Positions 1 to 64,000 of a DNA stretch of 64,000 nt are shown here, one piece after another (position 1 is the stretch's first letter; each line of letters begins with the position of its first letter). A program made the position numbers and the translations under genes. Below the pieces are notes generated by a model. That model saw only the letters and a program-made list of their open reading frames with translations. It was not told where the DNA came from and made no database searches. This DNA is from Candidatus Sumerlaeota bacterium (GTDB lineage: Bacteria; Sumerlaeota; Sumerlaeia; MWCT01; JAUWMI01): positions 62,001-126,000 of the forward strand of contig JAUWMI010000002.1 of NCBI GenBank assembly GCA_030613245.1, written 5' to 3'.

Positions 1-392
1 TGGCTGTTAGGATAGTAGATTTTGCATCCAGTGATGGCAACCGACGGGTCATCAGCGAATGGTGCGACAAGAGACTCCAGCCAGTCGGGTGCGGCCTCAG
101 TGTCCGGATTGAGAAAGACCACAATTTCACCGTCCGACTGGCGCCAGCCGTCATTATTTCCGCCTGCGCAACCGCGGTTTGTTGTGTTCTGAATCAAGAT
201 TGGACGAAATTCGCTCTGCTGAATCCGCTCGATGGTGTCATCGGTGGAATGGTTATCAACGACTATAATTTGGAAGGATGGATAGGATTGCCAGCTGAGG
301 CTTTCAAGGCAGCGGACAATAAAGGGTGCACTGTTATAGGTCAGAACTATAACGCTAACTTGCCGAAGATTGCTGTTGCTGGACTTATGCAT
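1..392 (-). CDS. Glycosyltransferase family 2 (partial, N-terminal part)
   Basis: The reverse strand reads an open frame from an ATG at 392 to the window edge, about 130 codons. After a short Ser/Asn-rich start it shows the GT-A opening strand VSVIVLTYNSA, then IIVVDNHSTDDT (nucleotide-binding Asp) and a NPDTEA segment in the place of the DxD metal-binding motif. This is the family 2 layout of transferases that move an activated sugar to a lipid or polysaccharide acceptor on the cytoplasmic side of the membrane. The C-terminal part lies outside the window, so the acceptor cannot be guessed. The next gene upstream on this strand is the radical SAM protein, 25 bases away, so co-transcription is likely. 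Confidence 0.85.
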   Translation of the reverse strand, partial: MHKSSNSNLRQVSVIVLTYNSAPFIVRCLESLSWQSYPSFQIIVVDNHSTDDTIERIQQSEFRPILIQNTTNRGCAGGNNDGWRQSDGEIVVFLNPDTEAAPDWLESLVAPFADDPSVAITGCKIYYPNS

Positions 393-417
393 CGTAATCT
401 AAAGTAAATTCTAGGAT

Positions 418-1593
418 CTAAGCGGCTGGCTGTTTCCCTTTATGGTTAACTATTAGCTGATTGCGATAGTGCTTGCGTAGCGCGCTTCGAGTCTTGAGCA
501 GCTCACGTACTTCGTGCACGGTCTCGGCCACAATTCGGCGCGGCTGATGTTCGCTCAGCACGTGGCAATGGCTACAATCATCCGGGATTTCACGGTGCCG
601 AAGGCTGCGACGCAACTCTTGAAAACCGCGATTGTTCCATATGTTACCCACAGTTGACCGGGTAATTGAATCAGTGGCCCCTCCAGTCCAGAAACAGCAG
701 AAACGCACTTGGCCTGTGACTTCCACGTGAAATTGCTGCCAGATATTTGGGCAAAAGAGCTGTCGGGCATTGCGCGGTGTTTTGATGTCAGACGCAGAAG
801 TGATCTCGCGGTTCTCGATGCGTGAATCCAGATCGAACCCCAAAGGGAGGTGGTCAATTCGTATGCCGTAGCGTGCCGCGCGTGTTCGCGCCTGCTCGAT
901 GGCGCGTGCCAATTCTGTACGATCCGTTACAATACTGGCTTCGGCCCTGGGATTGTATGGGAGCAAATTTTGAATGATCACCACGCAAGCGTCGCAGTCA
1001 TGAGCAAGGTCAATAATTGCTTCCAGCTCGGAGATGTTTTCGCGCATCAGGCAGACGATGAAATTTACTATCGGGAAGGTGGAACCGCGCTCTTGCTTGA
1101 CGCGCTTCAACGTTAGAAGATTATCCCGTACAGCGTGAAAATCCGCTCCGCGCCGAATGGCCTCAAAGGTTTGCTTTGTGCCCCCATCAACCGAAACTAT
1201 GATAATAGATGCGCCAAGCTCGACCAGCTGCTCAGCAGCCCGGGCAGTCAGCAGGGTACCATTTGTAATGACTGATGGTACTGCTCCCGTTTCTGTAATG
1301 GTGCGCAGAATCGGAAAGAATTCACGATGCAGAAATGGTTCGCCATTGCCAGCGAGGCCTACGTAAGTTGCATACTGAAACCAGTGGGCAATACGCTGAA
1401 TGGCTTCTAGGGGCAGTTCACCACGATCTTTTGGAAATGCATCGCTCTGGCGGGCACACATGACGCAGTTCAAGTTGCAGGTATCATTGATCTCAAGATG
1501 AAAGCGGAGGGGGCGAGCCAACAGCCTGTGCTTTCGCAGGGTTTTATCAACGCCGGACAGCAGTGTGTTATATATTTTTCGATAATGTGCCAA
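418..1593 (-). CDS. Radical SAM protein with SPASM-like C-terminus
   Basis: 391 residues. The radical SAM cluster motif CxxxCxxC is seen as CNLNCVMC near residue 39, followed by the glycine-rich GNGEPFLH segment that binds SAM. The C-terminal part has Cys pairs (CPNIW, CCFW, CSHCH) typical of SPASM/twitch auxiliary Fe-S domains. Such proteins modify peptides, sugars or cofactors by 5'-deoxyadenosyl radical chemistry; many lie in polysaccharide or lipid-glycan clusters. The neighbouring GT2 gene fits a role in surface glycan synthesis, but the substrate is unknown. The only plausible start in frame is TTG at 1593, because a stop lies shortly upstream, and no clear ribosome binding site is seen. 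Confidence 0.85.
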   Translation of the reverse strand: MAHYRKIYNTLLSGVDKTLRKHRLLARPLRFHLEINDTCNLNCVMCARQSDAFPKDRGELPLEAIQRIAHWFQYATYVGLAGNGEPFLHREFFPILRTITETGAVPSVITNGTLLTARAAEQLVELGASIIIVSVDGGTKQTFEAIRRGADFHAVRDNLLTLKRVKQERGSTFPIVNFIVCLMRENISELEAIIDLAHDCDACVVIIQNLLPYNPRAEASIVTDRTELARAIEQARTRAARYGIRIDHLPLGFDLDSRIENREITSASDIKTPRNARQLFCPNIWQQFHVEVTGQVRFCCFWTGGATDSITRSTVGNIWNNRGFQELRRSLRHREIPDDCSHCHVLSEHQPRRIVAETVHEVRELLKTRSALRKHYRNQLIVNHKGKQPAA

Positions 1594-1970
1594 AATAGCG
1601 CCTGATTGATAAGGTTAGTCTTAATGTAAGCGGAATGGAGCGGATTTATCAACAGTTTTTCTGGGTCTCACACCGCTCAGCCCGCACCTCGGGAATATGC
1701 CTCACCAAAATGGTGCACTCAGCGATTACGCGGATACAATTTATGGAAAATATGTTTGACAATTGTCTAAAGGATTTGAAGCATATTTAGCGCTTTTGGC
1801 TCGTCAAGAGGATAAAAAATTTTGATGGAATTTCGCTAGTTTCCCACCGAAATCCCACGCTGATAAAAGCGGGTCTGAAAGTAGTGGTCCGGAGCTCCGT
1901 TTCAATGAGAAACTAACCTCCAGGCATCGCGAAAAGGCTCTATAAAACACATCTCAGGAGGCCATATTCA
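1594..1970. other. Divergent intergenic region
   Basis: 377 bases between divergently oriented genes, without a credible ORF. It holds a TTGACA box at 1756-1761 overlapping a perfect 10-base palindrome GACAATTGTC (1758-1767). No good -10 lies at 16-18 bases, so promoter assignment is weak. A strong AGGAGG (1956-1961) sits 9 bases before the ATG at 1971 and sets the start of the hydrolase gene. Confidence 0.4.
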
Positions 1971-3953
1971 ATGCGAATGCAATGCTGTATGATTGTGATG
2001 TTTATTTTTATCGTTTTGGTAATGCCAGCAGCAGGAAAGACGATTGTGATTCAAGGCGATCTGCAGATCGCAGGTGAAGTGATTCAAGAGTCTGAAAATG
2101 AAATTGTAATCAGGACAAACGACACGAAAATTGCCATTCCCCGGGATAGATTGGAAGCGTTGGGTTATAGGATTGTCCAGGAGCAGGAGACTCCAGCCCT
2201 GCCGTTACCCACACCGACTCCTGAAGCTCCATCTATAACGGAAATGGAGCTGAGCCCGGAGGCAAGAGGGGTTCTTGAAAGCGTAGTTCAGCCACCTTTC
2301 GCTATTGTTCCAAGTGCAACACCAGCCGTTGCATCTTCAGACCCGCTTGCATCGCTTTCCGAAGATATGGAATCCAGAGCCCCTGAACCATTGCCCCCAA
2401 CTGGCGCATTACCACCCGGAGTAGAGACAACGGTGGGTGGGTTACAGCCTTTGAGCGCGGTCTTCGGATCAGCAGCTGGGCCATCCACCCCAGCTGCAGA
2501 GGAAATGCCAGTATCGCCGTCTCCGTTGCTGGCAGCAGTTCCCGCGCCTCAAACGCCGGCGCCTGCTCCGTCTTCTGAAGAGGTAGCGCCTGAATTTCGT
2601 GGTATATGGATCACTCGTTTCGAGTGGCCGAGCCGCGATGCTCAGAAGTGCCTTAAGACCATCAAAACGATTTTCGAAACCCTGAAGAGAAATCATTTTA
2701 ACGCCGCCGTATTTCAGGTACGTGGGCAGGCAGACGTTCTATATCGGAGTAAGCTTGAGCCCTGGTCTCCGCTGATTGGAGGAGCGGATCCGGGCTTTGA
2801 TCCGCTGAAGGTGGCTATTGAGGAGGCACACAGCAGGGGGATTGAACTGCATGCCTATGTGAATCTGATGCCTGTGTGGGGTGGTCGGACACCTCCGCCA
2901 CGAACTGAGCCCCTGCATGCTTTCTGGCGCTATTGCCAGCCCGGTTCAAATCCAAACTGGACATGCTACGATTCTGCGGGCAAGCCGATGAAGCAGAATG
3001 AGTATGTGTATTTCAGCCCTGGCATTCCTGCTGTTCACGATTACCTGCGTCGGGTAGTTGTTGACCTGGTCACGCGCTATGATGTGGACGGGATACACTT
3101 TGATCGAATTCGTTATCCGGGTCCCCAATACTCGAAAGACCCGATTAGTGTGGCGCGGTTTGAAGGGCCGGGTAACCCGGATAATCTGTCGTGGAAAGAT
3201 TGGCAGCGGGATCAGCTCACCCGCATGCTCAATAACATTTATGGTGCCATTCAGGCGACCAAGCCGCACGTCAATGTATCATGTGCTGCATGGGGAATTT
3301 ATCGCAAGGATCGTATTGACGGCTACGGTCGCTTTTCAAGTGGCTATCACGACTATTATCAGGATACTCATCGCTGGATCGAGCAGGGTGTGATGGATGC
3401 GCTTATGCCGATGATTTACTGGAACATTCCCGAGCCAAAGCCGAATTTTGACACCCTAACCGAAGATTTTGTTAAGCATGCAGCAGGCCGCCACATCTAC
3501 GCCGGAATGAAAACCTATGGGGATTTTAAGGAGACCGTTGCTGAAGTGCTCTTTTCGCGCCAGATTGGTGCTAAAGGAAACGTTACATTTTCTTATGGAG
3601 GCATTGACCGAAAGAACCAGTGGGTTGATTTTTATCGGGATGTGTATCGCGAGGCAGCGCCAATTCCTGCAATGCCGTGGAAAGAAAACCCCCAGACGGG
3701 AACGATCGTTGGGACGGTCATGAAACCCTCAGGCAATGACCCGGTTGAAGATGCCGTTTTACAGCTGAGTGGCCGCACTGAGAAATGGCTCTCCTCAAAT
3801 GATGGCTTCTTTGCAATGCTCAATGTTCAGCCAGGGGCCGGTTTACAAATAACCGCAGAGAAGCAGGGGGTGGGTGTTGCGGAACCGCTCACAGTGAGCG
3901 TAGCGCCAGGCCAGGTGATACGGGTAGAAATTCAACTGAAGCGGCCCAAATAG
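1971..3953 (+). CDS. GHL10-family glycoside hydrolase-like protein with C-terminal regulatory-like domain
   Basis: 660 residues. The N-terminal hydrophobic segment (about 5-21, ending MPAAG) looks like a signal peptide. A short beta-rich module follows (about 23-66), then a Pro/Ala-rich linker (70-205). The GHL10 (DUF187-type) TIM barrel runs from FRGIWITRFEW near 209 to about 550, with the conserved YDVDGIHFDRIRYP strand and MPMIYWN. The last 90 residues (GTIVGTVMKPSG onward) resemble a carboxypeptidase regulatory-like beta-sandwich. GHL10 proteins are extracytoplasmic and some are glucosidase- or peptidoglycan-active; the substrate here is unknown. A paralogue without the linker and tail lies at 29093-30331. 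The ATG is supported by AGGAGG 9 bases upstream. Confidence 0.85.
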   Translation: MRMQCCMIVMFIFIVLVMPAAGKTIVIQGDLQIAGEVIQESENEIVIRTNDTKIAIPRDRLEALGYRIVQEQETPALPLPTPTPEAPSITEMELSPEARGVLESVVQPPFAIVPSATPAVASSDPLASLSEDMESRAPEPLPPTGALPPGVETTVGGLQPLSAVFGSAAGPSTPAAEEMPVSPSPLLAAVPAPQTPAPAPSSEEVAPEFRGIWITRFEWPSRDAQKCLKTIKTIFETLKRNHFNAAVFQVRGQADVLYRSKLEPWSPLIGGADPGFDPLKVAIEEAHSRGIELHAYVNLMPVWGGRTPPPRTEPLHAFWRYCQPGSNPNWTCYDSAGKPMKQNEYVYFSPGIPAVHDYLRRVVVDLVTRYDVDGIHFDRIRYPGPQYSKDPISVARFEGPGNPDNLSWKDWQRDQLTRMLNNIYGAIQATKPHVNVSCAAWGIYRKDRIDGYGRFSSGYHDYYQDTHRWIEQGVMDALMPMIYWNIPEPKPNFDTLTEDFVKHAAGRHIYAGMKTYGDFKETVAEVLFSRQIGAKGNVTFSYGGIDRKNQWVDFYRDVYREAAPIPAMPWKENPQTGTIVGTVMKPSGNDPVEDAVLQLSGRTEKWLSSNDGFFAMLNVQPGAGLQITAEKQGVGVAEPLTVSVAPGQVIRVEIQLKRPK

Positions 3954-3991
3954 GGACGCCTGGTTTCGCTTCTTGAGGGGGTTGTAGAGTG

Positions 3992-4447
3992 ATGGCTGAT
4001 AAAAGCGTAGCCAGCAATCGCAAGGCACGGCATTTCTATGATATTAAAGAGACCGTTGAAGCAGGCCTGGTACTGACTGGAACGGAAGTGAAATCGCTTC
4101 GGATGGGTCAGGCGAACCTGGTTGATAGCTTTGCATCGTTTGACCGTGGTGAATTGATCCTGTATAATATGCATATTAGTCCGTATGAACCGGGGAATCG
4201 CTATAATCAAGATCCTCGCCGGTCGCGCAAGCTGCTTTTGCACAAGCAGCAGATCAAGCGGCTTATTGGCAAAGTAACCCAGCGAGGGTTTACCCTGGTG
4301 CCATTGCGGGTCTACTTTGGTGAAAGAGGATATGCGAAAGTCGAAATAGCCCTGGCTAAAGGCAAGAAGCAATATGACCGCCGGGAGGCGATCAAAGAGC
4401 GGGATGTCAAACGCGAGCTCGAGCGCGAAATGAAGGATCGCCGGTAA
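3992..4447 (+). CDS. smpB: SsrA-binding protein SmpB
   Basis: 151 residues from ATG 3992 (a GTG lies directly before it at 3989); GAGGGGG upstream serves as ribosome binding site. SmpB binds tmRNA and delivers it to stalled ribosomes in trans-translation. Family motifs are clear: [48 protein letters not shown] and a basic tail ending [17 protein letters not shown]. That tail is the part that enters the decoding centre in known SmpB proteins. It lies 38 bases after the GHL10 gene. Its last 44 codons are repeated in tandem just downstream (4471-4628), which is unusual. The tmRNA gene is not in the window. Confidence 0.96.
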
Positions 4448-4628
4448 ACGCGAGTAGGGGCGAATTGCTATACTTTGGTGAAAGAGGGTATGCGAAAGTC
4501 GAAATAGCCCTGGCTAAAGGCAAGAAGCAATACGACCGCCGTGAGGCGATCAAAGAGCGGGATCTCAAACGCGAGCTCGAGCGCGAAATGAAGGATCGCC
4601 GGTAAACGCGAGTAGGGGCGTATTGCTA
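4313..4628 (+). repeat. Direct tandem duplication of the smpB 3' end (2 x 158 bp)
   Basis: Unit 1 is 4313-4470 and covers the last 44 smpB codons, the stop and 23 bases beyond. Unit 2 is 4471-4628. The two differ at only five positions: three synonymous third positions (GGA/GGG, TAT/TAC, CGG/CGT), one Val/Leu change, and one intergenic base. The units abut exactly, and the junction falls inside the loop of a GTAGGGGC palindrome, where TA/TAC is shared by both sides. Unit 2 is in another frame relative to smpB. Confidence 0.95.
4465..4605 (+). pseudogene. Orphan copy of SmpB C-terminal tail
   Basis: The second copy of the smpB 3' end can be read from a TTG at 4465 through [12 protein letters not shown] to the same basic tail and stop, 46 codons. 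AGGGG from the palindromic repeat lies 4 bases before the TTG. It lacks the whole beta-barrel of SmpB and is most simply a pseudogene fragment left by the duplication, but translation of a tail-only peptide cannot be excluded from sequence. The near-absence of non-synonymous change relative to smpB is noted. Confidence 0.6.
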
Positions 4629-4637
4629 TACGCCCTT
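4612..4637. repeat. GTAGGGGC palindromic repeat copy
   Basis: GTAGGGGCGTAT-TGCT-ATACGCCC hairpin, a member of the dispersed palindrome family of this window. A half copy, cut by the duplication junction, lies at 4454-4472. Confidence 0.8.
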
Positions 4638-4755
4638 TCATCGGTGTGAAAATCGGTCAAGCGGGACGCCGATTGCGCGTCTCGCTCGTTTTATTTCTCC
4701 TCTTGCAATTCCCCGCGGGCAAGTGGTATAGAGCCAGGGTGATTGGATTGAAATA

Positions 4756-4783
4756 GTAGGGGCGTATTACAATGGCCCTTTAC
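4756..4783. repeat. GTAGGGGC palindromic repeat copy (degenerate)
   Basis: GTAGGGGCGTATTACAATGGCCC, an imperfect hairpin of the same family, 28 bases before the DUF523 gene. The right arm has lost symmetry. Confidence 0.65.
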
Positions 4784-4810
4784 AGAGGCTGAGTGTCCGG
4801 GGCTGGTTTC

Positions 4811-5272
4811 ATGAAGCTGATCAGTGCATGTTTGGTTGGAATGTGTACAAACTACCTTGGGCAAGCGCATACAGTTCGGGAATTCGCGGCGATGTTGGAG
4901 CGGGGCGAGGTGGTGCCGGCATGTCCGGAGCAGCTTGGAGGGTTGCCGACGCCAAGGCCGCCAGCGGAAATTCAGCCGGGTTGCAATGGCTTTGCGGTGC
5001 TGGAGGGAAAAGCCAGGGTGCTTCGGCAGAGCGGCGAGGATGTGACCGAGGCATTTATTCGTGGCGCGCAGGAGATGCTCAAACTGGCACAAGCGTTTCG
5101 GGCGGAGCTGGTGATTTTGAAAGAGCGAAGTCCGTCGTGCGGCGTCCACACAATTCATGACGGAAATTTTTGCGGTCGCTTGGTTTCCGGAACCGGTATT
5201 GCTGCCGCTCTATTGAAACGCCACGGCCTTCAGGTGTTGTCAGACGAACAGTACTTCAAAGACGTTCGCTGA
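4811..5272 (+). CDS. DUF523 family protein
   Basis: 153 residues. It begins [11 protein letters not shown] as DUF523 (YbbK-type) proteins do, with CTNYLG, a [15 protein letters not shown] segment, a central [10 protein letters not shown] motif and a closing [14 protein letters not shown]. Several conserved Cys residues suggest metal or thiol chemistry, but no biochemical role is established for the family as far as I know. I chose ATG 4811 because family members start exactly there; an upstream GTG at 4793 would add six residues. hemB follows 20 bases after the stop, with a good ribosome binding site, so the two are probably co-transcribed. Confidence 0.85.
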
Positions 5273-5292
5273 GAGAGGAGGATTCAGATCAG

Positions 5293-6273
5293 ATGAGTAA
5301 TGCGGGATTTCCTGTTCAACGACTGCGTCGGTTACGGATGACGCCGACGCTGCGCAGCATGGTTCGAGAGACCTCGCTGCGGGTCACGGATCTTATCTAT
5401 CCGCTTTTTGTGCTGCACGGTAGCCGTGTGAAGGCGGAAGTGTCGTCCATGCCGGGGATTTATAATTTATCAGTTGATTACATTGTGGAAGAGGCTAGAG
5501 CAGTGCGCGATCTGGGAATCCCGGCCGTACTGCTGTTTGGCATCCCGAAAACGAAGGACGACATGGCCAGCGAGGCATACGATCCTAAGGGCATTGTACA
5601 GCAGGCAGTGAAGGCCATTAAGAAGGCGACACCTGATCTTGTGGTCATTACCGACGTTTGCCTCTGCGCGTATACCGCCAACGGCCACTGCGGGATTGTT
5701 CGGGATGGGAAGATTCTTAACGACCCAACGCTTGAGGTGCTGGCAAAAGTAGCACTGTCCCATGCTCAAGCAGGGGCAGATATCGTTGCACCGTCTGACA
5801 TGATGGACGGTCATGTCAGGGCCATTCGCAAGAAACTGGATGAAAAGGGGTCTCCTGACGTTGCGATCATGTCCTACGCAGCGAAGTACGCCTCTGCGTT
5901 TTACGGGCCGTTTCGCGATGCCGCACAAGCAACGCCTGCGTTTGGAGATCGGCGCTCACACCAGATGGATATAGCCAATGCGCGGGAAGCAGAGCTCGAA
6001 ATTCTGCTTGATATTAAGGAAGGCGCCGATATTGTGATGGTCAAACCAGCTCTGGCGTATCTCGATATCATTTACCGCATTCGGCAACGCGTGCTTCAAC
6101 CGCTGGCTGCCTACAGTGTTAGCGGAGAATATGCACTGATCAAAGCGGCTGCGCAGCAAGGGTGGCTGGACGAGGAGCAGATTGTGCTGGAGTGGTTGAC
6201 CGCGATTAAACGGGCAGGTGCAGATCTGATCCTTACCTATTTTGCCAAGGCCGTTGCGTCGAAAATCGCTTGA
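5293..6273 (+). CDS. hemB: Delta-aminolevulinic acid dehydratase (porphobilinogen synthase)
   Basis: 326 residues. Condenses two 5-aminolevulinate molecules to porphobilinogen in tetrapyrrole synthesis, in the cytoplasm. The catalytic zinc type is visible: [14 protein letters not shown] carries the three-Cys zinc site. The two active-site lysines sit in [15 protein letters not shown] and in [12 protein letters not shown] (Schiff-base Lys). Length is usual for the family. The frame is open upstream to 5170, but that part overlaps the DUF523 gene; ATG 5293 is preceded by GAGAGGAGGA, which decides the start. No other heme genes are nearby. No hairpin terminator is visible after the stop. Confidence 0.96.
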
Positions 6274-6359
6274 TGATATGAGGGAAAGATTAACAGGAGC
6301 ACTGAGGAGACAAGGTTCTTAAAGGAGGACGGGGACGGGATAGTCGCATCAGAAGGTAC

Positions 6360-6956
6360 TTAGGCAAATTCACGCAAGAAGGCGAGGTATCTCCCGCCGT
6401 TGCACTGATGACGTTCGATTGATGCTTTAAGCTGATTCAATACGCGGACGATTTCCTCATCGCGATAGGTCGGGCGGCTTTGTTGGTCTTGCTTGCTTGC
6501 AGGATCGGCGCTCTGCCGATTAAAAGTCGCTTCAAGGGCATTCATCACAATTTCTTCCTGCTTGAGCGCCACTTTACCTGGTGCAACCAGCTTCATTGCC
6601 TGTATGCGGTACTTTTCGAGCAGCATTTCTGTTGCCCGCAAGACATGCGGGTCGGTGACATAGCTGTTCTCTTTGGTGGTGCTGCGAATTGTTTCTTCGA
6701 GCTTTAGAAACAGGTCTAATTCCCTGTCCGTGAGACCCGCGCCGAGTAGCTGGTCTTCATGACGCAGGCGTTGAGAGTATTTCCGCGTATTTTTCTCATT
6801 GCGGTACGACTGGTCGGATGAAAAGAAAGGACATTCGGGCGGGCACTGATTGCCATCTGCGATTCTTGTTTTGCAGCACCGGGCGCAGATCGGCCGCATG
6901 AATTGTGCGGTGCAGATACGTTTGGCGCGTGCTCCGCAGAAGACACATTTTGTCAT
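6360..6956 (-). CDS. Hypothetical protein with Cys-rich N-terminus
   Basis: 198 residues, not recognised. The first 45 residues hold nine cysteines in CxxC and CC arrangements (MTKCVFCGARAKRIC, ICARCC, CPPECP), which look like one or two zinc-binding knuckles. The rest is charged and mainly helical, with ERATEMLLEKYR-like amphipathic stretches and no membrane segment. It lies 40 bases downstream of the ABC binding-protein gene on the same strand and may share its transcript. A weak GAGG lies upstream of the ATG. A nucleic-acid or protein-binding role is only an inference from the knuckles. Confidence 0.7.
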   Translation of the reverse strand: MTKCVFCGARAKRICTAQFMRPICARCCKTRIADGNQCPPECPFFSSDQSYRNEKNTRKYSQRLRHEDQLLGAGLTDRELDLFLKLEETIRSTTKENSYVTDPHVLRATEMLLEKYRIQAMKLVAPGKVALKQEEIVMNALEATFNRQSADPASKQDQQSRPTYRDEEIVRVLNQLKASIERHQCNGGRYLAFLREFA

Positions 6957-6996
6957 CTTCGGGATGCCTCATTAAAGGTGCTATAGCCAATGCGGG

Positions 6997-8286
6997 TCAC
7001 TGCATTTCAAGGACGAACTTGCTTTTTTCCACTGCTTTTTGCAACGCCTTGTCCACGCTTTGCCTGCCGTTGAGCGCGGATTCTACCTGGTCTGTAATCA
7101 CCAGACGCATTGATTCCCAGTAGACTTCTCGTGGCTCAAATATTCCGTAGTCCAGCTGGCTTGTAGCAATCTGATAGTTCGGATTTTTCTCCAGGTAGGC
7201 CTTCATTTCCGGGGTCTTTAGCACTGAATATCGAATCGGAAGATACCCGGTGGCAATGGCCCACTTCGTGGCATTTTCGGAGTTGGTTAGGAATTTGACG
7301 AACTTCCAGGCGGCCTGGGCTTGCTCGGGCGAGGGCCGGGTAAAAATACCAACGTTGGTGCCTTGAAAGAGGACGCGCGGTTCCTTGCCTGGTACGACCG
7401 AAAGTGGCGCTACCTGCCAGCGGAATTTGTCACCTACAGCCTCTTTATTGTACGGAAAACTTGCACTTGAGCCAATGTACATGGCGATCCTTCCTGAGCC
7501 AAAGGCATTGGAGAGGTAGTCGGACTCTACATACGCCACTTTGTCTTTGTGCACCAGGTCAACCAGAAGTTGTAATGCCTCGTGCGCTTCTTGTGAGTTG
7601 AGCAGTAGGGTCTTTCGGTCCGGGCCGAGGTAGTGGCCGCCATTCATATAAAGGAGCGTAGTGAGGCTCTCGATAAACGGCCGGATGGCGAAGCCATAAA
7701 CCTCTATGCGATTGTCTTTGTGCACAGTTAGCTTTTTTGCCGCCTCGCGCAGCTCCTCCCATGTTCGCGGAGCATGCTCGATGCCGGCGCGCTCGAGCAT
7801 ATCCGAATTCACGTACAGTACATACGCGCTCTTATTAAATGGCATAGTCACCATGCGGTCATTCCAGATGTTATTCTCGCGAAACGCCTTGACGATATCG
7901 TCAATGTCCTCCCGGGTGAGGCCATCCGGGCCATCAAAGAAGTCTTGAACAGGGACGAGCAAGTTGCGGCTCACAAACTGTGAGGTCCAGCTCTCATACA
8001 TCTGAGCGACAGCGGGCATAGTTCTCGACGTAATGGCGGCAATTAACTTCTGGTGCAGCTGATCGTAGCTACCCTGATAGATCGGCCGAACAGTGATGTC
8101 GGGATGGAGCCGTTCAAAAGCCTGAGCCATTTCGTTAATCGCAACCGCCTGTTCGTCGGCCATTGAATGCCAGAAACTAATGAGCGCCTCTTCCTTTTTG
8201 GTACAGGCAAACAGCATGACCGAGGCAATGAGCAAAAGGCTTATGAGCATCTTCATGCTCAATCTGATTGGTTTATGGGGAAGCAT
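6997..8286 (-). CDS. ABC transporter substrate-binding lipoprotein (family 1, sugar/UgpB type)
   Basis: 429 residues from ATG 8286. The start is set by AAGGAGG five bases upstream; the longer frame to 8400 has no such site. A signal peptide with lipobox (LLLIASVMLFAC) predicts a lipid-anchored periplasmic protein. The body is typical of family 1 solute-binding proteins for sugars or glycerol-3-phosphate: LISFWHSMADEQA, AQMYESWTSQF, MPFNKSAYVLYVN, then PRTWEELREAAKKL, and AWKFVKFLTN near the end. No permease genes are adjacent. The UgpC-like ATPase at 17300 is a possible partner, since such ATPases are often shared between systems. The ligand cannot be deduced. Confidence 0.88.
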   Translation of the reverse strand: MLPHKPIRLSMKMLISLLLIASVMLFACTKKEEALISFWHSMADEQAVAINEMAQAFERLHPDITVRPIYQGSYDQLHQKLIAAITSRTMPAVAQMYESWTSQFVSRNLLVPVQDFFDGPDGLTREDIDDIVKAFRENNIWNDRMVTMPFNKSAYVLYVNSDMLERAGIEHAPRTWEELREAAKKLTVHKDNRIEVYGFAIRPFIESLTTLLYMNGGHYLGPDRKTLLLNSQEAHEALQLLVDLVHKDKVAYVESDYLSNAFGSGRIAMYIGSSASFPYNKEAVGDKFRWQVAPLSVVPGKEPRVLFQGTNVGIFTRPSPEQAQAAWKFVKFLTNSENATKWAIATGYLPIRYSVLKTPEMKAYLEKNPNYQIATSQLDYGIFEPREVYWESMRLVITDQVESALNGRQSVDKALQKAVEKSKFVLEMQ

Positions 8287-8531
8287 AAGATCCTCCTTGT
8301 TGCCTAGGTGTATATTAGAGATGTATAAAGTTTCCTGCTCACTGTAAAGGGAAAAGTTGGCTGAGCAATGACCGGGTAGAGGTGCAAGGAGAGCCGTCAC
8401 CCGTCAGATTGATTGCGCCTTTAAATCTCTTGACTTAACGTGCATCGCTCTCTAAAAATTGTCCTTATCTCATGCCGGTGGATAACAATCGCAATTAATA
8501 CATTATCTATTGCACTCAAGGGAAATCTCGT

Positions 8532-9296
8532 ATGCTTGCAAAACGTATCATTCCATGTCTGGACGTGAGGGGCGGCCGTGTTGTTAAAGGGGTGAAGTTT
8601 GTTGATCTGGTAGACGCCGGCGATCCCGTGGAGGCTGCCAGAGCGTATGATGAGGCGGGTGCTGATGAGATTGTATTCCTTGATATCACAGCGTCCCACG
8701 AAAAGCGTGATATCCTGATTGACGTGGTTTACAGGACTGCTGCGGAAGTCTTCATGCCAATGACTGTCGGCGGCGGAATTCGAACTCTGGAGGATATTCG
8801 AGGACTTCTCAATGCCGGTGCAGACAAGGTGTCGCTGAATACCTCTGCGGTGCTGCGGCCCGGCCTTATTGCGGAGGCTGCAGAACGCTTTGGTGACCAG
8901 TGTATTGTCGTGGCTATTGATGCTGAGCGACGTCGGAATCAGCCTGACTCATGGCAAGTTTACATTAACGGTGGGAGGACACCAACCGACAAAGATGCAG
9001 TGGCCTGGGCCCGGGAAGCCGTAGACCTGGGTGCAGGAGAAATTCTTCTCACAAGCATGGACAAGGATGGAACTCTTAATGGCTATGATCTGGAGCTAAC
9101 TGCTCGCATAGCTGAGGCGGTGCCTGTCCCCATAATTGCTTCGGGTGGTGCCGGTACTCTCGAACACCTTTACAAGGCCCTGACTATTGGACAAGCCGAT
9201 GCTGTTCTGGCTGCATCAATTTTCCACTTCGCTACGTATTCCATTCGCGATGCAAAACAGTACTTGCAGTCCAAAGACGTGATTATGCGGATGTAG
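8532..9296 (+). CDS. hisF: Imidazole glycerol phosphate synthase cyclase subunit
   Basis: 254 residues, full length. With HisH it converts PRFAR and glutamine-derived ammonia to imidazole glycerol phosphate and AICAR. The (beta/alpha)8 barrel shows [15 protein letters not shown] (first catalytic Asp), [32 protein letters not shown] (second catalytic Asp), [10 protein letters not shown] and [11 protein letters not shown] short Arg/Asn-rich loop follows the second catalytic Asp, as in many HisF proteins. AAGGGA precedes the ATG. It heads a his/trp gene run; hisH and hisA are not in the window, and the divergent binding-protein gene lies upstream. Confidence 0.97.
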
Positions 9297-9359
9297 CGCA
9301 AGTCGGGGGATGGGACACATGCAGGACAATAAGATTGTTTCCAGACCGAGGATGCCAGC

Positions 9360-9740
9360 ATGAACTTCTTAGAAGAGGTGAGATTCGACTCTCAGGGCTT
9401 GCTGCCCGTAATTGTTCAAGACTGGGAAACGCACGAGGTCTTGATGTTCGCTTATATGAACCAGGCGGCGCTCGAGCAAACAATTTCGAGCGGCATCGTG
9501 CACTTGTGGAGCCGCTCGCGCAAAAAACTATGGCGAAAAGGCGAGACATCAGGTCATACTCAGAAGGTCAAGGAGATTCGCCTTGACTGCGATGGAGACG
9601 TTTTGTTACTAAGGGTCGACCAAAAAGGCGGTGCTTGTCATATGGGGTATCGGTCGTGTTTCTTCCGCATCCTTCGCGGCAACCGCTTTGTGGTGGATCA
9701 GGAGAAGTGTTTTGATGAAAAGGTTGTTTACGGGGAGTGA
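9360..9740 (+). CDS. hisI: Phosphoribosyl-AMP cyclohydrolase
   Basis: 126 residues. Opens the adenine ring of phosphoribosyl-AMP in the third step of histidine synthesis. The conserved blocks are present: [21 protein letters not shown]-like ([10 protein letters not shown]), [18 protein letters not shown], the DCDGD metal-binding acid cluster, and CHMGYRSCF with zinc-ligand Cys residues. It ends after this domain, so the pyrophosphohydrolase (HisE) is not fused here and must be elsewhere. It follows hisF by 63 bases with GAGG before the ATG, consistent with one operon. Confidence 0.96.
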
Positions 9741-9812
9741 GATGGTCAGCATTACCGTTATGACCATGTGAGCCCAGCGAGGCGATCCCATATCATAGTG
9801 TGAGTTAGTTGA

Positions 9813-11285
9813 ATGTATCATCCTTCGAAAGAAGAGTTCCTGCGGCGTGCAGAAAAGGGGAATCTGATTCCGGTATACCGCGAGATTCTTGCGGATATGG
9901 AAACCCCTGTGTCGGCCTTTAAGAAGCTCGATGACACAGACTTTGCCTTCTTGCTCGAAAGTGTAGAAGGAGGAGAAACTCTTGGTCGCTACTCGTTTCT
10001 TGGTGGTATGCCGTCAATTGTATTTAAGAGCAAGGGCAAGGAGATTGATCTCATTTATCAGAATAACGAAGAACAATTTGTAACGAACGCGATGCCGCTG
10101 GAGGTACTGCGCGATGTGATGCGTCGCTATCGGCCGGTGGCTGATCCAGGACTACCGCCATTTTTCGGCGGCGCGGTCGGCTACATGAGCTATGACGTTA
10201 TCCGCAGCATCGAGTCCATTCCAGACAATAACCTGGATGATCTCAACGTGCCTGATTGCTTCTTCATGATCACAGATAGCCTTGTCATTTTTGATCACGT
10301 GAAGCATAAGATGATGCTGGTGCACAATGCCCACATTCGCGAAGATCCGGCCAAAGCCTATGACAACGCAATCCATCAGATTGAGCTCCTCTCTGAGCGC
10401 CTGGCACGGCCCTTGAGGCAGGAGGAACCGAGGATCTTGCACGAGGAATTACAGGTTAAATCGAATTTTGAAAAGGCTGATTTTGAAAAGGCAGTTGAAC
10501 GCTGCAAAGAGTATATCTTCGCGGGTGATATCTTTCAGGTGGTCATTTCACAACGGTTTCAGACGCAGCTCGACGTGGAGCCCTTTAACATCTATCGTGC
10601 GCTACGTGCGATTAACCCGTCGCCATATATGTTCTACCTGAAATTCGGCGGGTTAAAGATCATTGGCTCGAGTCCGGAGATTCTCGTCAAGGTCAACAAA
10701 GGCGAGGTTCAGCTCCGTCCTATTGCAGGAACACGCCGGCGCGGGGAAACGCCAGAGGAGGATCAGGCTCTGGAGAAGGAGCTTCTGGCGGATCCAAAAG
10801 AACGCGCCGAGCATATCATGCTGGTTGACCTGGGGCGCAATGACTGCGGCAGGGTCTGCGAGTTTGGATCAGTCAGGGTGAGTGATTTCATGGTAATCGA
10901 GCGCTATTCTCACGTGATGCACATTGTGTCAAATGTCGCCGGGAAATTGCGCAAGGAATACGATGGCGTAGAGGTGCTGAAGGCATGTTTTCCAGCTGGA
11001 ACTGTGAGCGGCGCCCCGAAGATTCGGGCTATGGAGATTATTGACGAGATGGAATCCGTGAAGCGTGGTCCATATGCCGGGGCTGTCGGCTATTTTAGCT
11101 TCGACGGCAATCTTGACTCTTGCATTACCATCCGCACAATTATTGTGAAGGATGACGTTGCTTACATTCAGGCAGGAGCAGGGATTGTGGCTGACTCGCA
11201 GCCGGAAAATGAATACTATGAAACGGTGAACAAAGCCAAGGGGATGATCAAGGCGATCGAAATGGCCCGGGGAGGATTGCTGTGA
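9813..11285 (+). CDS. trpE: Anthranilate synthase component I
   Basis: 490 residues. Makes anthranilate from chorismate using ammonia supplied by TrpG, the first committed tryptophan step. The N-terminal regulatory part contains LLESVEGGE followed by RYSFLG, the usual tryptophan-binding region, and the chorismate domain has [57 protein letters not shown] and [14 protein letters not shown]. Leader-peptide features are not visible in the 72 bases after hisI, so feedback inhibition is the only control the sequence suggests. Its stop overlaps the GTG start of trpG by four bases, implying translational coupling. Confidence 0.97.
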
Positions 11286-11845
11286 TCCTCGTGATCGATA
11301 ACTACGATTCCTTTACCTATAACCTTGTTCAGTATATTGGTGAACTTAATGCTGAGTCTACAGTCTTTCGCAACGACAAGATCACCGTGGATGAGGTTGC
11401 CAGACTTAGTCCGCAGAAAATCGTCATCTCTCCTGGGCCTGGAACGCCTGATGATGCAGGGGTATCCATGCAGATCATCAAGGAATTCGGACAGAAAATT
11501 CCTATTCTTGGTGTTTGCCTGGGTCACCAGAGTATCGGTCAGGTTTACGGCGGCACAGTGACGCGTGCTGAAAAGGTCATGCACGGTAAGACATCGCTCG
11601 TCCATCACAGCGGCGAGGGGATTTTTCAGGGCCTTAGCAATCCCTTTGAAGCCACGCGCTACCATTCCCTGGTCGTCAGCAGCAAAGGGCTTCCTTCGGT
11701 GCTGGTACAAACTGCCTGGACTGAGGAGAGGGTCATTATGGGTCTGAAGCATCGGGAGTATCCGGTCTGGGGTGTACAGTTCCATCCCGAGTCAATTTTG
11801 ACTGGCGAAGGCAAGAAGCTACTGAAGAACTTTCTGGTGCTCTGA
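11282..11845 (+). CDS. trpG: Anthranilate/aminodeoxychorismate synthase component II (glutamine amidotransferase)
   Basis: 187 residues starting at GTG 11282, overlapping the trpE stop (GTGA). Class I glutamine amidotransferase that feeds ammonia to TrpE. The triad is visible: Cys in [11 protein letters not shown], and His-Glu in [10 protein letters not shown]. The opening [15 protein letters not shown] and [12 protein letters not shown] are typical. In many bacteria one such subunit also serves PabB in folate synthesis; nothing here tells whether it is shared. A 170-base gap without an ORF separates it from trpD. Confidence 0.96.
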
Positions 11846-12015
11846 ATAGGCGTAGAGCTAATAAAAAAATGAATGTTCTGTAGATATTTCCTAGGTTCAG
11901 ATATTTCGTCCCTTCAGCAAAATCACGGGCAAGAATGTGTATGCTGCCAAATTCCATCACACTGGTACGGGCATCCTGCGCGTAGAGGCGAGCGAATTTT
12001 CACGGAGCGAGGAGA

Positions 12016-13041
12016 ATGATTCAGGAGGCTATTGCAAAGCTGATTGCAGACCAGGCGCTGAGTGAAGAGCAAGCCATCAAAGTGGCGAATGAGATTATGT
12101 CTGGCACCGCAACGCCCTGTCAGATCGCTTCATTCATCACTGCACTGCGGATTCGTGGTGAAACAGTCTCGACAATTGTGGGGTTTGTTAGAACGCTTCG
12201 CAATAAAGCGGTCAAGATTACCACATCTTCCGAGATGGCCGTTCTTGACACATGCGGTACGGGTGGTGATCAGTCTGGCACGTTTAATATTTCCACAGCA
12301 GCGGCTCTGATTGCTGCAGGGGCGGACGTCAAAGTGGCCAAGCACGGAAACCGCTCGGTCTCAAGCAGGTGCGGGAGTGCCGATGTACTGACGGCCCTTG
12401 GTGTCAATATTGAAGTGCCCAGGGAAATTAGCCAGCGCTGCCTGGACGAGCTGGGCATTTGCTTTCTTTTTGCTCCTCTTTATCACAAGGCCATGAAATA
12501 CGCAGTCCAGCCGCGCAGAGAAATCGGCATTCGTACGATTTTCAATATTATTGGACCACTGTCCAATCCTGCGGCAGCTGCGCACCAGCTGATTGGCGTT
12601 TATGAGCCGCGATTGACAACCCTCTTCGTTGAAGTCCTCAAAGAACTCGGGACAAAACACGCTTTGGTCGTGCATGGCCATGACAAGCTGGATGAGATCA
12701 CTACCACAGATTCGACACTGGTAACCGAGTTGAAAGAAGATGCTTCCATTCATACTTACACGGTCAAGCCGGAGGACTTCGGTTTCGCACGGGCAGCACT
12801 GGCAGATCTGAAGGGTGAGGATGCTGAGACGAATGCGGCGATTATCGAGGCGATCCTGCGCGGTGAACAAGGCCCGCGCACCGACATTGCTCTTCTTAAT
12901 GCTGGCGCAGCCATCTACGTTGCGGGTAAAGTCCTAATGATTCGCGAGGGAATTGTACTAGCGCGCGGCGCAATTCAGTCTGGTGAGGCTCAGAGGAAAC
13001 TCGACGGATTACGCCGCATTACAAAGGCTCAGGACGTGTGA
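12016..13041 (+). CDS. trpD: Anthranilate phosphoribosyltransferase
   Basis: 341 residues. Transfers phosphoribose from PRPP to anthranilate. Hallmarks are LDTCGTGGDQSGTFNIST (PRPP-binding glycine loop), VAKHGNRSVSSRCGSADVL, and the acidic DKLDEITTTD pair that binds magnesium. GAGGAG lies 7 bases before the ATG. It is separate from trpG, not fused as in enteric bacteria. The stop lies 109 bases before the likely trpC start. Confidence 0.96.
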   Translation: MIQEAIAKLIADQALSEEQAIKVANEIMSGTATPCQIASFITALRIRGETVSTIVGFVRTLRNKAVKITTSSEMAVLDTCGTGGDQSGTFNISTAAALIAAGADVKVAKHGNRSVSSRCGSADVLTALGVNIEVPREISQRCLDELGICFLFAPLYHKAMKYAVQPRREIGIRTIFNIIGPLSNPAAAAHQLIGVYEPRLTTLFVEVLKELGTKHALVVHGHDKLDEITTTDSTLVTELKEDASIHTYTVKPEDFGFARAALADLKGEDAETNAAIIEAILRGEQGPRTDIALLNAGAAIYVAGKVLMIREGIVLARGAIQSGEAQRKLDGLRRITKAQDV

Positions 13042-13150
13042 TGCGCGTAGGGTTTTCAGCCCGCGGCACATTGGCCTTCATCGTCAGATACACTTCTTGG
13101 GCAAACGCCGCACTGCTCATTTTTGCAGCTGCCCTACATTTGGCAACAGA

Positions 13151-13951
13151 ATGTATCTCCAGGACATACTTGACTATAAGAAAGCCTTTGTGGCGCAGAC
13201 AAAGGCCTCCTGTCCCCTGAAAGAACTCCAGCGCCGCCTTGGTGATATTCCACAACCTCGCGCCTTTGACCGAGTTCTTCTGCGCGATCCCTTAGAGCCG
13301 GTTCGGGTCATCGCTGAGCTGAAAAAGGCTTCACCCTCAAAAGGGTTAATTCGCCACGACTTTCAGCCGGTTGACCACGCGCGATCCTATGAACAACATG
13401 GTGCTACAGCACTATCAGTGTTGACAGACGAAAAGTTCTTCCAGGGTTCCCTCGCAATACTCTCCCGCATTAAAGAGGCGGTGGGGATTCCTGTATTGCG
13501 GAAAGATTTCGTAATTGATGAGTATCAGATTCTCGAGGCCCGGGTTGCGGGTGCTGATGCCCTGTTGCTCATTGCTGCAATACTGACCAACGCACAAATG
13601 GAGGACTACCTGGAGATGACACATAGCCTTGGTATGCAGGCTGTGCTTGAAATCCATACGTTCAACGATCTCGAACGCGCGCTGGATTGTAAGCCCAAAA
13701 TTATTGGCATTAACAACCGTAACCTTGAAACCTTCGAGGTTGACCTGCGCCAGACCGAACGTATTCTTCAGGAGCTGCCGCATGGTCATCTGACCATCAG
13801 CGAAAGCGGCATTTCCACGCCGGACGACGTCCGGTATTGCGCTGACCTTGGCGTGAACGCAATTCTTGTCGGCGAAGCCTTGATGCGCGAGCCAGAACCA
13901 GGCGAAGCCCTTAGCCGCTTGATCAGCGCAGCCTTGCAAAAGCATACGTAG
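13151..13951 (+). CDS. trpC: Indole-3-glycerol phosphate synthase
   Basis: 266 residues from ATG 13151. Closes the indole ring from CdRP. Seen are [13 protein letters not shown] (catalytic Lys and phosphate contacts), [53 protein letters not shown] and [10 protein letters not shown]. The frame continues upstream to 12983, but that part overlaps trpD and has no family similarity, so I prefer 13151, although no strong ribosome binding site is seen. This is the single-domain enzyme: it has no fused phosphoribosylanthranilate isomerase (TrpF), and no separate trpF follows. Confidence 0.95.
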
Positions 13952-14009
13952 ATTATGCGTACGCAAATTGCTGAGAGAGAAGACCGAGAAAGGTAAAGGA
14001 TGCAATCAG

Positions 14010-15209
14010 ATGCCTGAGCAATATCCAGATGCCACAGGGCACTATGGAGATTTTGGGGGGCGTTACGTGCCTGAGACGTTGATGCAGGCTCTTATTGATC
14101 TTGAGGCGGCTTACACAACCCTGAAGGACGATGCGAAATTTCAAAAGGAACTCAACGATCTCTTGCGCGATTATGCCGGACGTCCCACACCGCTGTTTTT
14201 GGCACAGAGACTCTCTAAGGCCGTAGGAGGAAAGGCCAGGGTCTATCTGAAGCGCGAAGATCTGTGCCATACCGGGGCACATAAAATTAACAACACCTTG
14301 GGCCAGGCTCTCCTGGCACGCTGGCTAGGCAAACACCGCGTAATTGCCGAGACCGGCGCAGGTCAGCACGGCGTTGCCACGGCGACCACTGCGGCGCTTC
14401 TTGACTTGCGCTGCGATGTTTATATGGGCGATGAAGACATAGAGCGCCAGGAGCTCAACGTCTTTCGTATGAAGCTGCTGGGCGCGCGCGTGATTCCGGT
14501 CTCCTCTGGTACGAAAACACTTAAGGATGCGACAAATGAGGCCCTCCGCGACTGGATGGCCAACGTTGACGATACCCACTACATCATCGGTTCAGTGGTT
14601 GGTCCCCATCCATTCCCGATGATTGTCAGGGATTTGCAGGCCGTTATCGGCCGGGAAACTCGGGAGCAAATCTTGGAAAAGGAAGGGCGACTACCGGATT
14701 ACCTTATTGCCTGCGTTGGAGGCGGCAGCAACGCCATCGGGCTTTTTCATCCCTTTTACCATGATCGAGAGGTCAAGTTCTATGGGGTTGAGGCTGCAGG
14801 GTTTGGTCTGCACACCGGAAAACATGGCGCATCTATTATACAGGGCGAAGTCGGGGTGTTTCACGGCAGCAAGAGCTATGTCCTGCAGACTGATGACGGC
14901 CAGATTAAACCAGCGCATTCGATCTCTGCTGGCCTCGACTATCCAGGTGTCGGTCCGGAACATTGCTTCTACAATAGTACGGGCCGGGCCACGTACGTGG
15001 GCATAACTGACTCAGAGGCCCTGGAAGGATGCAAGCTACTCTGCCAGACAGAAGGCATCATTCCAGCTCTGGAAACCGCTCATGCCATCGTCTACCTGCA
15101 GAAGATCGGCCCGGAGATGACTGACGGGTTAATCGTAGTTATTAATCTTTCAGGCCGTGGCGATAAGGACGTCTATACCATAGCCGAACATGTTGGCCAC
15201 GATTTGTAG
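14010..15209 (+). CDS. trpB: Tryptophan synthase beta chain
   Basis: 399 residues from ATG 14010. PLP enzyme joining indole and serine. The PLP lysine is in [16 protein letters not shown]; other blocks are [38 protein letters not shown], and a Ser-Gly-Arg near the end ([10 protein letters not shown]). This is the usual TrpB1 form that pairs with TrpA. The frame could extend to 13968, but the start [19 protein letters not shown] matches family N-termini. Its TAG stop is made by the first bases of a GTAGGGGC palindrome (15206-15242). Confidence 0.97.
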
Positions 15210-15242
15210 GGGCTCATCCGCCGCGGCGGATGAACCCCCTAC
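15206..15242. repeat. GTAGGGGC palindromic repeat forming the trpB stop codon
   Basis: A 37-base near-perfect inverted repeat: GTAGGGG-C-TCATCCGCC then GCGGCGGATGA-A-CCCCCTAC. The TAG at 15207-15209 is the trpB stop. The hairpin lies between trpB and trpA and could affect message stability or read-through, which is inference. Confidence 0.9.
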
Positions 15243-15278
15243 GTTGCTGTAGTTCTAGACAGGCCATAGGAAAGGCAC

Positions 15279-16076
15279 ATGAACCGCATTGATGAACTTT
15301 TCACGAGGAAGCGCCGCAAGGGGCAGCGTAGCCTGATCATCTACCTGACAGCGGGCTACCCCTCAATGGAGATGTCCGAAACGCTGATTAACGTCCTTAC
15401 AGACGCCGGCCTGGACATGCTTGAGCTTGGAGTTCCTTTTTCCGATCCGATTGCCGATGGGCCGACCATCCAGAAATCCTCTGCTCATTCCCTTGAACAG
15501 GGCACAACGCTGAAGAAGATTCTGGATATGGTTCCTCGGATTCGGCAGAGAACACAGATGCCGATTGTTTTATTCTCGGCATTCAATCCGCTTCTCAAAT
15601 ATGGTCTTGAGACGTTGGTCAAGCAGGCTGCCGACATAGGGATTGACGGCTTTATTGCACCTGACCTGCCACCAGAGGAGGCGGGCGAATTTATGCAGCT
15701 CTGCCAGGCCAAGAATCTAAAGCTGGTATTCCTGATTGCCCCAACAACGTCAGAAGCCCGGAAGCACCTTATTGCTGACAAATCCACCGGATTTATCTAT
15801 TATGTCTCTACCAAGGGCGTCACCGGCGCTCGCGACCAACTTAGCCGTGATCTTCAGGCACAATTGCGCCAGATTACAACCTATACCGACATGCCCGTTG
15901 CCGTCGGTTTCGGTATCTCCAAGCCAGAACATGTTAAGATGGTTGTCTCCTTTGCTGATGCCGTAGTGGTGGGAAGCGCACTGATTAATGTGATTGAGCA
16001 GCACGCTAACAGGCATGACCTGCCAACCGAGGTACGGCGCTTTATCGAGTGGTTGCAAGTCCCCTTGCGCAAGTAA
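15279..16076 (+). CDS. trpA: Tryptophan synthase alpha chain
   Basis: 265 residues. Cleaves indole-3-glycerol phosphate to indole, passed to TrpB through the complex tunnel. Conserved parts: IIYLTAGYPSMEMS, MLELGVPFSDPIADGPTIQ (both catalytic acids: Glu and Asp), GFIAPDLPPEEA, YYVSTKGVTGAR, VAVGFGISKPEH and VVVGSALI. AGGAAAGG precedes the ATG. It is the last tryptophan gene of the run; accD follows after 157 bases, in which I see no convincing terminator. Confidence 0.97.
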   Translation: MNRIDELFTRKRRKGQRSLIIYLTAGYPSMEMSETLINVLTDAGLDMLELGVPFSDPIADGPTIQKSSAHSLEQGTTLKKILDMVPRIRQRTQMPIVLFSAFNPLLKYGLETLVKQAADIGIDGFIAPDLPPEEAGEFMQLCQAKNLKLVFLIAPTTSEARKHLIADKSTGFIYYVSTKGVTGARDQLSRDLQAQLRQITTYTDMPVAVGFGISKPEHVKMVVSFADAVVVGSALINVIEQHANRHDLPTEVRRFIEWLQVPLRK

Positions 16077-16233
16077 CCTTTTGTTTGACATGGAATGGGA
16101 AGTTTAGTAAGTATTTCTTGTTAGTATATGTAGGATACAGGTATCGAATCACAGCAGGTCAAGATACTTGATTCTTCTTATGTTGTAACCACATTCTTGT
16201 GCTGCCTTTTGCGCTGTATGAGGGATAATCCGT

Positions 16234-17139
16234 ATGACCTGGTTTCGAAAAGAACAGTTCACGGTTTTGAAGGCTCCTCAGCTGAAAGATCGTATTCCCG
16301 ATGGGCTGTGGTATAAGTGCGACAACTGCCTAAATATTCTGTATATCAAAGACTTTATGCAGAACCTGAAGGTCTGTCCGCGGTGCAATTTCCACGCCCG
16401 TCTGAATGCGGATGAACGGATCGCTATGGTCGTGGACGAAGGAACCTTCCAGGAGATTGACACAAACGTCCTCCCGACGGATTCCCTGAAGTTTGTTGAT
16501 TCCAAACCCTACTGCGAACGTCTGGAAACCGCAAAGCAGAAAGCCAATATGACCGAAGCCATCAAAACTGGCTTTGCCGAGATCAATGGCTATAAGGTTG
16601 TGATTGGCGTTATGGACTTTGCCTTCATTGGCGGAAGTATGGGATCAGTGGTTGGCGAGAAAGTAACCCGTGTGTTTGAGACGGCGCTCGATAAAAAACT
16701 GCCGGTCACCATGGTCTGTACCTCTGGCGGCGCTCGGATGCAGGAGGCCATTCTCTCACTGATGCAGATGGCCAAGACAAGTATTGCGGTTGCCCGCCTG
16801 AGTGAGGCTCGCTTGCCTTATATCAGTGTGCTAACGAATCCCACTACTGCTGGTGTCATGGCCAGCTTTGCCTCGTTGGGCGACGTGATCGTGGCTGAAC
16901 TGAACGCCCTGATTGGTTTCGCCGGCCCGCGTGTTATCCAGCAAACAATAAACCAGATTCTCCCCAAAGGATTTCAGCGTTCCGAGTTTGTACTGGAGCA
17001 TGGGTTTCTTGATATTATAATCCATCGCAGAGACTTAAAGAAAGTCCTGACAAATTTACTTTCTTACTTCTGTCTCGATCAGAATACCAGATTGAAAGGC
17101 AAAGCAGGCAAAGGGGCAGACGTTATTGAAGTAATTTGA
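16234..17139 (+). CDS. accD: Acetyl-CoA carboxylase carboxyltransferase subunit beta
   Basis: 301 residues. Transfers the carboxyl group from carboxybiotin to acetyl-CoA, in a complex with AccA, AccB and AccC, for fatty acid synthesis. The N-terminal zinc ribbon is complete (WYKCDNC near 27 and VCPRC near 48, four cysteines). The crotonase-fold domain shows MDFAFIGGSMGSVVGEK, TSGGARMQEA, LTNPTTAGVMASFASLGD and GFAGPRVIQQTI. GAGGGAT precedes the ATG. accA is not adjacent. accD after trpA is a common order, often with folC next; here an ABC ATPase follows instead. Confidence 0.96.
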   Translation: MTWFRKEQFTVLKAPQLKDRIPDGLWYKCDNCLNILYIKDFMQNLKVCPRCNFHARLNADERIAMVVDEGTFQEIDTNVLPTDSLKFVDSKPYCERLETAKQKANMTEAIKTGFAEINGYKVVIGVMDFAFIGGSMGSVVGEKVTRVFETALDKKLPVTMVCTSGGARMQEAILSLMQMAKTSIAVARLSEARLPYISVLTNPTTAGVMASFASLGDVIVAELNALIGFAGPRVIQQTINQILPKGFQRSEFVLEHGFLDIIIHRRDLKKVLTNLLSYFCLDQNTRLKGKAGKGADVIEVI

Positions 17140-17299
17140 GAACATATCGCAAAAAGGGCCGGTATGGGCGCAGAAATCCCGGCTGCATAGCAGCGCGCTT
17201 AAAGCCCCGAGTCTCTTGCCCGTACTCAGGGCAGCGATAAAGTGGGCGCCCTGATTATCAGTTCTTCATATAGAAAAGTCTCTGAAGGAGGGACGTCAA

Positions 17300-18403
17300 A
17301 TGGCGCAGGTCATTCTGAAATCTGTGACCAAGGTCTTTCCCGGCAATATCGTGGCAGTAGACGATATTACCCTTGATGTTAAGGACAAGGATTTTCTCGT
17401 TCTTGTTGGCCCATCCGGATGCGGGAAATCCACGACCCTGCGCATGATTGCTGGCCTGGAAGAAATTACAAAAGGTGATATCTTTATCGGCAACCGATTG
17501 GTAAACGACGTTCCGCCTAAAGACCGCGACATTGCAATGGTATTTCAGAACTATGCTCTGTATCCCCATATGACGGTCTATAAGAACATGGCGTTTGGGT
17601 TGAAGCTGCGCAGATACAAGAAGGAAGAAATTGACAAGCGGGTGCGCGAAACCGCTGAACTTCTGGGCATTTCCAATCTGCTCGAGCGCAAGCCCAAGGC
17701 CCTCTCCGGAGGCCAGCGACAACGCGTCGCCGTGGGCCGCGCCATTGTACGAAAACCACAGGTCTTTCTCTTCGACGAACCGCTGAGCAACCTCGATGCC
17801 AAACTCCGCATCCAGATGCGCACTGAAATCAGCAAACTTCACATCCGGCTTCAGGCCACCACGATCTACGTTACTCACGATCAGGTCGAAGCTATGACCA
17901 TGGGCACCACTATTGTGGTGCTCAAGGATGGCCTTGTGTACCAGATTGACAATCCCCTGTCGCTCTACAATAAGCCAAAGAACCGCTTTGTAGCTGGATT
18001 TATCGGTAGCCCTCCCATGAATTTTATGGAGGGGATAATACAGAAAGAAGACAGCGTGTTCTACTTTAACGAGGGGAATATCAAGGTCAAAATACCCGCC
18101 GAAATTGCCCCGAAGGTTGAGTCTTATACTGGCAGGGAGATTGTCTTTGGCATTCGCCCCGAAGATATTTACGATCCTACCGTCTCCCAGCCCGTTGGCG
18201 AGCCGTGTCGCATCGAAGCAAAGGTCGAAATTGTTGAACCAATGGGCTCAGAACTCTATATCTATCTCACCACTGGCAAAAGCCCCTTCATTGCACGCGT
18301 GGATGCGCAAGTCCAGGCAGAAATTAATACCATGAAGCCGTTCGCCCTGAATATGAAGAAGTGCCACTTCTTCGACAAACAGACCGAAAAAGCCATCGTC
18401 TAA
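17300..18403 (+). CDS. ugpC: ABC transporter ATP-binding protein, UgpC/MsmK type
   Basis: 367 residues. Energises import by family 1 sugar or glycerol-3-phosphate transporters. Walker A GPSGCGKST (near 38), Q-loop MVFQNYALYPHMTV, signature LSGGQRQRVAVGRA, Walker B VFLFDEPLSNLDAKLR and switch His in VTHDQVEAMTMG are all intact. The C-terminal TOBE-type regulatory region (about 240-367) contains FGIRPEDIYDP. No permease or binding-protein gene is adjacent, so it is an orphan ATPase that may serve several systems, for example that of the lipoprotein at 6997-8286. GGAGG lies before the ATG. The symbol denotes the subtype, not a proven substrate. Confidence 0.9.
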   Translation: MAQVILKSVTKVFPGNIVAVDDITLDVKDKDFLVLVGPSGCGKSTTLRMIAGLEEITKGDIFIGNRLVNDVPPKDRDIAMVFQNYALYPHMTVYKNMAFGLKLRRYKKEEIDKRVRETAELLGISNLLERKPKALSGGQRQRVAVGRAIVRKPQVFLFDEPLSNLDAKLRIQMRTEISKLHIRLQATTIYVTHDQVEAMTMGTTIVVLKDGLVYQIDNPLSLYNKPKNRFVAGFIGSPPMNFMEGIIQKEDSVFYFNEGNIKVKIPAEIAPKVESYTGREIVFGIRPEDIYDPTVSQPVGEPCRIEAKVEIVEPMGSELYIYLTTGKSPFIARVDAQVQAEINTMKPFALNMKKCHFFDKQTEKAIV

Positions 18404-18697
18404 CCACCACGCTTTGCCTTGCCTTTGCTCAGATTTAACTCCTCCTGGCTTTCAACAACCATCCTGACTATTCACCGTTGCTCGCTGAAGCTTGAACCGT
18501 GAGCTTTGGACGCTGGGAATTGAACTCTCAACCGCTCCATACCTTTGATCCAGATTTTGCGTTAGAGAAGAATTTCTTCTTCTTTAAATTCAGAATACAG
18601 TTTTAAATTCTTTTAGGCAGGATTTACAGGATCAATAGGATTTGTCCTTGTGTCCTGTTTTGATTAAAGAATGCCACAAAGGCAAAGAGATTTATAA

Positions 18698-18725
18698 GTA
18701 GGGGCACGCTGCAGCGTGCCCCTAC
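18698..18725. repeat. Perfect 28-base palindrome GTAGGGGCACGCTG/CAGCGTGCCCCTAC
   Basis: Perfectly self-complementary with no loop; the cleanest of the GTAGGGGC family along with 46855-46882. Confidence 0.9.
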
Positions 18726-18740
18726 AAACATTGACTATTC

Positions 18741-18767
18741 TAGGGGCGTATGGCAATACGCCCCTAC
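18741..18767. repeat. GTAGGGGC palindromic repeat copy
   Basis: TAGGGGCGTA-TGGCAA-TACGCCCCTA, ten-base stem with six-base loop, 16 bases after the previous copy. Confidence 0.85.
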
Positions 18768-18793
18768 GTCCTGTTATGACCTACCTATAGCAA

Positions 18794-18930
18794 CAGAGAC
18801 ACGGAGGCACAGAGTGGTGAATTGTAAATTGCAAATTGAAAAATGCAAAGTGCAAATTTAGAATTTGATATTTTCAATTCTAATTTTACAATTCTTGCAT
18901 CTTCAAAGATCTCCGCGCCTCCGTGGTCAG
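18794..18930. repeat. Nested inverted repeat, MITE-like
   Basis: Outer arms GACACGGAGGCACAGAG (18798-18814) and CTCCGCGCCTCCGTGGTC (18911-18928) are inverted with a few mismatches. Inside them GAATTGTAAATT (18819-18830) and AATTTTACAATTC (18882-18894) are also inverted. About 135 bases in all, AT-rich core and GC-rich ends. No coding capacity. Target-site duplications were not recognised. Confidence 0.55.
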
Positions 18931-18937
18931 GAGAAAA

Positions 18938-18962
18938 AGGGCGTATAGCAATACGCCCCTAC
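18938..18962. repeat. GTAGGGGC palindromic repeat copy (left end short)
   Basis: AGGGCGTAT-AGCA-ATACGCCCCTAC; the left arm lacks its outer bases. It abuts the right arm of the nested inverted repeat. Confidence 0.75.
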
Positions 18963-19159
18963 AATATCCCGCGTGGATTCCTACGAAACAAGGGCAGGGA
19001 TAAACCCACCGTGCCCCTACAAGACGAATGAGGGCGTATAGTGGGTCGCCCTCCCGCTGCGGAAGATTCTGGTAGACTAGAGGCAGAATTTTCAGTAGTA
19101 GAATGTTCAGCTCAATATATTTGTCGTGAGCACTCACTGCGCGTTTGGCAATTAGAATC

Positions 19160-21361
19160 ATGGGTTACCTTCTTTTCATATTGTTATTCTGTCTGTACGC
19201 GATCTGCGTACCGCATTCAATTGGCTGGAAGGACGCAGGCGAGTTAACGCTGTTTGCACAGACTCTTGGTGTGGCGCATCCTGCGGGGTATCCGTTGTTG
19301 CTCCTGATGGGGAAGGTTTTTTCGCTGTTGCCTCTCGGTACTGTTGCCTATCGTTTGAATCTGCTTTCGGCATTCTGGGGCACAGTAACAGTTGTTCTGG
19401 TTTATGCGTTTGGGTTGATGTTGCTGGAGAAGCGAGAGCTGAGCCGCAGCGTGAGCGGGTTCCGGATTGGCGATGCGAACCGGCCCGAAGGGCTGAAAGT
19501 TCTGGTGGCTCTCGGAGTGGCCATCATTTTTGGCTTGAGCCGGAGCTTCTGGCGTTTTGCCACAATATGCGAAGCGTACACGCTACACATGGCCGTTCTT
19601 GTAGGGCTGCTGTGCATATTTTATGCCATCGTTTTGCGCCCTAAAGGCAATCTGAAGCGCTGGTGGCTGCTATTTTTCCTTCTGGGATTAGGGCTGGGAA
19701 ATCACGTAACGCTAATTCTGTACAGCCCAATTTTTATCGTCCCATTTATTATCGGGCTTTTTCGCGAAAAGCGCAACAGGCTCCAGCTTCTAATCGGCTC
19801 GGTCGTATTGTTCTGCATAGGACTGAGCTGTTATCTCTATCTTCCCATACGCGCGCACGCTGACCCGCTGATGAACTGGGGAAATCCAGACACAGTTGGC
19901 CGACTGCTGGCGCATCTTACAGGGAAACAGTACGCGCTGAAGACATTCTCGCTACCTGTGGAGCTTTTGCCGGTACGACTGGTGCGGCTGGGCAAGGAAA
20001 TTGTGGCTGAAATTCCAGTGATTCTGATACTGGCTGCCTTGCCGGGGCTGACGGCCATGTTCAGGCGCAGGGTGGTGGTGTGGCTCTCTTTGCTTGCTCT
20101 GATCGGAATCAACGTGGTCTTCTTTTTGAAGTATGGTGAGTGGGTCGCACATTTGTTTCTGCCAACGTATCTGGCGCTCTACTGCCTGATTGGCGTAGGT
20201 GTTTATGAGTGGATTGCAAGGCTGATGGAGGAGAGAGGACGAAAAGGCGGCGAGCCTGATGAGGTCAGACCGCAAGAGAAATACGCGCGATTGGCTTCCG
20301 CGCCAATGGCTCTGGCAGGATTGATACTGCTCGCTGCGGTGCTTGTTTTTTCGCTGCTCGCTCAATTCTGGAAAAATCGGGAGCTGTTTTACGGGATACC
20401 CAATGCTTTACCGCTGCACATCGCGCATAGGGTTCTTCATCCACTGCCGCCGAAGGCCTTGCTTATCCTCGAAGATGGCAACACCGTCAATGCTGTGCTC
20501 TATGCACAATACAACGAGCGGCTGCGGGAAGATGTTATGGTGCTGGATCCGTATGGGACGTTTTATTCTCAGGCGAAGAGCAAGGGATTTCATGCGCTGG
20601 ACAAAATCTGGTGGGGAAATCTTCCAGGGCAGGCAAAGTGGTTGGACTTTCGCGCCGCGCTGTTGACGTTTCTGCGAAACACGGACCAGTACGAGCACAT
20701 TTTTATGGACAGCACTTTTGCAGTGGCATCGCATCTTGGGCCGGCCAATCTTCGGCCTCATCGCTTTGTGCTTGAGTATGTTCAGACCCCTCCTGAAATG
20801 CCTGTCGTACGTGAAGTGTGGGAAAGATACGCTTCGGATGCCTGGCTGTTTCATCGGCAGTTGATTATGAACGAGCCATGGATTCTCGAGGATGCAGCTA
20901 CGCGTGAGGCGCTTGTGGCGCGAATGAACAATATGGCGCTTGTCACGAAGGAGGCAGGTCTGGGCGAGAAGGCGCAAGCAATTTGGGAGTGGCTTTTGCG
21001 CATTGATGACCGCTCAAAGGAGGTGCTGTTGAATCTGGCAGCGCATTACGATGAAACTGACAATGCGGAAAAAGCCGGAGAGTATTTTAAGAAGGTCACG
21101 GCTCTTTATCCTGATGATGCTCTTGTACATCTCCAGGCGGGAATTCATCATCTGCGGCACGAACGAGACGAGGATGCTCTTCGTGAGTTCCAGCTTACGC
21201 TGAAGCTGGACCGCCTGAACCAGCAGGCTCGCTACAATACGGCGGTTCTTCTGTACAGAACCGGCAAGACGCAGCAGGCAAAAGAACATCTGAGACGTCT
21301 CCTGCGCGTGAATCCTTCGCACACCAAAGCGAAGAGTCTGCTTGAGCAGATATACGACTAA
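19160..21361 (+). CDS. DUF2723 (GT117-type) membrane protein with C-terminal TPRs
   Basis: 733 residues. The first half is hydrophobic with about eight to ten membrane spans and starts in the DUF2723 manner: CVPHSIGWKDAGELTLFAQ and LGVAHPAGYPLL, where the Asp/Glu near the first periplasmic loop is the expected catalytic acid of GT-C enzymes. The region around 430-560 is a soluble domain (ILEDGNTVNAVLYAQY). From about 590 to the end are tetratricopeptide repeats (LLNLAAHYDETDNAEKAGEYF and following). DUF2723 proteins are thought to glycosylate proteins or lipids on the outer face of the membrane. ATG 19160 gives a good first membrane segment; TTG 19145 is an alternative. No strong ribosome binding site is seen. 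Confidence 0.85.
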   Translation: MGYLLFILLFCLYAICVPHSIGWKDAGELTLFAQTLGVAHPAGYPLLLLMGKVFSLLPLGTVAYRLNLLSAFWGTVTVVLVYAFGLMLLEKRELSRSVSGFRIGDANRPEGLKVLVALGVAIIFGLSRSFWRFATICEAYTLHMAVLVGLLCIFYAIVLRPKGNLKRWWLLFFLLGLGLGNHVTLILYSPIFIVPFIIGLFREKRNRLQLLIGSVVLFCIGLSCYLYLPIRAHADPLMNWGNPDTVGRLLAHLTGKQYALKTFSLPVELLPVRLVRLGKEIVAEIPVILILAALPGLTAMFRRRVVVWLSLLALIGINVVFFLKYGEWVAHLFLPTYLALYCLIGVGVYEWIARLMEERGRKGGEPDEVRPQEKYARLASAPMALAGLILLAAVLVFSLLAQFWKNRELFYGIPNALPLHIAHRVLHPLPPKALLILEDGNTVNAVLYAQYNERLREDVMVLDPYGTFYSQAKSKGFHALDKIWWGNLPGQAKWLDFRAALLTFLRNTDQYEHIFMDSTFAVASHLGPANLRPHRFVLEYVQTPPEMPVVREVWERYASDAWLFHRQLIMNEPWILEDAATREALVARMNNMALVTKEAGLGEKAQAIWEWLLRIDDRSKEVLLNLAAHYDETDNAEKAGEYFKKVTALYPDDALVHLQAGIHHLRHERDEDALREFQLTLKLDRLNQQARYNTAVLLYRTGKTQQAKEHLRRLLRVNPSHTKAKSLLEQIYD

Positions 21362-21477
21362 TTCGCGAGGCCTGTGTCCGCCTTCCTTTGTCCCCTACAT
21401 TGCAGGATTTACCGAAGCAGTTAAGGGCACTACCAAAATATAATTCCAACCACTACGGCACAACGTACAGAAAGTAC

Positions 21478-21504
21478 GTAGGGGCGAGGTCTCCTCGCCC
21501 CTAC
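21478..21504. repeat. GTAGGGGC palindromic repeat copy
   Basis: GTAGGGGCGAGG-TCT-CCTCGCCCCTAC, a perfect 12-base stem with a 3-base loop, between convergent genes (DUF2723 and fetB), where it could act as a bidirectional RNA hairpin. Confidence 0.9.
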
Positions 21505-21596
21505 ATTATGGGATTAAATTCACGGAAGCACGCATAAATGCAATACACGTCGTGCCGTCGTGGTTTGACATTTCTTTCTGTTATATCTGGTCTTGT

Positions 21597-22379
21597 CTAC
21601 AGATCATCTATCAATTGGTGGGCTCGGGTGAAGAATTGCCTGTAGCTCTGGTAGACCACCAGCATAGATGTTATGCCGACAGAGAAGGCGATGGCATAAA
21701 TGATGACCAGCTGGTAGCGAACCGCCATGACGGGTGATTGATTGGCAATGATGAGGCCTGTCATCATGCCGGGGAGCTGGACAATGCCAACCACCATCAT
21801 GGAGTTAATAGAGGGAATTAGCGAAGCGCGGATACTGCGTATGATAAACGTCCGGGAGGCCTGGAAGCTGGAGGCGCCGAGGGCAAGTTTTGCTTCGATA
21901 AGCTGGCGATTACTGCGTATATCAGCAGTAAGGCGTTCGGCTGCAAGCGCAGCACCATTCATGCAATTGCCGATGATCATGCCCGCAATGGGAATCAGGT
22001 ATTCAGGCCGATACCAGGGTTTCCACCGCATGATGACTTCAGTGAGCATAAACATGGTGATGCCGGATCCGGCAATAAGCGAGAACCAGATAATCGGATA
22101 GATATTGCGAACACGCTTGGTCTGGCGTGCCACTGCGGTATGAGTAGCCACTGCCAGCATTACAATGAGGAAGAGCACGATAATTCCGGGATGGCGCGTG
22201 GCAAAGAGATAGACCAGGATGCCGCCCACGATGTAGAGCTGGGCAAATGCGCGTGCAGCGCCGATCAGGAAATCCTTCTCGAGTCGCAAGCGCTCGAGGA
22301 ATGAGAGGCCGGTTAAGATAACGATAAAGCTTGCCGCCAGCAGCAGATCCACAAGCGAAATTTGTTCTATCAGTTCCAT
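21597..22379 (-). CDS. fetB: Iron export ABC transporter permease, FetB/UPF0014 family
   Basis: 260 residues with about seven membrane segments. It has the family signature: QLYIVGGILVYLF, PIAGMIIGNCMNGAAL, a long RLTADIRSNRQLIEAKLALGA cytoplasmic stretch, and INSMMVVGIVQLPGMMTG. In E. coli FetAB exports iron and relieves oxidative stress; that function is transferred by homology only. It begins two bases after the fetA stop, so the two form an operon. Confidence 0.9.
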   Translation of the reverse strand: MELIEQISLVDLLLAASFIVILTGLSFLERLRLEKDFLIGAARAFAQLYIVGGILVYLFATRHPGIIVLFLIVMLAVATHTAVARQTKRVRNIYPIIWFSLIAGSGITMFMLTEVIMRWKPWYRPEYLIPIAGMIIGNCMNGAALAAERLTADIRSNRQLIEAKLALGASSFQASRTFIIRSIRASLIPSINSMMVVGIVQLPGMMTGLIIANQSPVMAVRYQLVIIYAIAFSVGITSMLVVYQSYRQFFTRAHQLIDDL

Positions 22380-22381
22380 GC

Positions 22382-23134
22382 CTAGACTTCTCCGTTGATG
22401 AAAGAGCGAGTTACTGCGGACTGTGGGTGCGCAAAAAATTCCTCTGTGCGGTTTTGCTCGACGATTGTTCCGTTGACGAGCAAGCAGGTGTGGTGACCTA
22501 CCAGTTTCGCATGTTCCATCTGATGCGTGACCATAATAATGGTAAGGCGCAGTGCATTGTTGAGCGCTTTCACGGTGAGCAAGAGGCGATTGGCAGTGGT
22601 TGGATCCAGGGTAGCGGTTGGCTCGTCAAGAAGGAGCACGTCAGGCTCGTTCATTAGTGCTCTGGCGATGCAGAGGCGCTGTTTTTCGCCTTCAGAGAGC
22701 TGATGAGAGTAGCGCGGGAGAAATGCTGCGGTGAGACCAACGCGTTCGACGTGCGTGGTGGCAGTAGAGCGAAAGCTCGCGGGAAGTGGCGTTTTGCGAA
22801 GCGACAAAGGGTAGCGCAGATTATCTTCTACAGACCCATCAAGAACAATGGGTGTTTGACCGACTAGCGAGATCTTATTACGCAGCATCAGGACGTCAAT
22901 GGCGGTAATGTCAGTGCCGTCATAGAGAATGCGACCAGAGCTGGGCTGTTCAAGGCGGTTAATCAAGCGGAGCAGCGTGGATTTACCAGAGCCGGAGGGG
23001 CCGATGACGGTAAAAATCTCCCCCGGCTCGACAGAAAAATTGACGTCACGTAATACGTTGAGCGATTCACGGTGATCAGTACCCTCGATACGCAGCTGTT
23101 TCGTTTTTGAAATGTGGTCAACGACGACTTTCAT
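22382..23134 (-). CDS. fetA: Iron export ABC transporter ATP-binding protein, FetA family
   Basis: 250 residues. ATPase partner of the FetB permease. Walker A GPSGSGKSTLLRL, Q-loop SLVGQTPIVLDGSV, signature LSEGEKQRLCIARAL, Walker B VLLLDEPTATLDP and switch His in MVTHQMEHA are intact. The Q-loop sequence (VGQTPxLxxGTVxxN-like) is characteristic of the FetA/YbbL group. ATG 23134 opens MKVVVDHISK; a GTG at 23149 would add five residues. It lies 32 bases after the GT39 gene on the same strand, so iron export may share a transcript with a glycosyltransferase. Confidence 0.88.
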   Translation of the reverse strand: MKVVVDHISKTKQLRIEGTDHRESLNVLRDVNFSVEPGEIFTVIGPSGSGKSTLLRLINRLEQPSSGRILYDGTDITAIDVLMLRNKISLVGQTPIVLDGSVEDNLRYPLSLRKTPLPASFRSTATTHVERVGLTAAFLPRYSHQLSEGEKQRLCIARALMNEPDVLLLDEPTATLDPTTANRLLLTVKALNNALRLTIIMVTHQMEHAKLVGHHTCLLVNGTIVEQNRTEEFFAHPQSAVTRSFINGEV

Positions 23135-23166
23135 CTGCCAGCAACCCACCTCTCAGGAGACTATGA

Positions 23167-24720
23167 TCAGGATCCCGCAGCTCGGGCGTACGTATGCCTG
23201 GCATTGACCGTGTGCACTGCTGTATTGGCTGGTGCATTGATTGATCTGGTAACAAAAATGCGAATGTCCCCGGCGCTGCCAGGAAGAACTTTAAGTAACT
23301 CAAAATGGCGTTCGATCCAGTCAAAGTACGGTTTTGCGCCGCCTGTGCGAAAGTACGCAGTCACATACCAAAGGCGGCGGTTCAATGCATAGAGATCGCG
23401 CATAGCGTTCAAATTATAGCTCTCATAGACCACCACTTTTTGCAGCGGAGGCGGAAGGTAATAGGCAATACAGACCGAGCCGATATTCTTTCCGCCAACG
23501 ATCAGATCACCATCCTGGTAGTGGCTGGCAATGTATGCAGCCGCACTCCGCCAGTCTTGCTTCTCGCCTTGCCAGTGTGACGCAATGGCTTTAAGGTTTA
23601 TAGCGAGAATGAGTCCTACGGCAAGGAAGAGCACGAGGCGTATTGCTCCAGAGCGTGCAGGCGATGGCGTACTTCCCAACCGAGCAGTCCAGAGGTTCAC
23701 TATACTGCCAGCAAACAGCATCAGCCAATAGGGGAGAGCTGCAATCAGAAACCGCGGATGAAGGAAGTGGCCGATGCCAGCGAAATAGATCGCTGCTGCA
23801 GGAATAAGAAGAAGCAGAAGACCATAGGGCAATAAAAGGGTTGTGCGCAGCTCACGTGATGCAAAATATCCCAATAGCAGGATGGCCAGGAGCAAGACAA
23901 GAGTCAGGTGAGAATAGCCTGAGAAATCGTGCAAGGTTTGAAACAGGTAGCTCCCGACTGCTGCAATGGTGTGAGGACGCTTATGTTTGCCATACTCAGC
24001 ATAATCCTGATAAGAGAGGAATACCCAGGGCAGAAACAGGAGCGCCAGAATTATTGTGACGCTGATCAGCACAAGCAGCTGGCGCTTGAGCCATACGGGG
24101 TTCACATCTGACCGAGAGGAGAGCACGAGACGGAGCAAGCCATACGCAGCATTTGCTGCTACTACAAAGACGCCGAAGTAGGTCGTATAGAGCTGCACAA
24201 GCGAGAATCCGGCATAGCCAATCCAGGCTGCAGGTCGAGCATCTTGCAGGGCACGGAGAAGGAAGTAGAATGCTGCCAAGGTGAGGGCCATATAAAGCAT
24301 GTATCCACGCGCCTCTTGTGAATAGTAATGATGGAAAGCCGAAAACGTTAGCAGGGCGGCTGTAAGCAGCGCAACTGATCTTCGCTGGAACAGCCGGTAT
24401 GCCACAAGGTAGACCAGCGGGATGTTCACCACACCAAACAGGCAGGCTGGCAGCCGGATGAAGAATTCAGTATTGCGCATTTTCACGGTTAGCCATTCAA
24501 AGACGTACGAAAGCGGAAGAGGCCCCACATCCGATGTGGTAAACTCCCAGATGGTTGCCAGTCCTTTCTTCGCCATAAAAGCCGTTGTGATCTCGTCAAG
24601 CCAGAGGCTCTGGGTGCCGAGGTGGTAGAGACGGAGTGCAGCGCCACAGAGAGTGAGCAAAACGATTGGAATGACGTTGAGCCAAACAGAAGGGCGAGAG
24701 GTCTGGACAGCAGGATTCAT
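23167..24720 (-). CDS. GT39/ArnT-like integral membrane glycosyltransferase
   Basis: 517 residues from ATG 24720. A GT-C fold protein with about ten or more membrane helices. The first periplasmic loop has the catalytic acidic pair in LGTQSLWLDEIT, followed by NTEFFIRLPACLFGVVNIPLVYLV and AFHHYYSQEARGYM (the Arg-containing motif of the family). Members transfer sugars from polyprenyl phosphate carriers to lipids or proteins in the periplasm. The C-terminal soluble part (AAAYIASHYQDGD) is also typical. The frame could start at 24777, but that adds non-hydrophobic residues without support. The acceptor is unknown. Confidence 0.88.
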   Translation of the reverse strand: MNPAVQTSRPSVWLNVIPIVLLTLCGAALRLYHLGTQSLWLDEITTAFMAKKGLATIWEFTTSDVGPLPLSYVFEWLTVKMRNTEFFIRLPACLFGVVNIPLVYLVAYRLFQRRSVALLTAALLTFSAFHHYYSQEARGYMLYMALTLAAFYFLLRALQDARPAAWIGYAGFSLVQLYTTYFGVFVVAANAAYGLLRLVLSSRSDVNPVWLKRQLLVLISVTIILALLFLPWVFLSYQDYAEYGKHKRPHTIAAVGSYLFQTLHDFSGYSHLTLVLLLAILLLGYFASRELRTTLLLPYGLLLLLIPAAAIYFAGIGHFLHPRFLIAALPYWLMLFAGSIVNLWTARLGSTPSPARSGAIRLVLFLAVGLILAINLKAIASHWQGEKQDWRSAAAYIASHYQDGDLIVGGKNIGSVCIAYYLPPPLQKVVVYESYNLNAMRDLYALNRRLWYVTAYFRTGGAKPYFDWIERHFELLKVLPGSAGDIRIFVTRSINAPANTAVHTVNARHTYARAAGS

Positions 24721-24824
24721 CTGGCGATTCTCACATGCACTGTTGCAATGATAGGCAATGCCTGCATCTTGGCACATTTATAGTAGAATCCTGAAAAAGG
24801 AGGCAATGCGTATTGCAGCGATAG

Positions 24825-25460
24825 TCAAGTCGGATTGTCTGTCTGGTCGCTAAGCAAATCGCGATTCTTGAGCAGGTAGATCGTTCCGGAAAATACGGTA
24901 AAGAATGCACAGATGTACAGCAGAATCCTTAGGCCAATATCCAGCCACCAGTCCAGACCCCATCCTTTCACGATAATGCGATCCCAGTGGCCACTGAGCA
25001 TGAGCGTATCGCGGCCGCAAAGGAAGAGCAGCGTGGCGATGACCGTGAGTACCTGGGATAATGTTTTGTGCTTGCCCCAGCGATTTGCATGAATGATGCG
25101 CCCCTGAACCGAGCCAAGCGATCGCAATCCAGTCACAATGAATTCCCGGCATAGGATAATGATAACGATCCATGCGGGGAAAATTTCTAGATCAACGAAT
25201 GACACAAAGGCCGCAGTGATGAGCAGCTTATCTGCCAGGGGATCGAGTAAACGGCCAAGCCTGGATTCGATATTAAGGCGTCGAGCCACAAGCCCGTCAA
25301 TGTAGTCCGTTATCGAGGCTACAATAAAAAGCAGCAGCGCGGCGTAGCGACCAATTGTGACAAGTGAGAGGTTGGCGCTGAGATGCTCAAAGAGCAGAGC
25401 AAACATAAAGAAAGGAATAATTGCAATGCGGCTGAGCGTCAGTCTATTAGCAATATTCAT
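24825..25460 (-). CDS. pgsA: CDP-diacylglycerol--glycerol-3-phosphate 3-phosphatidyltransferase
   Basis: 211 residues. Makes phosphatidylglycerol phosphate at the inner membrane. The CDP-alcohol phosphotransferase motif is complete: DYIDGLVARR, then GRLLDPLADK, giving D-x2-D-G-x2-A-R...G-x3-D-x3-D. The N-terminus NIANRLTLSRI and four to five hydrophobic segments match PgsA. It stands upstream of the GT39 gene on the same strand with about 104 bases between. It is divergent from the GT4 gene at 25688, across 227 bases in which I see no clear operator. Confidence 0.93.
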   Translation of the reverse strand: MNIANRLTLSRIAIIPFFMFALLFEHLSANLSLVTIGRYAALLLFIVASITDYIDGLVARRLNIESRLGRLLDPLADKLLITAAFVSFVDLEIFPAWIVIIILCREFIVTGLRSLGSVQGRIIHANRWGKHKTLSQVLTVIATLLFLCGRDTLMLSGHWDRIIVKGWGLDWWLDIGLRILLYICAFFTVFSGTIYLLKNRDLLSDQTDNPT

Positions 25461-25687
25461 AGTCTATGCAAGGTCTTGGAGAAGTCATTGAAGTGCGATA
25501 ATTCAGGCAGATTCTGTACATCGCGCCATGATAAAGTCAATTAAGAAATGGGAATTGCCATGGAACGAATAATACTGGGTTCGAGTGGTATTGAGAGATT
25601 TTCCCTTGAAAAATCGCCGCTTTATGTATCTGATTAAGTAATTGCCTCCTTGAATTAGATGGAGCATACTAAATTTGTGAAAGCGGA

Positions 25688-26866
25688 ATGACGCTAAGGG
25701 TTCTACAGCTTTGCGCGGTTGACTTTACTGTCAAGCATTTCCTGCTGCCGCTGGTTGACTTTCTCGAAGGGCAAGGATTTGACGTCACGGTTGCCTGCTC
25801 TTCTGGGCCGTTTTTTCCGGAGCTGCGTGACCGGGGCGTAAAGCTCAAGGCAATCGAGATTTCGCGCAGCCGCCATCTCCTCCGCCATCTCAAGTCTACC
25901 TGTATGCTCTACAGCTATCTGCGTGGGCAGCACTTCGATATTATTCATGTTCATACCCCGATAGCCAGTCTAATTGGACGCCTTGCAGCCACCTGGGCTC
26001 GAGTGCCCATTCGCATATACACAGCGCATGGATTCTACTTTCACGACGACATGCCTCGCATGCAGCGGCGTTTTCATATTACTCTGGAGAAGTTCGGTGC
26101 GAGGTTTAGCGACTTTATCTTTACGCAGAGCGATGAGGATCGCCAGACCGCGATTCGTGAGAAAATCTGTCGCCCGGAACGAATTCTGACGATTGGCAAT
26201 GGGATCAACCTGGAACGCTTTGATCCAGCGAAAGTCACGGAAGCCGAGATAGCGCGCCTGCGCGAGGAGTTTGGTATTCCTGGGGGCACGAAGGTCATCG
26301 GAATGGTGGGACGCATGGTGCGTGAGAAGGGGTATTTTGAATTCTTTGAGGCCGCAGCAGTTGTGATCCGACAGATTCCGAATGTGCGTTTTCTTGTTAT
26401 TGGAGATGTGCTGAAAAGCGACTACGATAATTCAAAATTGGAACTCGAGCGCTGGATCCGTCAGCTGGGTGTGCGTGACAAGGTGCTTTTCACAGGAATG
26501 CGCGATGATGTTTCTCAGATTCTGAGCCTTGTGGACATCTACACGCTTGCGTCATATCGCGAAGGAATGCCACGGTCGATTTTAGAAGCAATGGCAATGG
26601 CACGTCCAGTGGTTGCCACGAATATTCGGGGCTGCCGGGAAGAAGTGGTGCACGAAGAAACCGGCCTGATTGTGCCGCCACGCGACAGCCAAGCACTTGC
26701 CCGAGCATTCATGGAGTTGCTCAATGACCCCGAACGTGCACAACGCTACGGTATAAAGGGACGCGAGCGAGTAGTGCAGTGTTTTTCCGAAAAGCAAGTC
26801 CTCGAGCGGCAGATGCAGGTCTATGAGCAGCTGATTAGAGAGAAAGGATTGATGGCGAAGCGATGA
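25688..26866 (+). CDS. Glycosyltransferase family 4
   Basis: 392 residues, a GT-B enzyme. The N-terminal Rossmann domain has VDFTVKHFLLPLVDFLEGQGFDV and HVHTPIASLIGRLAA; the C-terminal donor domain has IGMVGRMVREKG, VLFTGMRDDV, and SYREGMPRSILEAMAMARPVVA with the conserved EGxPxxxLEAM donor-binding motif, then GLIVPPRDSQALA. Such enzymes use nucleotide sugars to build lipopolysaccharide or exopolysaccharide. The stop overlaps the ATG of the next gene by four bases (ATGA), so the two are translated together. Confidence 0.92.
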   Translation: MTLRVLQLCAVDFTVKHFLLPLVDFLEGQGFDVTVACSSGPFFPELRDRGVKLKAIEISRSRHLLRHLKSTCMLYSYLRGQHFDIIHVHTPIASLIGRLAATWARVPIRIYTAHGFYFHDDMPRMQRRFHITLEKFGARFSDFIFTQSDEDRQTAIREKICRPERILTIGNGINLERFDPAKVTEAEIARLREEFGIPGGTKVIGMVGRMVREKGYFEFFEAAAVVIRQIPNVRFLVIGDVLKSDYDNSKLELERWIRQLGVRDKVLFTGMRDDVSQILSLVDIYTLASYREGMPRSILEAMAMARPVVATNIRGCREEVVHEETGLIVPPRDSQALARAFMELLNDPERAQRYGIKGRERVVQCFSEKQVLERQMQVYEQLIREKGLMAKR

Positions 26867-27717
26867 TTCTTGTAACCGGTGCAGCAAGTCCAACCGGATG
26901 CCGCCTGGTCCAGCGACTTGTGGACAAGGGCGAGAACGTGCGGTGTTTAGTCAGAACACCAGACCACGCGCGCTACATACCCAGCGGTGAGGTGGATATT
27001 TTTTATGGCGATCTGGATCGGGCTGCTGACATCCAGAGCGCGCTTACCAACGTCAGAATTATTGTGAACGTGGCGCACATACGCTTTGCTCCGGCACTGA
27101 TAGCAGTAGCCCGGCACATGAGTATTGAGCGCATCATATGTGTGTCATCCACGCGGAAGTATACACGCTTTCCAGACTTCACAGCACGCCTTGTGGATGA
27201 GAGTGAAGCGGCTGTTCGCTCAAGTGGGTTGGCGTGGACGATTCTGCGCTTAACCATGATCTTCGGCGATGAGCGCGATCGCAATATCAGCAAGCTCATT
27301 GACTATATTCGGGCTCATAAGATCGTCCCGTTGCCTGGTTCTGGCCGCAATCTGGTTCAGCCTATCTTTGTATGGGATGTAGTTGAAGCACTGGTCAGAA
27401 TCCTGGGTAATCCAGCGACGGCAGGCAAGGAGTATACACTCGCGGGGCCCGAGCCGCTTCACTATCGCACCATGGTACGCATAATCGCAGAGGCCCTTGG
27501 CCGGAGGGTGATTCTGGTTCCGATTCCCGTGCGTTTAGCGCTGGGGGTGGCGCGAGTGTGCGAGACATGCGGGTGTTCCTTGCCACTTAACGTTGAGCAG
27601 ATTCAGCGTATGGCAGAGGATCGCGGTTTCGACATCACCCCAGTGTGTAAGGAATTGGGATTTACGCCACGTCCTTTTGCCGACGGTCTTGCTCTGAAGT
27701 TGGATGGGAAAGTATAA
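26863..27717 (+). CDS. Atypical SDR, NAD(P)-binding (NmrA/NDUFA9-like)
   Basis: 284 residues. The nucleotide-binding motif is at the very start, ILVTGAASPTGCRLV, followed by VRCLVRTPDHA and VDIFYGDLDR. The usual Tyr-x3-Lys catalytic pair is not evident: the corresponding area reads STRKYTRFPDFTARLVDESE. This fits the atypical SDR group (NmrA, complex I NDUFA9-like proteins), which bind NAD(P) and may be sugar-nucleotide-modifying or regulatory. LVQPIFVWDVVEAL and YTLAGPEPLHYRTMV are typical of that group. Overlap with the GT4 gene suggests a joint role in glycan or lipid synthesis. Confidence 0.85.
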   Translation: MILVTGAASPTGCRLVQRLVDKGENVRCLVRTPDHARYIPSGEVDIFYGDLDRAADIQSALTNVRIIVNVAHIRFAPALIAVARHMSIERIICVSSTRKYTRFPDFTARLVDESEAAVRSSGLAWTILRLTMIFGDERDRNISKLIDYIRAHKIVPLPGSGRNLVQPIFVWDVVEALVRILGNPATAGKEYTLAGPEPLHYRTMVRIIAEALGRRVILVPIPVRLALGVARVCETCGCSLPLNVEQIQRMAEDRGFDITPVCKELGFTPRPFADGLALKLDGKV

Positions 27718-27762
27718 ACGTGAACAAATCTTGAGCGCCAAGGGTGAAGCGAATTCGCCGAG

Positions 27763-28965
27763 GTGGCTGATGTGCATATGATGAAGGTTTGTCCAACATG
27801 TGAAGTGTATAACCCAAAGGAGAACAACCGCTGCTTCAAGTGCGGGTCTATTCTTGAGAGCAGCGGCTCGTTTGACGTTCATCTCGAGCGGCTCTCGCGG
27901 AAGCGGCATAAGGGTATTCTATATCAGCTCCAGGGGTTTATCTATCGAGTAGGCCAGCGGCTTAGTCCGCTGTGCGAACGCAAGGAGTTGTCGTACCGCC
28001 ACCCGTGGCTGGCGGGATTCCTGGGATTGCTTCCCGGGCTGGGGCAGATTTACAATCGCCAATACGGCAAAGCAGGGATATTCTTTGGCGCGTTTGTTGG
28101 TCTCCTGGCACTGGGAATTCTGACCATCACGCAGCCTTATTCAAATGTGCTTACTGCGCTCTTCTTGCTTTTTCTGCTCTATTCGTATCAGGACGCCTTT
28201 GCTGTGGCTCTTATGATCAATGGCCAATTCTGGACCGTGCGCAAGTCATTAGCTTTCATTTCGTACCTGCTTTTTATCTGCGGTGTGGTCTTTACAGTGT
28301 CGCAGTTTGCCATCTTACCCATAGGTCGTTTGGTATTTATCTCCAGCGATACGTTTGCACCAACCCTGCTGAAAGGCGACCGGGTAGTGGTTAATTCGCT
28401 CAGCTACCTATTTCGCTCGCCACGGCATGGCGAGGTGGTTTATTATCGTCCGACCCACGGTTTCAGGGTGCTTTATAGTCCACCGGGAAAAGACGGAAAG
28501 CTGCCTGAACAGCGTGAGCCAATCGAGTATTTGATCAGGCCGGGAAACTCAGTAGAACGTGTTGTCGGACTGCCGGGTGATACCGTTGAGCAGAAAGCGG
28601 ATGTTCTCTATGTAAATGGTAAGCCGTTAGAACAAAAACACTATCCACTGGTGACGGATCAGATTCTCGAAGCCTTTGGCGACTTTCGGCTCGACGTGCC
28701 TGAGGATCATTATTGTATTATCATGTCTGCAGTTCCCCCTGAAGAGGCCCTGATCTACAAGGTTCTTACCCCACCGGCAATTCTGGAACACGGTCCGGAA
28801 CTTAGACGCGAGATCGAGGAGACGGGCCAAATGCAGATACCCATCAAGAGGAGTTTTATCAACAAGAATTGGACTGAGGCATGTATTGTTGATCGCAAAG
28901 ATATTATTGGATGCATCCTCCTTATCTATCACCCTCCCAAACACCGTACATTACTGACCCACTAG
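27763..28965 (+). CDS. Zinc-ribbon / TM2-like / degenerate signal peptidase I fusion
   Basis: 400 residues counted from GTG 27763 (in-frame alternatives GTG 27772, ATG 27778; GAGG at 27760 favours the second). An N-terminal zinc ribbon (CPTC at 10-13, CFKC at 24-27) is followed by a TM2-like segment (LLPGLGQIYNRQYGKAG, about 89-105), further membrane helices to about 190, and an S26 signal-peptidase-like domain. That domain keeps the fold motifs LLKGDRVVVNSLSYLFR and RVVGLPGDTVE, but the catalytic Ser position is Thr197 (SSDTFAPTL) and the catalytic Lys position is Glu265 (SVERVVG). The GDNR box near the end is replaced by MSAVPPEE. An active leader peptidase role is therefore unlikely; a substrate-binding or scaffolding role is inference. 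A normal lepB lies at 56437. Confidence 0.85.
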   Translation: MADVHMMKVCPTCEVYNPKENNRCFKCGSILESSGSFDVHLERLSRKRHKGILYQLQGFIYRVGQRLSPLCERKELSYRHPWLAGFLGLLPGLGQIYNRQYGKAGIFFGAFVGLLALGILTITQPYSNVLTALFLLFLLYSYQDAFAVALMINGQFWTVRKSLAFISYLLFICGVVFTVSQFAILPIGRLVFISSDTFAPTLLKGDRVVVNSLSYLFRSPRHGEVVYYRPTHGFRVLYSPPGKDGKLPEQREPIEYLIRPGNSVERVVGLPGDTVEQKADVLYVNGKPLEQKHYPLVTDQILEAFGDFRLDVPEDHYCIIMSAVPPEEALIYKVLTPPAILEHGPELRREIEETGQMQIPIKRSFINKNWTEACIVDRKDIIGCILLIYHPPKHRTLLTH

Positions 28966-29092
28966 CTAACAGCGAGGCGACAGCGGACTTCCCTGTGGGG
29001 AATTGGCGCCGTGCGTGATACGCTGGCATCAGAAGACCCGCCGAAGGCAGGCAAGCTTATGCATTGTATCTGATTTATGCGCCTGAAGCGTA

Positions 29093-30331
29093 TTAATCGG
29101 ACACTGGCTGTTTCGCGAGTTTGGTAGGCGCGACTGCGTCGTGCTTATGCGGGTCACTGCGGAACACACCAAATCCCTCCACGCTATCCAGGATCCAGCC
29201 GTAGCAGAAGATAGCGTGGCCGGACGTATGCAGTCTGCGCACAAGTTCAATTTGTTGGCTGATTGGGGGGTGGCCTGATCCTCCGTAAAAGTCCGCAGTT
29301 CTCTTTGCAACGGCAAGGCCGGGCACAAGACGCACACAAGACCCAAGGCTTTTTGGGGCTTGAATCCGGTTTTGCACATCAATTATATCCGCCTCGATCT
29401 GCGCCAGCGTGGGTGCGTAGGCCATTGGCATCAACATATCAACCAAACCATTCTTCGCCCATGTGGCCCAGTCTTGCAGATGAGGGTCGTTTGGGCGGTT
29501 CTTATAGTAGCTTCCAAATACAGCAGCTGACAACCATACGGAAGGTTTGGTTGAGCGAACGAGATCCGACACTTTCTCCACAAACTCAGTCACCTGATTC
29601 TCGCGCCATTCCACCCACTGCATCCATAGAGCGGGACTTGTCTGTCGGTCTATATCAATCGGATCAACATCCGAGAGCGCCTCAAATTGCTTGCGCGAAT
29701 AGGCGTCATAGCCGGCGTCCTCTTTGCCCGATGAATAGCGAATATAGTCCAGATGCAGACCATCAATATCATAACGCACAAGCAAGTCCTTAAAGTAGTT
29801 GAGCATGAACTGCTGTACCCCAGGGTGCGCAGGATTGGCAAACAGATGTGCTGGTTCCGAATCGCTTGTCGGCTTCCCGCTCCGAAGTAGTAGTAGCCAG
29901 TCGGGATGGAGGTCAAATAGCGGTGAGCGGGGTAGATCAGGATATTTCGCCGTATCTACTTGCCAGTAAAAGACTTCCACCCATGCATGAATCTGGAGAT
30001 TTCGCTTATGCCCTTCGGTGAGAAATATCTGCAGCACGTCGGTCTTTCCGTATTTCGGACGTGGAGGGACAATCGCGTTAGGGTAGAGTGTGAACCCGTG
30101 GTAGAAAGTCTCTACAAGAACAAGGTTGAACCCTGCCCGTTGTATTTGATCTAGCATCTCAGGGATGGCCGAAACGTCTCCGGGAGGGCGCAGCCAGAGA
30201 GCTCTGGCCTCCACTGCGGTCTGACCTGATGCACTAAAGATTGACGAAAAAAATACGATAAGGCAAAAGACGACTGCATATATTCTAAACCGGGGCAGTC
30301 GATGGGGTGTAGAGGCCATGGAGACACTCAT
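29093..30331 (-). CDS. GHL10-family glycoside hydrolase-like protein
   Basis: 412 residues with a signal peptide (hydrophobic core about 17-35, then SASGQTA). The GHL10 barrel starts at VEARALWLRPPGDV and includes LVLVETFYHGFTLYP, LQIHAWVEVFYW, YDIDGLHLDYIRYSSG, WLSAAVFGSYY and MPMAYAPTLAQIE. It is the simpler paralogue of the protein at 1971-3953, lacking the Pro-rich linker and C-terminal beta domain. Members act outside the cytoplasm on glycans; the substrate is unknown. The ATG is fixed by AAGGAGG seven bases upstream. The gene is divergent from the TPR gene at 30596. Confidence 0.88.
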   Translation of the reverse strand: MSVSMASTPHRLPRFRIYAVVFCLIVFFSSIFSASGQTAVEARALWLRPPGDVSAIPEMLDQIQRAGFNLVLVETFYHGFTLYPNAIVPPRPKYGKTDVLQIFLTEGHKRNLQIHAWVEVFYWQVDTAKYPDLPRSPLFDLHPDWLLLLRSGKPTSDSEPAHLFANPAHPGVQQFMLNYFKDLLVRYDIDGLHLDYIRYSSGKEDAGYDAYSRKQFEALSDVDPIDIDRQTSPALWMQWVEWRENQVTEFVEKVSDLVRSTKPSVWLSAAVFGSYYKNRPNDPHLQDWATWAKNGLVDMLMPMAYAPTLAQIEADIIDVQNRIQAPKSLGSCVRLVPGLAVAKRTADFYGGSGHPPISQQIELVRRLHTSGHAIFCYGWILDSVEGFGVFRSDPHKHDAVAPTKLAKQPVSD

Positions 30332-30595
30332 TGTAACCTCCTTAAACTTTGAATTTGCTGGTGGATGTCCACTGTTGCAATGGATATAGAAATCTTACGT
30401 GCAGAGCAAGTTTTTTCTTGCTTCCTCTGCCATGTTTTGAGTATAGGAAGAGTTGTGTTTGGCAAGGTAATTATATTCCGCAAAATGGTGTGATTGAAGG
30501 AGTATCTGCGTTACCTTGTAAGTTGGCTTGGGAGGAGTGCGTGTTCTTTGCAATGACAGTTACAGCAGACTGAGAAGAAAAGGAGGGTAGGATTC

Positions 30596-31348
30596 ATGAC
30601 TATGCGCAAAGGATGTGTGGCAGTGGTGGTTGGTGCAGTAATTATGCTGTTGATCTATCCGGTCTTTGGCCAACAACAGACGGTAGGCGAGGAACTCCAA
30701 CCTGCTGAAAGAGCCGTGCTCCATACCGCGTCCATGGAAACGTCTCCCGCGCTTATGGATATGTCGACGGAGCATTGTTACTGGAAAGGTGTGCAAGCAA
30801 TTCGTGATGGTAAGTATCGCAAAGCGATTGTTGCGTTTTCCACTGTCCTGGCTAAAGATCTAGGATACGCGAAGGCCCATTATCAAATTGCCCGTGCATT
30901 GATCGGCATGAACCGGATTGACGAGGCGGCGCTCCATGCTGCCGAGGCTGTGGCACGCATTCCAGATAATGGCTCCGCGCACCGGACCCTGGGCCGCGTG
31001 CAACGCCTTCAGGGTGATCCTGATGCGGCCAGAGATTGTTTTGAAAAGGCCTGCGAGCTGGAACCAGAGGTTGCATGGAACTTTAACAATCTTGGCCTCA
31101 TTTTTATCGAGACGGGTCGCTTCGAAGATGCCAAGCAGGTCTTACAAAAAGCCGTAATGCTGGATGATTCACAGTACGTGATGTTTAACAACCTTGGCGT
31201 TGCCTGTATGCGAAGCGACGATGCAGAGGGGGCCATGGGTGCATTTGAGAAGGTTCTGGAGCTCAATCCCGATTTTCCACCCGCGAAAAGGCATCTTGAA
31301 ATGCTCAGAACAGAGAAGCCGCCGGAAGATGTGAGCACGCCAGAGTGA
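30596..31348 (+). CDS. Exported TPR protein
   Basis: 250 residues. A signal peptide (VAVVVGAVIMLLIYPVFGQQ) is followed from about residue 60 by at least four tetratricopeptide repeats: HCYWKGVQAIRDGKYRKAIVA, AKAHYQIARALIGMNRIDEA, GSAHRTLGRVQRLQGDPDAA, AWNFNNLGLIFIETGRFEDA and YVMFNNLGVACMRSDDAEGA. TPRs mediate protein contacts; the protein probably acts in the periplasm as an adaptor. No enzyme domain is seen. AAGGAGGG precedes the ATG by eight bases. Confidence 0.85.
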   Translation: MTMRKGCVAVVVGAVIMLLIYPVFGQQQTVGEELQPAERAVLHTASMETSPALMDMSTEHCYWKGVQAIRDGKYRKAIVAFSTVLAKDLGYAKAHYQIARALIGMNRIDEAALHAAEAVARIPDNGSAHRTLGRVQRLQGDPDAARDCFEKACELEPEVAWNFNNLGLIFIETGRFEDAKQVLQKAVMLDDSQYVMFNNLGVACMRSDDAEGAMGAFEKVLELNPDFPPAKRHLEMLRTEKPPEDVSTPE

Positions 31349-31369
31349 ACTTCGGCTGCACCAATGTAA

Positions 31370-31515
31370 TATAATAGAAACGAAAGAATGCGCGGCACGA
31401 CACGGGAAAGAGTCTGGCGTATCTGAAAAAGACGGTGGGGAGTCCATGGGCGCTGCGCGGTTGTCATAAACAGAACCCTCGGAAATGAAAATGGCACATT
31501 TCCGAGGGTTTTTAT
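31370..31515 (+). ncRNA. Candidate small RNA or leader between -10 box and terminator
   Basis: A consensus TATAAT (31370-31375) follows the TPR stop by 21 bases, and a strong intrinsic terminator ends at about 31515. The next gene is on the other strand, so a transcript of about 130 nt would not lead into any gene. No -35 match better than 3/6 (TGAACT at 18 bases). A tiny ORF (ATG 31388, 12 codons) is present. It does not resemble tmRNA, SRP RNA, RNase P or 6S RNA as far as I can judge. It may simply be the 3' end of the TPR message. Confidence 0.35.
31474..31515 (+). terminator. Rho-independent terminator
   Basis: AACCCTCGGAAATG (31474-31487) pairs perfectly over 14 bases with CATTTCCGAGGGTT (31497-31510), 9-base loop, followed by TTTTTAT on the plus strand. 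It would end transcripts from the TPR gene or the candidate small RNA. Confidence 0.9.
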
Positions 31516-31554
31516 GCGGGATGACGCCCGCGCACCTGGGCGAAACGAAGTATG

Positions 31555-31788
31555 TTAGCTACTTCGACTAACAACATCAACCAACTTGGTCGAATGCTTT
31601 TTAGGAATGGTTTTCAGCTTGTCTTCCATAATCTCCTTGATTGCCACCGTAGTCGGATCAGTCGGGTGATCTAACTCAACCATGGGCTTGCTGCCGGTGT
31701 TCAGAGCGCGTGCTCGTTTTGAGATTACGTTAACAAGAAAATACCGCCCCTTTCTTTCCTTATACATCGCAGATAGCTTTTCCTCCAT
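31555..31788 (-). CDS. rpoZ: DNA-directed RNA polymerase subunit omega
   Basis: 77 residues. RpoZ helps fold and hold the beta-prime subunit. The short protein carries the family core YFLVNVISKRARALNTG and later PTTVAIKEIMEDKL, matching the KxxxV...A.RA.QL and AxxEI pattern of omega proteins. It starts six bases after the dnaK stop, with AAAGGG as ribosome binding site within the dnaK end, so it is very likely co-transcribed with dnaK. In most bacteria rpoZ follows gmk, so this location is unusual. Confidence 0.85.
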   Translation of the reverse strand: MEEKLSAMYKERKGRYFLVNVISKRARALNTGSKPMVELDHPTDPTTVAIKEIMEDKLKTIPKKHSTKLVDVVSRSS

Positions 31789-31794
31789 AGGGTG

Positions 31795-33717
31795 TTACCC
31801 TTTCTTATCGTCCTCTACTTCGAATTCTGCGTCAACAACCTCGCCATCCTGCGCAGGCTCCTCTTTTGTCTCGGAGGGCTCAGCCTGTGCCGCGGTGGCA
31901 GATGCTGTAGACTGCCGGGCAGTGGCCTCACGGTAAAGCACTTCAGAAAGTTTATGACTGGCCGTATTCAGCTTATCAATGTCTTGCTTTATATCATCTG
32001 TTGACTCACTTGCAAGGGATTTTTTTAGCTGCTCGATAGATTCTTCGATGTTTTTCTTGTCCTCCTGACTCACCTTATCGCCAAATTCTTTCATTGAACG
32101 ATCCACGGAGTAGATAAGTGAATCAGCCTGGTTTCGCAAGGTTACTTCTTCGCGCTTACGTTTATCTTCTTCAGAATGAGCGTCGGCGTCTTTGACCATG
32201 TTTTTAATCTCGTCCTCCGAAAGCCCACTGGACGACTCGATGCGAATCTTTTGCTCTTTGCCGGTACCGAGATCTCTGGCCGAGACGTGGACGATTCCAT
32301 TTGCATCAATGTCAAACGTCACTTCAACTTGTGGCACTCCACGTGGTGCAGGAGGAATGCCGATCAGGTCAAACCGGCCAAGAGTCCGGTTGTTGGCAGC
32401 CATTTCCCGCTCACCCTGAAGCACGTGGATGCTGACAGCCGTCTGGTTTTCCGCTGCGGTAGAGAAGATCTCGCTCTTCTTCGTAGGAATCGTGGTATTA
32501 CGCTCGATCAGGCGGGTAAATACGCCACCCAATGTCTCAATGCCCAGTGATAGGGGAGTAATGTCGAGCAGCAATACGTCGCTAACCTCGCCAGCCAGCA
32601 CGCCCGCTTGAATAGCCGCGCCAATGGCAACGACTTCATCGGGATTCACACCTTTGTGCGGTTCTTTCTCAAAAAGCTTCTTAACGGTCTCCTGCACCAG
32701 GGGAATCCGCGTTGACCCGCCTACAAGAATCACTTCGTCAATATTTTCTGCAGTATATCCAGCGTCAGCCAGAGCTTGTTTGCATGGTTGGACGGTGCGT
32801 TCAACAAGAGGTGTCATTAGGCGCTCCAGTTGCGCGCGTGATAGTGTAATATTCATGTGCTTCGGGCCCGAGGCATCAGCCGTAATGAAGGGCAGATTGA
32901 TCGTCGTCTCCATAGATGTTGAGAGCTCGCACTTTGCCTTTTCCGCGCCCTCTTTCAGACGCTGCAGGGCCATGCGATCCTGGCGCAAATCAATTCCCGT
33001 GTCCTTTTTGAACTCGTTGGCCAGCCAATCAATCACCACCTGGTCAATATCATCGCCGCCCAGGTGCGTGTCGCCGTTTGTACTCTTCACTTCAAACACG
33101 CCCTCGCCTAGCTCCAGAATGGAGATGTCAAAGGTCCCGCCGCCAAAATCGTAAACAGCGATTTTCTCCTCCTTCTTCTTGTCCAATCCGTATGCAAGCG
33201 ATGCGGCCGTAGGCTCGTTAATAATCCGGAGCACTTCCAGACCGGCAATACGCCCCGCATCCTTGGTTGCCTGACGCTGGCTGTCATTAAAGTATGCCGG
33301 CACGGTGACAACGGCTTTTGTTACTTTTTCACCGAGATAGTCTTCTGCCGTTTGTTTCATTTTTTGTAAAATCCGAGCCGAGATCTCCGGCGGAGCGTGC
33401 GTTTTTCCTTTAACCTCAACCAGGACGTCGCCTTTTGGCCCTTTAACTACCTTATAGGGTACATTCTTGGTCTCTTCTCCGACTTCACCGTGTTTACGGC
33501 CCATGAACCGCTTAATTGAGAAGACGGTATTCTCAGGATTCGTAATTGCTTGGCGCTTTGCCACCTGGCCGACCAGAACTTCGTCTTTGGTAAAGGCGAC
33601 TACAGAAGGGGTCGTTCGCATACCTTCCAGGTTCTGAATAACAATGGTATCCCCTCCTTCTCGCACTGCAACGCACGAGTTTGTGGTCCCCAGGTCAATT
33701 CCAATCACTTTACTCAT
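31795..33717 (-). CDS. dnaK: Chaperone protein DnaK (Hsp70)
   Basis: 640 residues from ATG 33717; a GTG three codons upstream is only one base from the AGGGAGG site, whereas the ATG is ten bases from it. The ATPase domain opens [15 protein letters not shown] and has [46 protein letters not shown] and [12 protein letters not shown]. The substrate-binding domain and helical lid follow, with an acidic C-terminus EVEDDKKG. It refolds proteins together with DnaJ and GrpE, whose genes are not here. No CIRCE inverted repeat is visible upstream. Confidence 0.97.
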
Positions 33718-33864
33718 TCGAATCACGCCTCCCTCATCGTGTTTGATAAATTTGCGCTATGATTTTTCTCCATGGTATCTTGCGCTTTCATAGCATATTG
33801 GCCCGATAGGCGTCTAATAAGCTATGACACCGCAAGTCCGCCTCTGGCGGCTAAGTCAGAGGAT

Positions 33865-33899
33865 GGACGGCGGTGGGGCATAGAGCCTCACTGCCGTCC
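33865..33899. other. Strong GC-rich hairpin downstream of groEL
   Basis: GGACGGCGGTGGGGC (33865-33879) pairs with GCCTCACTGCCGTCC (33885-33899): 15 pairs including two G-T pairs, loop ATAGA. It lies 66 bases beyond the groEL stop. On either strand no T-run follows, so it is not a standard intrinsic terminator; it could protect the 3' end of the groESL message. A weaker hairpin CCTCTG...CAGAGG overlaps its left flank at 33841-33862. Confidence 0.6.
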
Positions 33900-33965
33900 T
33901 CATTCATAGTGCATGTATCAAGCACGCCCAGACATTACCGACTGTGTCCAGGCTGCGTGGTCACC

Positions 33966-35588
<1,623 letters not shown>

Positions 35589-35664
35589 CTAACGTAACCT
35601 CCCTTTTAATTAAATTCCTCGGCTCTTTGCTGTCTGGCAACTCATTTACGAGCCTGAGGCACAT

Positions 35665-35961
35665 TTACCCCACGATCCCCAGAATCTCGCTCTGTTGAAT
35701 AATTAGATACTCAACGCCGTCAATCTTGATCTCGTTGCCAGAATACTTACCGAATAGTATCTCGTCCTCTTTTTTGACTTCCATAGGGATCCGCTTACCT
35801 TCCTCATTGAGTTCTCCTGGCCCAACGGCAACGATTTTGCCGCGCTGGGGTTTTTCCTTTGCCGTGTCTGGAATGTAGATACCCCCGCTTGTCTTGCCTT
35901 CTTTTTCTTCTTCTTCGAGCCTTTTTACCAGAACCCTACTTCCCAAGGGCTTAAACCGCAT
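35665..35961 (-). CDS. groES: Co-chaperonin GroES (Hsp10)
   Basis: 98 residues from ATG 35961, set by GAAAGGAGGG upstream. Caps the GroEL ring. Family blocks: [35 protein letters not shown] (mobile loop region with GGI) and [17 protein letters not shown]. The open frame reaches 36027, but the extra residues are not family-like. It is the first gene of the groESL operon. Confidence 0.97.
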
Positions 35962-36484
35962 ATGTAATCTCCCTCCTTTCATAGATTTGTTCTTACACTC
36001 AGTTAGAGATAACCATGCAAATTGCATACCATTACGGCAAATTGATTCGGACGCACTTAAGTGCTTTTATAGGAGTATTATACGGAATATTCGTCGAGTC
36101 GGATTCTCTTGTTTTTCACAAAAGTGTGTCATTTTGACCCACGCATGACCTGCCCGTGCCTGAACTGTATCATTTTTACGCTTTTTACTGACGCTCCAGT
36201 GCATCTCTATGCCTTGGTCTACTAGCTCACCTAAGATGGCCTGCCACAGTCTAAGGTTAGCCGAACGATAATGATTTGTTGCTTGTAGACGCATAGGGGC
36301 CTTGCGGTATATAATAAAGGAAACAATAATCGTGCCATATGGATACGAAAAAAATCATTGTATTGGCAAGTACCTGAGAGATACGATAATGGCTGCAGTC
36401 TCATTGAAGAGATTGAGGCGTCTGTTTTCTCAGAACATTGCGCGCTGGAAATTTCTTCACAGCGTCACTGAGGGGTGATGGCCG
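35962..36484. other. Divergent intergenic region (groES promoter side)
   Basis: 523 bases without a convincing gene between groES and the acidic TPR gene. For groES, a TATAAT on the minus strand (36082-36077) lies about 116 bases upstream, without a good -35. A short palindrome GCACTTAAGTGC (36051-36062) sits between it and groES. For the plus strand, TATATAAT at 36308-36315 is a possible -10, 170 bases before the next ATG. The CIRCE element (TTAGCACTC-N9-GAGTGCTAA) is absent. Confidence 0.4.
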
Positions 36485-38593
36485 ATGAGGTGCAGGGCTG
36501 TACATTTAAATGAGGTGGGCAGAATAGCAGTTCTGGCCGGGCTTTTCTGCGCCATTATGGCGGTGTGCTTTTTTGTAACTGCTCGTAGTGCCCAAAGCCA
36601 GCCGGGCGTGGATTCGATCGATCTGACACAGAGGGAGCAAGCCCTCCTGAAACGGGCCGTTAATCAGAGCATAGAGAATCTGCGCCGGTATTATGCGCGG
36701 AAAGAATACGACAAGGTATTGGAAGAATGCAAGAATTTGGAAAAGCTGGACCCCAGCAACAATATTGCAGTGTATTATCGTTCGATTGCGAAAATGGGTC
36801 AGACCCAGAAGCCGTTCACAGTAGACCTCAGGCAACCGTCTGGCGAGGCAACCGTAACTTCCCCAACGACGCGTGCCATAGCATTTCCACGAGTGGTCCC
36901 ACCGCCATCCCTGGCTGTCGCAGCACCACCTGTAGAGACGCCACATGCGGGCGTAGCGCCGGGAGTTGCAGAGCCAGTTCATCCTCCTGAAGATCAACCC
37001 GAGGTACTGGTGCAGCGTGGTGAATTAAGGGCAGCACGGCAGGAAGCGAAAGCCACAAAGCGCGGGAGGATTCATGAGCTGTTGGCTCAGCCTTCCACCA
37101 GGTATGTCATTGTTGGGGTTGGAGCTTTTCTTAGCTTTTTTATCGTTTTCCAGATTATCCGCTCGCGAAGGAAGACAAGACTGGTCATTGAAGCTGCAAG
37201 AGCTGAGGTCGTGAGCAGAGCTGAGACAGCAACAACGGAGCTGCCGTCCGGACCGCCGGTCTTGGAAGAACGTGTAGATGAAAAAGCAGAAGCGCCAAGC
37301 CCTGTGGCCGAAGAGTTAGAACATACGGGTCTGTATACTGACATGCCAGGTATAACTGATAGGGCTGATCAAGAAGAGATAAAGCGCGCAGAGCCTGAAA
37401 CCACCGAAGAGACGGTTTCGGCAGTACCTGAGGTGGAAGCCGTAGATATATCAGAGGCAACAGAAAGAGATCGGCTAGTCTCTGCGATAGAGGGCATCCC
37501 GACCGGTGCCGAACCAGTTCAAGAAGAAGACATCGGGGAAGTCACACTGGGAGCAGAAGAGAAATCAGCGGTGCAGCCTTCAGCACTATTTTCTGATGAG
37601 GACATTCGTCCGGAGAGCGAGAAGGCGGAAGTGGGCGCTCCGGAGAAGAAGGAACAGGTTGAGCCGGAGCCCTCTGTGTCTTTGGGAGAAGAGGACGAGG
37701 ATCTCGGTCAGCCGGATGGCTCCTTGAAGCTCGACGAGTTTCTGTTCGAGCAATCCGGGAAGCCGCCAGATGCGCCGCCGGTACCCAAACCTGACGATTC
37801 AACTGTAGAGGAGTGGAAGCGAAAAGCGTATGATGAAGATTTTGAGAAGATGATGTTCACTCCGGCAGCAGAGGATGCCACTTCAATCGGCAAGAGAATT
37901 AGCGAGGATGATACGCTTGCTGCACCTCCAGGAAAAGAGCAGCAGCCATCTCCCACAGATGAACCATTGAAAGCATCTGAGGCTAAGGCGGCTGAACCAC
38001 CGCCCCCGCCGCAACAGGAAGCTCCGCCAGCACCAAGCCCGGATGATGAAGAAACAAAAGTCCTGCTGGAGCACGAGACAAAAATTTTGCACCCCTCGGA
38101 TGACGAGGGCCCCGTTAAGGAGCCAGGTGAGTCAGAGCGAGACGCAAGGGCGGAGGCATCATCACCCGGCGATGAAGATAGGGGATCTACAAAAACGTCT
38201 GCTCGTGCCAGGCAGGATGAGCTTGAAATTTCAGATGATTTGATAGTTACCCCTGAAGAACAGGAACTACCGCATCCAGCGGATGGCGTGGAATCGCAAG
38301 GGCAGCAGGCTGAGGTATTTGGCAAGCTGGACCTCGAAAGTATGCGGGAGGTTGAGTCTGAAGCGGAGGATAAGGCAGGGGCCGGCGCCTCATCAAAAAT
38401 TATGGAAGAACGCAGCGAGGCCCTGTTTCGGGATCAATATAAGAAAGCACGCGATGCTTTTGCGCAAAAAGACTGGCAAAAGGCGATTCATTACTTTTCA
38501 GTGGCTGTGGCCCTTCGGCCCAATGACAAGCATGTGAAAGAGAACTTACGCATCGCCCGCGAGAACCGAAAGAAGAAAGAGGATAAGAAATAA
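36485..38593 (+). CDS. Large acidic TPR-containing membrane protein
   Basis: 702 residues, not a recognised family. A signal or anchor segment (about 13-33) is followed by a TPR-like stretch (RRYYARKEYDKVLEECKNLEKLDP), a Pro-rich patch (110-180), a membrane helix at about 206-224 (YVIVGVGAFLSFFIVFQII), then some 400 residues very rich in Glu, Asp, Pro and Ala, probably disordered. The last 60 residues form TPRs (YKKARDAFAQKDWQKAIHYFSVAVALRPNDK, about 645-680). The arrangement suggests an anchored scaffold whose C-terminal TPR lies on the cytoplasmic side if the N-terminal half is periplasmic. GAGGGG precedes the ATG. Confidence 0.75.
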   Translation: MRCRAVHLNEVGRIAVLAGLFCAIMAVCFFVTARSAQSQPGVDSIDLTQREQALLKRAVNQSIENLRRYYARKEYDKVLEECKNLEKLDPSNNIAVYYRSIAKMGQTQKPFTVDLRQPSGEATVTSPTTRAIAFPRVVPPPSLAVAAPPVETPHAGVAPGVAEPVHPPEDQPEVLVQRGELRAARQEAKATKRGRIHELLAQPSTRYVIVGVGAFLSFFIVFQIIRSRRKTRLVIEAARAEVVSRAETATTELPSGPPVLEERVDEKAEAPSPVAEELEHTGLYTDMPGITDRADQEEIKRAEPETTEETVSAVPEVEAVDISEATERDRLVSAIEGIPTGAEPVQEEDIGEVTLGAEEKSAVQPSALFSDEDIRPESEKAEVGAPEKKEQVEPEPSVSLGEEDEDLGQPDGSLKLDEFLFEQSGKPPDAPPVPKPDDSTVEEWKRKAYDEDFEKMMFTPAAEDATSIGKRISEDDTLAAPPGKEQQPSPTDEPLKASEAKAAEPPPPPQQEAPPAPSPDDEETKVLLEHETKILHPSDDEGPVKEPGESERDARAEASSPGDEDRGSTKTSARARQDELEISDDLIVTPEEQELPHPADGVESQGQQAEVFGKLDLESMREVESEAEDKAGAGASSKIMEERSEALFRDQYKKARDAFAQKDWQKAIHYFSVAVALRPNDKHVKENLRIARENRKKKEDKK

Positions 38594-38751
38594 GGCTGGT
38601 TGTTCTCCAGCTTAGATTGGCCTACTGTTATGCTTTTGCCATTGAGGGCTTGCTTAGGAAAACCATCCAGCCGTCCTAATCAGGAGATGAGCCTCCTGGA
38701 TTTGCACTCCTTAACGGTTTCCTTTAGGAATCCTTTGTAAACTCTGCACTG

Positions 38752-38790
38752 CCCCTCTCCCCTCAGGGGAGAGGATTAAGGTGAGGGGGA
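38752..38790. repeat. CCCCTCTCCCCTCAGGGGAGAGG palindromic element
   Basis: CCCCTCTCCCCT-C-AGGGGAGAGG followed by ATTAAGGTGAGGGGG. The inverted repeat and its direct tail match a kind of short element known to me as frequent in many bacterial genomes; only one copy is seen in this window. It differs in sequence from the GTAGGGGC family. Confidence 0.7.
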
Positions 38791-38842
38791 TTATCTCTCC
38801 TGAAGTGCTGACTCATTTTAGAAAGAGCCATTAAATATTTCA

Positions 38843-39055
38843 TTATGGCCCAGGCCCTGATTTAAGCACTCGAATTGCCAAAATAAAAATCAGAAAAATG
38901 AAACCGGCCAAATAGGCAGCTCTCAGGCCGAGGCCAGGCAGCCCCAAAAGCATCCATATGTCTGAAAAACAAGGTATGCAAGCAGGGAAAAACAGCCAGC
39001 ATATTATGATAGTGAACAGCAATGATATGAGGAGAAGTTTGCCAATATTGGGCAT
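38843..39055 (-). CDS. Small membrane protein, two helices
   Basis: 70 residues with two hydrophobic segments (about 7-24, KLLLISLLFTIIICWLFF, and 46-63, AAYLAGFIFLIFILAIRV) separated by a loop with CIPCFSD. AGGAGA lies five bases before the ATG at 39055, which supports translation. No family is recognised. It stands alone between the acidic TPR gene and rtcB; it could be downstream of rtcB on the same transcript, 110 bases away. Confidence 0.55.
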   Translation of the reverse strand: MPNIGKLLLISLLFTIIICWLFFPACIPCFSDIWMLLGLPGLGLRAAYLAGFIFLIFILAIRVLKSGPGP

Positions 39056-39165
39056 AGTTTCTCCTGCTTTTGTTCTTTATCTTCTTCACGTCGGGAAATT
39101 AGGGCTGTTCGCGAATTTCGTCCATGCCCCTACACACATCGGATTGCCTTTTGGCCCAACTTTTT

Positions 39166-40596
39166 CTAGCCTTTCAGGACGCCAAGGGGGCGCATTTTGG
39201 CGACTACCCTGGCAAGTCCTGCACCGATGACTACTTCCATTACGTCCTGAATATTCTTGTACGCGGCTGGGGCCTCTTCCTTGATGGAAGCCTTATCCTC
39301 GCAGATCAGGTGGACGCCTTCCATGCTCTGGCGGAATTGTTCGTCAGAAATAGCGCCGGGCTGCAGCACCTTGCCGTCGCGCCGGCGGATTTTACCAGCA
39401 GCCTTGCGGCGTGACATTACGCGCCCAGACCCATGATTCACGCTGTAAAGGCTCTCCGCTGCTTCTTTCGTTCCGACCAGCAGATAACTGCGCGTACCCA
39501 TGGACCCCGGGATAATCACAGGCTGCCCACTTTGCTCGAACGGAGTACCTTTCATACGCTCAGGAGGAAATGCGCGCGTGGCACCTTTGCGATGCACCCA
39601 GAGCTGTTCACCAAAATGGGTTTCGAGTTTCGCCATGTTGTGCGGAACATCATAGACGAGCGGCATTGGAATATTGCCGTAATGGTGGCGGAAGTTCTTG
39701 CGCACAAGCATGGCCATAATCTGGCGATTGACAAAGGCGAAGTTCGCAGCGCAATGCATAGCAGCGATGTAGTCCTGGCCGAGTTTCGATTTTGTGGAGA
39801 AGAAGCCCAGCGATTTTTCAGGAATCTGCTCTCTGGCAAATTCAGCAGCCCGTGGCATGTAGTCGTTACCCACCTGGTGCCCAAGGCCGCGCGAACCTGA
39901 ATGAATCATCACCACAATCTGGCCTTTCCAGAGCCCGAATTCCTTTGCCAGTGCGGGGTTCAGGATCTCTTCGACGATCTGAATCTCAATGAAATGATTG
40001 CCGCCGCCAAGTGTGCCGAGCTGGTCTTTGCCCCGCTTGATCGCGCGATCCGACAGGGCTTGGGCACGTCCCGCCATGGAGCCCTGTTCTTCTATATGCA
40101 GGATGTCGCGTTCTTCCTCTTCTTTATTGCGGCCCTGCCAGATGCGGCCTTCCTTTTTGGCAATTTTGCGGATGCCTTTCACCCCTTCTTGTACAACGAT
40201 CTTAAGCTCCTCTTTGCTGAGGCGGAGATTACTCTTCCCCTCCCCGAGTGGAATGTCACGGTGGATTGAGTTGATGATCTCTGCAATGTCAATGTCGCTT
40301 TGTGAGAGTGGAGTGGCAAGCAGGTGCATGCCGCAGTTGACGTCGTAGCCAACCGCTGAAGGGATAATGGCGTCACGCATGCCGACTACCGCACCAATAG
40401 GGACCCCGTAGCCGCTGTGGATGTCCGGGCTAGCAAGGACGCGCACTACATCAGGAATTCTTGTTGCATTTTTGAGCTGCTGGAGCGAGTCGTCATCCAT
40501 CAAGATCTTATCGCTGGCATAAATCAGGGCGTCCACCTTCATCGCGCCCTCTTTTTCTATGATTACACGATTCGGATCAATGCGTTTCAACTTCAT
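39166..40596 (-). CDS. rtcB: RNA-splicing ligase RtcB
   Basis: 476 residues from ATG 40596, with GAGGTG before it; the frame extends eight codons further up without support. RtcB joins RNA 2',3'-cyclic phosphate or 3'-phosphate ends to 5'-hydroxyl ends using GTP and manganese. Seen are GYDVNCGMHLL (metal-binding Asp and Cys), LGTLGGGNHFIEIQ, MIHSGSRGLGHQVG (His ligand), GSMGTRSYLLVG and VNHGSGRVMSRRKA, which holds the His that takes GMP. No archease or rtcA gene is nearby. The substrate in bacteria is probably broken tRNA or rRNA. Confidence 0.96.
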   Translation of the reverse strand: MKLKRIDPNRVIIEKEGAMKVDALIYASDKILMDDDSLQQLKNATRIPDVVRVLASPDIHSGYGVPIGAVVGMRDAIIPSAVGYDVNCGMHLLATPLSQSDIDIAEIINSIHRDIPLGEGKSNLRLSKEELKIVVQEGVKGIRKIAKKEGRIWQGRNKEEEERDILHIEEQGSMAGRAQALSDRAIKRGKDQLGTLGGGNHFIEIQIVEEILNPALAKEFGLWKGQIVVMIHSGSRGLGHQVGNDYMPRAAEFAREQIPEKSLGFFSTKSKLGQDYIAAMHCAANFAFVNRQIMAMLVRKNFRHHYGNIPMPLVYDVPHNMAKLETHFGEQLWVHRKGATRAFPPERMKGTPFEQSGQPVIIPGSMGTRSYLLVGTKEAAESLYSVNHGSGRVMSRRKAAGKIRRRDGKVLQPGAISDEQFRQSMEGVHLICEDKASIKEEAPAAYKNIQDVMEVVIGAGLARVVAKMRPLGVLKG

Positions 40597-40849
40597 GTTA
40601 AACACCTCAGTGTCGCGCACGTGTTTATTGGTGAGCGAACCTTTATCCTGGGCCGAGCGTACGGCAGGCGATCTGGTTGTATTGATTTTTCAGCCGTTGG
40701 AAACTCAATTGCTTTTCCCTGAGGCTCGTCCAGTTTTTAAAAAATACTATTTACAAACAGATGGAGATTCAATAAGTTTCTTGTGTGCTATCGTATAAAG
40801 CGCTTTTAGCACCCATTGATGTCAAATTGTGAGATGCAAGGAGGGCGCG

Positions 40850-41668
40850 ATGAAAGTCTATATCTCCTGCGATATCGAAGGAGTTGCAGGCATTGCAGAC
40901 TTTGAGTATGCGATGCGTAAAGAACTGGATTACGGGGAAGGGCGGGAGCTGATGCTTGGCGAGGTAAACGCCGCGGTTGAAGGGGCACTTGAGGCCGGGG
41001 CAACGGAGGTGGTCATTAACGACTCGCACGGGAGTATGCTTAACTTGCTGCCATCGAAAGTACATGCGAAAGCCAAGCTGATTTTGGGGCGAGTCAAACC
41101 AATGTCAATGATGCAGGGCATTGACGCATCCTTCGATGCTGTTGCGTTCATTGGCTACCACTCCATGGGGGGCACGCAATCCGGGGTGCTGGCGCACACG
41201 TACTCCAGCCAAGTACTGGAGGCGACGGTAAACGGAAAACCGTTTGGGGAGCCGGAGCTGAACGCTGCGATGGCAGGGTACTACAATGTGCCCGTGGTGT
41301 TTCTCAGTGGCGACAAGGCTACGACGCAGGAAATCGGCAAGCACATTCCGAAGATCGTTACCGCAGCGGTGAAAGAGGGATTTGGCCGTAAGGTGGCGAT
41401 GTCAGTTCATCCAGAGGTGGCGCGCGGGCTGATCAAGAAAGGCATGAAACGTGCGATTGGGCTCCGCAAGCAAATTCGGCCGTTCAAGCAGAAATCGCCG
41501 TATCGTCTGGTGGTAACAATGAGCATGAGCGAAATGGCGGATCTGTGCGAGCGGATTCCCGGAGTGGTGCGCAAGGATTCAAGGACGTTGACCTTCACGG
41601 ACCCGGACTATCGAGAGGTCTACAAAGCCTTCTTGACTATGATGAGTATGTCGTCGCTGGCGAGGTAA
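40850..41668 (+). CDS. M55 family D-aminopeptidase (DppA-like)
   Basis: 272 residues from ATG 40850, with AAGGAGGG seven bases upstream. M55 peptidases are zinc-dependent, decameric, cytoplasmic enzymes that release D-alanine from D-Ala-containing peptides. The metal-binding DxE is in YISCDIEGVAG at the start, further His residues in INDSHGSMLN and FIGYHSMGG, and VFLSGDKATTQE fits the family. The stop is followed within six bases by the ATG of a class V PLP enzyme, then an alanine dehydrogenase, suggesting use of D-amino acids from cell wall turnover. Confidence 0.92.
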   Translation: MKVYISCDIEGVAGIADFEYAMRKELDYGEGRELMLGEVNAAVEGALEAGATEVVINDSHGSMLNLLPSKVHAKAKLILGRVKPMSMMQGIDASFDAVAFIGYHSMGGTQSGVLAHTYSSQVLEATVNGKPFGEPELNAAMAGYYNVPVVFLSGDKATTQEIGKHIPKIVTAAVKEGFGRKVAMSVHPEVARGLIKKGMKRAIGLRKQIRPFKQKSPYRLVVTMSMSEMADLCERIPGVVRKDSRTLTFTDPDYREVYKAFLTMMSMSSLAR

Positions 41669-41673
41669 GAGCA

Positions 41674-42816
41674 ATGGAATTCAGTGCGGAAGAGCTGACC
41701 AGAATACGATCAGAATTTCCGATTGTCGAGCAGTGCTTGTTTTTTAATCACGCGGGCACATCGCCATTGCCTCGCTCAACGGCGCGCGCGATCCAGCAGT
41801 GGGCGGATGATGCTGCGCAATTCGGTAAACAGAAATACGCACAATGGCGTTCAACAGTGGAAGCCACGCGCGGCCAATGTGCAGCGTTGCTGGACTGCGA
41901 TGCTGAAGAAGTGGCGTTTGTAAAGAACACCACCCACGGGCTCCTCATTGTGGCGTCTGCCATCGACTGGCAGCCTGGGGATAACATCGTATCGGCGCAA
42001 TACGAGTTTCCAGCCAATGTCTACCCGTGGAAGGCCCTGGCGTCGCAGGGGGTTCAGCTATGGCAGGCCGAGGAGCGGGATTATCGCTTTTCCGTGGAAA
42101 GTATTGCAGAAAAGATAGACGAGCGCACGCGTTTGGTGACGCTTTCATTTGTAGAGTTCTCCACAGGATTTCGTCATAATCTGCGTGCCATTGGGGATCT
42201 CTGTGCGGCGCGAAACATTTTGTTTTGCGTTGACGGAATCCAGGGCCTCGGAGTGATTCCAATAAGCGTTCGAGAGTGTCATGTGGATTTTCTCGCAGCG
42301 GATGGCCATAAGTGGCTTCTTTCGCCCGAAGCTACAGGGATGCTTTATTGCAGAAAAGAGCGGCTTAATCAGCTGAGGCCAACGGCATATCTTGGCTGGC
42401 ACGGCATGACTCGGCCAGACGATTACCTGGATTACGATCAAGTGCCTGCGCCATCGGCTCGGCGGTTCGAAGAAGGATCGCTGAATACGATGGGTATCCA
42501 CGCGCTTCATGCCTCACTGGAATTCCTCATGCAGATCGGGATTGAGCGGATATATCGCCAGATTCTCGCGGTAACTGGCCATCTAATGCAGCAGCTTGCC
42601 GAAAAAGGGTATGAGGTGATCTCTTCGCGGGTACCGGAGGAGAGGTCAGGGATAGTGGTCTGCCGAACCAGGAATGCAGGTGCTGCGGAGGTCTATAAGC
42701 ATTTGCTAGGTCAAAATATCATTACCGCGGCGCGGCGCGAAATGCTGCGTATCTCTCCGCATTTCTACAATTCGATAGAGGATATTGACCGGTTGATCGC
42801 TGCACTACCAGGATAG
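41674..42816 (+). CDS. Class V PLP-dependent enzyme (aminotransferase/epimerase-like)
   Basis: 380 residues from ATG 41674; GAGGTAAGAG at the end of the preceding gene is its ribosome binding site. Fold-type I, class V: LFFNHAGTSPLP at the N-terminus, VKNTTHGLLIVA, SFVEFSTGFRHNL, CVDGIQGLGVIP (PLP-ring Asp) and FLAADGHKWLLSPEATG with the PLP Lys. The class includes cysteine desulfurases, alanine-glyoxylate aminotransferases and isopenicillin N epimerases; the last resemble it most in layout, so racemisation is possible. The activity cannot be fixed from sequence alone. Confidence 0.88.
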   Translation: MEFSAEELTRIRSEFPIVEQCLFFNHAGTSPLPRSTARAIQQWADDAAQFGKQKYAQWRSTVEATRGQCAALLDCDAEEVAFVKNTTHGLLIVASAIDWQPGDNIVSAQYEFPANVYPWKALASQGVQLWQAEERDYRFSVESIAEKIDERTRLVTLSFVEFSTGFRHNLRAIGDLCAARNILFCVDGIQGLGVIPISVRECHVDFLAADGHKWLLSPEATGMLYCRKERLNQLRPTAYLGWHGMTRPDDYLDYDQVPAPSARRFEEGSLNTMGIHALHASLEFLMQIGIERIYRQILAVTGHLMQQLAEKGYEVISSRVPEERSGIVVCRTRNAGAAEVYKHLLGQNIITAARREMLRISPHFYNSIEDIDRLIAALPG

Positions 42817-42955
42817 TAGCGACGCCACACCGCCAGTGCAGTGAAGGGAGTAAATGCGGTGTCTTCATAGAAAAAAGACTTGATTATTGGAATTTTTGGC
42901 CGTAGCGATTGTGGCAATTATTAGTCTTTCCCAAGTCTTTCTCAGGAGAAGCGTC

Positions 42956-44080
42956 ATGATTGTGGGAGTGCCAAAGGAAATCAAGGACAATGAGTACCGG
43001 GTGGCCATTGTGCCCGCGGGAGTTCGTCAGATGACTCAACACGGCCACAAGGTGTATGTTGAGAAGGAGGCAGGGCGTGGCAGCGGTATCCCCGATGAGC
43101 AGTACAAGGACGCAGGGGCGATTATCGCGCCATCAGCGGAGGAGGTTTTTTCAAAGTCGGAGCTCATCATCAAAGTCAAGGAGCCTCTCAAGGCGGAAGA
43201 TCCGCTCATTCGCAAAGGGCAGATTCTGTTCACCTACCTTCACTTTGCCTCTTCTGAACGGCTCACGCGGGCCATGATGAAGAGCGGAGCCACATGTGTT
43301 GCGTACGAGACAATTGAAACGGATGATCACAGGTTGCCGCTTCTGACGCCGATGAGCGAAGTGGCCGGGCGCATGTCAATTCAAGAAGGGGCGAAATATC
43401 TCGAGCGGCCTATGGGCGGGCTCGGCGTGTTACTTGGCGGGGTTCCTGGTGTTGAGCCTGCAAACGTGATTGTCATTGGGGGCGGAACAGTCGGGACGAA
43501 CGCGGCAAAGATGGCTGCCGGCATGGGGGCACATGTCACCATTCTCGACATTTGCATCGAACGATTGCGCTATCTAGCTGATATTATGCCTGCCAATGTG
43601 ACCACCATAATAAGTAATGACTATAATATCCGGCAGAAAATCAAGGAGTCCGACCTTGTAATTGGCGCAGTCTTGGTAACCGGTGCCAGGGCGCCAAAGC
43701 TGATTACGCGCGATATGCTCAAGACAATGAAACCGGGCTCAGTCATAGTAGATGTGGCTATTGACCAGGGCGGATGCGTGGAAACGGCAAAGCCAACGAC
43801 GCATAGTAATCCGGTGTATGAGATCGATGGTGTGATTCACTACTGTGTAGCGAATATGCCCGGGGCCGTGAGCAAAACGTCAACATACGCACTGACTAAC
43901 GTCACATTACCCTATGCCGTGCAACTCGCCGACAAAGGTTTTCCTGGCGCAATTAAAGACGATAAGAGTCTGGAGCTTGGTATAAACATTGTGGACGGGA
44001 AAATTACCTACAAGCCGGTTGCCGATGCATTCAATTTGCCTTATCATCCGCTTTCGTCGCTTGTACAATTCAGCCAATAG
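42956..44080 (+). CDS. ald: Alanine dehydrogenase
   Basis: 374 residues from ATG 42956, preceded by CAGGAGAAG; upstream in-frame residues do not match the family. NAD-dependent interconversion of L-alanine and pyruvate plus ammonia. Key blocks: VGVPKEIKDNEYRVA, SELIIKVKEPL (catalytic Lys), LFTYLHFASS (catalytic His), VIGGGTVGTNAAKMA (NAD), VDVAIDQGGCVET and YCVANMPGAVSKTST. Length is normal. It follows the M55 and PLP genes and has a clear intrinsic terminator after it, so it likely closes their operon. Confidence 0.95.
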   Translation: MIVGVPKEIKDNEYRVAIVPAGVRQMTQHGHKVYVEKEAGRGSGIPDEQYKDAGAIIAPSAEEVFSKSELIIKVKEPLKAEDPLIRKGQILFTYLHFASSERLTRAMMKSGATCVAYETIETDDHRLPLLTPMSEVAGRMSIQEGAKYLERPMGGLGVLLGGVPGVEPANVIVIGGGTVGTNAAKMAAGMGAHVTILDICIERLRYLADIMPANVTTIISNDYNIRQKIKESDLVIGAVLVTGARAPKLITRDMLKTMKPGSVIVDVAIDQGGCVETAKPTTHSNPVYEIDGVIHYCVANMPGAVSKTSTYALTNVTLPYAVQLADKGFPGAIKDDKSLELGINIVDGKITYKPVADAFNLPYHPLSSLVQFSQ

Positions 44081-44103
44081 GTTTAATTTCAGGAAACTGT
44101 GGC

Positions 44104-44139
44104 AGCGTTGGATATTCTTCCCAACGCTTTATTTTTTTA
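44104..44139 (+). terminator. Rho-independent terminator after ald
   Basis: AGCGTTGG (44104-44111) pairs with CCAACGCT (44121-44128), 9-base loop, followed by TTATTTTTTT. It lies 24 bases after the ald stop and separates that operon from the MoaD-like gene. Confidence 0.88.
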
Positions 44140-44197
44140 GGCACATTCTGGCGCAGATCCATAAAGCGCTCGGAGTGGATCACAAGGCCTGTTTGCC

Positions 44198-44440
44198 GTG
44201 GCTACAATTCACTTCAGATTCTATGGGCCAATTCGTAATGTGCTGAAGAAAGATACGCTCGAATATGGGGTTTCACCCGGTCAGCCACTGCGCGACATCC
44301 TGCTTGAAATTGGCGTTCCGCAGGATCGGCTGGTCTATACTATGGTTCTGGTGGATGATAGAAAAACTGATGTAGCCTATATTCCGTCGGACGGCGATCG
44401 GATTGACGTGTTTCAGCCAGTTGGGGGAGGAAAAAGGTAA
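44198..44440 (+). CDS. MoaD/ThiS-like sulfur carrier protein
   Basis: 80 residues from GTG 44198. Beta-grasp fold of MoaD type: IHFRFYGPIRNVL, LRDILLEIGVP, and VFQPVGGGKR at the end. Sulfur carriers need a C-terminal Gly-Gly to form a thiocarboxylate; here two residues (Lys-Arg) follow the glycines, so trimming or a non-carrier role must be considered. It lies 114 bases before a molybdenum hydroxylase gene, which suggests a role in pterin cofactor supply or in that enzyme's assembly. Confidence 0.75.
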   Translation: MATIHFRFYGPIRNVLKKDTLEYGVSPGQPLRDILLEIGVPQDRLVYTMVLVDDRKTDVAYIPSDGDRIDVFQPVGGGKR

Positions 44441-44554
44441 AAAAAGGAAGTACGCTTGCTGAGGAATGTAAATGGGCCGTACTCCAGATAGAAAGTGTGC
44501 TGATTCTTCACGACCGTCGCTTGACGTAACACTAATGCCCAAGCAAATACGATC

Positions 44555-46813
44555 ATGAGCCAGACACGCTTCGTTGGGAAACCAATCGCGCGCATTGATG
44601 CGCTTGAGAAGGCGCTGGGAAAAACGCGCTTCATGTCGGATCTGGTGTTTCCAAACATGCTATGGGGGAAAGTGCTGCGAGCAGCCTACCCTCATGCGCG
44701 GATTTGCCGAATAGATACGAGCCGATCCGAGCAGCTGCCCGGTGTGCGCTGCGTACTCACGCATCGCCACGTCATGGGGCTGAATGGGTTTGGCATAGTG
44801 AAGCCTGATCAGCCGGTATTGTGCCACGATAAGGTGCGTTACGTCGGCGATGCTGTGGCGCTGGTTGCGGCCGAAACGGAGAGCATTGCTGAGGAGGCGC
44901 TTGGGTTAATTCAGGTAGACTACGATCCCTTGCCAGTCGTGGAAGATCCTGAGGAAGCGTTGAGTGAATATGCACCGAAGGTTCATGAGCAAGGGAATCT
45001 GTTGCTCCGTACCAAGCTGCAAAAGGGTGATGTGAAGCAAGGCTTTACAGAAGCAGATGTGACCCTTGAGCAGCGCTACTCCACGCAGCTGTTTGAGCAT
45101 GCGTTCCTTGAGACTGAAGGCGGCATAGGCATATATGACGAGGAATCAGGGGTGATCACGGTATATTGCGGTTCGCAATACGCATTCCGTGATCAGCTGC
45201 AGATAGCCCGTGCACTGGACTGGGATCCTAAAAAGATTCGGGTATGCAGCTCACCGGTGGGCGGCGCGTTTGGAGCTAAAGACGAGATCACGATCCAAAT
45301 CTACCTGGCGTTGTTGGCATACTATACCCGGTGTCCAGTGAAAATAGTCCTCTCACGCGAGGAATCATTCATCTCTCATGTGAAGCGTCATCCAATGCGG
45401 CTGGATGTGCGGTTGGGCGCGACGAAGGTAGGTGAGCTGAAGGCGCTTGACGTGAGGATTCTCTCCGATACTGGTGCTTATGCTTCGCTCGGTGGGCCGG
45501 TGCTGAATCTGGCGCTTGAAGGCGCACCCGGGCCCTACCGCATTCCACACACACATCTGCTCGGCCGCGCTGTCTATACGAATAATGGTATGAGCGGCGC
45601 ATGTCGTGGATTTGGCGCAACTCAGTCCTGTTTTGCCATGGAGATTACGCTGGACATGATGGCTGAGCAATTACGGATAGATCCGATTGAGCTTCGTTTG
45701 AAGAATGTGCTCCGCCGGAACGACCTCTCAGCAATTGACCACCTGATTTTCACGAGCGTCGGGATTGAAGAGACATTGAAGATTGCTCGCGATAGCGAGT
45801 TATGGCGTACACGTGATATCCGAAAGCGCGATTTTCAGCCGCCGATTTTCTACGGCGTTGGTGTTGCTTCCGAGATGCAGGCACTTGGACTGGGTAAGGG
45901 CATCCCAGACTTTGCAGGGGTTAGCATTGAGCTGGATCGCGACGGATCGTTTCTGCTACGCCAGGGATGCATCGAGATCGGACAAGGAAATCTGGTATGT
46001 TTTCTACAGATGGCTGCTGAGGTTTTGCAATGTGACATTGAGCGCATGCGCCTAACACATGGCGATACCTTTGCAAGCCCGGATTCAGGCTCTGTCACGG
46101 CTTCGAAATCAATCTATCTTGTAGGGAATGCGCTTTACCTTGCTGCAAAAACGCTTCTTCAGGAACTGGAACGTTTTGCGAGCGAGACGATCGGCGAGCC
46201 TATGCGCTACCAGGAGTGCGAGCTCGTGGGGCCATCGCGCCGAATACCTTTACATGAGCTTGCGCAAACGGCACACTCGCAGGGGCGGCAGCTCAAGGGC
46301 GAAGGACATTTTGTGCACCCGACTTCAGACAAAGATTATGGTGATGGACTTCCCCATTGTCTCTATTCGTTTATTACACAGGTTGCCTCAGTTGTAGTGG
46401 ACGCCGAGACAGGGATGGTCAAGGTGCACGACGTGCTCAGCATTCCCGATTGTGGACGGGCGATCAATCCGCAGGGCGTTGAAGGGCAATGCGAGGGTGG
46501 CGTGGTAATGGGCATGTCGTATGCTTTACTTGAAAAAGTTGAGCTGCAGCATGGACGCTTTCTTACGGATAATTTCTCAACGTACACGTTGCCAACCGCT
46601 GCAGATGCTCCACTCACGAACAAGACTGTGATTGTAGAGTCCATGGAACCAACGAATCCATTCGGCGCGAAAGGTATGGCTGAGCCGCCTAATGTGGCGA
46701 TATGTCCTGCAATTCTGAATGCAATCTATGATGCCATCGGGGTGCGGATTTTTGACATTCCAGTTACTCCGGAAAAGCTGCTCGCTGAGATAGAGCGGCA
46801 GAGGAAAATTTAG
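44555..46813 (+). CDS. Xanthine dehydrogenase family molybdenum-binding subunit
   Basis: 752 residues. Large subunit of a molybdenum hydroxylase. It opens VGKPIARIDALEKALGKTRF, the usual start of XdhA/CoxL-type proteins. Cofactor-binding blocks include SSPVGGAFGAKDE, GACRGFGATQSCF, GSVTASKSIYLVG and, near the end, PFGAKGMAEPPNV with the catalytic Glu. The AYxCSFR loop of CO dehydrogenases is absent and the loop reads like xanthine or aldehyde oxidising members (RGFGATQ). The actual substrate is unknown. It pairs with the 2Fe-2S subunit at 46956. No FAD subunit gene is seen. Confidence 0.92.
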   Translation: MSQTRFVGKPIARIDALEKALGKTRFMSDLVFPNMLWGKVLRAAYPHARICRIDTSRSEQLPGVRCVLTHRHVMGLNGFGIVKPDQPVLCHDKVRYVGDAVALVAAETESIAEEALGLIQVDYDPLPVVEDPEEALSEYAPKVHEQGNLLLRTKLQKGDVKQGFTEADVTLEQRYSTQLFEHAFLETEGGIGIYDEESGVITVYCGSQYAFRDQLQIARALDWDPKKIRVCSSPVGGAFGAKDEITIQIYLALLAYYTRCPVKIVLSREESFISHVKRHPMRLDVRLGATKVGELKALDVRILSDTGAYASLGGPVLNLALEGAPGPYRIPHTHLLGRAVYTNNGMSGACRGFGATQSCFAMEITLDMMAEQLRIDPIELRLKNVLRRNDLSAIDHLIFTSVGIEETLKIARDSELWRTRDIRKRDFQPPIFYGVGVASEMQALGLGKGIPDFAGVSIELDRDGSFLLRQGCIEIGQGNLVCFLQMAAEVLQCDIERMRLTHGDTFASPDSGSVTASKSIYLVGNALYLAAKTLLQELERFASETIGEPMRYQECELVGPSRRIPLHELAQTAHSQGRQLKGEGHFVHPTSDKDYGDGLPHCLYSFITQVASVVVDAETGMVKVHDVLSIPDCGRAINPQGVEGQCEGGVVMGMSYALLEKVELQHGRFLTDNFSTYTLPTAADAPLTNKTVIVESMEPTNPFGAKGMAEPPNVAICPAILNAIYDAIGVRIFDIPVTPEKLLAEIERQRKI

Positions 46814-46854
46814 AGCTTCTGGCAAAAAGAAACGTACTGGTGTGATAGCAGTAA

Positions 46855-46882
46855 GTAGGGGCGTTTAATTAAACGCCCCTAC
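46855..46882. repeat. Perfect 28-base palindrome GTAGGGGCGTTTAA/TTAAACGCCCCTAC
   Basis: Perfectly self-complementary member of the GTAGGGGC family, placed between the large and the 2Fe-2S subunit genes of the molybdenum hydroxylase, where an RNA hairpin could tune relative expression. Confidence 0.9.
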
Positions 46883-46955
46883 AAAGATCGTGGACGATAT
46901 GTCGGTAGTGGCAAAATTTTATTTCAATGACGTTTTTTAAAAGGACAAGACGGCA

Positions 46956-47441
46956 ATGCCTGATCAAGTCACCATTGAGTGCATTGTAAATGGCAAGCAG
47001 GTCAGAACCAGCATTCCTTCGGGAATGTTGCTCACGGAACTGCTGCGTGACGTACTGGGTCTTACCGGAACCAAAGTGGCGTGCGGAAAGGGAGAGTGCG
47101 GCGCGTGCACTGTGCTTTTGGATGACGAGCCGGTGAATGCCTGTCTTATGCTGGCTGCGCAGGTGAACGGGCATTCCATCGTGACCATAGAGGGGCTGGC
47201 GTCGGACAACGAGGCTACGGCACTACAACAAGCCTTTGTCGAGGAAGGCGCAATTCAATGTGGATATTGCACCCCGGGAATGATCCTGGCCGCAGAGGCT
47301 CTGCTGCGCCGCAAGCCGGAACCGAGTGAAGAAGAAATTCGGGAAGGCATCTCAGGGAACCTGTGCCGATGCACCGGCTACACGAAAATCATACAGGCGG
47401 TTCAGAAGGCCGGTGTTCTTCGCATGCGGCAGAAGGCGTAA
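46956..47441 (+). CDS. 2Fe-2S subunit of molybdenum hydroxylase
   Basis: 161 residues. The N-terminal plant-type ferredoxin domain has [21 protein letters not shown] (cluster I Cys residues) and the C-terminal helical domain has [17 protein letters not shown] with [11 protein letters not shown] (cluster II). The length and order match XdhC/CoxS-type subunits. It carries electrons from the molybdenum centre to an FAD subunit or other partner, not encoded nearby. The gene lies 142 bases after the large subunit gene, with a palindrome between. The next gene is convergent. Confidence 0.95.
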
Positions 47442-47520
47442 GCAAAAGGTGATGCAGGTCATCACGTTCGTCATGACAGAGAGTCGCATGCGAAGAGGAG
47501 TGGATGACAGGTGCAGCACG

Positions 47521-48483
47521 TCAGAGGAGATCAACGATCTGCTGAAAGTCGTCGGGCAGTGGCGCTTCAAACTGAAGTCGCTCTTTGCTATCAGGATGTA
47601 GAAAATGCAATTCCATGGCATGAAGCAGCTGGTGAGTGAGCCGGCGCACCCTGGCGATAAGATCAGGTTTGGAGTGGGGGAGTCTCGCAATGACCGACGT
47701 CGGTTTCATTCCATACTCCGGATCGCCAAGCACAGGATGCCCCAGGTGACTCATGTGAACGCGAATCTGATGTGTTCGTCCGGTTTTTAAAAAGATACGA
47801 AGCAGTGTAAGTCCCTCCGAGCGCTTCGCTACCTCGTATTCTGTTATCGCCATTCTTCCTTTTGTAAAGCTCACGCGCATTTTTTTTCGATGCTGGGTGT
47901 TGCGGCCAATTGGCAGTTCAATCGTGTCTTTGTCAGGGCCGACATTTCCGACAACTACCGCCATGTAGGTACGCCCCAGGGTGCGGTCGGCTAGCTGCTT
48001 TGCGAGAAAGCGATGAGCCTTGTCGGTTTTAGCTACAACCAACAGGCCTGAGGTACCTTTGTCGAGCCGATGAACGATCCCCGGCCGCTCTTTTCCTCCA
48101 ACGCTCGAGAGTGTTTTGCAGTGGTGGATAATGGCATTGACCAGCGTATTGTCTTTAATTCCCGCAGCAGGATGGACAACCATGTCCGCAGGCTTGTTTA
48201 CGACAAGGAGACAATCGTCTTCACATACAATATCCAGTGGCAGGGCCTGAGGTTTGGGCGTTAGTTCTTCGGCAGGCGGCAAGTAGACGGTGATTTCTTC
48301 TCCGCGGGTGACGATATGATTTGGCTTGACTCGTCTTGCATTGGCGAGGACTCCTCCTTGCTTGATCAGCTTCTGAAAGAATGTGCGAGAATGCTCAGGG
48401 TGCAAGTGAGTGAGATACAAATCGAGACGCGTATTGTGCGCCTCCGCGTCGACGTATAACTTTATCTTTCTGCTTTCAGCCAT
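47521..48483 (-). CDS. rluD: RluA/RluD-family 23S rRNA pseudouridine synthase
   Basis: 320 residues. An S4 RNA-binding domain (about 14-75: RLDLYLTHLHPEHSRTFFQKLI) precedes the synthase domain with the catalytic motif GIVHRLDKGTSGLLVVAKT (Asp nucleophile), LADRTLGRTYMAVV and TGRTHQIRVHMSHLGHPVLGDPEYG. RluD modifies U1911, 1915 and 1917 in helix 69; the exact site here is inferred, and the symbol marks the closest subfamily. It stands 48 bases downstream of lpdA on the same strand. Confidence 0.9.
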   Translation of the reverse strand: MAESRKIKLYVDAEAHNTRLDLYLTHLHPEHSRTFFQKLIKQGGVLANARRVKPNHIVTRGEEITVYLPPAEELTPKPQALPLDIVCEDDCLLVVNKPADMVVHPAAGIKDNTLVNAIIHHCKTLSSVGGKERPGIVHRLDKGTSGLLVVAKTDKAHRFLAKQLADRTLGRTYMAVVVGNVGPDKDTIELPIGRNTQHRKKMRVSFTKGRMAITEYEVAKRSEGLTLLRIFLKTGRTHQIRVHMSHLGHPVLGDPEYGMKPTSVIARLPHSKPDLIARVRRLTHQLLHAMELHFLHPDSKERLQFEAPLPDDFQQIVDLL

Positions 48484-48531
48484 AAATCTTCTTTTTATGC
48501 CATCTCGCCGTGCGTTCTGGATCGCAGGTCT

Positions 48532-49929
48532 CTATGAATGAATGCTCATCCCATGAACAGCCTCGAACGCCTCGAGCAGGACTTCAGAATAGGTAGGATG
48601 AGCATGGATTGCGGCGATCAGCGCTGAGCAGGGCAAATTATTCTGCATGGCGACACACGCTTCATGGATCATTTCCGGCGCACCATGACCGAAGATGTGA
48701 ACGCCCAGAATCTTATCGTGCTTCTTGTCTGAAACGACTTTTATCACACCCTCGGGCACGCCTTCGGCCAGGGCTTTCCCCAGGGCTCGATAGTAGAACT
48801 TCCCAACGTTCGCTTCAATGTTTTTCTTGGTGGCCAGGCGTTCCGACAGGCCGACAAAGGCAACTGGAGGATCTGTGAATATACACGATGGGACGACGTC
48901 GAAATTGGTAGGCGCAGAGCGGCCCAGAGCCATCTCGACCGCGACAATACCTTGTTTCGATGCCACATGAGCAAGCTGCCATTTTCCTGTGATGTCGCCA
49001 ATCGCCATCACACTCCGGACATTCGTCTCCATTCGCTCGTTCACGAGAATCTCGCCTTTTGTCCCGCACTCAACACCGAGCTCGTGAAGACCGAGATTTT
49101 GAGTATTTAAGCTGCGGCCGATGGAAACAATTGCCTTTTCTGCGCCATAGGTTTGTCCGTTATCCAACGTTGCAACCACACCGCCGGTTTCTGGGTCGCT
49201 TGTCAGAGATTGGATGTTTGCCTTTGTAACAACAGTGATGCCGCGCTTCTTGAAATGTGCCTGAAGCTGTTTTATGATCAGCTCATCGAGCGTCGTAAGA
49301 CCAAGCAGAGTGGGCAGCGCTTCGAGGAGCGTAATCTTAACTCCCGCGCCACTGAATAGCGATGCGAATTCGCACCCGATTACTCCGCCCCCTACGATAA
49401 TCAGCGATTCGGGGAGTTGCTCCAGATTCAGGGTCTCAGTACTTGTCAGAATTGTCGTACGGTCAATTGAGAATGCCGGTATAAGAGATGGTTCAGCCCC
49501 TGTGGCGATAATAATGCGTTCACCGCGGACTTCTGTCTCATTTCCCTGTTCGTCAGTGACCAGCACGCGGCTGTGATCGAGCAATCGCGCGGTTCCTGAT
49601 TTTAGCACAACATTGTTCTTTTTAAACAGGTAGTGGACGCCCTTCTCGAGCTGGCTGACAATGGCGTTTTTGCGTTGCATGCAGCTAGACCAGTCAAGCG
49701 TGACGCCATCCACGCGAACGCCGAAGTCTTCGGATGAAGCGGCGTTTCTGTAGCGGGCAACGCTGGCAATCAGGGCTTTCGACGGAATGCAGCCACGATG
49801 CAAACAGGTTCCTCCTACCTTATCTCGTTCGATCACACACACGCGGGATTTTAGCTGTGCGGCCCGAATGGCTCCCACGTAGCCGCCAGGTCCCGCCCCA
49901 ATGAAAATAAAGTCATAGCGATCGGTCAT
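48532..49929 (-). CDS. lpdA: Dihydrolipoyl dehydrogenase
   Basis: 465 residues. FAD enzyme re-oxidising dihydrolipoamide in 2-oxoacid dehydrogenase or glycine cleavage complexes. FAD site FIFIGAGPGGYVGAIRAAQ, redox-active cysteines in GGTCLHRGCIPSKAL, NAD site IIVGGGVIGCEFASLF, MAIGDITGKWQLAHVAS, and the His-Glu pair in IHAHPTYSEVLLEAF. AAAGGAAT precedes the ATG. No other complex components (E1, E2, gcv genes) lie nearby, so the partner complex is elsewhere. Confidence 0.95.
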   Translation of the reverse strand: MTDRYDFIFIGAGPGGYVGAIRAAQLKSRVCVIERDKVGGTCLHRGCIPSKALIASVARYRNAASSEDFGVRVDGVTLDWSSCMQRKNAIVSQLEKGVHYLFKKNNVVLKSGTARLLDHSRVLVTDEQGNETEVRGERIIIATGAEPSLIPAFSIDRTTILTSTETLNLEQLPESLIIVGGGVIGCEFASLFSGAGVKITLLEALPTLLGLTTLDELIIKQLQAHFKKRGITVVTKANIQSLTSDPETGGVVATLDNGQTYGAEKAIVSIGRSLNTQNLGLHELGVECGTKGEILVNERMETNVRSVMAIGDITGKWQLAHVASKQGIVAVEMALGRSAPTNFDVVPSCIFTDPPVAFVGLSERLATKKNIEANVGKFYYRALGKALAEGVPEGVIKVVSDKKHDKILGVHIFGHGAPEMIHEACVAMQNNLPCSALIAAIHAHPTYSEVLLEAFEAVHGMSIHS

Positions 49930-50326
49930 GTCTTATTCCTTTGATGAGGTATGAGGCCTTGCCGCAACGGGCAAATAACTTCCCTCCTACGCACAGGTGG
50001 TTTATCGTGCATTCATTCATGGGACAGACACAGATGATCTTGGCGGCGAAAAAGACTATCTGTCAAGTGTGATCAGTTTGAATGATGCAATGGGCCAGCC
50101 ACATGCTGGTTTGGCCGTGGAAAAAATGCGTTTCGACATAAATATATTGCATGATGTAGGGGCAGACCCGTGTGTCTGCCCTTAAAAGGCGAACACATAG
50201 GTTCGCCCCTACAGGTCTTCATCCGCCTATTCATATGCGTAACACAATTTGTGAAATAGACCTCCTTTGATGACTGCGAGTGCCCTTCATGAACTCGTCG
50301 GACCACCAGCAGCAGAAAGGATCGAA
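49930..50326. other. Intergenic region with compound palindrome
   Basis: 397 bases between lpdA and the cyclase gene, both on the minus strand. The only structure I see is the compound GTAGGGGC repeat at 50156-50212. No credible ORF; the weak 62-codon plus-strand frame ends inside the repeat and has no ribosome binding site. Confidence 0.5.
50156..50212. repeat. Compound GTAGGGGC repeat (two hairpins)
   Basis: The 57 bases begin GTAGGGG and end CCCCTAC. Inside are two separate stems: GGGCAGAC/GTCTGCCC (50160-50181) and GGCGAAC/GTTCGCC (50188-50207). It looks like two copies fused head to tail, sharing one pair of outer ends. Confidence 0.85.
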
Positions 50327-52513
50327 TCACGAATACCGAACTTCGTAGACATCCACACTTGTTGTTTTCCCTTTAAGTTTCACCTTAGGGAGTTTGAAGA
50401 AAGATATGCCTTGCGATTCAAAAGCTGTGGATTGAGTTTTCACGGCCTGCTGAAAGGTTTGTTCACCAACAAGAATCTGGTCTTCTGCGGCAATTCCTTG
50501 CAGCCGCTCGGCGATATTGACGCTATCGCCAATGGCGGTGTATTCAAATCGTGTTGCAGCACCACCCACAGTCCCGACCATTACTTCGCCGCTGTTAATG
50601 CCGATGCCAGTCTTCAGGGTGACATTCAATTCGCGCATCAGAGTCAGGGCATTAAGCCGGTCTGTTGAGTGCTGAATTTCCACGGCAGCCTGAATCGCTC
50701 TCGCTTCGTCTGCGTCCCCGCTAATTGGTGCACCAAAGAGAGCCATCACAGCATCGCCCATGAACTTATTGATTTGTCCTCCGTGCTTCAGAATAATGCC
50801 TGACACCGTATCGTAATAGGCATTGAGGACCTGAACGATTTGGTCGGCGCTCAGTCGCTCCGACAAGCCGGTGAACTGACGAATATCAACGAAGAGTATG
50901 GTGACGCGCTTCTTTGTGCCCCAGATGGCTTCGCTGTCTGGTTGCTTGAGAATCTCCTCCCCAATTTCTGGCGAAACGGTTTTCAAAAAGATATTTCGCA
51001 CTTTGCGCCGATCTTTCTCTTTGACCCCTATCGTATAAGTAATAATGAAGACGTAGCCAAGCAGCATAGCCATGAGCGGTCGGATAATTGGCAGTACCAC
51101 TGAGGTGCTAGTAAAGAACACAACGCAGAATATTGAGTAGCCAAGTGCGAAGGCCAGCAAGATTAGCGAGGCCTTTTTATAATCCATAAATAAAAAGAGC
51201 AAGCCAAGAACCAGAGCACAGCCCATGACGATTGATCTTGAGGCACCAGAGGGGAGTAAGACCACATAATCGTCGTGAAGAATATTATGCAAGACGTTGG
51301 CATGGATGCCAACCATGGGAAAACCCGGCTGCAGGGGTATCGGTTGGGTGTCAGTCCCTCCCACGTTGTTCTCGCCAATGATCACAATGCTATCAGCGAA
51401 AACTGAGGGTTTGATTTTCGTCGGGAACTGGTCGCGGTATTTCGCATAGTGGATGAGAGACTGGAGAGTATAGGAGCGCTCAATAAACGACTCGCTTTCG
51501 CGAAAATTAACGTAGATATTACCGCGAAGGTCAATAGGGATACGCTTCGTCCCTTTAGCATTTCGGGTCGGGTGGAATTCGATCGCATCGCCAAAGCGGA
51601 TGCTAAGATCCTGCAGCTCAACTCCGTAGTAGTCGCAGATATAGACGAGATCAATGTGCGGATAGAGCTTTCCCTGGTATTCATAAACCAGTGGGATGCG
51701 GCGAAGCACGTCTTCATCGCCCTTCTCCACGTTAATAAATCCCAGCCCCGCGGCATTAATCGCCAGGAATTCCGATGGCAATACCACATGTTTGGCCCTG
51801 TACGGATTGGCGTTCTTAGACTGAGGAAGGTCCATAGCATAATGGCGATTCAAGAAGGCCTCGGCAAGCAGGTCGAGTTGAAAAGGAATTCTGAATAGTT
51901 TTACATCAATTTCCTCAAGCTTTGCTTCGTCAGGGGGAGCCTCTGCTTCTGCGCGCACCTGCTCCAGCTTGGTTTTTTCCTCATTCAAGTGTTCAATGCA
52001 CTGTTTGATCTCGTCGCTCGATAACGTCCGCAGCTCCTGCTTGAATTGAGCAACATCATGGAACCCAATCTCATCGGCGAGCTCATCGAGTGGCAGGGGC
52101 TCGCTAAGAAATTTGTAGCTGAGATAAGTTGACAGCTCCTGAAATTTAAAGGCGATCAGGCTATCCTTCGGTCGCGGGTACTCAAAGAGAAGGTCGAAGA
52201 TTACCACCCGAACCTTCAACCGCTGCAGGGCTTGCAATACTAGCTGGTATGCTTCGCGTGTAAACAGGCGCTCGCCGAATAGTAAATGGTCAAGATTCGT
52301 AACACCCACAAGCAGGATTTTTGGATCAATGGGCTGAACCGGACGAAGCCGCATACGCACATCGTATGAAGCCCATTCCATACTTGTGAGAAACTCGTTC
52401 AGCCGATGATGGGGAAGGGGAATTATGGAAAGTAGGGCAGCGAAGAAGGCCAGCAGAAGCGTGAGTACTCGCGGTGTCAACTCACGAAGTCTCGGCGTGC
52501 CGGCTATAGCCAC
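50327..52513 (-). CDS. CHASE2-domain class III adenylate/guanylate cyclase
   Basis: 728 residues from GTG 52513, with AAAGGAGA eight bases upstream. An N-terminal membrane helix (about 15-35), a periplasmic CHASE2 sensor domain (about 40-390, with an inserted Glu-rich helical stretch near 160-200), three membrane helices (about 400-465), and a cyclase domain (about 495-690). The cyclase has both metal Asp residues (TILFVDIRQFTG and FMGDAVMALFGAP) and YTAIGDSVNIAERL with the Asp that favours adenine. It should make cyclic AMP in response to an envelope signal. It lies 14 bases after the FecR-type gene, forming an operon; pairing of FecR and CHASE2 cyclase genes is known in other bacteria. Confidence 0.93.
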   Translation of the reverse strand: MAIAGTPRLRELTPRVLTLLLAFFAALLSIIPLPHHRLNEFLTSMEWASYDVRMRLRPVQPIDPKILLVGVTNLDHLLFGERLFTREAYQLVLQALQRLKVRVVIFDLLFEYPRPKDSLIAFKFQELSTYLSYKFLSEPLPLDELADEIGFHDVAQFKQELRTLSSDEIKQCIEHLNEEKTKLEQVRAEAEAPPDEAKLEEIDVKLFRIPFQLDLLAEAFLNRHYAMDLPQSKNANPYRAKHVVLPSEFLAINAAGLGFINVEKGDEDVLRRIPLVYEYQGKLYPHIDLVYICDYYGVELQDLSIRFGDAIEFHPTRNAKGTKRIPIDLRGNIYVNFRESESFIERSYTLQSLIHYAKYRDQFPTKIKPSVFADSIVIIGENNVGGTDTQPIPLQPGFPMVGIHANVLHNILHDDYVVLLPSGASRSIVMGCALVLGLLFLFMDYKKASLILLAFALGYSIFCVVFFTSTSVVLPIIRPLMAMLLGYVFIITYTIGVKEKDRRKVRNIFLKTVSPEIGEEILKQPDSEAIWGTKKRVTILFVDIRQFTGLSERLSADQIVQVLNAYYDTVSGIILKHGGQINKFMGDAVMALFGAPISGDADEARAIQAAVEIQHSTDRLNALTLMRELNVTLKTGIGINSGEVMVGTVGGAATRFEYTAIGDSVNIAERLQGIAAEDQILVGEQTFQQAVKTQSTAFESQGISFFKLPKVKLKGKTTSVDVYEVRYS

Positions 52514-52527
52514 ACTCGGCGTCTCCT

Positions 52528-54084
52528 TTAGCGTGTGACAGTGAAGTAAAGAATCAGAACTTTGATGTCATCCGTGGCCGGGCTCCCTTTGCTGTGAATT
52601 TTGTCCGGTCCGGGACTGATCAGCTCTCCATATACGTTTCCTGTCGCTGCACTCTGCTTTTTCTCGTAAGTGATTGTTGAACCCCAACGGTCAGTGAGAA
52701 GATCTGCAGAGGCAAGATACGGCCCATTCCAGTTCTGAATGTCGGGGTTTTGCAAGAGCACCTGAAAGCCTTCGTCAGTTGATGGGATATGGCCGGTGTC
52801 TTTGTAAAACTGGATAAAGGCATCGCGAAACTGAAAGAGCTTGTCAGCTTCACGATTGTAGAGGATGCGCTGATTCGCTTCGTTCATCATACGGTCGTAG
52901 CGTTTCCCGTCCTCAGCGACGAGCCGGGCTATGGCATCAATCTGTTGTCCACCAAAGACGAACCGCGATGCAATCTGGTTATGCACTTCCAATGCCCATT
53001 CATCCCACTCATCCCATTCTTCTCGCTCCTCTGGATCAACTGCTGCGGGTTGCGATAGCTGCCCTTCCTGGTCAACAGTGATAAAACTATTTGTCGCAAC
53101 AGTAATCTGCTCTTGCGTTTTTTCGCTGACAGTGAGCACCTCGCCCTCAAACACCGCGACGCGCGATCCTTCAGTCGGTGCAGTGCTGACTTTGAACAGG
53201 GTGCCGCGTACTCCGGCCACAAGATCCGGCGTCTTGACAGTGTAGTTCACTGCTCCTCCGCCTGGCGTGACATTGTTCCAGACGCGCCCTCCTGTTAGTT
53301 CGATGGTGATCTGCGTGCCTTCGCGGTTTAGAGTTACAATGATCAGATGAGAGCTAGGCGGGAGTCGCAGTTCGCCACGGCCGCGTAATCGAATTTTGGT
53401 TTTTCCCTCGCCCGTATAGATTTCATCGCCTACTTTCAACTGCATTCCTTCTTTAGCGGCTTCCCATCCTTGCCCACGGCGTCTGACCTTGACCGACTTA
53501 ACGACGTCAAACAGTACAGCATCGAAGCCGGCTTCTATAGTCGGCCGTTCGGGTGTCGGCAGTGGGGGCATATCTAACGTTGATGACACGGGGCTTGGTG
53601 TAGGGCCTATGGGCGATGCCACTGTCTCTGCGGATGCCTCCTCTGACGCTGAGAGATTGCCTGTTATAACAGAGAGCGGGGCAAGATCCCCAGACGACGG
53701 CTGAGGCTTGGGCGGCACCGCGGTATCTTGCATTGCCAGGTTCACTGATGGCAATGGCGGGGTTGCAGAAGGGACCACGGAGGATGAGGCTGTCGGAGAT
53801 AGACTCGGTGTTGCTGCTGGGTGTGGCTCACTCGTATAGATGATTTTTTTTAAATTGGCCTTGTCAAACACCAATGCTCCATACTCTTCGGTCTCGATCT
53901 CAATTCTATGGTCGTCCTCGTCAGTAATGGTCCCTGAAATTATCCGGCCGTCCACGTGGTGGATTTCGTCGCCGCCGGCTGGACAAACAAAAAGGCCCCA
54001 CAGAAACCCCACTAGCAGCCTCAATAATAGCCGATGCAACATGTATTTTGTCATACGTTTCGTATGTTTCATCTTACGAACCAT
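52528..54084 (-). CDS. FecR-domain protein fused to GspG-like pseudopilin C-terminal domain
   Basis: 518 residues. A signal peptide (hydrophobic core about 17-35), a short beta module (about 40-85, VDGRIISGTITDED), and a Ser/Pro-rich linker (85-190). The FecR-type domain follows (about 195-335: MQLKVGDEIYTGEGKTKI, GGRVWN, DLVAGVRGTLFKV). The last 100 residues resemble the periplasmic half of GspG major pseudopilins (FYKDTGHIPSTDEGFQVLLQNP, WNGPYLASADLLTDRWGS, LISPGPDKI), but without the N-terminal pilin helix. FecR domains usually sense or bind in the periplasm. It is co-transcribed with the CHASE2 cyclase downstream. Several ATG codons near the start leave its exact position open. Confidence 0.82.
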   Translation of the reverse strand: MVRKMKHTKRMTKYMLHRLLLRLLVGFLWGLFVCPAGGDEIHHVDGRIISGTITDEDDHRIEIETEEYGALVFDKANLKKIIYTSEPHPAATPSLSPTASSSVVPSATPPLPSVNLAMQDTAVPPKPQPSSGDLAPLSVITGNLSASEEASAETVASPIGPTPSPVSSTLDMPPLPTPERPTIEAGFDAVLFDVVKSVKVRRRGQGWEAAKEGMQLKVGDEIYTGEGKTKIRLRGRGELRLPPSSHLIIVTLNREGTQITIELTGGRVWNNVTPGGGAVNYTVKTPDLVAGVRGTLFKVSTAPTEGSRVAVFEGEVLTVSEKTQEQITVATNSFITVDQEGQLSQPAAVDPEEREEWDEWDEWALEVHNQIASRFVFGGQQIDAIARLVAEDGKRYDRMMNEANQRILYNREADKLFQFRDAFIQFYKDTGHIPSTDEGFQVLLQNPDIQNWNGPYLASADLLTDRWGSTITYEKKQSAATGNVYGELISPGPDKIHSKGSPATDDIKVLILYFTVTR

Positions 54085-54149
54085 CTTTTAAACCAAGCAC
54101 TAGAAAATCATATAGTTGCGTAAAGTTGAGTGTCAACACAAAAGAGACA

Positions 54150-54190
54150 AAAGCCGGAGCGAACCCCGTTAGGGAATTCACCCCGGCTTT
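54150..54190 (-). terminator. Possible Rho-independent terminator after fba
   Basis: On the minus strand AAAGCCGG (54190-54183) pairs with CCGGCTTT (54157-54150) around a further partly paired core, followed by TGTCTCTTTTG. It lies 46 bases after the fba stop. The T-run is interrupted, so confidence is moderate. Confidence 0.6.
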
Positions 54191-54235
54191 CGTTGAGGGG
54201 GGATTAGGGATTTTCTTTTTTACGAACCGTGCGGC

Positions 54236-55162
54236 TTACGCTTTGCCCGCACAACCGAGAAGCCGCATCTTATGGCGAACCATATTCTTAATCGCCTCGC
54301 GTGCTGGCCCAAGGTATTTTCGTGGATCGAAGACCTCCGGCTGAGTTACAAGAATCTCTCGAATTGACGCTGTAATGGCCAGCCGGATGTCGGTGTCAAT
54401 ATTAACCTTACAGACGTTGGTCTTCACCGCCCGAGCAATCATCTCCTCCGGGACGCCTCTGGAGTTGCCCAGATGGCCGCCATACTTATTACACTTGTCA
54501 ACAAACTCTTTTAGGACACTCGAGGCGCCGTGCAGCACGAGCGGGTAATTGGGGAGCAAATGTTCGATCTTGTTCAGCCGCTCGAAGTCCAGCATTGCCT
54601 CCCCCTTGAACTTATAAGCACCGTGACTTGTTCCAATTGCCACTGCCAGGGAATTACACCCGGTTCGCTCAACAAACTCCTTCGCCTGCTCGGGCACCGT
54701 GAAAATGGCATCTTTCTCTTCGACGGAAATATTGTCTTCAATACCCGCCAGCCGTCCCAGTTCTGCCTCGACAACTACTCCTCGTTCGTGTGCGTAATCA
54801 ACCACCTTTTTGGTCAGAGCAACATTTTCCTCAAATGGCATCTTCGAACCATCAACCATGACCGAGGTAAAGCCTTGATCCACACACGCCTTGCACGTCT
54901 CAAAATCCTCGCCATGGTCAAGATGCAAAACTACCGGGAGATCTGCTGTTGCTAAAGCCGCCTCCACGAGCTTCATGAGATACTCAGGTCGTGCATATTT
55001 TCGGCCGCCTGCAGAGAACTGTAAGAAGAGAGGTGCACGCTCCTCGGCTGCTGCGTCAACAATACCCTGGATGATTTCCATGTTGTTGACATTAAAGGCC
55101 CCAAGTGCATACCCTTGTTTTAAGGCCTTTTCAAATAGATCTTTCGATGTAGCTAGTGGCAT
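54236..55162 (-). CDS. fba: Class II fructose-bisphosphate aldolase
   Basis: 308 residues. Zinc-dependent cleavage of fructose 1,6-bisphosphate (glycolysis and gluconeogenesis); related members use tagatose bisphosphate. Zinc-binding His residues in VVLHLDHGEDFE and AIGTSHGAYKF and LVLHGASSVLKEF, the catalytic Asp in the LDHG motif, and phosphate-binding NVCKVNIDTDIRLA are seen. Length fits the class IIA/IIB border. A sigma-70-type promoter (55336-55308) lies about 145 bases upstream. The symbol is by family; strict substrate preference is not decided. Confidence 0.94.
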   Translation of the reverse strand: MPLATSKDLFEKALKQGYALGAFNVNNMEIIQGIVDAAAEERAPLFLQFSAGGRKYARPEYLMKLVEAALATADLPVVLHLDHGEDFETCKACVDQGFTSVMVDGSKMPFEENVALTKKVVDYAHERGVVVEAELGRLAGIEDNISVEEKDAIFTVPEQAKEFVERTGCNSLAVAIGTSHGAYKFKGEAMLDFERLNKIEHLLPNYPLVLHGASSVLKEFVDKCNKYGGHLGNSRGVPEEMIARAVKTNVCKVNIDTDIRLAITASIREILVTQPEVFDPRKYLGPAREAIKNMVRHKMRLLGCAGKA

Positions 55163-55307
55163 TATCTAATATGTCGAGAGAAAAAGATTTTCAAAAAAAC
55201 TATTAAAAGCTGGGCTATATATCCTTTGGATTAAGGAACTTCTATCAAATTAGCCAACTAACCGTTTAAACCGCTTTTCCCTCTTTCTCGCTGAAAAATT
55301 CACTGTG

Positions 55308-55336
55308 TTTCTAGAGAATTCACTTTTGCTTGTCAA
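55308..55336 (-). promoter_or_regulatory. Sigma-70-type promoter upstream of fba
   Basis: On the minus strand TTGACA (55336-55331, six of six) is followed after 17 bases by TAGAAA (55313-55308, four of six). It points toward fba with a leader of about 140 bases. Confidence 0.6.
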
Positions 55337-55459
55337 GGAGAAATTTAAAAATACTTAAGTCGCTGGTCAACATGCGTCATCGTTTTGCCTCTTTTTGCGT
55401 CTTTTGTTATATAAGACTTTTTTCTCGAAAAGTAGGGAACTTTGCCGGAGCATCCAGCA

Positions 55460-55675
55460 GTGAAGGGATTTACTCTGATTGAGTTTCTGGTGGTAATCCC
55501 CGTGATTCTCCTGCTTGGTGCTATCTGCATTCCAGGGTATCGGCACTGCCTGATCCGGGCAAAAGTTGTTGCGGGCAAACCACTTAGCAAGTCGGAGCAT
55601 CTATTTGTGATCAAACATTATCCGAATCTTGCCGCCACATTCGGAATCTCAATCAGGGAAGACCAAGAGGAATAG
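55460..55675 (+). CDS. Short type IV pilin/pseudopilin-like protein
   Basis: 72 residues from GTG 55460 (TTG 55442 is an alternative). A prepilin peptidase site is clear: MKG-FTLIEFLVVIPVILLLGA, with the Gly-Phe cleavage position and Glu at +5. The rest (about 45 residues after the helix) is too short for a normal pilin globular domain and matches nothing I know. It may be a minor pseudopilin, an assembly peptide, or a truncated gene. No other pilus or secretion genes adjoin it, although GspG-like halves occur in two other genes of the window. Confidence 0.6.
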   Translation: MKGFTLIEFLVVIPVILLLGAICIPGYRHCLIRAKVVAGKPLSKSEHLFVIKHYPNLAATFGISIREDQEE

Positions 55676-55752
55676 CCGGGCTCCCAGCGATTCCGTGGCT
55701 TCGCCAGTTTTCCCTGTAGTGCACCTGGCTCATGGCAGTTTGCCCATTTATG

Positions 55753-56205
55753 TTACTGCTGCAAGGGAGTCTCGCCAGCGGCGGGTGAATTCTCTGTGTA
55801 TCTGATGGCTGTCCCGCGAAGGAAATACAAATTGTATTTTCCTTGTTTCCAAGCAGGAAATGGGACGCGATCATCTATAGCGTAGCCTTGTGCCTTTTTC
55901 GTGAGTAGGCGTATGTCCTGGACCGCATCCGCGCCAAGTTTGCGTGCAAGGCGTTTCAGCTCCTCCAGCTGTTTGGCCTTTGTCTTTTCGTCTTTCGATG
56001 TGTTGCCCCTGGATTGAATGATGGCCACCTCTATGTGATGCCGACTAACTGTACCCACGTATAGGTCAATGGGTGCGGAGTTTGGCTTCGGAGGGAAGTG
56101 GGTAGTGGTCAGTCGCTTCAGTGAAGGAGTGTGGCAGGCCAGAGCGGCAAGAAGTATAATTGCCAGCGCTACAGCCGCACCAGACGATTTGCGGATTTCC
56201 TTCAC
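55753..56205 (-). CDS. Hypothetical lipoprotein
   Basis: 150 residues from GTG 56205 (spacing to AAAAGG is best there; another GTG lies at 56211). A signal peptide with lipobox (IILLAALAC) predicts lipid anchoring. The middle contains LEELKRLARKLGADAVQDIRLL, an ALGADAV-type helix-strand turn seen in RcsF/YbjQ-like small envelope proteins; this link is weak. The C-terminus is AWKQGKYNLYFLRGTAIRY. Function unknown. It stands alone, convergent with the short pilin gene. Confidence 0.65.
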   Translation of the reverse strand: MKEIRKSSGAAVALAIILLAALACHTPSLKRLTTTHFPPKPNSAPIDLYVGTVSRHHIEVAIIQSRGNTSKDEKTKAKQLEELKRLARKLGADAVQDIRLLTKKAQGYAIDDRVPFPAWKQGKYNLYFLRGTAIRYTENSPAAGETPLQQ

Positions 56206-56436
56206 ACACACACCTTTTAAACGAATATCTTCATTTCTATAAGAACCTCAAACTTCTGTCAATACTCAATGCATGGCTGCGCCAAAGGTAAATGGCGTCG
56301 CGCATAATTTCCTTGATAAGACCCCCGAGATACACTATCGTTTTTTCTTAGTTGTAGCGCAATCCGAGAAAGACATCCAGGTTGCCACTGGCAGGTTTAT
56401 GTGCCTGGAGCGCATTCAAGTGAGGCTAGCGTAGCG

Positions 56437-56961
56437 ATGGGACAACGGAAAAAGGTGTCAAATCTCCGCCTTTGGATCGGGATCGGCATCTTAATCCCGC
56501 TTCTGTTGGTATTTGTCACTCTCAAGTCTAACCGCGTGAAGACGTATAGAATCACCTCCAATTCCATGTTCCCTACGCTGAGGGTAGGCGATTGCCTTTT
56601 TGTCAGTGGTAGCAAGCACTATCGTCCGCAGCGCAATGATATTGTGGCTTTTCAAAATCCGACAAGCAAAGGTGAGTATCTGGTCAAGCGTGTAGTGGCG
56701 ATCCCGAACGACCAGGTGGGCATTTGTAACAGACATCTCCAGGTTAACGGAACGATTTTGCAGGAGGGGGAAATCAACGGGCAGTTAATCGCATATAAAG
56801 ACTTCAGTACAGAAATAAAAAAGGACCATATTTTTGTACTCGGAGACAACCGAAATAACAGTTACGATAGTCTGGATTTTGGCCAGCTGGAGTATAGTAG
56901 CATTCTGGGTAAGGTAACGTACATATACTGGCCGCTGAAGCGTGTTGGTGCAGCAAGGTGA
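56437..56961 (+). CDS. lepB: Signal peptidase I
   Basis: 174 residues from ATG 56437 (the frame is open to 56401). One N-terminal membrane helix (about 13-30) then the S26 domain: RITSNSMFPTLRVGD with the catalytic Ser, YLVKRVVAIPND with the catalytic Lys, and FVLGDNRNNSYDSLDFG (box E). It cleaves signal peptides on the outer side of the inner membrane. The set of catalytic residues is complete, in contrast to the homologue at 27763-28965. A TPR gene follows 127 bases later. Confidence 0.94.
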   Translation: MGQRKKVSNLRLWIGIGILIPLLLVFVTLKSNRVKTYRITSNSMFPTLRVGDCLFVSGSKHYRPQRNDIVAFQNPTSKGEYLVKRVVAIPNDQVGICNRHLQVNGTILQEGEINGQLIAYKDFSTEIKKDHIFVLGDNRNNSYDSLDFGQLEYSSILGKVTYIYWPLKRVGAAR

Positions 56962-57088
56962 CAGGCATGCGTAATTGGACTGAGCGGGTTAACTGGATGA
57001 GAAACAAGGAACCGTTATGGCAAGGGATGTGTGACCCAAAAGGCTACGCGGCTGATCATAGATTTGTGTTGTTTCCCAAGGCGAAACA

Positions 57089-58036
57089 ATGAGCAAGATA
57101 CGCAAGGTCAATCCAGGCCGAGGTGTTCCCCACTCTGATAATGCAGATGCATTCGTGTCAAAGGGTGTGGCTGCACTGAGGAACGAGGCCTTTGAGGAGG
57201 CGGTGGAATATTTTCGTTCTGCATTAAAGTTGGCGCCATTTCGTCGTGATGTCCGTGAGCTGCTGGCCATGGCGCTAGACAATTGTGCCATCGCGGAGGT
57301 AGAGGAAGGCGAGGAGGATATGGCGGTGGAGGAGGCCAAGGCTGCCAAGCATCCCTCTCGCATTACTATTCGGACGGGCATCTGGTTGTTTGTGTTTGGA
57401 TTTCTGTGTCTGAGCACAATGGCTTTTTTTGTATTTTACAGTGAAAACATCAGGGAGTTCATCCAGAAGTTCGCGTGGGCAAAGGAAGCGGTTAACCCTG
57501 TTGAGAAGCAGGTGAACGTTCTATACAATACGGCGGAGATTTACCGGAATCAAAATCGGTATAACGAGGCGATTGCCTCTCTGGAAAAGGCTCTGGATCT
57601 CAATCCGCCTAATAAGAAGGTGATCGAAGATCAGCTTGCTCTGGTGTGTTTTGAACAGGGGGAGTCTTCCTATCGAGCGAAGAACTACACGAAAGCGCTG
57701 GAAAGCTACAAAAAGGCGGTGAGCTATAACACCCACGTAACCGATTATCATTACAACGTGGGATGGGCCCAGTATATGATCGGCAGAGATAGTCAGAACA
57801 AGGGCCGTCCGTATGTGAAATATTACCGCGAGGCGATTAAGGCGTTTACGAACGCACTGAAAATTGATTCCGGACATGTGCGTTCTTATAGTGCGCTAGC
57901 GCGGGTGTATGTGCGGATGAACAATCCTGAGGAGGCAGCGAAGAATTATCGGAAGGTCATTGAGATTGATCCAGATAGCCCGGAGGCCCAGCGCGCCCGA
58001 AGCCAGATTGAAAGTATGCTGGGCAAGTCTGTGTGA
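57089..58036 (+). CDS. TPR protein with one membrane segment
   Basis: 315 residues. An N-terminal TPR pair (about 25-70: KGVAALRNEAFEEAVEYF) lies before a single membrane helix (about 97-118: GIWLFVFGFLCLSTMAFFVFY). At least four more TPRs follow (VLYNTAEIYRNQNRYNEAIASL, CFEQGESSYRAKNYTKALESY, FTNALKIDSGHVRSYSALARV, NPEEAAKNYRKVIEIDPDS). It presents repeat domains on both sides of the membrane. No other domain is seen. It shares direction with lepB and rpe; rpe starts 58 bases after it. Confidence 0.85.
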   Translation: MSKIRKVNPGRGVPHSDNADAFVSKGVAALRNEAFEEAVEYFRSALKLAPFRRDVRELLAMALDNCAIAEVEEGEEDMAVEEAKAAKHPSRITIRTGIWLFVFGFLCLSTMAFFVFYSENIREFIQKFAWAKEAVNPVEKQVNVLYNTAEIYRNQNRYNEAIASLEKALDLNPPNKKVIEDQLALVCFEQGESSYRAKNYTKALESYKKAVSYNTHVTDYHYNVGWAQYMIGRDSQNKGRPYVKYYREAIKAFTNALKIDSGHVRSYSALARVYVRMNNPEEAAKNYRKVIEIDPDSPEAQRARSQIESMLGKSV

Positions 58037-58094
58037 GGAGTGGCTGATCGGGTGCTTGTAAATCCGGGGCCGGGAGGTCAAGCAGGTTAGCAAC

Positions 58095-58826
58095 ATGGAA
58101 ACTGCACATCGCCGCAAGAGACGAACACGATCATTCCGCTTTCCTGCACCGGGTGAGGTAATTATTGCACCGTCGTTACTGGCGGCGAATTTCGCGGAAT
58201 TAAAGCAGGATCTCCGGCGCATTAGGCGGGCACGTTGCGAGTGGGTTCACCTGGATATTATGGATGGCCACTTTGTGCCGAATCTCACCTTTGGCCCGTG
58301 TGTGGCCGAAGCTATTCACCGCGCGATGCCGAACATGTTCTTTGACGCCCATCTGATGGTAGAGAGCCCTGAGGCCTACATTAACCCATTCGCGAAAGCC
58401 GGTGTTAAGTTGCTCACGATTCATCAAGAGTGTTGTCCGGAAATCGGACGTGTGATCAAAGCCATTAAGAAGACAGGGCTGAGGGTTGGGGTTTCCATCA
58501 AGCCAAAAACTGCACTCGCGAAAATAGAGTCTGTATTAGACCGAATTGATCTGGTGCTCATTATGACGGTGGATCCAGGATTTGGCGGCCAGGCGCTGAT
58601 TCCTCCGACCTTGAGCAAAGTGCGGCGATTGAACTTAATGCGCAAGGCAAAAGGGCATCGTTTTGTCATTCAGGTGGATGGTGGAATTGACCAGTCAACT
58701 GCGCCGCTTGCCGTGGCTGCGGGCGCTGAGGTGCTAGTTGCTGGAACCGCAGTATTTGAAAATGGAAGGGTGACTGAAAACATTCAGGCGCTCCGTAACA
58801 GCATTTCTGCCGCATTATCCACCTAG
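58095..58826 (+). CDS. rpe: Ribulose-phosphate 3-epimerase
   Basis: 243 residues. Interconverts ribulose-5-phosphate and xylulose-5-phosphate in the pentose phosphate pathway. Metal-binding and catalytic blocks: IIAPSLLAANFAELKQD, VHLDIMDGHFVPNLTFGP, FDAHLMVESPEAYI, TVDPGFGGQALIP and IQVDGGIDQSTAPLA. The first 20 residues are a basic, Arg-rich extension (HRRKRRTRSFRF) not usual for the family; a later start is not obvious, since no ATG is available before the barrel. Confidence 0.95.
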   Translation: METAHRRKRRTRSFRFPAPGEVIIAPSLLAANFAELKQDLRRIRRARCEWVHLDIMDGHFVPNLTFGPCVAEAIHRAMPNMFFDAHLMVESPEAYINPFAKAGVKLLTIHQECCPEIGRVIKAIKKTGLRVGVSIKPKTALAKIESVLDRIDLVLIMTVDPGFGGQALIPPTLSKVRRLNLMRKAKGHRFVIQVDGGIDQSTAPLAVAAGAEVLVAGTAVFENGRVTENIQALRNSISAALST

Positions 58827-58917
58827 CAATACATCTGATCTTTTCCCCACATGTTACCCATTGGCAGACCGAAAGGGCTGCGTTGATTGGGCAGCACAAA
58901 ATTCATTATAGGATGGA

Positions 58918-58945
58918 GTAGGGGTTCAAAATTTTGAACCCTTAC
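58918..58945. repeat. GTAGGGG palindromic repeat copy with AT-rich core
   Basis: GTAGGGGTTCAAAA/TTTTGAACCCTTAC, 28 bases with one mismatch. Same ends as the family, a different core. It lies just upstream of the IPT-domain gene. Confidence 0.8.
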
Positions 58946-59016
58946 CAATGGGCACATATATACTCAGTGTTGACGTATCATGCCAGGAAGGGTTTCGATT
59001 GTTTGGCGTTCTTTCC

Positions 59017-59913
59017 ATGCGATTATGCTCCTGCGTACGGTTCTGCATTGCAGGGCTCTTATTATGTATGTGCCTTTCAGGCAGTGACGGGTTTTGCATC
59101 GCAAGCAGCGAGCGTACCTCACCACAGAGCGCGAAGGAGGCATTCTCTCTTACCGATCTGGAGATGGCAATTCTGGTTGATGCTGAGACAACTGTTTTTA
59201 TTGATACGAGTTACTATGTCTCCATTGAGAATCTGAATGATCTCTTATCACCTGACGTTACGCATTGGTTTGACTACATTGGGGAAGGGGGAGGCACGGC
59301 AGTCTTGGATCTCGCCACGGGATTTTTTAAGCCCGAGCGCCAGGACCTGACGCATCTACTGCACCTCTGGCGTGGGCCATACGTCAGCTTTGCATCCGAG
59401 CGTGTCTCGCTGTCGGGTGCTGGTTACGATCCGGGCACGCTGCTCGACTTTTGGTGGCACCCGTATTACCTGTTCTCTCCTGCCGGGCTGGTGCGGTCGC
59501 CGTCCATGAGCATTACGCAAGAGTTGTATGGCGATGTCTTTGATGCGTGGGCCATCGTTAGCCTCGGCCCGGATGGGATAAAAAGTAGCGACGACATTAT
59601 CCGGCAGTTCGGTGTTCCGCCAACCACGCTGATTATTACGTCGCTGTCAACCCCTCAGGCAACATATGGAAATCGTGTGACGATGCGCGGTTATAATTTC
59701 GGAGCTTCCCAGGGCACCAGTCAAGTGGTTTTGAACGGAGTGCCGGTTTCCACAGTGGAGAGCTGGACATCACGGGAAATCATTTTTCGGGTAACTGAGG
59801 GAATGGCCAGTGGGAACATTGTAGTTGCAGTTGGTGGGTATGAAAGCACACCCGTCGGACTAATGGTTCTTCCTCCATCGTCCAACGTAGCATTATGGTT
59901 TCTCTACCAATAG
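59017..59913 (+). CDS. Exported protein with GspG-like region and IPT/TIG domain
   Basis: 298 residues from ATG 59017; the frame is open to ATG 58948, but the shorter start puts a signal-peptide-like segment (CIAGLLLCMCLSG) at the N-terminus. The first 170 residues after the signal resemble the soluble half of GspG pseudopilins: paired strands, HPYYLFSPAGL, then AWAIVSLGPDGIKSSDDII, which mirrors the GspG calcium-loop pattern of SxGxDG...DDI. The last 85 residues (ITSLSTPQATYGNRVTMRGYNFG to VVAVGGYESTPVGLMV) form an IPT/TIG immunoglobulin-like domain. The function is unknown; envelope or surface location is likely. Confidence 0.7.
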   Translation: MRLCSCVRFCIAGLLLCMCLSGSDGFCIASSERTSPQSAKEAFSLTDLEMAILVDAETTVFIDTSYYVSIENLNDLLSPDVTHWFDYIGEGGGTAVLDLATGFFKPERQDLTHLLHLWRGPYVSFASERVSLSGAGYDPGTLLDFWWHPYYLFSPAGLVRSPSMSITQELYGDVFDAWAIVSLGPDGIKSSDDIIRQFGVPPTTLIITSLSTPQATYGNRVTMRGYNFGASQGTSQVVLNGVPVSTVESWTSREIIFRVTEGMASGNIVVAVGGYESTPVGLMVLPPSSNVALWFLYQ

Positions 59914-60021
59914 GGGACATTGCGCTTTGGGACCGTGAAGGAATTTCTGATTTTGTAATATTGCGTACATACGTGCGTCGGGCAAGTTGCTTATTGTTCT
60001 ATACATAGAACTTAGCAAAAG

Positions 60022-60864
60022 GTGGCAAGAACTGTGGAATCAAAACGCGAAAAGCTGACCGCCTTACAGGGCACATTTAAGCAGTATGGCACAGCGTTGG
60101 TTGCCTATTCTGGAGGTGTGGATAGCACATTCCTTCTCAAGGTGGCAACTGACACGCTTGGGCGCGAGAATGTACTCGGAGTTACCTCGAAATCCGAGAC
60201 ACTGTCGGAAGAAGAATTTCGCCAAGCGATGGAGATTGCTCAGCACCAGAATTTTAATGTACAGGTTATCGAGTATTCCGAGCTAGGGATTGACGGGTTT
60301 GCCAACAATACGCCGCAGCGCTGTTATTTTTGCAAGAGAGAGCTTTTCGGGCGCTTGCGCCAGATGGCTGATACGCAGAACATTGCCGTCATCATGGACG
60401 GATGCAATTATGACGATCTGGACGACTTTCGCCCCGGCATCAAGGCGGCGCAAGAGGCTGGCGTGGTAAGTCCGCTCAAGGCCTGTGGCCTGACTAAGGC
60501 CGAGATTCGGGAGCTTGCGTGTGAGATGGGTTTGCCAAATTGGGACAAGCCGTCGTGCGCATGCCTTTCGTCACGATTTCCATACGGGACAGCGATTACC
60601 CGCGAGCGCTTGAAGATGGTAGGCGAAGCAGAAAGGTTTCTCACGCGACTGGGCTTGCCGCAACTGCGCGTACGCTACCATGACGCTATCGCCCGCATCG
60701 AAGTGCCCCCTGATAGCCTCGCTTTCCTGCTCGAGCCCGACGTTCGTGAGGCTGTTTTATATAAGTTCAGAGACGTGGGATTTACCTACGTAGCGCTCGA
60801 CCTCCAGGGTTATCGTACCGGCAGTATGAATGAGACAATGTTTGTGGATGAATACCCGAGCTGA
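60022..60864 (+). CDS. larE: LarE-type ATP-dependent sulfur transferase
   Basis: 280 residues from GTG 60022 (GTG 60034 is an alternative). LarE adenylates and sulfurises the pyridinium carboxylate precursor of the nickel-pincer nucleotide cofactor of lactate racemase. The PP-loop YSGGVDSTFLLKVA is near the N-terminus; CYFCKRELF and DGCNYDDLDD follow, and KPSCACLSSRFPYG carries Cys directly before LSSR, the sulfur-donating position of the family, and a second Cys two residues earlier. Extra cysteines may mean the iron-sulfur-cluster form rather than the sacrificial-cysteine form; this is not certain. larA, larB and larC are not in the window. Confidence 0.9.
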   Translation: MARTVESKREKLTALQGTFKQYGTALVAYSGGVDSTFLLKVATDTLGRENVLGVTSKSETLSEEEFRQAMEIAQHQNFNVQVIEYSELGIDGFANNTPQRCYFCKRELFGRLRQMADTQNIAVIMDGCNYDDLDDFRPGIKAAQEAGVVSPLKACGLTKAEIRELACEMGLPNWDKPSCACLSSRFPYGTAITRERLKMVGEAERFLTRLGLPQLRVRYHDAIARIEVPPDSLAFLLEPDVREAVLYKFRDVGFTYVALDLQGYRTGSMNETMFVDEYPS

Positions 60865-61048
60865 TAGAAATTATTACTCAGAGTACCACATATTTGTGTC
60901 GCTGTATGACTTATTAAAGCTCCACGCAAAGCCGCAAAGAAGATGGGAAATTTGCGTTCCCGGCGTCTTTTCGGGAGATTTAAAATCTGTAAGCTATTTT
61001 GTGCTCTTATTAATAACTGAATCGTCGGAAGAATGAGGATGTATTCGT

Positions 61049-61996
61049 ATGAAAAATGAATGTTCGCGACGTGAATTTCTTAAGCAGATCGGCATAGGCG
61101 CAGCCGCACTGGGCTTCCTTCCTAGCACCTTTGCCAAACAAATTGTGAGTGCGGAAGGGACTACAGTGCCGCAAACCTCAACGGCCGCGATACCGGACAT
61201 TGTGGTAGCTGAGGGGAAAGACCCCGCGGCCATGGTCAGGGCTGCGATTCAACATCTTGGTGGCATGAGTCGTTATGTCAAGGCGGGCGACATCGTGGTG
61301 GTCAAGCCGAATATCGGATGGGATAGACTGCCAGTCCAGGCAGCCAATACGAATCCTGATGTCGTGGCTGCGGTCGTGCGGCTGGCTTTGGAAAGCGGAG
61401 CAAAGGTAGTGAAGGTCTTCGACAATCCGGTCAACAATGCAATGAGCTGCTATAAACGCAGTGGCATTGAAGACAAGGCAAAGGCCGCAGGTGCTCAGGT
61501 TAAATTTATGGACGATCGCTTTTTTGCCATGGTGCGATTTCCAGAAGCAAAGTTCCTGAAGCAATGGCCAGTCTATCGCGAAGTTCTTGAGTGCGACTGT
61601 TTGATCAATGTCCCCATTGCCAAGCATCACAATAGCTCAGGGCTGACTATGGCATTGAAGAACCATATGGGAGTCATCGGTGGGAATCGGGGAAAGATTC
61701 ATACGCAGCTGCACCGCGCTATTGCCGATCTTGGTGCACAGTTTAAGCCACGGCTCACGGTACTGGACGCCTATCGAATCCTCGTGCGCAACGGGCCCAC
61801 AGGTGGAAGTCTGCAGGACGTTAAATTTGAAGGCAAGTGTATTGCCGGCACGAACCAGGTGGCTGTTGATGCTTACGGAGCTACGTTATTTGGCCTGAAG
61901 CCGGAGCAGTTGGAATACCTTGTGCTGGCCAAGGAATATGGGCTTGGGGAGATTGATTTGCAGAAATTGCAGATCAAAAAGGTCGAGGCAGCATGA
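61049..61996 (+). CDS. DUF362 protein with Tat signal
   Basis: 315 residues. A twin-arginine signal CSRREFLKQIGIGAAALGFL starts the protein, so it should be exported folded. The DUF362 body has VVVKPNIGWDRLP, INVPIAKHHNSSGLTMALKNHMGVIGG, and AGTNQVAVDAYGATLFGL, the conserved glycine-rich and His-Asn blocks of the family, without an own ferredoxin domain. DUF362 proteins are linked to iron-sulfur redox proteins, but no activity is established to my knowledge. The stop overlaps the next start by four bases (ATGA), tying it to the polyferredoxin. Confidence 0.9.
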   Translation: MKNECSRREFLKQIGIGAAALGFLPSTFAKQIVSAEGTTVPQTSTAAIPDIVVAEGKDPAAMVRAAIQHLGGMSRYVKAGDIVVVKPNIGWDRLPVQAANTNPDVVAAVVRLALESGAKVVKVFDNPVNNAMSCYKRSGIEDKAKAAGAQVKFMDDRFFAMVRFPEAKFLKQWPVYREVLECDCLINVPIAKHHNSSGLTMALKNHMGVIGGNRGKIHTQLHRAIADLGAQFKPRLTVLDAYRILVRNGPTGGSLQDVKFEGKCIAGTNQVAVDAYGATLFGLKPEQLEYLVLAKEYGLGEIDLQKLQIKKVEAA

Positions 61997-63588
61997 TTCA
62001 TCTGCGTCGGGCGTCGCAACTTCTTTTCCTCGCATTTTTTATCTATCTGGTCATCAACACGCAGGCCAAAATTGTTGATACCCTCTATGACATACGCTCG
62101 CCGTTTTCCGTCCACCTGTTTTTTACCTCTAATCCGCTGACGTTTCTATCCGTGGTTGCTTCAACCAAGCAGATCATTGCAATAAACTATTTGCCGATGC
62201 TCGTTCTGGTGGGACTTGCCCTGGTTTTCGGACGGTACTTTTGCGGATGGATCTGCCCCCTGGGGACGTGTATTGATGCGTCGGCGCATATAGTTAGGCC
62301 ACGGCCAGGCTCTGGCCGGCCATCGGGCAAAACAGCCCACAGCGTTAAGTTCTACGTCCTGTTGGCACTTCTACTGGTTGCCCTGCTGGGTATGAACCTG
62401 GTGGGCTTTCTGGATCCCATTACAATTATGATGCGTAGCACCACGTACTCGTTGCTTCCTTATAGCGAGCTGCTTGTGCGCGGTGCGCTGGACCCGTTGT
62501 ACAATGTGCCGGTGGTAAACCGGGTCTCCGAGCCGGCGTATAGTTTTCTTAAGCGGACGGTATTGACCTTCTCGGAGCCATATTATCAGAACGCTTTTCT
62601 ATTCTTCTGTTTGTTTCTGCTCGTGCTGGGGCTTACGGCGGTGCGCAAGCGATTCTGGTGCAGATACGTCTGCCCGCTGGGTGCATTTTATGGATACGTG
62701 GGGCAGGTAGGTGTGGTGCGACGCCGTGTGGATGAGAAGTGCACGCAATGCGGACTCTGTGAGAAACAATGCCGGATGCGGTCAATCAAAGAGCCAGCAG
62801 AGTTGTTTGATCATCGCGAGTGTATTCAATGCATGGAATGCCAGGCCATCTGTCCGGTAGATGCAATTCACTATTCTCCACGACCGCGTCGGGGCGTTGC
62901 GCACGATACAGCGATTGACCTGAGCCGTCGCGGATTTATCAAGACTGTGGGAATTTCCATCCTTGTCTTTCCTCTGTTCAGGGTGGGTCAACGCAAGATT
63001 ATCGCCAGTGAGTTTCTCATCCGACCACCCGGCGCAGTGCCAGAGCCTGAATTCCTTCAGAAATGCATTCGGTGCGGGGAGTGTATGCGGGTTTGTCCGG
63101 GAAATGCCCTGCATCCGACGCTTTTCCAGTCTGGGATGGAAGGGCTCTGGACGCCAATCGTAATTCCGCGCCTGGGGTACTGCGTTTATGATTGTGCGTT
63201 GTGCGGAACCGTGTGCCCCACGGGAGCCATTGAGGCGCTCTCACTGCCGGCAAAAAAGATCACGTGCATTGGAACTGCTTACTTCGACCAAAATCGCTGC
63301 ATACCGTTTGACGAACTGCAGGATTGCAGCGTGTGTGAGGAGGCGTGTCCAGTCTCGCCTAAGGCGATTAAATTGGTACCCACTGAGGTCGTTGATGATA
63401 AGGGGAACCATAAGGTGATTAAGCAGCCGTACATGGTTGAAGAGGAATGCATCGGTTGTGGGATTTGTGAGACTAAATGTCCGATTGAGGGGACCTCGGC
63501 TATTCTGGTGACCTCACGTAATGAATCCCGCGCAGCTCGAGCGCAGGGGGCGCAGACTGGCGGCGTGCTTGAGGGTAGTTTTTACTAG
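61993..63588 (+). CDS. Membrane polyferredoxin, NapH-NapG-like fusion
   Basis: 531 residues. The N-terminal half is NapH/MauN-like: membrane helices around 8-22, 66-80, 120-140 and 200-217, with FCGWICPLG (84-91) and WCRYVCPLGA (222-231). Ferredoxin motifs follow at 250-260 and 277-287. A twin-arginine-like SRRGFIKTVG at 311-320 plus a hydrophobic stretch marks a junction, after which come NapG/MauM-like motifs at 358-368, 401-408, 445-452 and 486-496. About five or six 4Fe-4S clusters are possible. It probably passes electrons from the quinone pool across the membrane to a periplasmic partner such as the DUF362 protein. Confidence 0.9.
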   Translation: MIHLRRASQLLFLAFFIYLVINTQAKIVDTLYDIRSPFSVHLFFTSNPLTFLSVVASTKQIIAINYLPMLVLVGLALVFGRYFCGWICPLGTCIDASAHIVRPRPGSGRPSGKTAHSVKFYVLLALLLVALLGMNLVGFLDPITIMMRSTTYSLLPYSELLVRGALDPLYNVPVVNRVSEPAYSFLKRTVLTFSEPYYQNAFLFFCLFLLVLGLTAVRKRFWCRYVCPLGAFYGYVGQVGVVRRRVDEKCTQCGLCEKQCRMRSIKEPAELFDHRECIQCMECQAICPVDAIHYSPRPRRGVAHDTAIDLSRRGFIKTVGISILVFPLFRVGQRKIIASEFLIRPPGAVPEPEFLQKCIRCGECMRVCPGNALHPTLFQSGMEGLWTPIVIPRLGYCVYDCALCGTVCPTGAIEALSLPAKKITCIGTAYFDQNRCIPFDELQDCSVCEEACPVSPKAIKLVPTEVVDDKGNHKVIKQPYMVEEECIGCGICETKCPIEGTSAILVTSRNESRAARAQGAQTGGVLEGSFY

Positions 63589-63608
63589 CAGTACGGAATA
63601 AGGGCTAG

Positions 63609-63869
63609 ATGTATATGATCGCCGTATCGCCAGTGATTGCCCTATTGATCTGCGTTGGTTCCGGCGTAATTGTCTTTGTGCTGCTAATGGTAAGAAACCG
63701 CAATTGGAGTTTCTCGGATCTCCTGTCAGCTCTTTTCGTTACGTACGACTTCCAAAATCCCGTCAAATGGTACATTCTTGCGGCGTTTGTGACCATGGTG
63801 CTCGTCTTCTTTTGTTTGTTCGCAGCGATATTCCCTGGCAGCGAAAAGCCCTTGTTTCGCATTCAGTAG
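63609..63869 (+). CDS. Small two-helix membrane protein
   Basis: 86 residues with two membrane segments (about 5-27, AVSPVIALLICVGSGVIVFVLL, and 54-73, WYILAAFVTMVLVFFCLFAAI) joined by a loop with NRNWSFSDLLSALF. It starts 20 bases after the polyferredoxin gene and shares its direction, so it is likely a third member of that operon, perhaps an anchor or assembly subunit. No family is recognised. Confidence 0.65.
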   Translation: MYMIAVSPVIALLICVGSGVIVFVLLMVRNRNWSFSDLLSALFVTYDFQNPVKWYILAAFVTMVLVFFCLFAAIFPGSEKPLFRIQ

Positions 63870-63940
63870 GTTGGTGCGCCGCTGGTAAGATTGCCGTTGT
63901 CGGGTCGTACAAGTTCCGCGGCAAATACAGAGGCCGGATC

Positions 63941-64000
63941 ATGCGGATGTTCTGGATAACTTCAGGGATGGCGCTTGGTATGGTTTATGCACGCTCTGCG
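63941..64000 (+). CDS. Possible start of a further exported protein (partial)
   Basis: An ATG at 63941, with AGAGG eight bases upstream, opens a frame to the window edge: MRMFWITSGMALGMVYARSA, resembling the start of a signal peptide or membrane segment. Only 20 codons are visible and the frame is also open upstream, so this is tentative. Confidence 0.3.
   Translation, partial: MRMFWITSGMALGMVYARSA

Follow-up and report, generated by a model that had tools for sequence, protein, structure and literature searches.

A zinc-ribbon membrane protein with a degenerate signal peptidase fold in Candidatus Sumerlaeota and its linkage to DUF2997 and DUF1257 genes

The gene and its domain layout

Our analysis of the window, a stretch of 64,000 nucleotides from a Candidatus Sumerlaeota genome, identified a real open reading frame at positions 27763-28965 of the plus strand, as checked on the window sequence. 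The initial annotation had taken the GTG at 27763 as its start. The ATG at 27781 (or 27778) is the more likely start codon, because the pattern M(K/R)xC opens nearly all relatives and because a GAGGTGG, which overlaps that GTG, lies just upstream. Residues are therefore counted from the ATG at 27781, giving a protein of 394 amino acids; the GTG start would give 400. The features of the locus are as follows.

25688-26866, plus strand: glycosyltransferase group 1 gene, overlapping the epimerase-like gene by 4 bases; a neighbour only
26863-27717, plus strand: NAD-dependent epimerase-like gene, upstream on the same strand; a neighbour, not a conserved partner
27760-27766, plus strand: GAGGTGG, a putative ribosome binding site 5' of the ATG at 27778/27781 (sequence)
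27781-28965, plus strand: whole gene, 394 amino acids, with zinc ribbon, DUF5683-like membrane module and degenerate S26 domain
27790-27843, plus strand: zinc ribbon with Cys4, Cys7, Cys18 and Cys21 (Pfam, alignments)
27967-28230, plus strand: DUF5683/TM2-like module with near-invariant GQxYNxQxxK (Pfam, alignment, hydropathy)
28063-28122, plus strand: predicted transmembrane helix 1, residues 95-114 (AlphaFold model, hydropathy)
28141-28218, plus strand: predicted transmembrane helix 2, residues 121-146 (AlphaFold model, hydropathy)
28237-28314, plus strand: predicted transmembrane helix 3, residues 153-178, running into the S26 domain (AlphaFold model, hydropathy)
28321-28962, plus strand: S26 (signal peptidase I-like) domain, predicted to be extracytoplasmic (Pfam, NCBIfam, model, profile search)
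28351-28353, plus strand: Thr191 at the position of the nucleophilic Ser (alignment)
28555-28557, plus strand: Glu259 at the position of the general-base Lys (alignment)
28726-28737, plus strand: SAVP in place of GDNR, box E (alignment)
56401-56961, plus strand: intact S26 peptidase used for comparison, with Ser, Lys and GDNRNNS kept

The protein had been described as a signal peptidase I homologue without either catalytic residue, fused to a zinc ribbon and a TM2-like segment. The S26 assignment was borne out by Pfam (Peptidase_S26, E=5e-17, 62.8 bits, cut-off 22.9), by NCBIfam (sigpep_I_bact, 62.9 bits, cut-off 47) and by Foldseek, and both members of the dyad are indeed replaced, as is the GDNR box. 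The motifs LLKGDRVVVN and RVVGLPGDTVE, which were said to be kept, are both present. Since the NCBIfam score lies above its cut-off, automatic annotation would call the protein an active peptidase. Of the fusion, the four-cysteine ribbon (CxxC-x10-CxxC) stood, with matches to Pfam ribbon families below cut-off only and a weak resemblance to RanBP/NZF-type fingers in Pfam and Foldseek. The membrane part is better described as DUF5683-like (PF18935, 28.8 bits, above the gathering score of 26.7), and no match of the window protein to the Pfam TM2 family was found. An intact LepB had been placed at 56437, and the gene found there at 56401-56961 does encode the complete catalytic set. A second intact S26 gene of the genome, which is longer and located on contig C59, keeps Ser, Lys and GDN. 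At 50327-52513 the window also encodes a large membrane protein whose C-terminal region, by eye, is adenylate/guanylate cyclase-like.

The AlphaFold model computed from the family alignment (mean pLDDT 82) matches solved signal peptidases, which answers the question raised by the initial annotation whether the structure is that of an S26 protein. The top Foldseek matches against the PDB were SpsB (4e-6), the inactive SipA (6e-5) and LepB, and a profile search returned the same kinds of protein. Family-averaged hydropathy showed strong helices at about residues 95-114, 121-146 and 153-178 and a weak half-helix at 75-91. Together with the helices of the model these predictions fit a topology in which the zinc ribbon would lie inside the cytoplasm, followed by three membrane crossings and an S26 domain outside. 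Across the family alignments, boxes C and D are kept, box B is variable and box E is lost. The GD and GxPGD motifs, which had been regarded as binding-groove motifs, also serve the fold, and the role in holding substrates that had been proposed may or may not apply.

Loss of the catalytic dyad as a family trait

The same genome encodes a paralogue on contig C57 that is 46% identical and from which the dyad is likewise gone. Family members were found in 26 of 40 Candidatus Sumerlaeota genomes, some of them as fragments at contig edges. The general-base Lys is missing in all 32 family members inspected and Ser is present in three, so that a homologue with both residues intact, which had been named as the refuting case, was sought and not found among the 32. 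In the alignment used for counting, Lys occurs in none of 29 family rows versus 24 of 25 comparison S26 proteins, and the nucleophilic Ser in three of the 29 rows only; this count leaves out two tandem copies, both of which were seen to be without Lys by reading the 26-row alignment A1. An out-of-sample member (G304) has no Lys and no dyad either. Tandem duplication of the pseudo-peptidase gene was observed at loci L121 and L122 (G018, G026).

The zinc ribbon is conserved as a clade-wide trait, with all four cysteines invariant in 26 of 26 rows of A1 and also in the 15-row alignment A5, and most positions of GQxYNxQxxK in the membrane module are invariant or nearly so in A1. The Thr/Glu pair of the window protein, for which conservation had likewise been considered, is not a conserved state: residues at the Ser position include T, V, Y, L and S, and one of E, Q, G, S or A stands where the Lys would be. 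A conserved alternative Thr/Glu site was thereby ruled out. It is highly unlikely that the protein is a peptidase or another enzyme with a re-invented active site. Such a reading could draw on the three members with Ser at the nucleophile position, but Lys returns in no member, both positions vary, and in A1 the S26 part has no invariant Ser, Thr, Cys, His, Lys or Glu as another candidate for catalysis. The only invariant residues there (26 rows) are D200, G217, G266, G280, P289, P307, P385 and R389; the GDN(R) box E is absent from the alignment, and a C-terminal PPxxRR is nearly invariant.

A quick tree computed for the S26 part places the family on one side of a branch with SH-aLRT 94 versus 25 other S26 proteins, several of the out-group rows having long branches; the tree would allow for the clade having arisen once. 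The dN/dS of the S26 part was about 0.14-0.17 in three close pairs, about equal to the rest of the protein, and by this measure the S26 part is under purifying selection. Judged from the alignments, the S26 domain is maintained and yet is no enzyme of the signal peptidase type, in agreement with the earlier proposal of a retained, non-proteolytic S26 family, here seen as a clade with a zinc ribbon. The automatic label 'signal peptidase I' is thus wrong for the family. A decaying pseudogene or a sequencing error is barely credible. The window copy is the second in its genome and has no small upstream neighbour, which could count in favour of decay, but its frame is intact, the same residues are lost family-wide in many Sumerlaeota genomes, dN/dS is low in relatives and the cysteines are conserved; for the family this reading is already refuted. 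Sequencing error or a lone mutation was ruled out by the same loss across 32 homologues.

More weight may be given to the possibility, still a rather doubtful one, that the dead S26 domain is no more than a structural relic, kept as a spacer or lid, and that the zinc ribbon and membrane module do the work. Mean pairwise identity is higher in the zinc ribbon (0.44) and the membrane module (0.42) than in the S26 part (0.31). S26 similarity is weak in the out-group members (Pfam E from 1.9e-14 to 4.4e-4) and falls under Pfam detection in G311. Furthermore, in two Sumerlaeota genomes the full gene cluster described below has a zinc ribbon/membrane protein without an S26 domain (L195:6866-7534 in G027; L196:7366-8085 in G016) and a separate pseudo-peptidase gene, so that the cluster does not in every case require the S26 part. 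Against a relic stand the dN/dS of the S26 part, as low as elsewhere in the protein, and the nearly invariant PPxxRR.

Linkage to DUF2997, DUF1257, AAA+, TPR and PilT-type genes

The window gene is the second, less typical paralogue of its genome. No DUF2997-like frame was found in the window and no other partner lies close by. Glycosyltransferases precede other family copies too, but these belong to different families, and the polysaccharide neighbours of the window copy were for this reason set aside as partners. The C57 copy has a DUF2997 neighbour: immediately 5' on the same strand lies a small frame (about 72-84 amino acids) with a DUF2997 pattern. Such a frame is also found immediately 5' in all three f3 relatives and in the f6 relatives except G027. 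In total, a DUF2997-like gene lies directly upstream at ten Sumerlaeota loci and one gene off at an eleventh (f5); these frames are too diverged for Pfam and were assigned by pattern. At the f6 loci L126, L127, L129 and L131, in several genera, the pseudo-peptidase gene lies between secG-like and hsp20/lon-like genes.

Outside Sumerlaeota, the matching genes score as DUF2997 in Pfam (5e-14 in G311, 6e-13 in G300). All four full-length out-of-phylum relatives found via the protein itself (G167, G300, G311 and G304) adjoin DUF2997 or a DUF1257-DUF2997 fusion, the neighbour in G167 resembling DUF2997 weakly. The G304 member was found later and used in no profile; the gene before it encodes a DUF1257-DUF2997-like fusion. 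The fusion (L289:8664-9374) holds DUF1257-like and DUF2997-like parts in one protein, which suggests that both parts work together. The same scan also brought up three DUF5683-S26 proteins that have no zinc ribbon (G061, G303 and G335), none of them with a DUF2997 neighbour. In the phylum of G300 the gene was found in one of 35 genomes searched and is therefore patchy.

A larger cluster, in which AAA+, DUF1257, DUF2997, TPR and PilT-type ATPase genes occur together, was identified in G311, G300, G257 and G339 (with only the start of the AAA+ gene on the short contig of G339) and in part in G167. Because DUF2997 itself led to G257 and G339, these two give no independent evidence for DUF2997 adjacency. 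DUF1257 and DUF2997 are Pfam assignments, and we take the DUF1257 gene to be 'Ycf35-like' and the AAA+ gene to be 'Ycf46-type'. The cluster TPR protein has an N-terminal RFxxxE motif, the PilT-family ATPase matches TIGR01420 (1.9e-118 in G311), and a radical SAM gene is often found in the same cluster. By eye, the radical SAM frames L222:4179-5294 and L223:4114-5409 end in a DUF2997-like beta-hairpin sequence. A Foldseek search with a DUF1257 model gave no match below E=0.02 and so no functional hint. Anti-phage defence was considered and rejected, as PADLOC gave no match for the pseudo-peptidase, DUF1257, DUF2997 or TPR proteins; the cluster AAA+ protein resembles IetA through the general AAA domain only.

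Within Sumerlaeota the genes of the set are dispersed over separate loci; the genome of the window has DUF1257 and TPR on C26 (L198), AAA+ on C41, where it adjoins a peptide-deformylase-like gene, and the DUF2997-like gene with the pseudo-peptidase on C57. Among the 40 Sumerlaeota genomes, the co-occurrence test covered DUF1257, TPR and AAA+, the PilT-like gene being outside it. DUF1257 was present in 26 of 26 carriers of the family versus two of 14 non-carriers (Fisher 1.6e-8), TPR in 24 of 26 versus three of 14 (1e-5) and AAA+ in 24 of 26 versus four of 14 (6e-5), p-values that are inflated by shared ancestry, five of the 14 non-carriers coming from one family.

The initial annotation had proposed that the protein regulates the intact LepB. 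This did not find support, since no examined member is linked to lepB and the linkage is instead to DUF2997, DUF1257, AAA+, TPR and PilT-type ATPase genes. More generally, it is unlikely that the protein acts as a decoy or regulator, influencing processing by binding signal peptides or LepB. The genome encodes two active S26 proteins with the same fold, and in f6 the gene is near secG and hsp20/lon genes, both of which would suit such a role. However, about one third of Sumerlaeota genomes are without the family, several of those show intact S26 genes, and the recurrent partners are unrelated to secretion signals.

Likeness to known systems and a possible role

With type I signal peptidases (S26A; LepB, SpsB, SipS) the window protein shares the S26 fold, the box C/D motifs and a membrane anchor ahead of the domain. 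It differs in lacking Ser, Lys and GDNR and in adding a zinc ribbon and three predicted helices, and the gene neighbours of the family are not the same. The DUF5683-like proteins with an intact S26 domain in G061 and G303 (L172, L173) likewise have the membrane module ahead of the S26 domain, but keep Ser, Lys and GDN and have neither a zinc ribbon nor a DUF2997 neighbour. A further S26 protein with a DUF5683-like module, in G335 (L180:4939-5781), has Val in place of Ser and Gln in place of Lys, keeps GDNR and has no zinc ribbon.

To our knowledge, non-catalytic signal peptidases are so far known as isolated cases only, namely SipA and SpsA. SipA of Streptococcus pyogenes is a non-catalytic S26 homologue that is essential for pilus polymerisation; its dyad residues are Asp and Gly, it has no peptidase activity, and its ligand was not found in that study (PMC4049620). 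It shares the S26 fold and the replaced dyad with the window protein and is the next distinct protein below SpsB in the Foldseek ranking. It differs in being encoded in a sortase pilus operon and in having no zinc ribbon or DUF5683-like module, and no sortase was found among the annotated neighbours of family members. SpsA of Staphylococcus aureus is an inactive signal peptidase paralogue in which two conserved catalytic residues are missing (PMC12445088). It is likewise an S26 paralogue alongside an active one, but differs in being dispensable. We know of no zinc ribbon fusion in SpsA. New in the present case is a whole dyad-less clade across one phylum, with relatives outside it, that is linked to DUF1257/DUF2997.

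The explanation we favour, with some reserve, is that of a non-catalytic membrane adaptor with a signal peptidase fold that belongs to the DUF2997/DUF1257/AAA+/TPR/PilT gene system. Rather than being an enzyme, the pseudo-peptidase probably has a structural or binding function in an undescribed machine of the cell envelope. As an envelope-spanning adaptor of the system, it might dock the small cytoplasmic DUF2997/DUF1257 proteins through its zinc ribbon, and these might work with the AAA+ ATPase. The dead S26 domain outside the membrane would then bind a peptide or protein segment without cutting it, by analogy with the part proposed for the inactive SipA in pilus assembly. In view of the PilT-type ATPase, a function akin to that of pili or secretion systems is attractive but unproven. 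Among the points against the adaptor are the window copy with neither DUF2997 nor another partner close by, the S26-less cluster protein of G027 and G016, and the failure of SipA itself to bind peptides in vitro (PMC4049620).

Cyanobacteria have a gene set of Ycf35 (DUF1257), DUF2997 and ferredoxin (PMC4284462). DUF1257 lies beside DUF2997 as in the clusters described here, but ferredoxin replaces TPR, PilT and the pseudo-peptidase. DUF1257 and DUF2997 were rare in the open-access literature searched, and the cited study gives gene order, not function. A bolder version of the adaptor, which we put forward only tentatively, is that the dead signal peptidase might act as the receptor in the membrane for an undescribed envelope machine found in several phyla and made up of a Ycf46-type AAA+ protein, Ycf35-like DUF1257, DUF2997, TPR, a PilT-type motor and often radical SAM, of which the cyanobacterial Ycf35/DUF2997 pair could be a photosynthetic offshoot. 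The gene linkage provides DUF1257 and DUF2997, which are related to ycf35 of plastids and cyanobacteria and to its neighbour, with a candidate membrane partner and a complex that can be tested. In other bacteria (L214 and L215, from G274 and G136), a cysteine-rich protein that appears RING-like by eye precedes the DUF2997 (and DUF1257) genes.
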